A DNA stretch of 24,089 nucleotides from a virus: positions 1-24,089 of IMG/VR virus record IMGVR_UViG_3300026881_000003; one strand, 5' to 3'. Each line of letters begins with the position of its first letter. The stretch's first letter is position 1. The notes below the pieces were generated by a model. It searched no databases, had not been told where the DNA came from, and worked only from the letters and a program-made list of their open reading frames with translations. Shown here piece by piece: positions 1 through 24,089 of this stretch. The translations under genes and the position numbers were made by a program.

Positions 1-14
1 GTCCAGTCGCTCAT
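1..14 (-). CDS. 5' end of a truncated unknown gene
   Basis: An ATG on the minus strand at 14-12 shares bases with the TGA stop of the next gene upstream (stop at 13-11), the same ATGA arrangement used repeatedly in this block. Only four codons (M S D W) lie inside the window, so nothing can be said about function. The call rests on the overlap pattern alone. Confidence 0.35.
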
Positions 15-199
15 GGCTCCAGGTCCTTCCACTCCTCGGTAATGAGGGTGCGGTACTTGGGCGCGCGGTCGAGGACCTCGTACCGGGTGCCATCTTCGGC
101 CTCCCAGATCTTGGACCGGCTGTCAGCGATGGGGCCCTCCGCCTTGGGGTCCCAGCTAGGGCCGACGAACTTCAGCTTCTCGATGTCGGCCAGCTTCAC
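11..199 (-). CDS. small hypothetical phage protein (62 aa)
   Basis: Soluble, acidic, Trp- and Tyr-containing protein of 62 residues that I do not recognise. The start is GTG at 199-197, which shares bases with the TGA stop of the gene upstream (GTGA overlap). This makes translational coupling likely and decides the start. No membrane segment or metal-binding motif is visible. The C-terminal half, around DGTRYEVLDRAPKYRTL, reads like a small beta-strand-rich domain. It is the last complete gene of the left minus-strand block, so it is probably an accessory early or middle gene; that role is inferred from position only. Confidence 0.6.
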   Translation of the reverse strand: MKLADIEKLKFVGPSWDPKAEGPIADSRSKIWEAEDGTRYEVLDRAPKYRTLITEEWKDLEP

Positions 200-444
200 A
201 CTTCACCCACATAGACGTAGTAGTTGCCCGTCTCGCCATACCAGCCACGGCGGCTGAGAAACTTGGCGAAGGTCTTGGCGGGGAAGAGAATGGAGTCGTG
301 CCCCGGCTTGGACTTGAAGCGGGGATCCTCGTCCCAGTAGCTGCGGCCCAAGACCACATTGACGACTTCCTTCTCGTTCCCACGGCGAGCGTCAGCAACC
401 ATCACCAAGCCGGTGGTGGCATGTATGAAGAAGTAGGCTTTCAT
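196..444 (-). CDS. small hypothetical phage protein (82 aa)
   Basis: Protein of 82 residues starting MKAYFFIHATTGLVMV. An ATG at 444-442 overlaps the TGA of the upstream gene (ATGA), so this start is preferred to the in-frame codon at 519, which would overlap the neighbour by 79 bases. The alternating hydrophobic pattern of the first 20 residues and the later GRSYWDEDPRF and FLSRRGWYGETGNYYVYVGEV stretches suggest a compact beta-rich fold. No known family recognised. It is coupled on both sides by stop/start overlaps, so it is part of one operon with its neighbours. Confidence 0.6.
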   Translation of the reverse strand: MKAYFFIHATTGLVMVADARRGNEKEVVNVVLGRSYWDEDPRFKSKPGHDSILFPAKTFAKFLSRRGWYGETGNYYVYVGEV

Positions 445-665
445 CGCTCGGCCCTCTGACGGCGCAGCTTCGACCCGAACGACTCGTTCCCCAGCTTCTG
501 GGTCCTGATCTCCTTCCACTTGGCCAGGGTCAGGCCTCCCGCGCGACGCTCCTTCTTGGCCGGCCGGCGAGGGCTATTGACAAGGGTCCCGTTGACCGCA
601 TAGCGTACGCCGCGCAAGCTCTGCTTGCGTGCCTTGGTGGCTTCCTTCATCTCAGCGCGGGTCAC
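441..665 (-). CDS. small basic hypothetical protein (74 aa)
   Basis: A 74-residue protein very rich in Lys and Arg, with basic clusters such as RRPAKKERRAGG and a C-terminal SKLRRQRAER. Strong positive charge without membrane segments fits a nucleic-acid-binding or virion DNA-associated role, but that is inference. The start is GTG at 665-663, overlapping the TGA stop of the gene before it (GTGA). Its own stop overlaps the ATG of the next gene. No family recognised. Confidence 0.55.
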   Translation of the reverse strand: MTRAEMKEATKARKQSLRGVRYAVNGTLVNSPRRPAKKERRAGGLTLAKWKEIRTQKLGNESFGSKLRRQRAER

Positions 666-823
666 GGAAGCACCTCGTCGTTGAGGATGTAGAACTTGGT
701 GTAGTCGAGTGACTTACCCAGGATGGTGGTGAATCTCTCCGCCATCGCCGCCGTGAAGCACAGGTACTCCTGATATGTGCTCGCCGGTACGACATCTCGG
801 TACATGATCCGAACCTTACGCAT
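662..823 (-). CDS. small hypothetical protein (53 aa)
   Basis: The start chosen is ATG at 823-821 (MRKVRIMYRDVV) because a GGAG lies 9 bases upstream on the minus strand. An in-frame ATG at 832 would sit directly on that GGAG. The chosen start gives 53 residues with Tyr-rich segments and no membrane helix. Its 5' end overlaps the 3' end of the small membrane peptide gene 816-926 by 8 bases, so the ribosome-binding site lies inside that gene. Unknown function. Confidence 0.55.
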   Translation of the reverse strand: MRKVRIMYRDVVPASTYQEYLCFTAAMAERFTTILGKSLDYTKFYILNDEVLP

Positions 824-926
824 GAGTGCCATCTCCAATTTTGTTCTCAAGCCAGACGAGGCCGAGGACGATGAGTGCAAAAGGGATGATCAACAATCCC
901 ACGAGGTATCTCAGAATCTTTCTCAT
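816..926 (-). CDS. 36-aa single-pass membrane peptide
   Basis: A short reading frame of 36 residues, MRKILRYLVGLLIIPFALIV followed by LGLVWLENKIGDGTHA. It has two or three basic residues and then one strongly hydrophobic helix (about residues 7-25), with the charged C-terminus probably on the other side. This is the layout of small phage membrane peptides such as spanin-like, holin-like or superinfection factors, but no specific family can be named. Support for it being real: an ATG placed exactly 8 bases after the conserved GGGGTGTA element (935-942 on plus), the same spacing as three other genes here. The stop overlaps the next gene. Confidence 0.6.
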   Translation of the reverse strand: MRKILRYLVGLLIIPFALIVLGLVWLENKIGDGTHA

Positions 927-953
927 GCACTCTATACACCCCAGCCCACAATC
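927..953 (-). promoter_or_regulatory. bipartite 5' element before gene 816-926
   Basis: Read on the minus strand, GATTGTG (953-947), four bases, GGGGTGTA (942-935), eight bases, then ATG at 926. The same two blocks with identical spacing precede the kinase gene at 7198. GGGGTGTA may act as a promoter part or as a Shine-Dalgarno-like site (GGTG can pair with CACC of the 16S tail). Which of the two applies cannot be decided from sequence. Confidence 0.5.
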
Positions 954-1135
954 TAGGCGCAGAGCACCTGGGTGCGGGTGCTGGAGAACTTCTTCTCCAG
1001 GCCCAGGATCTGGATGGCTGCGACGGTAGCTGCCGCAATCTTCTCGTTCTGCTCCTCTTCGGTCCCATAGACGACGGTGTGAGCATTCAGGAGGTTCTTG
1101 AGGCAGATTTCGAGATTCATCGTACGCTCGTTCAT
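953..1135 (-). CDS. small hypothetical protein (60 aa)
   Basis: 60 residues, predicted mainly helical (EEEQNEKIAAATVAAIQILGLE), soluble, not recognised. The start at 1135 (MNERTMNLEI) is preceded by a GAGG about 12 bases upstream on the minus strand; an internal ATG at residue 6 is an alternative. The TAG stop at 955-953 lies inside the GATTGTG block of the next regulatory element. A 54-base gap separates it from the ligase gene upstream, so it belongs to the same transcription unit in all likelihood. Confidence 0.6.
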   Translation of the reverse strand: MNERTMNLEICLKNLLNAHTVVYGTEEEQNEKIAAATVAAIQILGLEKKFSSTRTQVLCA

Positions 1136-1189
1136 GGTAGGTGATTCCTCGGTCAGGCGGTTGGGTTGGTGGGATGTGAAGCGGGGGAA

Positions 1190-2482
1190 CTAGCTGAAGT
1201 CGTCTGGACTGCGCAGAGAACGAAAGACAGGGAAACGGGGGATGCCGTCGTTGGTCAGCTCAAAGAACTTGAAGTTCGCCGTCTGACCCTTGATGGACTC
1301 TCCGAGGTTCCACAGCTCCATGCGCACTGAGTCTTCAAACCCCGTGCCGATCTCGAAAAGCTGCCCTTGCGCAGTTCTGCACACAAGAGCACCGAGGCTC
1401 CCTTGAAGCTTCCCGGTGCCCTCGACCATTCCTTCAACTACTGCTTCGGCGTCCTGGAAGGTCTTCACTTTGAGCAGGGACTTGCTCCGCTTGTTTTCCA
1501 CAGGCAGGTTGGCCCGACGGATCATCGCCCCCTCAAAACCCTGGGCGACGAACTTCTCGCAGACCGTCCGCAGGTTCTCCACGCTCGGATCCTGGAACAT
1601 ATCCGAGGGGATAGGCTGAATGCGGGTGCTGAACTCGTTATTCAACTTGATGGCGAGTTTGGTGGCCTGCTCCAGCCGCTGGCTGTAGGCAAGTTGTGGA
1701 TAACTCCATTCACTCGCAGTGGCAGCGTCGAAGATGAAGTAGTTCAGCTCACCGATCTCCCGGCCGTCCTTCGCCATCATCACCTTCTGGATCGCCTGGA
1801 AGTTGATCCGACCGTTGACAAGACTCACCACTTCTCCGTCCAGGTGCAGGGTGTCGTCCCCATCACGCTGGGTATTATAGGACTGCAGTACACTCCGGAT
1901 GCTCTCCAAGCTGCCCCATTCCTTACCGGTTCTGCTCAAAAGCACCACCCGTCCACCGTGTGGAGGCAACACCGCAACAGCTCGGGCGCCGTCCAGCTTG
2001 GGCTGGTAAAACCAGACCCCCCTCAAGTCCTTCTCCTTCACCTTCGCGTAGTCGGTGGCCAGCGGGACCTCGAACAGCGGGACGGTGTTCGCCCCCAGGG
2101 CGTTGTTCACGTCCTTGGCTCCCAGGTTGAGGCGGAGGTCCTGCTTGATGATCCGCTCGGCCCACTTGAGCTGGACGGGCGTGAAAAGCCCCAGGACGGC
2201 CGATACGGCGAGCTGGGCGTCGTTGCCGGTCACTACCCGGTCCCGAAGTTCTCCGAGCAGCGGGAACATCTCACGAATGAACTGGTCATCCGACACCGGA
2301 CCGATCCCGCGCTTCTGGGGTTTTGGCAGCTTCTTGATCCCGAAGGTGACGGTAGGGGAGAGTGCGAGGAAGAGGGTCTTGCGGAGGTCGCCGCAGGCCT
2401 CGTCGCACCGCTTCAGCATGTCCAGGCGCGCGTTGCCCTGGGCTGCCTTTTCGATCTCCTCCAGTGCGAGGATGACGTTCAC
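1190..2482 (-). CDS. ATP-dependent DNA ligase
   Basis: Seals nicks in duplex DNA through a lysine-AMP intermediate and serves phage replication and repair in the cytoplasm. With a GTG start at 2482-2480 (GTGA overlap with the upstream stop) it has 430 residues. The nucleotidyltransferase motifs are in order: motif I K-L-D-G at 162-165 (K162 takes the AMP) with R167, motif III LDGE at 214-217, motif IIIa FIFDA at 249-253, motif IV EGAMIRR at 317-323, motif V around LLKVK at 336-340. An OB-fold region follows (about 345-425). About 150 helical residues come before the catalytic core, as in T4-type ligases, and the length lies between T7 (359) and T4 (487) ligases. A longer frame reaches 2650 but would overlap the neighbour out of frame, so the GTG is preferred. 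Confidence 0.93.
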   Translation of the reverse strand: MNVILALEEIEKAAQGNARLDMLKRCDEACGDLRKTLFLALSPTVTFGIKKLPKPQKRGIGPVSDDQFIREMFPLLGELRDRVVTGNDAQLAVSAVLGLFTPVQLKWAERIIKQDLRLNLGAKDVNNALGANTVPLFEVPLATDYAKVKEKDLRGVWFYQPKLDGARAVAVLPPHGGRVVLLSRTGKEWGSLESIRSVLQSYNTQRDGDDTLHLDGEVVSLVNGRINFQAIQKVMMAKDGREIGELNYFIFDAATASEWSYPQLAYSQRLEQATKLAIKLNNEFSTRIQPIPSDMFQDPSVENLRTVCEKFVAQGFEGAMIRRANLPVENKRSKSLLKVKTFQDAEAVVEGMVEGTGKLQGSLGALVCRTAQGQLFEIGTGFEDSVRMELWNLGESIKGQTANFKFFELTNDGIPRFPVFRSLRSPDDFS

Positions 2483-2778
2483 TTGACCCCCAGGAGGCTG
2501 AAGACGACCTTCTCGCCCAGTTCGAGGGCGGTGAGGAGGCGCTCGAACTCCGGCCGACGCGCGTCCTGCTGCTTGCCGCTCAGCTTGGTGAAGCCGGCGA
2601 GGGTAGTGTCGAGCGCGGTGACCTGATTCTTGGCCGCCCTGAGGAGCCATTCGAGCTGCTCCGGGGTTAGCTCGACGGTGACGGCCTCCGGCACGGTGAC
2701 AGTCTCCGGGTAGCGCTCCGGGTAGCGACGGCGAAGGGTCTTCTCTCCAGCTTCGTTGACGGTCGGCTTCTTAGCCAT
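2479..2778 (-). CDS. hypothetical protein (99 aa)
   Basis: 99 residues starting MAKKPTVNEAGEK, with a clear ribosome-binding site GAGGAG just upstream of the ATG at 2778. The N-terminal third is polar and carries a duplicated RRYPERYPETVTVPEAVTVE segment. The rest (about 45-99) is predicted helical, with ELTPEQLEWLLRAAKNQVTAL and FERLLTALELGEKVVFSLL. The gene sits directly before the ligase with a GTGA overlap, so the two are translated together. Whether it helps the ligase is unknown. Confidence 0.7.
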   Translation of the reverse strand: MAKKPTVNEAGEKTLRRRYPERYPETVTVPEAVTVELTPEQLEWLLRAAKNQVTALDTTLAGFTKLSGKQQDARRPEFERLLTALELGEKVVFSLLGVK

Positions 2779-2780
2779 GG

Positions 2781-3080
2781 TTACTCCTCCTCGTTGTCTT
2801 CGATGGGGGTGAGCATCAGGTTGCCGTCGTAGAAGGTCCAGACGAGGTCGTTGTCGGTGTGCTCGTTGAGCAGGTCGAGGGCGGCATCCTCGTCCCAGGA
2901 GTCGTCGGGCATCTCGCCCCGGAGGGACTTGGCAATCTCCGCGTCGCACTCCTGGACCATGGAGGCCAGCCGCTGGCGCAGCCACTCGTGGCCGTTGACC
3001 GAGTCGGAGTAGCAGCCGATGTCGGCCTTGGTGAACCGGATCTTTCGCTTGCAGAGGAGGGTGGCATTCATGGTGCCCAT
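2781..3080 (-). CDS. acidic hypothetical protein (99 aa)
   Basis: 99 residues, acidic, ending in a run of Asp and Glu (EDNEEE). The start is taken as ATG at 3080 because GGAG lies 5 bases before it; the ATG three codons later is 14 bases away. It contains a DEDAALDLLNEHTDNDLVWTFYDGN stretch split over about residues 63-88 and no metal-binding Cys clusters. The strong negative charge might fit a DNA-mimic or inhibitor role, which is only speculation. Its start lies two bases from the stop of the SLOG-like gene. Confidence 0.7.
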   Translation of the reverse strand: MGTMNATLLCKRKIRFTKADIGCYSDSVNGHEWLRQRLASMVQECDAEIAKSLRGEMPDDSWDEDAALDLLNEHTDNDLVWTFYDGNLMLTPIEDNEEE

Positions 3081-3081
3081 C

Positions 3082-3492
3082 TTAACTCCACGCCCTCAGG
3101 CTGTCAATCTCAATCACAATCACGGGCTTTCTGGCCGTCCTTGCGCGAGAGATTGTGTACCGGGTGCCTTTGGACTCGGGGGAAGGGGTAGCAATCAAGA
3201 AATCGCAAGCTGCCACAATCAGGTCGTTTCGGACGAGGTAGTCCTTGGGGGGCTCGATAACGTGGCTCAGGTCCAGGCTGTACTTGCTCAGGTACGTTTT
3301 CACTACGGGCGGAAAAGCCTTCACGTACTGCTTGGGCCAGAGGTCGCGCATGATCACCACCGCCGTCTCGTCGGCCCCCTGGCAGGCCCCGTGGAGCAGC
3401 CACTCCGGCTCGAACCGCTTGACCAGGCGCTCGAACCAGTGGTGCTGGAACTTATTCATCCCGTTGCGGGAGCCTGAGAAGCCGAGTTTCAT
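3082..3492 (-). CDS. SLOG/LOG-like Rossmann-fold nucleotide-binding protein
   Basis: A 136-residue protein with the features of the SLOG superfamily (YspA, LOG and DprA relatives), which bind nucleotides or nucleotide-derived molecules. Visible are GFSGSR at 4-9 (first strand and glycine loop), HGACQGADETA at 34-44 (typical G-x-GAD loop), NDLIVAACDFLIATP at 89-103, and GTRYTISRARTARKPVIVI at 109-127 (the G-T...A...K-P-V ending of the fold). The family includes cytokinin-activating phosphoribohydrolases and nucleotide sensors in conflict systems. Phage copies are common, with role unknown. The ATG at 3492 overlaps the stop of the phosphoesterase gene (ATGA). Function within the family cannot be fixed here. 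Confidence 0.8.
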   Translation of the reverse strand: MKLGFSGSRNGMNKFQHHWFERLVKRFEPEWLLHGACQGADETAVVIMRDLWPKQYVKAFPPVVKTYLSKYSLDLSHVIEPPKDYLVRNDLIVAACDFLIATPSPESKGTRYTISRARTARKPVIVIEIDSLRAWS

Positions 3493-4244
3493 GGCAATTC
3501 TATTTCAACCCTCCTCCAAAATTGTGGGTTTGCGTCTTCGTTTGCGTAGCCGCTGGGATTGCAGTAAACGCGGGTCTGATCGACCGTGTAGTCGAAGGGG
3601 CTGTGTGTATGCCCGTGGACCCAAAGCGCTGGCTGCTTCTCGTAGATGTACCGGCTCATATCCACGTTGAAGAACCAGTTGTTGTCGTCGTTCTGGAACA
3701 TCTGGGGAATCGAGTCACGATGCGGAGAGTGGTGCGTTATGACAACGCTCCCCTTCTCGATGTGCCGTGCGACCACATCCTCGAACAGAGAGAACTGATC
3801 GGGAGCCTCCCAGCGGCAGTCGGCAATGCGCTCGAAGTCTGGATGCCACAGCTCTGTCTGGGGATCCCAGCCGTGGGGAAACCACATGGTGGCGCCGACG
3901 ATGGGCCGACCATCCAGGCCCTCCATGCGCCTCCAGGGGCTGAGGATGGTGACGTTCGGGATCCGCCAGTCGTCCAGGACCATTTGACCAGCACGGATGC
4001 TGGAGCCCCAAAACTCGTGATTCCCGGGGACGTAGAGGGTAGTCTTGAAGTGCCGCCCGATGTAGACGAGTAGGTTGTGCAGGTCGGTCCCGTGCGGGCG
4101 CGCGAGATTGCCGATGTCACCCGCGAGGATGCAGGTGTCATCTGCTCCCTGGCCCTCGCTGTAGTAGTGGTCGAAGGTGGCAAGGAAGTCGTAGCGGTTG
4201 CTCGGGTACTCCGCGTGAATGTCCGAGAAGATGTGGTACTTCAA
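3489..4244 (-). CDS. calcineurin-like metallophosphoesterase
   Basis: Hydrolase with a two-metal centre acting on phosphomono- or diesters; the substrate is unknown. With a TTG start at 4244 (GGGGAGG five bases before it, TTGA overlap with the upstream stop) it has 251 residues. All the usual motifs are present: D-I-H at 8-10, G-D-I-G-N at 42-46, G-N-H-E at 74-77, I-T-H-H at 169-172 and H-G-H-T-H at 210-214. The order and spacing match the Ser/Thr phosphatase-like family. Candidate roles are nucleotide or cyclic-nucleotide turnover, or an end-healing 2',3'-phosphatase. It is translationally coupled to the SLOG-like gene after it. Confidence 0.88.
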   Translation of the reverse strand: MKYHIFSDIHAEYPSNRYDFLATFDHYYSEGQGADDTCILAGDIGNLARPHGTDLHNLLVYIGRHFKTTLYVPGNHEFWGSSIRAGQMVLDDWRIPNVTILSPWRRMEGLDGRPIVGATMWFPHGWDPQTELWHPDFERIADCRWEAPDQFSLFEDVVARHIEKGSVVITHHSPHRDSIPQMFQNDDNNWFFNVDMSRYIYEKQPALWVHGHTHSPFDYTVDQTRVYCNPSGYANEDANPQFWRRVEIELP

Positions 4245-5110
4245 TGCCGCCTCCCCGCTCGGCAAGGGGAGCACTTGGCCGCTTCGTCAAAATCTCTCCC
4301 GTAATAGGCGTCCATCGTCGCAGATAGCTCTCGCTTGCACTGGGTGCAGCGACCCGCCGGCTTGGGCGGCAGTGTCGGGGTGATCGGCTCGTCATCCGTG
4401 TTGAGCAGCCCGCCGTGCCAGCCACCCATGGCCGCAGCGATGGCGGCACCCAGACCCATCGGAGCTGCGAACGGATTGGGGGTCGTGTTGTTCAGGAAGG
4501 GATTGGGCGCAGGAGTCTGCCGAGCGGCGGCCTGGTTAGGGACCACAGAATATTTTGGAGGAGGCATGGGCATAGTTGGGCGATAGTCCGCGTACTTCGC
4601 ATGATACCACACTGTGCAGTCGAGACACTTCCACTCTTCCAGGGGACCAAAACGGTAGTCAGCAGCCATGAAGCGCTGGTGTGTGCACTGGTGATTCCCC
4701 ATGAAAATGCTAGGGATTGCGTGAGACATGCAGTAGAATTGCGAGTTTGCGATATCTTCGGTAGTGTCAACGTAGACTGTTTCCTTACATCCTACCTTGC
4801 CCAGGGAGAAGGCGCACTGCTTCTCGATGGTGCTCACCGGGAAGACGTAAAGAGCCTTGCAGCCACCGGGCACATCACAGTGCCAGAAATTGTGCGCGAG
4901 TTCGGTGAGCTGTCCGGTCATCCCGAAGAAGCTGTGACCGGCGCAGCGGTAGCAGGTGAACTGAGCGGCTCCCTTGGTCACGGGCCCGTAGAGGGCTTCC
5001 AGGTCCGAAGGCGAGATCGAAGCCTTGCAATTCGGACACCGGAAACCCCCGCCAATCAAAGGCTCCGCCTCCACGTACGACGCGGTGCAGTGCAGACACT
5101 GAAAGGCCAT
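4241..5110 (-). CDS. Cys-rich, probable multi-zinc-ribbon protein
   Basis: 289 residues with many paired cysteines: 5/8, 25/28, 53/56, 78/84, 162/165, 255/258 and 280/283, plus further His and Cys around 127-144. The first four pairs look like two zinc ribbons, and the last two (CTQC and CSPC) like another at the C-terminus. Between them lies a Pro/Asn/Ala/Gly-rich linker (about 178-250) with repeated NPF. Zinc-ribbon proteins of phages often act on transcription or as nucleic-acid adaptors; that is inference. GGAGGGG before the ATG at 5110 gives a strong start, and the stop overlaps the phosphoesterase start. Confidence 0.75.
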   Translation of the reverse strand: MAFQCLHCTASYVEAEPLIGGGFRCPNCKASISPSDLEALYGPVTKGAAQFTCYRCAGHSFFGMTGQLTELAHNFWHCDVPGGCKALYVFPVSTIEKQCAFSLGKVGCKETVYVDTTEDIANSQFYCMSHAIPSIFMGNHQCTHQRFMAADYRFGPLEEWKCLDCTVWYHAKYADYRPTMPMPPPKYSVVPNQAAARQTPAPNPFLNNTTPNPFAAPMGLGAAIAAAMGGWHGGLLNTDDEPITPTLPPKPAGRCTQCKRELSATMDAYYGRDFDEAAKCSPCRAGRRH

Positions 5111-5395
5111 TCACCCCTCCGATTTGGCGGACAGCTTTGTCTTGAGTTGGCGCAAGTCGAATTCCAGATCATCTACTTGACCGCGCAGCTCCTCGTTCTC
5201 CAGCTCCAAGTTGCTGCTCTCGTCCTGCAGGGCTTCGACGGTCTGCTCCGCCCTGTACAGGCGTTCCATGATCTCAACGAAGGTGTCGTAGTAGTGCATC
5301 TCGTCCAGCCGGGGCGAACGCGAGGTCCGGAGCATCAGTTCCTTCAGGAGCTGCTCGGCATGCGGCAAGAGACTCTTACTCTGCTGGTAGTCCAT
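5111..5395 (-). CDS. coiled-coil hypothetical protein (94 aa)
   Basis: Starts MDYQQSKSLLPHAEQ at 5395; the longer frame to 5767 overlaps the well-supported gene 5398-5733 and is rejected. Residues about 45-90 form a heptad-like, charge-rich helix (LYRAEQTVEALQDE, LELENEELRGQVDDLEFDLR), a likely parallel coiled coil. This suggests an oligomerising accessory protein. The stop TGA lies directly next to the ATG of the Cys-rich gene, so expression is probably coupled. No family assigned. Confidence 0.7.
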   Translation of the reverse strand: MDYQQSKSLLPHAEQLLKELMLRTSRSPRLDEMHYYDTFVEIMERLYRAEQTVEALQDESSNLELENEELRGQVDDLEFDLRQLKTKLSAKSEG

Positions 5396-5397
5396 GG

Positions 5398-5733
5398 CTA
5401 TGCCACCTCGTCCTTGCGGGCCTTGCGGATCGAGCGCTCGGCCTCGTCCTTGCGCTCGCGAAGCACCGAGCCGGAAATGTAGACACCATCCTCGACCTTG
5501 AGCTGCTTCGGGGCCAGCGCTGCAGCCTGGTTGTCGGCCTTGAACTTGGCCACGGCAGCCTCCAGCGGATCGGAGATATTGTGGCGTTCCAGGTTCGCGA
5601 TGAATGCCTTCTGAGCCTTCAACTGCTTGGCGCTGGCCTCTTCGGCCAGGCGGCGCTCCCGGGCTTCGGCTGCGCGAGGCTCGGTGATCTTGACGAGGTA
5701 GCGGAATGCTGCGCGGGTGATGGGGCGGCTCAT
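5398..5733 (-). CDS. charged helical hypothetical protein (111 aa)
   Basis: 111 residues beginning MSRPITRAAFRYLVK, with AAGGAA about 8 bases before the ATG. It is dominated by long Arg/Glu/Ala/Lys-rich helices (EARERRLAEEASAKQLKAQK, RERKDEAERSIRKARKDE) with a short strand-like centre (VEDGVYISGSVL). Helical scaffold or nucleic-acid binding roles are possible, but nothing specific is visible. It ends two bases before the start of the coiled-coil gene 5111-5395, and its start overlaps the end of the two-helix membrane gene. Confidence 0.65.
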   Translation of the reverse strand: MSRPITRAAFRYLVKITEPRAAEARERRLAEEASAKQLKAQKAFIANLERHNISDPLEAAVAKFKADNQAAALAPKQLKVEDGVYISGSVLRERKDEAERSIRKARKDEVA

Positions 5734-5930
5734 GGTTTCGTTCCTTTCGTGAACGTGATTGCGGCAAAAAATGCGATACCTACCTGGATCAACGCCATAA
5801 TCGTAGTAGTCATGGGTACTTCCCAACCCATGCTGGAGGCCAGGAAGAAGTAGTAGCCCCAGGCTCCTAACGAGATACACCCTGCAATCGCAGCCATCAC
5901 AAGAAGACTCACGATCCACCAGGGACGCAT
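5730..5930 (-). CDS. 66-aa two-helix membrane protein
   Basis: The start is taken at MRPWWIVSLLVMAAI (5930), five bases after the stop of the upstream gene; a longer frame to 6005 would overlap that gene. Two hydrophobic helices, about residues 4-28 and 38-58, are joined by a short polar turn, with a basic C-terminal TKGTKP. Such small two-helix proteins in phages are often holin-like or membrane factors; it lies in an accessory block rather than next to a lysin, so no role is claimed. The ribosome-binding site is weak, suggesting coupling to the gene before it. Confidence 0.65.
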   Translation of the reverse strand: MRPWWIVSLLVMAAIAGCISLGAWGYYFFLASSMGWEVPMTTTIMALIQVGIAFFAAITFTKGTKP

Positions 5931-5932
5931 TG

Positions 5933-6409
5933 CTAGCCGCCGATCACGTACAGGTGGTGGAGGTAGGCGGCAAGCACACCCAGAAAGGCGCCGAGCACGT
6001 ACCACTTGTTCAGCTTCCAGCGGCGGCCCACAACCTCGCGCTTGACGCGATTGCTCTCAACGAAGGCCTTCCACTCACTCTTGATGCGCTGCAGCTCCAG
6101 GGCCTCAGGGCTCGGAGGGGCCGGGATCGGGGTCGGCGAGTTGCCGGGTGCGATGCCAGCAGCATCGCGGACGTTGGCCCACAGCCTGACAGACTCAACC
6201 GGACGGTCTGCGGTCCAGTGCGCGGCGGTGTACAGCTCGCGGACAGCGCCTTCCAGGGTGGCAAGCTGGCTATAAGCGTCTTCCAGGTAGTGGCCCTCTT
6301 CGTCTCGAACCTGAGCCAGGACATCCTTGTGTGCCGACTCCGAGATCATCTTCTCGATGGTTGCGTAGAACTTGGTGGTCTTCTTTGCTGCCTTCTTCTT
6401 GGTCGCCAT
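5933..6409 (-). CDS. C-terminally membrane-anchored hypothetical protein (158 aa)
   Basis: 158 residues: a Lys-rich N-terminus (MATKKKAAKKTTK), helical soluble body, a Pro-rich hinge (about 88-100, SPTPIPAPPSPEA), another helix, then one hydrophobic segment near the C-terminus (about 137-155, YVLGAFLGVLAAYLHHLYV). This is a tail-anchored arrangement with most of the protein in the cytoplasm. AAGGAG six to seven bases before the ATG supports the start. It follows the kinase gene by 9 bases and precedes another membrane protein; the pair may act together at the membrane, which is inference. Confidence 0.7.
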   Translation of the reverse strand: MATKKKAAKKTTKFYATIEKMISESAHKDVLAQVRDEEGHYLEDAYSQLATLEGAVRELYTAAHWTADRPVESVRLWANVRDAAGIAPGNSPTPIPAPPSPEALELQRIKSEWKAFVESNRVKREVVGRRWKLNKWYVLGAFLGVLAAYLHHLYVIGG

Positions 6410-6418
6410 GTGTGCTCC

Positions 6419-7198
6419 TTAGGGGTAAAGTGCGCCAGAAACGTAGTCGATGACTTCTTGCTCGAAATACGAGCGGTCGATTTCAAAGTTGTTTTCGAGG
6501 ATCACGTCGAACCAGAAGTTCGGGATGGCGCTGAGGGCCTCCGAGGCATGGTCCTTGATGCCCGGACCGCCACTTTTCTTGGTCGGAAAGCGCTTGATCA
6601 GCATCGTGAGGCCGCCAGCGCGCTTGACATTGAGCACTTCGTTACGAAAACGACCATCGGTGATGACCACGAGGTCGTGGTTCATGTTCTCGGGGACCAG
6701 CCCACCGCTCCGGGTGTAGAGATAGCCGCCGTTGAGCGCCCTGAAGGCGGTGTCCAGGGTCAGTCTGCTCCACACATTGGCATCGAGGGAGCGTCCGAAC
6801 TCCGTTCCGAGGGTCTGGAGGACGACGCGGGGCGAGAGAGTGTAGCGATAGGCCTTGTCCAGACCCTCGAACCAGCTATCGAAGACCTCTCCGGCCTTTT
6901 CGTGGCCCAGTTTCTCGATCCACTTGGCCGTCTTTCCGCTGTTGGCGCGCTCCGTTGCGTTGTCCCAGAGGTCGGCGGGGCTGGAAAGGCAGCGGGGATC
7001 CTGGGTGTTGCGGTTTTCGCTCGGCCCCCAGAGCTGCGCGGGGGTGAAGTCGAACAGAAACCCAGCAAATCTCTTGATTTCGTCGGCCTGACCGATGGCG
7101 ACCGGGTTCAACTCGGGGAATTCGTTGACAATTGCCGCTGCGGCGGTGTCCTTGCCGGACCCGGCCTCGCCAGCGAGAAGGATAAGGGGGACGTTCAT
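6419..7198 (-). CDS. deoxynucleoside monophosphate kinase
   Basis: Phosphorylates dNMPs with ATP to feed phage DNA synthesis (T4 gene 1 type). 259 residues, close to the T4 enzyme's length. The N-terminus has strand-loop MNVPLILLAG then a P-loop G-x4-G-K-D-T at 10-18 (K16 contacts ATP). Further on are the conserved-looking LQTLGTEFGR at about 127-136 and VVITDGRFRNE at about 176-186, the D-x-R-x-x-x-E type segment seen in the dNMP kinase family. It is the first gene of the left block, so it probably heads the transcript. The ATG at 7198 is placed 8 bases after GGGGTGTA. Confidence 0.88.
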   Translation of the reverse strand: MNVPLILLAGEAGSGKDTAAAAIVNEFPELNPVAIGQADEIKRFAGFLFDFTPAQLWGPSENRNTQDPRCLSSPADLWDNATERANSGKTAKWIEKLGHEKAGEVFDSWFEGLDKAYRYTLSPRVVLQTLGTEFGRSLDANVWSRLTLDTAFRALNGGYLYTRSGGLVPENMNHDLVVITDGRFRNEVLNVKRAGGLTMLIKRFPTKKSGGPGIKDHASEALSAIPNFWFDVILENNFEIDRSYFEQEVIDYVSGALYP

Positions 7199-7256
7199 GC
7201 CCTAACTACACCCCAAGACACAATCTTAGAGGGGATTCCTCTTTTGGAGCGCGACT
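7199..7256. promoter_or_regulatory. divergent control region between left and structural blocks
   Basis: Only 58 bases separate the kinase start (minus) from the polyvalent gene start (plus). Minus-strand signals: GATTGTG (7225-7219), four bases, GGGGTGTA (7214-7207), eight bases, ATG. Plus-strand signals: the shared CAATCTTAG (7221-7229) and a GGAG ribosome-binding site at 7246-7249 before the TTG start at 7257. A small inverted repeat, AGAGG...CCTCT, lies at about 7228-7242. No clear TTGACA/TATAAT pair is present, so phage-specific or activated transcription is likely. Confidence 0.55.
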
Positions 7257-10200
7257 TTGGCCGACAAAACCCCCAACATGCAAGTTTTCATCACGTTCGA
7301 CGGCGATGGGATCGGGAAACTGGTCGGTCGCGCCGAGCTGGAAGACCAGCCGGACAAGATCCGCAAGATTTCTCAGCAAATCGACGCCGGAAACGAGATT
7401 TTCCGCTCGTGGTGCGAGCGTACGCAGGGCGAGGTCATCAACATCGGTGGTGACGAGGGTCGTATCGCCATCGATCCTAAGCACCTGTCCGAATTGCCCG
7501 GTCTTTGTGAGACCTACGAGAGCGCCTCGGGCGCCACCGTGTCTATCGGTGTAGGTATGAAGTTGTCGGATAGCGCCAAGGCCCTCCTGGTAGCCAAGCT
7601 GCGCGGGAAGAATCGCATTGTGATGTACACCCCCGACCTGGAGCCCGAGATCAAGGCTGCGGTGGAGGCCCACGAGAAGCAGTCGGTCGGTTCCAAGGAA
7701 GTTGAGGAGTACCTGAAGTTCGAGAAGGCCGAAGAGCAGGCCCAGCCCGCTCCCCAGGCTGGTGACCACGAGGAGCCTATCCAGGCGGTCGCCCCGAAGG
7801 ACGAGAAGTCGTTCGAGGACCACTTCCACGACCACGCCCAGGCGCAGGCCACTGGCACCCGTCACGAATCCGCGATCAAGCACGGCATTATGACGGCGCT
7901 CCAGACCGTCAAGCAGTTCATGCCCCAGATCGAGGAGCTGAAGCAGCAGCGCCCCGAGGTCTATCAGACCATTCAGCTTATCAGCCAGGAGCTGATCGCC
8001 GTCGCCCACGATATCTTCGGCAAGCCCGAGGCCTCGCAGCCCAAAGCAGAGGGTTTTGACCCCAAGTTCCAACCGCCCCCGAAGGAGGAACCGGCCGAAG
8101 AGCCAGCCCCAAAAGCGGTGGCGAAGAGCGAGCAGCCTAGTCCAGAATCTCAGGGCTACACTTTCAAGGTGTCACACGGTCCCGACTACACGACCGTAGG
8201 TGCGTTTCATCCGGATGAATATGCCAGGTCCGGCGATGATCGCGTTGGCTCGGTGAACTTCTCGCACATGCCTGACGGCTCCCTCGTGTCGGATGACACC
8301 TGGGTTCACGAACGTCACCAGCGCAAGGGCATTGCTCGCCATATGTACAGCCTGGCAGCGAAGGAGACGGGCAAGGAAATCCAGCCATCTACCCTCCGCA
8401 CTCAACAGGGCGCAGCGTTTTGGACTGGAAAGAGCGAGGGTCTAGCGAAGGGGTCGTTGCAGCGTAAGCTGCCCTACAACCCCCAGGCAGCTAAGGCTGC
8501 GATGGGTGGAGATCTCAAGCACGCCGACTCCTGGGTTGCTGGTGGGACTAAGAACGCTGACCGTGGATACTTTCCCCGCATGGAAGGCCACGAGCGCCAG
8601 CGAGCCCTAAACAAACTGACTGCAGCCACCAAGACCCGTCGCAACCACGCAGGCGAGGTCGAATTCCTCCTCCACCGTGGCATGGGCAGGCAGGAGTACA
8701 AGTCATCGGTCGGGCAGACGCACGTTGACCAGCCCCAGGAAACTTCCTGGACCCCGAGATACATGACTGCCAAGAATTTCGGCGAGCAGTACGCCGAGAT
8801 GCAGCATCCGCCCATGGTGGCGTCAGCCTGGATTCCCGAGAAGCACATCCACGCCATCCCCAAGCAGCTCGGAAGCGTTGACCCCAAGGATCCCGTCGGA
8901 ATGGCTCGTCACACTCTGGAGCACGAGGTCATCGTGGCTCCCCACACCTCAGAACTTGCCCAGAAGGGTCGCGACTTCCCCGCCACCCGCCTGGCCGATA
9001 TCCACGGTCGCATCAATGAGGCGGGCAAGCGCGACCAGATGCTTCGCGAGCTACCGAACCCCAAACATCCTGATGTGGGAGGTGCGCGAGTCGGTTTCCT
9101 AAAGGACCGCATGCAGCACGTCCAGAAGGCTGAGCTGAATCTCACTCCTCCAGTGCATCCGCCCCAGCTTCACAACACCGTCGAAGGCTTCATGGGCGGC
9201 CTCAAGGCGATCCCTAAGGGGACCCCGGCACGCGGCAAGTTCATCACCCAGCACATGAATCACGGCCCGTTCTTGACGGCGCTGAAGGCACATCCGCAGG
9301 GAGCCCAGGTTCACGCGATGCTCACGCAGCACCTGAACAGCGCGGCCAACGCCGGATTCAAGCCGGGCCAGGGTGTAGTAGCGGTGGCGAAGTCCGAAGA
9401 AATCGACACATCAAAAGCAAAGGATTGTCCAAAGGAACTGATCGGTGAACTGCTCGGGAACAAAGTGTACTTGGTCGATGGCTCGTTCATCCGCGACAAC
9501 GTGGATATCGAATACACTGAGGGCGGTAACCATGGTCGATACTCTTGGGTCCCTGAGAACGAAATCTGGCTGGAAAATTCTCATAATTCAATGGACGTAT
9601 CGGCTTGTGCCCTACATGAGCTTCTAGAATCCAAACTGATGTCCCGTGGCATGTCGTATGACGACGCACACACCCGCGCGTCTGCGATGGAGAAGAAGTT
9701 CCGCACCTCCTGCTCCGAGGCCGACGAGGTATCCTTGGCCCAGGCCGGAGCCTGGTTCCAGGAGCATGCCGAGCCTGAGGACAAGGAGATGAAGAAGGCG
9801 GAGCCGCTGATGGTCCCCATGAAGCACATCCGTCCTGATCCCAAGAACCTCGCCGAAGCCCATGACAACATCCGTCGAGGGAGGGGGAGTGTCACCGAGG
9901 GGCCCGTCGTCCTCTACCGCCGCAAGGGCAAGAAGGGCTACGAGCTAGGCAACGGTCACCATCGCTTCGTTGAGGCTCAGAACCGAGGGGAGACGCACAT
10001 CCACGCCACGGTGAGCCCCGATGTTCTCGACAAGTCCGAGCCCGTGAAGAAGACCGCCACCGTTCAGTCCGGCGAGGCAGAGTCCGTCGGCTCGCAGACC
10101 TTTGGCCTGGCCGAGAAGGCCCCCGAGTCCAAGCCCATGAAGAAGAAGTTCGGCCTGCCTGGTAGTCGTACACGCAACCTCAAGTTCCTCCCGGGTGCCA

Positions 10201-10328
10201 TCAAAGACGGGAAGATCAAGGTCATCGAGCCCGATACCGGCAAGCCCTCCTGGAAGGGTGTGCGTTCGGGCATGGTCCGCAGCAACGATGATCACCCCAT
10301 CTCCAGCCGCGAGCCCGAGGGGAAGTAA
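7257..10328 (+). CDS. polyvalent multidomain effector-like protein (palm cyclase, GNAT, ART, HExxE, ParB)
   Basis: 1023 residues from a TTG start with GGAG 7 bases upstream; ATG at residue 8 is an alternative. Domains by eye: (a) 9-128, cyclase/polymerase palm with DGDGIG at 15-20, GGDE at 64-67 and a TVSIGVG...AKLRGKNRIVMY ending, most like mCpol/Cas10; (b) helical linker 130-290; (c) GNAT-like 300-395 with VHERHQRKGIARHMY at 350-364; (d) ADP-ribosyltransferase-like 465-565 with R474, T496-S497 and E555-x-E557; (e) 725-820 with H787-E-L-L-E791 and H805; (f) ParB/Srx-like 850-920 with GNGHHRFVEA at 898-907; (g) basic tail. K-[A/S]-E triplets at 157, 263, 290, 392, 624, 712, 847 and 926 bracket the domains. 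This matches the 'polyvalent protein' concept of phage proteins delivered with DNA. It sits in the structural block. Gene boundaries are sure; the domain calls vary in strength. Confidence 0.8.
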   Translation: MADKTPNMQVFITFDGDGIGKLVGRAELEDQPDKIRKISQQIDAGNEIFRSWCERTQGEVINIGGDEGRIAIDPKHLSELPGLCETYESASGATVSIGVGMKLSDSAKALLVAKLRGKNRIVMYTPDLEPEIKAAVEAHEKQSVGSKEVEEYLKFEKAEEQAQPAPQAGDHEEPIQAVAPKDEKSFEDHFHDHAQAQATGTRHESAIKHGIMTALQTVKQFMPQIEELKQQRPEVYQTIQLISQELIAVAHDIFGKPEASQPKAEGFDPKFQPPPKEEPAEEPAPKAVAKSEQPSPESQGYTFKVSHGPDYTTVGAFHPDEYARSGDDRVGSVNFSHMPDGSLVSDDTWVHERHQRKGIARHMYSLAAKETGKEIQPSTLRTQQGAAFWTGKSEGLAKGSLQRKLPYNPQAAKAAMGGDLKHADSWVAGGTKNADRGYFPRMEGHERQRALNKLTAATKTRRNHAGEVEFLLHRGMGRQEYKSSVGQTHVDQPQETSWTPRYMTAKNFGEQYAEMQHPPMVASAWIPEKHIHAIPKQLGSVDPKDPVGMARHTLEHEVIVAPHTSELAQKGRDFPATRLADIHGRINEAGKRDQMLRELPNPKHPDVGGARVGFLKDRMQHVQKAELNLTPPVHPPQLHNTVEGFMGGLKAIPKGTPARGKFITQHMNHGPFLTALKAHPQGAQVHAMLTQHLNSAANAGFKPGQGVVAVAKSEEIDTSKAKDCPKELIGELLGNKVYLVDGSFIRDNVDIEYTEGGNHGRYSWVPENEIWLENSHNSMDVSACALHELLESKLMSRGMSYDDAHTRASAMEKKFRTSCSEADEVSLAQAGAWFQEHAEPEDKEMKKAEPLMVPMKHIRPDPKNLAEAHDNIRRGRGSVTEGPVVLYRRKGKKGYELGNGHHRFVEAQNRGETHIHATVSPDVLDKSEPVKKTATVQSGEAESVGSQTFGLAEKAPESKPMKKKFGLPGSRTRNLKFLPGAIKDGKIKVIEPDTGKPSWKGVRSGMVRSNDDHPISSREPEGK

Positions 10329-10329
10329 G

Positions 10330-11178
10330 TTGTTCTTTATAAATGTTGACATCGAGGACCTCCTCAAGATCGACAGGTCGATTGAGGGGTCCGTGAAGAA
10401 GGCTGTGGAAGAGGCTGTGGACCGCCTCACCAAGCAGAGCTACGCCCACCTGCTGGAGCTGGCCCAGAACGAGCTGCACTCTTCGCGCGACAAGTACATC
10501 GAAAACCTCCGTGAGCCTGAACTCAGGGACAACGTCTGGATGATCATCCTGGACAAGCCCGCCCACTGGATTGAGGACGGCATGCCCCAGCACGAGATGA
10601 TCGATGACCTGATCAAGTCCAAGAAGGCAAAGACGGCCAAGGACGGCAGCCGCTACCTGATCGTCCCCTTTGAGCACAACCCCAAGGACAAGAAAGGGCA
10701 CAACAAGGGCCCAGCCAGCTTGAGCCCCGAGGCGGTGGACCTCCAGAACGCCATCAAGAAGTCCCTGAAGAAGCAGGGCACCTCCTGGGACAAGATCGAG
10801 ACCGACGAGAAGGGCAACCCCAAGCTGGGCAAGATCCGCCAGTTCAACGTGCAGACTCCACTGAAGACCAAGGAAGGTCCGGGCCAGGGTCGAGGCCCCG
10901 TCGGCCAGCCGCGCCAGGGCACGACCGGCATCCCACACCTGAACGGGGTAACAGTCTACCAGAAGGCGATGAAGGACAAGAAGGGGAACACCAAGACCGT
11001 CAAGTCGATTATGACATTCCGCATTGCCAGCTCAAAACAGAAGGGCTCGGGCAAGTGGATGTACCCCGGAATTGAGGGCCGAGCGCTCCTCCAGAAGACC
11101 TACGATTGGGCAGTTGAGCAGCTCGAACGCGAGGTTATCCCGAGGATCATGGACGACATCGTTCGCGGCATCCTGTAG
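10330..11178 (+). CDS. putative HK97-gp10-like tail completion protein
   Basis: 282 residues from a TTG at 10330 with GAGGGGAAG about 5 bases before it; the start lies one base after the preceding stop. A longer frame to 10195 overlaps the polyvalent gene and reads as its shadow. The protein resembles the HK97 gp10/neck family in pattern: N-terminal helix with SIEGSVKKAVEEAVDRL, a strand pair before AHWIEDGMP (about residue 70-85, comparable to the 'Y-W-V-E-x-G' element), and a C-terminal WMYPGIEGRALLQKTYDW helix followed by VIPRIMDDI. The central 90 residues are Lys/Gly-rich and probably flexible. Such proteins close the head-tail junction. The match is by shape only, with moderate certainty. 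Confidence 0.6.
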   Translation: MFFINVDIEDLLKIDRSIEGSVKKAVEEAVDRLTKQSYAHLLELAQNELHSSRDKYIENLREPELRDNVWMIILDKPAHWIEDGMPQHEMIDDLIKSKKAKTAKDGSRYLIVPFEHNPKDKKGHNKGPASLSPEAVDLQNAIKKSLKKQGTSWDKIETDEKGNPKLGKIRQFNVQTPLKTKEGPGQGRGPVGQPRQGTTGIPHLNGVTVYQKAMKDKKGNTKTVKSIMTFRIASSKQKGSGKWMYPGIEGRALLQKTYDWAVEQLEREVIPRIMDDIVRGIL

Positions 11179-11181
11179 CGA

Positions 11182-11190
11182 CAATCTTCT
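11182..11190 (+). promoter_or_regulatory. CAATCTT element before gene 11195-11506
   Basis: CAATCTTCT preceded by A, four bases after the previous stop. It starts 13 bases before the ATG, the same distance as at 11510. No Shine-Dalgarno sequence is seen between it and the ATG. One of six copies in the plus-strand block. Confidence 0.45.
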
Positions 11191-11194
11191 TCTC

Positions 11195-11506
11195 ATGGCA
11201 AGTGAGAACGAACTCAAGCTCGCCGTGGAATTCTTCAAGGAATGGACGAAAAATAATCGAGTTTCCTTGCAGATAGGTGCAGCTCTGAGACAAGAGATGT
11301 TCAAGGCAATCAAGGACGGCAAGGCGCCGACCGGATACCGTCATCGCTGGTTGCAGACTTCCTCCTCGACTCTGATCACCGTTCTCGCCTCGCTGGCCGA
11401 ATCCTTCGCCGAGCAGTTCCCCGGAGACAGGGCCAGCACTGACGATCTGTGTGACCTGCTTCGACTCACCGCAGACAAGATTTCGGCCATAAAGCGTAGC
11501 GCCTAA
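11195..11506 (+). CDS. helical hypothetical protein (103 aa)
   Basis: 103 residues, MASENELKLAVEFFKEWTKN onward, almost entirely helical, unrecognised. The ATG at 11195 has no ribosome-binding site; the upstream bases are ACAATCTTCTTCTC. A longer in-frame reading back to 11024 lies inside the previous gene and is rejected. The position between a tail-completion-like gene and a probable neck/tail gene suggests a small virion or assembly protein. The missing ribosome-binding site suggests a leaderless or specially initiated message. Confidence 0.65.
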   Translation: MASENELKLAVEFFKEWTKNNRVSLQIGAALRQEMFKAIKDGKAPTGYRHRWLQTSSSTLITVLASLAESFAEQFPGDRASTDDLCDLLRLTADKISAIKRSA

Positions 11507-11509
11507 CCA

Positions 11510-11518
11510 CAATCTTAG
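11510..11518 (+). promoter_or_regulatory. CAATCTT element before gene 11523-12506
   Basis: CAATCTTAG preceded by A, four bases after the TAA of the gene before. It begins 13 bases before the ATG at 11523; AGGG within it is a weak ribosome-binding site. Together with the copy at 11182 it shows the most regular spacing. Confidence 0.5.
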
Positions 11519-11522
11519 GGCT

Positions 11523-12506
11523 ATGGCGTTCCTCCCCAGCGTTCTACCTCCCACTGAAGCTCTTGGCGTCCAGCAGGGCGCCTTGATCATCAAGTCCTTC
11601 CTGGACCTTAGCTTTGCTGCACTTCGCGGTGAGCATAGCTGGGCCTTGGACTATATTTTTAAAAACGTAGAATACGATCTGGCCACCAACTCGACCAATC
11701 CGGCTGTGAACGCAGGCCCCTACGGTAAGTCCTGGGCAGAGCAGGCCAAGAAGTGGTTCCTGAGCACCGATATTCCGGTTTACTGGAACGTAGCGCTTGA
11801 GTCGGACGGGCCGCCCATGATCACCCTGGCCCTCCTGAACGCGCAGCAGCAGTACGAGACCCTCGGCGACATCCACTACAATCCGACTGAGACCGTCAAT
11901 CTGCCCCCGCAGGCCGTGACCGAGCCCTTTACGCCCGTGTCCTTCGATCCCGCAACAGGCACGATGGTTCTCCCGGACTCGCTGGCCAACGCCTACATCT
12001 TCGCAGGTACCATGGCGGTGAAGACCGCCTCCGGCAACCAGTACCCGATCTTCGCTGTCATCGACGGCGGCCTGGAGCTGGCCGACGGTATCAACGACGA
12101 CTTCACCAATTGCACGGTCATTCAGCCCAACCCTAACGGACTGCTGACCCTCGAATCGACCAGGATGAAGGAGACGTATGGCATCATGCTACACGTCATC
12201 TCCGAGCCCTGGCATCTGATCGTCCTCGACTCCATCGTCGCCTTCTGTCTCATGGCCTTCAAGGAAGACCTCCTGGAAGGTCGTGGATTCGAGATGTCCA
12301 GCTTCACCAAGTCGGACTTCAGCAAGAACTTCGCTGATGTTGAGGCCCGCTATCAGCGCTCCTACACCCTGGAAGGTTACACGCAGATCCGCTACCCCAA
12401 GCTTCGCGTGAAGGCCCTCGCGGGTGTGGTCCCCCAGATCCTCATTTCGGACGGTGGCACTCCCGCAGAGCCCCTCGGCCCGAACTACGCCGGGGTTAAG
12501 CCGTGA
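11523..12506 (+). CDS. probable neck or tail structural protein (327 aa)
   Basis: 327 residues, not assigned to a family. An N-terminal helical region (IIKSFLDLSFAALRG), a strand-rich middle (about 85-210, with TFTPVSFDPATGTMVLP-like strands) and a later segment LHVISEPWHLIVLDSIVAFC then FKEDLLEGRGFEMSSF (about 222-262) look like tail-terminator or neck proteins of myoviruses. I treat this as weak shape evidence. The stop shares bases with the GTG of the fibre gene (GTGA), so the two are co-translated. No Lys-Ala-Glu linker motifs occur in it. Confidence 0.65.
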   Translation: MAFLPSVLPPTEALGVQQGALIIKSFLDLSFAALRGEHSWALDYIFKNVEYDLATNSTNPAVNAGPYGKSWAEQAKKWFLSTDIPVYWNVALESDGPPMITLALLNAQQQYETLGDIHYNPTETVNLPPQAVTEPFTPVSFDPATGTMVLPDSLANAYIFAGTMAVKTASGNQYPIFAVIDGGLELADGINDDFTNCTVIQPNPNGLLTLESTRMKETYGIMLHVISEPWHLIVLDSIVAFCLMAFKEDLLEGRGFEMSSFTKSDFSKNFADVEARYQRSYTLEGYTQIRYPKLRVKALAGVVPQILISDGGTPAEPLGPNYAGVKP

Positions 12507-14803
12507 GCGTAATCAACACCGACGACCTCCTGTGGACTATGGATGGTCGCCCCAATCCGGGGCAAACCTCGCTACCCACGCTTCAGGCTGTTGGAGCTAC
12601 AGGAACGGAAGAGGTGCCGACCCCGACCGCTGTCACCGTCTCGCCGGCCGTGACGACTGCAGATAGTTATGGCACCGTAGCCTACACCGCGACGGTCACT
12701 GGTACGGGAACCCCAACCCTGGCCTGGAGTGATGGGGGAGCAGGCGGCATCTTCACTCCGCCCTTCGGCGCTACGACCTCCTATAGGGCTCCGAACGGTC
12801 CTGCGAGCGTCACCATCAAGTGCACTCCGTCTTCGGGGACCGCAGGTATTGCAGCTTTGCAGGTCGCAGCATCATTTTACTTCGACCTCAACTTCGCCAC
12901 CGCCAACCTGACCCCGGGCTATTATTCGTCTGTCTCCGACGCTCACGGCAACACCTTCTCGGTGGTGCGTGCCCTCGGCTACAACAGCACCCCGAGTTAC
13001 GTGAAGTTGGGGAACGGTACGCTGCGTGTTTGCCCAGCCAATACTGTGAGGGTTGAGCAGAATGGATTTCTTATCGATGTGTCGAATCAGTATTGGTACG
13101 ACTGCCTCAACCTCAACTCGTTCTTCACCTTCACGGGCTGCAGTGCGGCGGACCACACCGCCCAGTCGCCCGTCGAAGGTACGGATATTACCGCTTCGGT
13201 GGTCACGCTCTCTGGCACGTCAGCTCACTACGTGCGATTCAACTTCAGCCAGGCCGCCTCTTACGTTGGTGCCTGGATCTGCACCTTTGCGAAGTACACG
13301 GCCGGCGGGCCGAAGTGGATCACTATCTCGGAGAGCACTAGCTTCGCGAAGTGGGCGACCTTCGATATCGAACATGGCCTGGTAGGTAACAGCAGTGCCG
13401 ATATAGACGGATGTTTTGGGCGTATCGAAGCTTATGGCAATGGCTTCTATCGCTGCATGGCTTTCATCCCTGGCATCATCACCCCGCTTACCGACGTAAA
13501 GGGCGTCATCGCCTTCGCGGACAGTCAGGTCGATGCCACGCCGGTCGCTGGTGTTCTTCCGTCCTGGACGGGCAGCGGTACTGTCACCATCTGGGGCTCT
13601 ACCTGGGAAGTGAACAATCCGGGCGGTACAGGCCTCCTTCTGTATCCAGGGCGTCCAGCCATCTCCAACGGCTTCGCGCCTGCCAATGCAGGCGGCGACT
13701 ATTTCACATTTACCATCCCAGCAGCCTTTGCATCAGACATTAACGATCAGGCAGCCTATTCGGGATTGTGCACTGCCCGCTCTGTTTCCGACAACCAATA
13801 CTCGACGTTCAGAACGTCGATGTCTTGGGGGGCGTTCAATGCCAACGACTCCATTTACTGCAGAGGAACATTCTCTAGCGTCAATATGGCAGTCTACAAC
13901 CATACGGGTGGTCACAGCCTAGTGACAACGGGCGGCTTGGGCGAAAGTGCGGCAAGCAATCTCGGTCCGGGTTACCACTCCCTCACTGGTTTCAGCGGGG
14001 CTGACGGCTCGGCCGCCGTATATAGCGATGGGATCTTTATCCCCCTGCAGAGTGGCGGTGCGCCTGGCGTCAACAAGGTGTCGGTCGCCCCTGCAACTCT
14101 CAATACCATCGACTCTTTCGGACAAGGCACCTGGCTTACGCGCTGGAATGCCGGGCCCAACCACAACGCTGTTTTGGATGGTTCATCGTCTACCGATGCA
14201 GGGACTGGATTCAGAGTAGCCGTCCTCGGCGACAACAACAGCAATGCCTCGGGGACTTACGTCCCGTGGCCGATGCTGTTGCAGGCGCGCACCTGGACCA
14301 CGACTCCGCGCGCCTACTACGACTTCGCACACGAGGCTGGTGTCTCGGACAACGCCGCAGTTATCTGGTCTACCTGGATTGCAGGAAAGGGATTCACCCA
14401 TCTGACTTCGCAGCTTGGCATGGTCAACGTTCTTTTTAGCGATCAGGTAGAGTCCTGGATCACCTCCAATACCGCTGCGACGATCTGGGCTGATATTCAG
14501 GCGCTCTGGGACAATGCCCGAGCCGCAGGCATTACCGTATATCCGCAGACCCTTTTTGGGGCCGGGCAGTCTGCGCTATGGACTTCTGCCAAGACCACAA
14601 TGCTTAATGCTATCAACGCAAGTATCACGGCTTACGCCTCTTTGCACGGTCTAACCCTGCTTGACCTCTACACTTTGATAACCGATCCCGGCAGCCCGCC
14701 AAACGTGAACCCACTCTATTTGAATGGCCCGACTGACGACAACATAAACTCGCTTGGTCATATGACCATCGCGAACTACATCAAGACCACATTGGGTATC
14801 TAA
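12503..14803 (+). CDS. tail fibre or spike with Ig-like domain and decayed SGNH-like end
   Basis: 766 residues from GTG at 12503. After a 40-residue lead, residues 41-122 look like a bacterial Ig-like domain (PTAVTVSPAVTTADSYGTVA...). Then follow two or more jelly-roll/carbohydrate-binding-like regions rich in Gly, Ser, Thr and aromatic residues (about 125-380 and 390-560). Residues 571-766 read like an SGNH/GDSL hydrolase: block I appears as VLGDNNSN (576-578 G-D-N), block III as VLFSDQ (about 643-648), block V as DNIN...GH (746-753). The catalytic Ser, block III Asn-Asp and final His are all changed, so activity is doubtful; a sugar-binding role is more likely. The composition (no Lys-rich linkers) fits a host-contact protein. 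Confidence 0.8.
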   Translation: MSVINTDDLLWTMDGRPNPGQTSLPTLQAVGATGTEEVPTPTAVTVSPAVTTADSYGTVAYTATVTGTGTPTLAWSDGGAGGIFTPPFGATTSYRAPNGPASVTIKCTPSSGTAGIAALQVAASFYFDLNFATANLTPGYYSSVSDAHGNTFSVVRALGYNSTPSYVKLGNGTLRVCPANTVRVEQNGFLIDVSNQYWYDCLNLNSFFTFTGCSAADHTAQSPVEGTDITASVVTLSGTSAHYVRFNFSQAASYVGAWICTFAKYTAGGPKWITISESTSFAKWATFDIEHGLVGNSSADIDGCFGRIEAYGNGFYRCMAFIPGIITPLTDVKGVIAFADSQVDATPVAGVLPSWTGSGTVTIWGSTWEVNNPGGTGLLLYPGRPAISNGFAPANAGGDYFTFTIPAAFASDINDQAAYSGLCTARSVSDNQYSTFRTSMSWGAFNANDSIYCRGTFSSVNMAVYNHTGGHSLVTTGGLGESAASNLGPGYHSLTGFSGADGSAAVYSDGIFIPLQSGGAPGVNKVSVAPATLNTIDSFGQGTWLTRWNAGPNHNAVLDGSSSTDAGTGFRVAVLGDNNSNASGTYVPWPMLLQARTWTTTPRAYYDFAHEAGVSDNAAVIWSTWIAGKGFTHLTSQLGMVNVLFSDQVESWITSNTAATIWADIQALWDNARAAGITVYPQTLFGAGQSALWTSAKTTMLNAINASITAYASLHGLTLLDLYTLITDPGSPPNVNPLYLNGPTDDNINSLGHMTIANYIKTTLGI

Positions 14804-14810
14804 ACAGTGG

Positions 14811-14819
14811 CAATCTTTG
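14811..14819 (+). promoter_or_regulatory. CAATCTT element before gene 14850-17753
   Basis: CAATCTTTG preceded by GG, shortly after the TAA of the fibre gene and 39 bases before the GTG start. A separate GGAG ribosome-binding site lies between it and the start, so here the element would act at the RNA-synthesis level rather than on translation. Confidence 0.45.
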
Positions 14820-14849
14820 GGGTTGCTATTCCCTAGCGGAGTGACCTGC

Positions 14850-17753
14850 GTGAGCGACTACACTATTGCTGAAGTTCAGGCCCTTCTTGACGAGAAGATC
14901 AAGGGCGCCGTAGATACCTTCGTTCAGAAGCTGGTCGAGCTGCGTCAGCGCGAACTCTCCAAGGCGGAAGGCATCCACGAAGAACCCGGCACGCACGAGG
15001 CTGGTGAAATGGGTGTTCAGCCCCACACCGAGCCCGGCCAGCACGAGCAGTTTGCAATCAGTCGCGTACAGCACGAAGCACCGAATCCGGTAGGCAGCGC
15101 CCAGGAGCCCGTCGAGGCAGACGCCGAGAAGCACCACATGCCCGACCTGTGCCCGATCTGCCACCAGGAAGACGTTCCCGGTTCCTGCACCTGCCTCAAT
15201 GAGATGGCGAAGGCAGAGCTGGAGAAGGGAAACTGTTCCTATCCTGCCTGTGGCGCCCCCACGAAGGGGACCTTCTGCGGCACGCACTCTGGCAAGAAGC
15301 CCGTCCAGAAGGCTACCGACGAGGATGGTTTCCCGGTAGGCGCCAAAGTCTCCGGCGAAGAGCGCAAGGCCGCCCGCGAGAAGACTCTCAAGGAAATTCA
15401 GGCACCCAAGCCGGCTCCCACGACCAAGGCAGAAGCCAACCGTCAGATGGAGAAGTCCATCGTTCTCTCCGAGGAGAAGGACCCGAAGAAGGCTCGTGAG
15501 CACAAGCGCCTCCGCACCAAGGGCGAGTTTGGCGAGGCTCACAAGATCAAAGAGAAGGCACCCTCCAGGCTCGCCAGCAAAAAGAAGAACCTCCGCAAGG
15601 AAATGGGCATCGGCGAAAGCGTTGTCGGTAATGGTCCCCAGGTGATCCCCGAGGGCCCCAACGAAGGCGTGTCCTCTAACCTGATGTCTAGCGAGAAGGG
15701 TGAGCTTCCGGTCGGTAAGATCGCATCCAAGCCTCCGGCGGAAGATGCCAACAGCGGTCCGGCCAAGAAGGTCGCCAAGGCAGAGCCCCTGGCCAAGCCC
15801 AGCGTCTCTGGCAAGCAGCACCGCGCCATGGAAGCCGCTAAGCACGGCCACAGCACCCTCGGTATTCCGAAGGATGTGGGCGCTGACTTCGTCGCGGCCG
15901 ACAAGGGCAAGCACTTCGATAAGTCCGCAGGCGTCAACCCGGTTGGCGGCGGCTCTCAGAATTCAAATTCGCGTAGCGACATGGGCAATGCAGGCAGCCC
16001 GGTCAGCGGCGTACCAAGTAATGGTGGTGAAATCATGGCTAACAGTGAAAAGATGGAAAAGCCCGTAGGCAAGCCCCTTTGCAAGCTTTGCAAGAGCGCG
16101 ATGTGCAAGTGCAGCATGGGCAAGGCCGAAGAAAAGCACGAGCACGTGGCAGACCCGTCTAAGGCTGGCACTATCAATCACTACGATCAGTATCCTTCTG
16201 AGGGTAGAACTACCAAGCTCGAACGCTGCAAGTGTGGCGCAGAGCGCAAGGCTGGTGGTGACTGGAAGCCAAACCCGATTAAGAAGGGCGAGACCTTCAA
16301 CGAGACCGGCGCTAAGGCCGCTTCTGAAGTTGAGCACCAGGACGAGGTCGGCGAGGTTTCTGGCCGTGGCCCCCTGGACAAGAAGCCCGAAGAGATGTCC
16401 ACCGATAGCGTAGGAAACGACGCAGAAGAGTCGTCTTCCCCCATCGGCGGTCACGACGCACCGGATCGCGGTCACGAGGAGAAGCCGGACATGAAGGTAG
16501 ACATCAAGGACCCGGCCCCGGGCATCGAATGGAAGAAGTCTGAGGGCGGCAGCATGTACGGAATGGTAGGCCAGCACCGCTACCGTATTTCCAAGGCAGG
16601 CGATGGTTTCGTTGTTTACCACAACGGTAATCGCATCAGCGAGATGGCGAAGTCTGAAGACGCACTCTTTAAGGCCAACGAGCACTTTGCCCGTCGCGCC
16701 GTGATCGAGAAGGCGTTCTACAAGCACCTGAGCCCGATGGTTGGTCGTGGCCCTGGTTACGGTCCGGGTAAGTTCCCTGAGCTGCAGCCGAAGCCGACGA
16801 CTAAGCCTGCCGAAGTGACGAAGTTCCCGGCCAAGGCCAGCAGTCTGAAGGCTCCGTCGCACCCCGAGAAGAAGTCTGAGCCCAGCCCGCTGGACGAGAC
16901 CAAGCCCGAGGTAGCAGCTCCCGCAGCGAAGACTGAGGCATCAGGCGTTCCCGACAAGAAGGGTGAGGCCAAGAACCCCGGTATCGTGGGCACCAAGCTC
17001 GCAGGCGGCAAGTCTGCTGGCGTAGTTGGCACCCCGAAGCTGTCCGGCGAGAAGGCTCCTGCTGAAGTCTCTGGCGTTCCCCAGAAGGCTGGCAAGAACG
17101 GCGCAGAGCCCTCAGGTACTCCCGACAAGAAGGGCGAGGGCAAGAACCCTGGCATCGTCGGCACCAAGCTGGGCAAGGACGAGGTCGCAGGCGTTCCCCA
17201 GAAGTCTGGTCCCGTGGTGAAGGAAGTGGCAGGCGTTCCTCAGAAGAACGGCCCCGTGGTGAAGGAAGTAGCTAGCGTGCCCCAGAAGAACGGCCCGGTC
17301 GTCAAGGAAGTGGCGGGCGTTCCTCAGAAGTCGGGCAAGCTGGGCAAGGGCCTCCTCCCGATGTCCGCGACCAAGCAGGCCGCAGCAGCCTCGAACAACA
17401 TGAGCGGTCCCCACAACGATATCGGTGGCGCCATCTCGGCTCCCCCGGGCATGAAGAAGGGGCTTCCTGGCAAGGGCAAGCTCCCGGCCGTAGCCCCGAA
17501 GCAGCCTCCCGTACACGCGGGCGGTATGACCGGCGCAGCGAAGATCGGTGCAGTGGCAGCCCAGCCTATCGCCCCGATGGCAGCTAAGCCCGGTATGAGC
17601 CTCAAGGCTCCGGCTCACCCGGCGCCGGCAGCCCCGGTCCATCAGATGACTAACGCCAAGCGCGCAGGCGGCACAGGTGCGCTCCTTGGTAAATCCGAAC
17701 TTGGCAACTGCCTCCTCTGCTCTAAGGCAGAACACGCAGGTGCCTGCAACTAA
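14850..17753 (+). CDS. repeat-rich, Cys-cluster, probably disordered structural-block protein (967 aa)
   Basis: 967 residues from GTG at 14850, chosen because GGAG lies 8 bases upstream. Rich in Lys, Ala, Pro, Gly and Glu, mostly disordered. Islands of probable zinc-binding Cys occur at C101/C104/C113/C115, C129/C134/C143/H146, C411/C414/C419/C421, C460/C462, and at the very end C954-x2-C957-x4-H962-x3-C966, one residue short of a classic zinc knuckle. A small folded segment lies at about 566-622 (YGMVGQHRYRISKAGDGFVV...). Ten K-[A/S]-E triplets (38, 121, 193, 310, 425, 563, 601, 675, 948, 959) recall the polyvalent protein. Residues 698-835 hold two kinds of tandem repeat. It lies between fibre and sheath genes. 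Function unknown; virion-internal or DNA-binding roles are possible. Confidence 0.75.
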   Translation: MSDYTIAEVQALLDEKIKGAVDTFVQKLVELRQRELSKAEGIHEEPGTHEAGEMGVQPHTEPGQHEQFAISRVQHEAPNPVGSAQEPVEADAEKHHMPDLCPICHQEDVPGSCTCLNEMAKAELEKGNCSYPACGAPTKGTFCGTHSGKKPVQKATDEDGFPVGAKVSGEERKAAREKTLKEIQAPKPAPTTKAEANRQMEKSIVLSEEKDPKKAREHKRLRTKGEFGEAHKIKEKAPSRLASKKKNLRKEMGIGESVVGNGPQVIPEGPNEGVSSNLMSSEKGELPVGKIASKPPAEDANSGPAKKVAKAEPLAKPSVSGKQHRAMEAAKHGHSTLGIPKDVGADFVAADKGKHFDKSAGVNPVGGGSQNSNSRSDMGNAGSPVSGVPSNGGEIMANSEKMEKPVGKPLCKLCKSAMCKCSMGKAEEKHEHVADPSKAGTINHYDQYPSEGRTTKLERCKCGAERKAGGDWKPNPIKKGETFNETGAKAASEVEHQDEVGEVSGRGPLDKKPEEMSTDSVGNDAEESSSPIGGHDAPDRGHEEKPDMKVDIKDPAPGIEWKKSEGGSMYGMVGQHRYRISKAGDGFVVYHNGNRISEMAKSEDALFKANEHFARRAVIEKAFYKHLSPMVGRGPGYGPGKFPELQPKPTTKPAEVTKFPAKASSLKAPSHPEKKSEPSPLDETKPEVAAPAAKTEASGVPDKKGEAKNPGIVGTKLAGGKSAGVVGTPKLSGEKAPAEVSGVPQKAGKNGAEPSGTPDKKGEGKNPGIVGTKLGKDEVAGVPQKSGPVVKEVAGVPQKNGPVVKEVASVPQKNGPVVKEVAGVPQKSGKLGKGLLPMSATKQAAAASNNMSGPHNDIGGAISAPPGMKKGLPGKGKLPAVAPKQPPVHAGGMTGAAKIGAVAAQPIAPMAAKPGMSLKAPAHPAPAAPVHQMTNAKRAGGTGALLGKSELGNCLLCSKAEHAGACN
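16941..17180 (+). repeat. duplicated 23-residue coding repeat
   Basis: Residues 698-720 (SGVPDKKGEAKNPGIVGTKL plus three) and 755-777 (SGTPDKKGEGKNPGIVGTKL plus three) of the 967-residue protein are near copies, 57 residues apart. Related GTPKL and SGVPQK pieces lie between them. This indicates expansion by internal duplication. Confidence 0.8.
17187..17354 (+). repeat. 14-residue (42-base) tandem repeat, about 3.5 copies
   Basis: Unit AGVPQKSGPVVKEV at residues 780-793, then AGVPQKNGPVVKEV (794-807), ASVPQKNGPVVKEV (808-821) and a partial AGVPQKSGKLGKG (822 on). Copies differ at synonymous positions as well as at a few residues, so the array is not newly made. Confidence 0.85.
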
Positions 17754-17756
17754 TGG

Positions 17757-17765
17757 CAATCTTTG
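17757..17765 (+). promoter_or_regulatory. CAATCTT element before the tail sheath gene
   Basis: CAATCTTTG preceded by GG, three bases after the TAA of the 967-residue gene and 27 bases before the sheath ATG. A standard AGGAG at 17771-17775 provides the ribosome-binding site, so this copy is unlikely to be a translation signal. Confidence 0.5.
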
Positions 17766-17783
17766 TCTCTAGGAGTCTAGAAA

Positions 17784-20315
17784 ATGGCCCAGTCTTTTAC
17801 TAACACGAACGGCACCTTTGTCATTCCGGGCGCTTACCCGTCGCTGCAGATCCAGTCTGTGCAGAGCGGCCTTTCGTCCACTGGCGTTGTGCTGATCATG
17901 GGCGAGGCCGATTCCGGCCCCGACTACAGCCAGGAAACTGACCTGAGCCTGAACCTCTTCGGTCCAGACCAGGCCCAGAGCGTTGTGGCCAAGTACACCT
18001 CCGGCCAGATCGTAGACGCCTTCCTCGCAGCAGCCAATCCCTCGAACGACCCCCTGATCACTGGCAGCCCCAGCGCCATCCTGGTCGTCAAGACCAACCC
18101 CTCGACCAAGGCCAGCGCAGCCGTTCTTGATACCAACAGCGCAGCCTACGCTACCCTGGACGCGAAGTCTGGCGGCGCACTCGGCAACCTGATCTACTTT
18201 AACGTGACCCAGATCTCGCCGCAGGTTGCTCCTTCTGTTGGTCCCTTTACCTGGATCCCGAACGTTGGCGCGGTCAGCTACCAGTTCAACCTCTCTGGTG
18301 GCGCAATCCAGGCCCCCTCGGCTCTCAGCGCTGGCACGACCCCCGCTTCTCTGGTTTCGACTATCACCGCACTGGCTGCTGGCCTGACCGCGACTGGTGG
18401 TACGGACCGTGGCATCGTGATCATCGCTGGCAGCCTGGCAACGGCAGCTCCGGGTGGCAACGTAATCACCGTGACTCGCACGATCAACTGGACGGTTCTC
18501 CCGGTTATCGGTGACACCCTCAATATCAGCGCAACGTCCGTAATCGCAGGCGCAGGCAATGCGAACGTGGGTGGCTATGTGGTTACCGGCGTGACCGCGA
18601 ACAGCGTGACCGCAACCAAGCTCTCGGACGCAAACAAGCCGGGCGCAGTGGTTGGCGTGATTACTGCTCCGGTGGTCGTGGCCTCGACTCCCATCGCATC
18701 CACCACTGCTGACGTTCAGTCCTTCTCGCCCGTGACCATCGCGTTCACCTCGAACGCGGTAGTGGACGGTAAAGGTCTGAGCCTTGAGTTTGCGAACAAG
18801 ACCAACATCTCGGGTGACAGCTTTTCGGCTAACGCCTATCAGCTCAGCACCACTCCGGTGACCTGGGTTTCTACCAGCTCGACCCCGGTTCTCGTGGTCT
18901 CCTCGTCCGAACTTGAGGTGAGCCTGAATGACGCACGTCAGATCGACGCGGTCAGCGAGGACGCAATCGCTGGCGGTGAAATCGGCCTGAAGATCAGCGT
19001 GAATGGCACGGGCGTGACTGCGGCCACTGTGACCGTGTCCTCGTCCACCATCACCACCAGCGTGACCGGCGGCTCCGTAGCAGCCCTGACCGTCCCCTTC
19101 GCTCACTTCCAGAGCCTGGCGGACGTAGCACAGTACATCAACAGCCAGACCGGTTACTCGGCCTCGCTGGGTACCGCAGTTCTCGGCTCGCTCCCCGGCA
19201 CCGCTCTCGACCAGGGTACCTTCAACATCCTGTCGGTGAATGGCGCACAGAACGGCCGCATTAAGACTGACGCCTACCGCATGAACCAGGCAGTGGCGGC
19301 CACCGCTCTCGTGGCATTTGCTACCGCCCCGACTGCAGGTCTCCCGCTCGTCAACGCCAACTTCACCTACCTCTCCGGTGGTGCACGCGGCGCAACCACG
19401 AACGCAATCATCCAGGCAGCGCTCAATGCCTGCCAGGCTGTGAACTGCAACTTCGTGGTTCCGCTGTTCAGCCAGGATGCATCGCAGGATATCGTTCTTG
19501 GCGATACCGACCCCAGCTCGACCTACACCATCGCAGCGATCAACGCGGCAGTTAAGAGCCACGTGCTGCAGATGTCTACGGTCAAGCGTCGCAAGAACCG
19601 CCAGGGTGTTGTTTCGGTCCGCGACTCGTTCGTGAATGACCAGACCAGCGCAGCAAATCTCGCATCGTATCGCGTGGCTTGCACCTTCCAGGACGTGAAG
19701 AGCCAGGATTCGTTCGGTAACATCACCCAGCAGCAGCCGTGGATGGGCGCAGTGCTCGCCGCCGCTGACCAGGCAGCAGGGTTCTACCGCTCGATCACCC
19801 ACAAGTTCATCAACTGCTCCGGCATCGTTGACGCTTCGGGTGACTTCTCGGACCAGAACGATACCCAGGTTGCAGAAGCACTGCAGGCTGGCCTCCTCCC
19901 GATCCGCCGCAGCCAGACCGGTGGTTTCTACTTCGTGTCTGACCAGACGACCTGGGGCCGCGATAACAACTTCTACTACAACTCTCTGCAGGCTGTGTAC
20001 ACGGCAGACATCATTGCCCTGACCACCGCCCTCCGCATGGAGAACCAGTTCGTCGGCGGTTCCACCGCAGACATCTCGGCAGCAGTCGCCCTGACCTACC
20101 TCGACGGTATCATGGCCGACTTCCGCCGCCTGAAGCTCATCAGTCCCTCCGATGACGCTCCGGCAGGCTTCAAGAACGCTGTGATCCAGATCACCGGCAC
20201 CGCGATGATCGTAAGCCTTGAGATCAAGTTGACCGGCACCATCTACTTCATCCCGATCAACTTCCTCGTCAGCCAGGTTCAGCAGACCGCCTCGCAGCCG
20301 AGCACCACGTTCTAA
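17784..20315 (+). CDS. contractile tail sheath protein
   Basis: Forms the contractile outer tube that drives the tail tube into the host. 843 residues; ATG with AGGAG 8 bases upstream. The N-terminal part (about 1-145) has the sheath-type start FVIPGAYPSLQIQS, GVVLIMGEADSGP and SAILVVKTNPSTKASA. The C-terminal part (about 530-843) has FVVPLFSQDASQDI, the FYFVSDQTTWGRDNNFYYNS segment and a final domain with ADFRRLKLISPSDDAPAG and KLTGTIYFIPINFLVSQV, typical of sheath C-terminal arms. About 380 residues between, Thr/Val/Ser-rich and beta-like, form an enlarged outer insertion; sheaths are often 400-650 residues. It is followed directly by the tube gene, the expected order. Confidence 0.92.
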   Translation: MAQSFTNTNGTFVIPGAYPSLQIQSVQSGLSSTGVVLIMGEADSGPDYSQETDLSLNLFGPDQAQSVVAKYTSGQIVDAFLAAANPSNDPLITGSPSAILVVKTNPSTKASAAVLDTNSAAYATLDAKSGGALGNLIYFNVTQISPQVAPSVGPFTWIPNVGAVSYQFNLSGGAIQAPSALSAGTTPASLVSTITALAAGLTATGGTDRGIVIIAGSLATAAPGGNVITVTRTINWTVLPVIGDTLNISATSVIAGAGNANVGGYVVTGVTANSVTATKLSDANKPGAVVGVITAPVVVASTPIASTTADVQSFSPVTIAFTSNAVVDGKGLSLEFANKTNISGDSFSANAYQLSTTPVTWVSTSSTPVLVVSSSELEVSLNDARQIDAVSEDAIAGGEIGLKISVNGTGVTAATVTVSSSTITTSVTGGSVAALTVPFAHFQSLADVAQYINSQTGYSASLGTAVLGSLPGTALDQGTFNILSVNGAQNGRIKTDAYRMNQAVAATALVAFATAPTAGLPLVNANFTYLSGGARGATTNAIIQAALNACQAVNCNFVVPLFSQDASQDIVLGDTDPSSTYTIAAINAAVKSHVLQMSTVKRRKNRQGVVSVRDSFVNDQTSAANLASYRVACTFQDVKSQDSFGNITQQQPWMGAVLAAADQAAGFYRSITHKFINCSGIVDASGDFSDQNDTQVAEALQAGLLPIRRSQTGGFYFVSDQTTWGRDNNFYYNSLQAVYTADIIALTTALRMENQFVGGSTADISAAVALTYLDGIMADFRRLKLISPSDDAPAGFKNAVIQITGTAMIVSLEIKLTGTIYFIPINFLVSQVQQTASQPSTTF

Positions 20316-20335
20316 GGTTTAAGGAGTAATACCAC

Positions 20336-20806
20336 ATGGCCGCACAGCCCAACAGCCCAGGCAAGATTCTAAATGGCGCACGATGCATCGTGTACATTAA
20401 CGGTCTTCCCGTAGGCTCATTCAACACCGTATCGTGGGGCCTTACCTACGATGCACAGACCGCGTACATCCTCGGTCGCACGTCGCCTGCAGCCATCGAA
20501 TACACCGGCCAGGAGCCTGTGACCGTGTCGGCTTCCGGCTGGAGAATCTTCGATGCAGGTCCGCATCAGGTTGCCTCCATTCCGCAGCTCGACCTGCTCC
20601 TGACCTCAGGTTACCTGGAGCTGGCAATCGTTGACCGCGTTTCTGGTCGCGCAATCGCCAAGATCCACAGCGTCCGCCCCCTCGGCTACAGCAATGCCCT
20701 GGCAACCAAGTCGCTGCTTGAGATCAACTACAACTTCATCGGCATGCTCGTTGACGACGAAGTGACCAGCAACAACGAGGCTCCCGGCGCAGCCGACCTC
20801 CCGTAA
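20336..20806 (+). CDS. tail tube protein
   Basis: Builds the inner tail tube through which DNA passes. 156 residues, typical for myovirus tubes. AAGGAG lies 10 bases before the ATG, and the gene starts 20 bases after the sheath stop. The beta-rich sequence contains CIVYINGLPVGSFNTVSWGL, EYTGQEPVTVSASGWRIFDA and YLELAIVDRVSGRAIAKIHSV, strands consistent with the tube/Hcp-like barrel. The call relies largely on size and position directly after the sheath gene. A hairpin and a terminator follow immediately, so sheath and tube probably form the end of a transcript. Confidence 0.85.
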   Translation: MAAQPNSPGKILNGARCIVYINGLPVGSFNTVSWGLTYDAQTAYILGRTSPAAIEYTGQEPVTVSASGWRIFDAGPHQVASIPQLDLLLTSGYLELAIVDRVSGRAIAKIHSVRPLGYSNALATKSLLEINYNFIGMLVDDEVTSNNEAPGAADLP

Positions 20807-20824
20807 GAGCGTGGATAGACGCTC
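20807..20824 (+). other. perfect 6-bp hairpin directly after the tube gene
   Basis: GAGCGT, a loop GGATAG, then ACGCTC, starting at the base after the TAA stop. It may protect the 3' end of the sheath/tube message or help termination together with the next stem. Confidence 0.6.
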
Positions 20825-20829
20825 CCCCT

Positions 20830-20871
20830 CGGCCCTGGCCCCTTAGAAAAGGGTCGGGGCCGTGGTGTTTT
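20830..20871 (+). terminator. probable intrinsic terminator after tail tube gene
   Basis: GC-rich stem: CGGCCC (20830-20835) pairs with GGGCCG (20857-20862), and CCCTT (20840-20844) with AAGGG (20849-20853), around an AGAA loop with a small mismatch in the middle. A short TTTT follows at 20868-20871. The T-run is weak, so partial read-through is likely. Confidence 0.6.
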
Positions 20872-20885
20872 CACCCCGCTGACAG

Positions 20886-20894
20886 CAATCTTAG
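20886..20894 (+). promoter_or_regulatory. CAATCTT element in the 143-base gap before the lysis-like genes
   Basis: CAATCTTAG preceded by AG, just after the terminator and 64 bases before the ATG at 20950. A CACCCC lies 8 bases upstream, as also near the copies at 7221 and 949. Being right behind a terminator is what a promoter would need. The leader holds a tiny five-codon frame at 20911-20925 (ATG to TAA). Confidence 0.5.
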
Positions 20895-20949
20895 CTGGGT
20901 GAAGCAACGTATGCCTGTGCTGTAAAACCCGCACCCGCAACCATTAGAA

Positions 20950-21303
20950 ATGACTGTCGATAATCACGAAATTGAGAGAATCTTTGATGCTCTCCAGAAC
21001 CTGGACCGCAAGCTGGACGACGCAAAGACCAGCCTTGCCACGGTTTCAGCAATGGCGCAGGTAACTGCATCCAAAATGGAGGACATCGCTGCGAGGGCCC
21101 AGAAACTTGAGAGGGGAATTGACGAACTAGACAAGGAAAAGGCTGAAGCGAAGTCGGTCGATGCTCTGTGGTTAGAGCTAGGGAAGGTCCGCACTACCGC
21201 CCAGGAACTGTCGATCAAGGGGAAGATCGTCTGGGGCGTTATCGTAGCAGCCGCAACCGTGGGGGTGGAAGTGTTCTTAAAGTTCATGTTCCACATTCAG
21301 TGA
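20950..21303 (+). CDS. coiled-coil protein with C-terminal membrane anchor (117 aa)
   Basis: 117 residues: a long helix with heptad spacing (about 5-65, IERIFDALQNLDRKLDDAKT and AAARAQKLERGIDELDKEK-like), then a single hydrophobic segment near the C-terminus (about 92-112, IVWGVIVAAATVGVEVFLKF). This arrangement occurs in small phage proteins placed beside holins. It may be a lysis accessory or membrane-tether protein. The stop TGA overlaps the ATG of the next gene (TGATG), so the two are coupled. No ribosome-binding site is obvious before 20950. Confidence 0.7.
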   Translation: MTVDNHEIERIFDALQNLDRKLDDAKTSLATVSAMAQVTASKMEDIAARAQKLERGIDELDKEKAEAKSVDALWLELGKVRTTAQELSIKGKIVWGVIVAAATVGVEVFLKFMFHIQ

Positions 21304-21668
21304 TGGCCAAACGAGTAAAAGCAATCCCCCGTTTCGACGTAAAGGACGGCGGTTACAAGTCCCGTAAGCTCTGGATCACGGTCTTCACTATGGCTTTGAT
21401 TTCAGGCGTCAGCATTCTTACGGCAAAATACCCAGCTATCGTCGCGGTCCACTCGACTCTGGTGGGGGGCCTGATATCCTGTTTGGCGCTGTTTCTGACC
21501 GGCAATGTGGCGGCTAGTCACCTCACCGGCAAGAACATGATCGCCAGCGCTGCCCTCGGAACTGACCCCGATGCTGACGCTGCTTCTGAGTCCACGACGG
21601 TTAAGACGCCTGCACCGGGAGCACCTCCGCCCCCGGCCCAGAAGCCTGCTGAGCCCAGAACGTTCTAG
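21303..21668 (+). CDS. holin-like two-helix membrane protein (121 aa)
   Basis: 121 residues starting MAKRVKAIPRFDVKDGG. A basic N-terminus, two hydrophobic helices (about 22-40, LWITVFTMALISGVSIL, and 47-66, VHSTLVGGLISCLALFLTG), then a flexible Ala/Pro-rich tail (about 80-121, GAPPPPAQKPAEP). This is a common class II holin shape, a protein that makes holes in the inner membrane at lysis. No endolysin gene is adjacent in the window, so the holin role is a shape-based inference. The start overlaps the preceding stop. The stop TAG shares a CTAG with the stop of the gene on the other strand. Confidence 0.6.
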   Translation: MAKRVKAIPRFDVKDGGYKSRKLWITVFTMALISGVSILTAKYPAIVAVHSTLVGGLISCLALFLTGNVAASHLTGKNMIASAALGTDPDADAASESTTVKTPAPGAPPPPAQKPAEPRTF

Positions 21669-21847
21669 GCCGGCTTGATGATGGGGGTCTTGCCCTGGAG
21701 GACCCGGAAAGCGTCTCCGACCCGAGTCCAGTCCACGGTCAGGTCCCAGCGGACGGCCGGATAGGTGCGGCGAAGCTCCTCCCGCTCCTCTTCGGTCATC
21801 CAATCCCAGTCAGCGATGAAGGCCCAGATCTGCTCGTCGGTGATCAT
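21665..21847 (-). CDS. small acidic hypothetical protein (60 aa)
   Basis: 60 residues, MITDEQIWAFIADWDWMTEE onward, rich in Trp, Asp and Glu with a basic end. The ATG at 21847 overlaps the stop of the HAD gene (ATGA); the longer frame to 21880 would overlap it more. Predicted helical, no family recognised. It is the last gene of the right minus-strand block and converges with the holin-like gene, sharing the four bases CTAG for both stops. Confidence 0.6.
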   Translation of the reverse strand: MITDEQIWAFIADWDWMTEEEREELRRTYPAVRWDLTVDWTRVGDAFRVLQGKTPIIKPA

Positions 21848-22428
21848 GGGCGCACCAGCTTTCGGTACTGGTGGACCCACTTGGCGATGTTCTGCCAGGC
21901 GAGGGGACTGTAGGGGAACATCTGGGCCGTCTCCGGCCTGACGTGCAGGTTGTACGGGTACTGGATACCGACGCGCAGCGATGTAGGGTGGGCCTCAGCG
22001 TACTTCTCCAGGGTCTCCACCTTGTCTTCAATCAGCACATCGGCATCGATCAGATGCTTGTCGTAGCAGAAGATCACGTTCTTGTAGTCGAAGACCGGAA
22101 GGTGGTACTTCAGCCAGATGTAGGTCTCGGGAACAGAAACCGGACCGGAGCGGGCGGTCACGATGTAGACCTTGTCCCCGGCAGCCGTGAACTCGTCCAT
22201 GGCTTCCTGGGCCCCGTGCATGATGGGGGCGGTGGCGATGAAGCCAGGGCGCTGGAGCCAGTCGTAAATCTCGGCCGGGGCAAGCCGGTCGAGGGGCGGG
22301 CATTCGGCCATGTTCCAGGAAACGATGTCCCCGATCTGTGCCCCAACCCCTGTTTCGTGGTGGATGTGCCTAAGCCAGTGCGGCAACGAGTCCACGAGCG
22401 TGGCGTCGAGATCTACTAGGATTCGCAC
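21844..22428 (-). CDS. HAD-family 5'-nucleotidase-like phosphatase
   Basis: 194 residues from GTG at 22428 with AGGAG 7 bases upstream. HAD motif I is D-L-D-A-T at 6-10 (D6 nucleophile, D8 acid/base). Motif II is the Thr in YIVTARSG (about 92). A late acidic IEDKVETL (about 132-139) is in the position of the metal-binding Asp motif. The helical cap (about 15-75) and length fit the 5'(3')-deoxyribonucleotidase type found in phages, which dephosphorylates dNMPs and balances nucleotide pools. With the dNMP kinase on the other side of the structural block, this points to control of nucleotide supply. The exact substrate is unknown. Confidence 0.82.
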   Translation of the reverse strand: MRILVDLDATLVDSLPHWLRHIHHETGVGAQIGDIVSWNMAECPPLDRLAPAEIYDWLQRPGFIATAPIMHGAQEAMDEFTAAGDKVYIVTARSGPVSVPETYIWLKYHLPVFDYKNVIFCYDKHLIDADVLIEDKVETLEKYAEAHPTSLRVGIQYPYNLHVRPETAQMFPYSPLAWQNIAKWVHQYRKLVRP

Positions 22429-22915
22429 GCTGCAGCTCCTTCTTCGCGCGCCAGGCAGTAAGTGAGGTCGGCGGTTGACATGCCCTCATTACACCCTGAG
22501 CTGCGAACTTGGCCACGACCCTGGGCTTAAAGACGGCCTCCCACATGGTCTTGGTAGGATTCAGGGGGCTCGGTAGCCGGAGAGTTTCGGCCTGCGAGGC
22601 CATGCTGACCGGCTTACGAGCCACCTTAACTTGACGCTGGAATGGCCGTGAGACCTCCAGGTTTGCCTTATGAGCGATCTTCTTGTTGAGGGCCTGGTCG
22701 AACTGCTTCATGGCGTCTGAGGCGCTCCTGGCCAGCGCTAGGACCCTCAGGGTCGTCCCGTAGGGGGTCACCCGCTCCGCAAACTCACCATCCGGGAGCA
22801 CCGACAACACGTACCACATGCCGGTCGGGCGGCGGACACACGCGAATTTCCCGCAATCAGTATCCCAGCGGGTTGCCGAAGTCTTCACCCACTCGATCCA
22901 AAGGGGCGAAATCAC
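22370..22915 (-). CDS. basic hypothetical protein with uncertain 3' end (up to 181 aa)
   Basis: Starts at GTG 22915 (overlapping the stop of the gene before; AGGTG 6 bases upstream). The first about 140 residues look like a real protein, with strand-rich MWYVLSVLPDGEFAERVTPY and a helix ARSASDAMKQFDQALNKK. The last about 40 (RAKKELQRANPSRSRRHARG) are Arg-rich and overlap the HAD gene by 59 bases in another frame, unlike the 4-base overlaps elsewhere. A start element and small frame lie within this 3' part. The true end may be earlier through a frameshift or sequence error, or the overlap may be real. No family recognised. Confidence 0.55.
   Translation of the reverse strand: MISPLWIEWVKTSATRWDTDCGKFACVRRPTGMWYVLSVLPDGEFAERVTPYGTTLRVLALARSASDAMKQFDQALNKKIAHKANLEVSRPFQRQVKVARKPVSMASQAETLRLPSPLNPTKTMWEAVFKPRVVAKFAAQGVMRACQPPTSLTAWRAKKELQRANPSRSRRHARGLVAALA
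22416..22481 (-). CDS. 21-aa small reading frame upstream of the HAD gene
   Basis: MSTADLTYCLAREEGAAACE plus Ser, then TAG TAG. Its ATG at 22481 lies exactly 8 bases after the conserved GGGTGTA element, as in three convincing genes here, which is the main reason to list it. The frame carries the AGGAG of the HAD gene and ends 12 bases beyond the HAD GTG start, so it could be a leader peptide that opens the HAD start. It could also be a chance frame. Confidence 0.4.
   Translation of the reverse strand: MSTADLTYCLAREEGAAACES
22482..22497 (-). promoter_or_regulatory. GGGTGTA-N8-ATG element
   Basis: On the minus strand AGGGTGTA (22497-22490), eight bases ending GAGGGC, then ATG at 22481. It is nearly identical over 18 bases to the element at 23376-23391. 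It lies inside the 3' part of the 22370-22915 frame. Confidence 0.5.
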
Positions 22916-23049
22916 GGCTTCACCTGCTTGAACTTCTTGATAAATGCCTTCACCGAAGCGGCGCGGGCCTGGAGCTGACGGGGCTTCCGGGTGGTCTTAC
23001 GGCGATGCTTGTCCTTGGGGCGCATCGAACCCTTCGTGGAGTCGTCCAT
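22912..23049 (-). CDS. very basic 45-aa protein
   Basis: MDDSTKGSMRPKDKHRRKTT followed by more Lys/Arg (RKPRQLQARAASVKAFIKKFKQVKP split at about residue 21). Strong positive charge suggests nucleic-acid binding. The ATG at 23049 has no ribosome-binding site; the upstream bases are TATTTTTCCCGCC. A TTGACA/TATTTT pair ends 8 bases before the ATG, which would give a leaderless message. The stop overlaps the GTG of the next gene. Longer in-frame readings overlap the neighbour and are shadows. Confidence 0.55.
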   Translation of the reverse strand: MDDSTKGSMRPKDKHRRKTTRKPRQLQARAASVKAFIKKFKQVKP

Positions 23050-23056
23050 GGCGGGA

Positions 23057-23085
23057 AAAATAGTGATTGCGAGAGATATTGTCAA
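23057..23085 (-). promoter_or_regulatory. sigma70-like promoter, possibly for a leaderless message
   Basis: TTGACA at 23085-23080, a 17-base spacer, TATTTT at 23062-23057 on the minus strand. The expected start of transcription (about 23050) falls at the ATG of the 45-residue gene. The TTGACA overlaps the stop codon of the gene before. Confidence 0.45.
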
Positions 23086-23375
23086 GGCTGCCCCACGGGG
23101 ATTGCGCGGCGCATGGACAGGTATTCTGCCCTGAACGGAATTTCGACGATCAACATCCCGTTTTCGATATCGGCGGAAATCTTGTGAGAGTCTTCCTCGA
23201 TTCCCAGCTCGATCAGGAACTTGCTCGCAGGGCTCGCAATGTTCATCTTGCGGCCCAGCACCATGACGGTGATCTGCGGGGCGGTGAGGTCGCCGCAAAG
23301 CCACGTAAGAGTGCGCTTTCCTTCGGCAAAATCAACCGTGTCTGCGTTGAAAACCAGGGTCTGAGGGTTGGTCAT
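23082..23375 (-). CDS. hypothetical protein (97 aa)
   Basis: 97 residues from ATG at 23375 (MTNPQTLVFNADTVDFAEGK). The longer frame to 23459 would overlap the protease gene and skip the conserved start element, so it is rejected. The sequence alternates strands (TLTWLCGDLTAPQITVMVLG, GMLIVEIPF), suggesting a small beta-rich protein; no family known. It is preceded by GGGTGTA exactly 8 bases before the ATG and follows the protease stop by 19 bases. Confidence 0.65.
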   Translation of the reverse strand: MTNPQTLVFNADTVDFAEGKRTLTWLCGDLTAPQITVMVLGRKMNIASPASKFLIELGIEEDSHKISADIENGMLIVEIPFRAEYLSMRRAIPVGQP

Positions 23376-23391
23376 GCCCTCAATACACCCT
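23376..23391 (-). promoter_or_regulatory. GGGTGTA-N8-ATG element
   Basis: On the minus strand AGGGTGTA (23391-23384), eight bases ending GAGGGC, then ATG at 23375. It matches the copy at 22482-22497 except for one base in the spacer. It lies in the 19-base gap after the ClpP-like gene. Confidence 0.5.
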
Positions 23392-23394
23392 AGG

Positions 23395-24089
23395 TTACTC
23401 GTTAGGGTCCTTGGCACCCTGAGGCAGGTCTGCGGTCGGGGAAGCTGCCGGAAGTTCATCCGGGCTGGCTACCCTATCGACGGCGCGACGCTTGAGGGAC
23501 TCGTCCGGACCCATCCAGCGGTCACGGCCGTAGATCCAGGCCATGAACTCGGCCTTGGTCATGCCCATCTTTCTGGCGGCCTCGGGGGCGACCATCTCTT
23601 CCAGGGCTCGCATGAGCTGCATCTCGTCTTCCATCTGAGCGAGGTTGCCCTGTGTGCCACCCTGAATGCCGTGCGCCAAGAGTACGGTGCGGTCGGTCAT
23701 AATGCGAGTGTCACACACACCTTCCAGGAGATAGAAGGCTGCGCTAGCGGCCAGCACGTCGGCCACGCACGTCAAGTGTGCGCCGGTCTGCTTCTTTACG
23801 TCTTCGACATTCTGAAGCAGGAGCAGGAAGGCAAATGCAGAACCGCCGGGGCTCGTAATCCTCACCCAAACGTCCTTCTTCTTCTCGACCAGAGCGGCGT
23901 GCGAGATCTTTTCCCACAGGTCACCGGCCGATGCGTTATCGATGCCGCCGAGCAACACAGCATCGTAATACTTGGGCTGGCCAGCGGGGAGCACCTTCTG
24001 GGCGGCTTCCTTGGCAGCGTCGGCTACCTTGGGTGCCTCTTTGGCGGCTTCCTTGGCAGCGTCGGCTACCTTCTTCGCAGCAGGGGCCG
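23395..24089 (-). CDS. ClpP/SppA-like serine protease, 5' end outside window
   Basis: The frame is open to the right edge. A GTG at 23994 could start a 199-residue protein, but the reading continues upstream into KVADAAKEA repeats, so the gene probably starts outside. ClpP-fold signs: RITSPGGSAFAF (oxyanion loop), VADVLAASAAFYLLEG with the catalytic Ser in AASAA, VLLAHGIQGGTQGN with the catalytic His, and YGRDRWMGPDESLKRRAVD with the candidate Asp. All three catalytic positions seem intact. Phages use this fold for prohead maturation or other processing. No scaffold or capsid gene is visible here, so the target is unknown. It might cut the K-[A/S]-E linkers of the proteins described above, which is speculation. 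Confidence 0.85.
   Translation of the reverse strand, partial: APAAKKVADAAKEAAKEAPKVADAAKEAAQKVLPAGQPKYYDAVLLGGIDNASAGDLWEKISHAALVEKKKDVWVRITSPGGSAFAFLLLLQNVEDVKKQTGAHLTCVADVLAASAAFYLLEGVCDTRIMTDRTVLLAHGIQGGTQGNLAQMEDEMQLMRALEEMVAPEAARKMGMTKAEFMAWIYGRDRWMGPDESLKRRAVDRVASPDELPAASPTADLPQGAKDPNE
24001..24072 (-). repeat. 30-base direct repeat (period 42) in the protease gene
   Basis: Bases 24001-24030 and 24043-24072 are identical (30 of 30) and encode KVADAAKEAA twice, with a 14-residue period. The array may extend beyond the window. It forms a Lys/Ala helical lead in front of the protease domain. Confidence 0.85.

Follow-up and report, generated by a model that had tools for sequence, protein, structure and literature searches.

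The P0001 gene and its surroundings

The window, by which we mean the whole stretch of DNA analysed (24,089 nucleotides, a 24-kb virus record), is a fragment of a soil phage, an Mx1-like myophage with an SPO1-type head. Its tail sheath and that of Myxococcus phage Mx1 share 49% identity, and the gene order around P0001 is the same in both phages: an mCpol-type protein, connector-like genes, a P0001-type protein, sheath and tube (Table 1). The syntenic counterpart of P0001, WNM70344 (559 aa), occupies the same place in Mx1, begins with a similar leader and has at its C-terminus a Cys cluster preceded by [LF]-G-K-S-E-L. Outside the N-terminus the two proteins hardly align at all, and positions were not taken from this alignment, which is poor there. 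We found no paper on phage Mx1 in the literature. The GTG start of P0001 is preceded by GGAG 8 nt upstream. A first-pass annotation of the sequence gave the coordinates, the length (967 aa) and ten K-[A/S]-E triplets, all of them correct by translation and motif count.

A protein search with P0001 in a phage collection matched over 38 residues only (phrog_16759), and the search in IMG/VR returned one, self-overlapping, contig. Relatives were reached instead through a search with the sheath. A scan for viral contigs with the Mx1 capsid protein (MCP) returned none, and the search inside sheath-bearing genomes succeeded. The evidence on protease, scaffold and capsid is drawn from these relatives, as the window holds none of the three genes; the open reading frames of the relatives were called mechanically, and some short or overlapping genes were missed.

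Table 1. Features of the window that bear on P0001 and its candidate cleavage sites (residue numbers are those of P0001; the arrow marks the candidate scissile bond).
Feature	Coordinates	Strand	Basis and remarks
Polyvalent protein (mCpol, GNAT-like and further regions)	7257..10328	+	sole other motif carrier in the window
P0001, 967 aa, directly 5' of the tail sheath gene	14850..17753	+	translation; GTG start; synteny with Mx1
Leader helix (residues 1-38), with RELSK↓AEG, the first candidate site, at its end	14850..14963	+	AlphaFold helix 6-39, pLDDT 82-95
Motif L-S-K-A-E (K38), closing the leader helix	14955..14969	+	motif scan
Cys cluster 1, CPICHQEDVPGSCTC, residues 101-115	15150..15194	+	sequence
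Motif M-A-K-A-E (K121)	15204..15218	+	motif scan
Cys/His cluster 2, CSYPACGAPTKGTFCGTH, residues 129-146	15234..15287	+	sequence
Motif V-A-K-A-E (K310), 7 residues ahead of the phrog_16759 module	15771..15785	+	motif scan
phrog_16759 module, residues 317-359	15798..15926	+	profile/protein match
Cys cluster 3, CKLCKSAMCKC, residues 411-421; K425 is 4 residues on	16080..16112	+	sequence
Motif M-G-K-A-E (K425)	16116..16130	+	motif scan
Sole folded segment (about residues 556-626), with four strands followed by a helix	16515..16727	+	AlphaFold, pLDDT about 78-88 over most of it
Motif M-A-K-S-E (K601), strand-helix turn within the folded segment	16644..16658	+	motif scan and AlphaFold
Five degenerate copies of an [AS][GS]VPQK-x-G repeat, 14 residues apart in the last four	17070..17336	+	sequence
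Motif L-G-K-S-E (K948), immediately ahead of the C-terminal knuckle	17685..17699	+	motif scan
C-terminal knuckle C-x2-C-x4-H-x3-C (C954-C966)	17709..17747	+	sequence; locally confident in the AlphaFold model
Tail sheath	17784..20315	+	weak PF04984 match; motif-free control; anchor for finding relatives

P0001 is mostly disordered in its AlphaFold model (14 sequences), with 758 of 967 residues at pLDDT <50, and it does not take the shape of a long coiled coil. Three islands stand out, namely the leader helix, a segment at about residues 560-626 and the C-terminal knuckle. The folded segment found no confident match in the PDB (best Z 5.2); the methane monooxygenase inhibitory subunit, which gave that score, and actin capping protein after it are weak matches that we leave uninterpreted. 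Pfam returned no match for P0001, and the only recognised module, phrog_16759, is shared with the extreme N-terminus of gp44 of Shewanella phage QDWS. Leaders of the P0001 type can be aligned in several homologues, in five of which the end reads ELxK-A-[ED], and the C-x2-C-xn-C-x-C module of Cys cluster 1 is also found in homologues. A common N-terminal targeting motif in the leaders, [YF][TS]xx[ED][VIM], was tested and dropped: scaffolds had it in only 3 of 16 cases and cargo proteins in 3 of 43.

The end of the protein reads exactly as first annotated, and the knuckle is kept as C-x2-C-x3-E-H-x-G-x-C in at least seven homologues; no family match was found for it. The retroviral-type CCHC zinc knuckle is C-x2-C-x4-H-x4-C. 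The P0001 knuckle is similarly short and conserved, but it departs from that spacing by one residue fewer before the last Cys and has other conserved residues (E before H, G after); its metal binding is putative.

A short motif in head-module proteins

The ten K-[A/S]-E triplets of P0001 (K38, 121, 193, 310, 425, 563, 601, 675, 948 and 959) compare with 1.9 expected, a 5-fold excess reached in 0 of 5000 shuffles. Six of them (K38, 121, 310, 425, 601 and 948) have a hydrophobic residue phi (L, I, V, M or F) at -2 from the lysine, and this longer form, phi-x-K-[A/S]-E, is in 18-fold excess (6 against 0.33 expected, 0/5000 shuffles; 0.29 expected with shuffling inside 60-aa blocks). None of the permuted motifs used as controls, phi.R[AS]E, phi.E[AS]K, phi.K[AS]D, KE[AS] and [AS]KE, exceeds expectation. 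The four triplets that lack phi (K193, 563, 675 and 959) probably fall outside the motif class. The last of these lies within the knuckle, where homologues read KPE, NAE, KNE and IPE, and because K[AS]E is unconserved at this place we regard the K959 triplet as incidental. The triplets had been described as sitting beside small Cys clusters and the one folded-looking segment, which holds for K121, K425 and K948, all adjoining Cys clusters (the first two come after theirs), and in so far as K601 lies within the folded segment, whereas the position of K959 is coincidental. Among homologues, Cys is 10-fold enriched 7 residues downstream of the motif lysine.

That P0001 shares its motif with the polyvalent protein, as had been noticed, is borne out: in the window phi-x-K-[A/S]-E occurs six times in each of the two and in none of the 16 other proteins examined. 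In the polyvalent protein, in which the mCpol match (E 2e-12) lies above its cut-off and the GNAT match under its own, the motif lysines are K157, 290, 624, 712, 847 and 926.

In Mx1 the head module contains 16 copies of the motif against 1.4 expected (11-fold), the tail proteins contain none, and all other proteins contain 5 against 5.0 expected. Two long relatives behave alike (G001 head, 10 against 1.6; G005 head, 11 against 2.3), with no copies in either tail and other proteins at about chance. Such head-versus-tail contrasts are unaffected by kinship, because each is made within one genome. They also bear on the possibility that P0001 belongs to the tail or neck or resembles a tape measure, instead of being head cargo, as the position of P0001-type genes immediately before the sheath gene in the window, in Mx1 and in most relatives might suggest. 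We consider this unlikely, since about 25,600 aa of tail proteins from the three genomes contain no motif, the P0001 model is not of the long coiled-coil kind, and domains to be expected of cargo are found in homologues, many of which have an N-terminal DUF3293/S-AdoMet-lyase-like domain and one an L5 gp82-like domain; P0001 has neither. The first-pass annotation had proposed to look for the motif in the neighbours of sheath genes in related phages, but the class that carries it is one of head proteins and not of sheath neighbours in general.

Head cargo is not the only component with the site. The densest class are the scaffolds: those encoded 5' of the MCP gene in 15 relatives contain 45 motifs against 2.1 expected (at most 6 in 500 shuffles) and ten taken from protease loci contain 20 against 1.5, two sets that share some phages, with expectations that ignore phylogeny among partly non-independent relatives. 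Portals have the site near the C-terminus at an aligned position (25 against 3.5 expected in 30 portals), and a leader helix followed by the site recurs in scaffolds and in some cargo proteins. Position-specific counts give L/M/I/V at P3 (also T in cargo), K at P1, S/A at P1' and E at P2'. The number of sites differs between P0001 homologues and falls to zero in some of them; a degenerate site next to a retained knuckle also occurs (KKMEY in L022).

Where these proteins have recognised domains, the sites lie outside them. In 28 such head-module proteins, none of 78 strict sites falls inside a Pfam or PHROG match, with 12.2 expected (0/20000), in a test that took the best stretch per Pfam family only and so understates domain coverage; 23 sites lie within 35 aa of a domain boundary, with 8.6 expected (1/20000). 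For example, K130 of L197 follows right behind an mCpol domain that ends at 117, K313 and K476 come right behind ADP-ribosyltransferase domains ending at 305 and 469, and K53 and K1952 stand right ahead of NUDIX domains beginning at 58 and 1961.

Capsid protein, protease and the candidate scissile bond

Nearly all MCPs of the group carry L-x-K-A-[LM]-[ED] around residue 14 (L-N-K-A-I in one class), and the group protease contains a copy of this MCP arm right behind its catalytic domain, as is likewise the case in SPO1 and Twort. The form phi-x-K↓[S/A] is found in scaffold, portal and cargo, and in MCP and protease it occurs without E at P2'; given these E-less sites, the sequences indicate that either the glutamate is dispensable or the cargo site is a variant. 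In the scaffolds of SPO1 and Twort, phi.KS is present 11 times (0.7 expected) and 7 times (0.9 expected), respectively. A Staphylococcus-phage homologue of the MCP is in the PDB with 463 aa (5lii) and with 439 aa (9row, 9rox and 9roz). The 9row chain is that of 5lii minus the first 24 residues and begins at Ser25 after Lys24 (VVK↓SFQTGYG), an N-terminus taken from the deposited chain sequence and not from N-terminal sequencing, and this place is homologous to, and aligns with, LVK↓ALEAG of the group MCP. In its deposited form, this related capsid protein shows maturation at the homologous K↓S.

The model of the group protease (34 sequences, mean pLDDT 84) has herpesvirus assemblins as its best PDB matches, the top four with probabilities of 0.96-1.00, borderline E-values of 1.2e-3 to 1.5e-2 and low TM-scores (0.3-0.4). 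The family has an invariant H in N-x-x-H and an invariant S in S-[IV]-x-G. The phage group possesses an assemblin-like protease, in relatives and outside the window, and the protease that recognises the site is, judging from this model, probably an assemblin-fold head-maturation protease. The MCP arm, its copy in the protease, the SPO1 and Twort scaffolds, the start of 9row and the assemblin-like model together point to a cut between K and A/S.

It is possible that the same kind of protease cuts after the glutamate instead (P1 = E), as in T4 and under the A-x-E rule of SPN3US. SPN3US gp245 does cut C-terminal to A-X-E (PMC10052503), the K-A-L-E of Mx1-group MCPs includes A-x-E, and E is constant by definition of the motif and favoured after K-[A/S]. 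However, aligned on E the sites disagree (K-[AS]-E against A-L-E), whereas aligned on K-[A/S] they agree, hydrophobic P3 included; the deposited mature Staphylococcus-phage MCP starts with Ser after Lys at the homologous place, and the SPO1 and Twort scaffolds keep phi-x-K-S and mostly not the E. We judge cleavage after E improbable, and less likely than K↓[A/S].

The closest known system is head maturation in Herelleviridae (SPO1, Twort and the Staphylococcus phage), in which an assemblin-like protease goes with K↓S processing of the capsid protein. These phages have homologous portal and MCP (PHROG 12 and PHROG 752), the same order portal-protease-scaffold-MCP as the Mx1 group, phi-x-K-[S/A] in scaffold, MCP and protease, and the MCP-arm copy in the protease. 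In contrast to Herelleviridae, the site of the group usually continues with E, and large multidomain cargo proteins carry it along their length too, which was not seen in the regions of SPO1 and Twort examined.

Proposed maturation of P0001 and other cargo

Our preferred reading, to which we assign a probability of roughly 0.77, is that phi-x-K-[A/S]-E is a site for the head-maturation (prohead) protease, cut most likely at K↓[A/S], and that P0001 is a precursor of internal head cargo. One could also envisage that the motif is an uncut docking or encapsidation tag that binds scaffold, shell or protease. Such a tag would account equally well for the restriction to head proteins and for the location in linkers, and it fits the leader helix plus site in scaffolds and some cargo proteins, but it leaves unexplained the match to the MCP arm, the homologue trimmed exactly at K↓S and the sites adjoining domain boundaries, and we give it little credence. 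An uncut flexible spacer arising from K/A/S/E/P-rich linkers fits the disorder of P0001 and is nevertheless already largely refuted, since shuffling only the linkers of 18 of the 28 head-module proteins in 60-aa blocks yields 2.9 sites against 50 observed, the excess is absent for permuted motifs, and residue order, hydrophobic P3 and K followed by [A/S] and then E are all needed.

In the protease-site reading, P0001 would comprise a leader helix, Cys/His zinc-knuckle-like modules, the phrog_16759 module and one small folded domain on disordered linkers, and these linkers would carry the candidate sites. The protein would enter the prohead during assembly and be cleaved at K38, K121, K310, K425 and K948, or at some of these, coincident with the action of the protease on scaffold, portal and the capsid-protein N-terminus; cutting at K601 is doubtful, and going by its place in the model this site may stay uncut. 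The released pieces would then lie beside the DNA in the head until their ejection into the host, and the domains of the neighbouring polyvalent protein, released one from another, would share this fate. It is by inference that we speak of cutting, of the precise bond severed in this clade, of the protein in virions, of ejection and of what the pieces do. The first-pass annotation had suggested one processing or linker system used by a class of virion proteins. A common processing system for such a class is strongly supported by comparison, through the motif in head modules, scaffold and portal, the related MCP and protease site and the empty tails, but the motif is phi-x-K-[A/S]-E and not K-[A/S]-E, and it is probably a cut site set in linkers, not itself a linker.

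T4 internal proteins are cut by the prohead protease before ejection. The internal head proteins gp53 and gp54 of SPN3US and DarA of P1 are treated likewise, gp53 at several sites, and the SPN3US cuts follow A-x-E and not phi-x-K-[A/S]-E as here (PMC10052503, PMC12810830). The known cuts in P1 DarA, SPN3US and T4 nearly all remove an N-terminal propeptide, whereas the sites described here part domains along the chain. Polyvalent proteins are multidomain proteins predicted to be injected with the DNA, and it has been proposed that peptidases embedded in them bring about their release, most of these zincin-like and a few C-terminal and assemblin-like (Iyer et al., 2017; PMC5512222). The multidomain head-module proteins of the group resemble them in having ART-PolyVal, PBECR, GNAT, NUDIX, kinase and ParB domains, but the release signal would here be a repeated site for a separate head-maturation protease. 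P0001 itself differs from polyvalent proteins, taken as chains with at least two recognised effector or polyvalent domains, in that none is recognised in it. In the open library of literature we found no account of prohead-protease cutting between the domains of polyvalent proteins, which is not proof of absence. Repeated candidate head-maturation-protease sites between domains of polyvalent-type proteins are apparently new, while the cutting of internal head proteins and polyvalent proteins as such are already known.

One may propose, at what we would call even odds, that a whole clade of myophages stores injected effectors as head-packaged polyproteins, in which one short site recognised by the capsid-maturing protease both separates the effector domains and marks the head-bound proteins. 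If so, the full injected host-takeover set, including mCpol nucleotide cyclase and SAM-lyase-like domains, could be read from the genome by the site alone, and a sequence rule would be available for predicting packaged proteins in uncultured phages. It would also explain how large multidomain cargo becomes separate injectable effectors, namely through the capsid-maturing protease and not through embedded peptidases alone. The P0001 family, for its part, seems to carry small modules that can be exchanged, and the DUF3293/S-AdoMet-lyase-like and L5 gp82-like domains of its members suggest a possible role against host defence.

mCpol domain of head-module proteins

The window's polyvalent protein starts at its N-terminus with a minimal CRISPR polymerase (mCpol) domain (E 2e-12), and several such domains in these phage head-module proteins are followed by a phi-x-K-[A/S]-E site. 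The D-G-D and G-G-D-E motifs are retained in the window and in relative L122, L206 has G-D-E, and the motifs are gone in L197 and Mx1. Since bacterial mCpol makes the cyclic dinucleotide of Panoptes defence (PMC12657230, PMC12657218), one might speculate that an mCpol copy injected by the phage silences this defence.

Coordinates of head-module and P0001-associated features
Feature	Position	Strand	Detail
mCpol domain, window polyvalent protein	7257-7628		residues 1-124
mCpol-type protein, L122	8399-10645	(-)	
mCpol-type protein, L206	5142-9320		
mCpol-type protein, L197	4112-7384	(-)	
DUF3293/S-AdoMet-lyase-like domain, P0001 homologue of Mx1	L006:37603-39282		residues 291-380
766-aa protein	window 12503-14803		GDSL-lipase-like match at C-terminus, E 1.6e-4
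GGDEF-domain protein, Mx1 WNM70324	L006:17173-17904		PF00990, E 1e-9

P0001 homologues and the upstream gene

Homologues of the 967-residue protein P0001 carry a DUF3293/S-AdoMet-lyase-like domain, at residues ~32-126 in L010, L012, L014, L019, L022, L023, L038 and L039, which is absent from P0001 of the window itself. An anti-restriction activity is possible for this domain. The gene for the 766-aa protein, flanked in the window by a connector-like gene and P0001, is an insertion, and no counterpart occupies the equivalent place in Mx1. Contig L004 (IMGVR_UViG_3300026983_000066), nearly identical to the window (6 mismatches in 6722 bases), overlaps it from 17368 and extends ~5.9 kb beyond its end.

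Capsid-arm copy in the maturation protease

Behind its catalytic domain, the maturation protease (proteases L151-L196; L149, L150) bears a copy of the major capsid protein N-arm, reading K-A-L-x-A-G...A-P-x-x-L-x-G-G-A-A-L-Q. Such a protease is common to the window's phage group, SPO1 and Twort and perhaps co-assembles with the shell. In the Mx1 head module, the gene for a GGDEF-domain protein lies between protease and scaffold.
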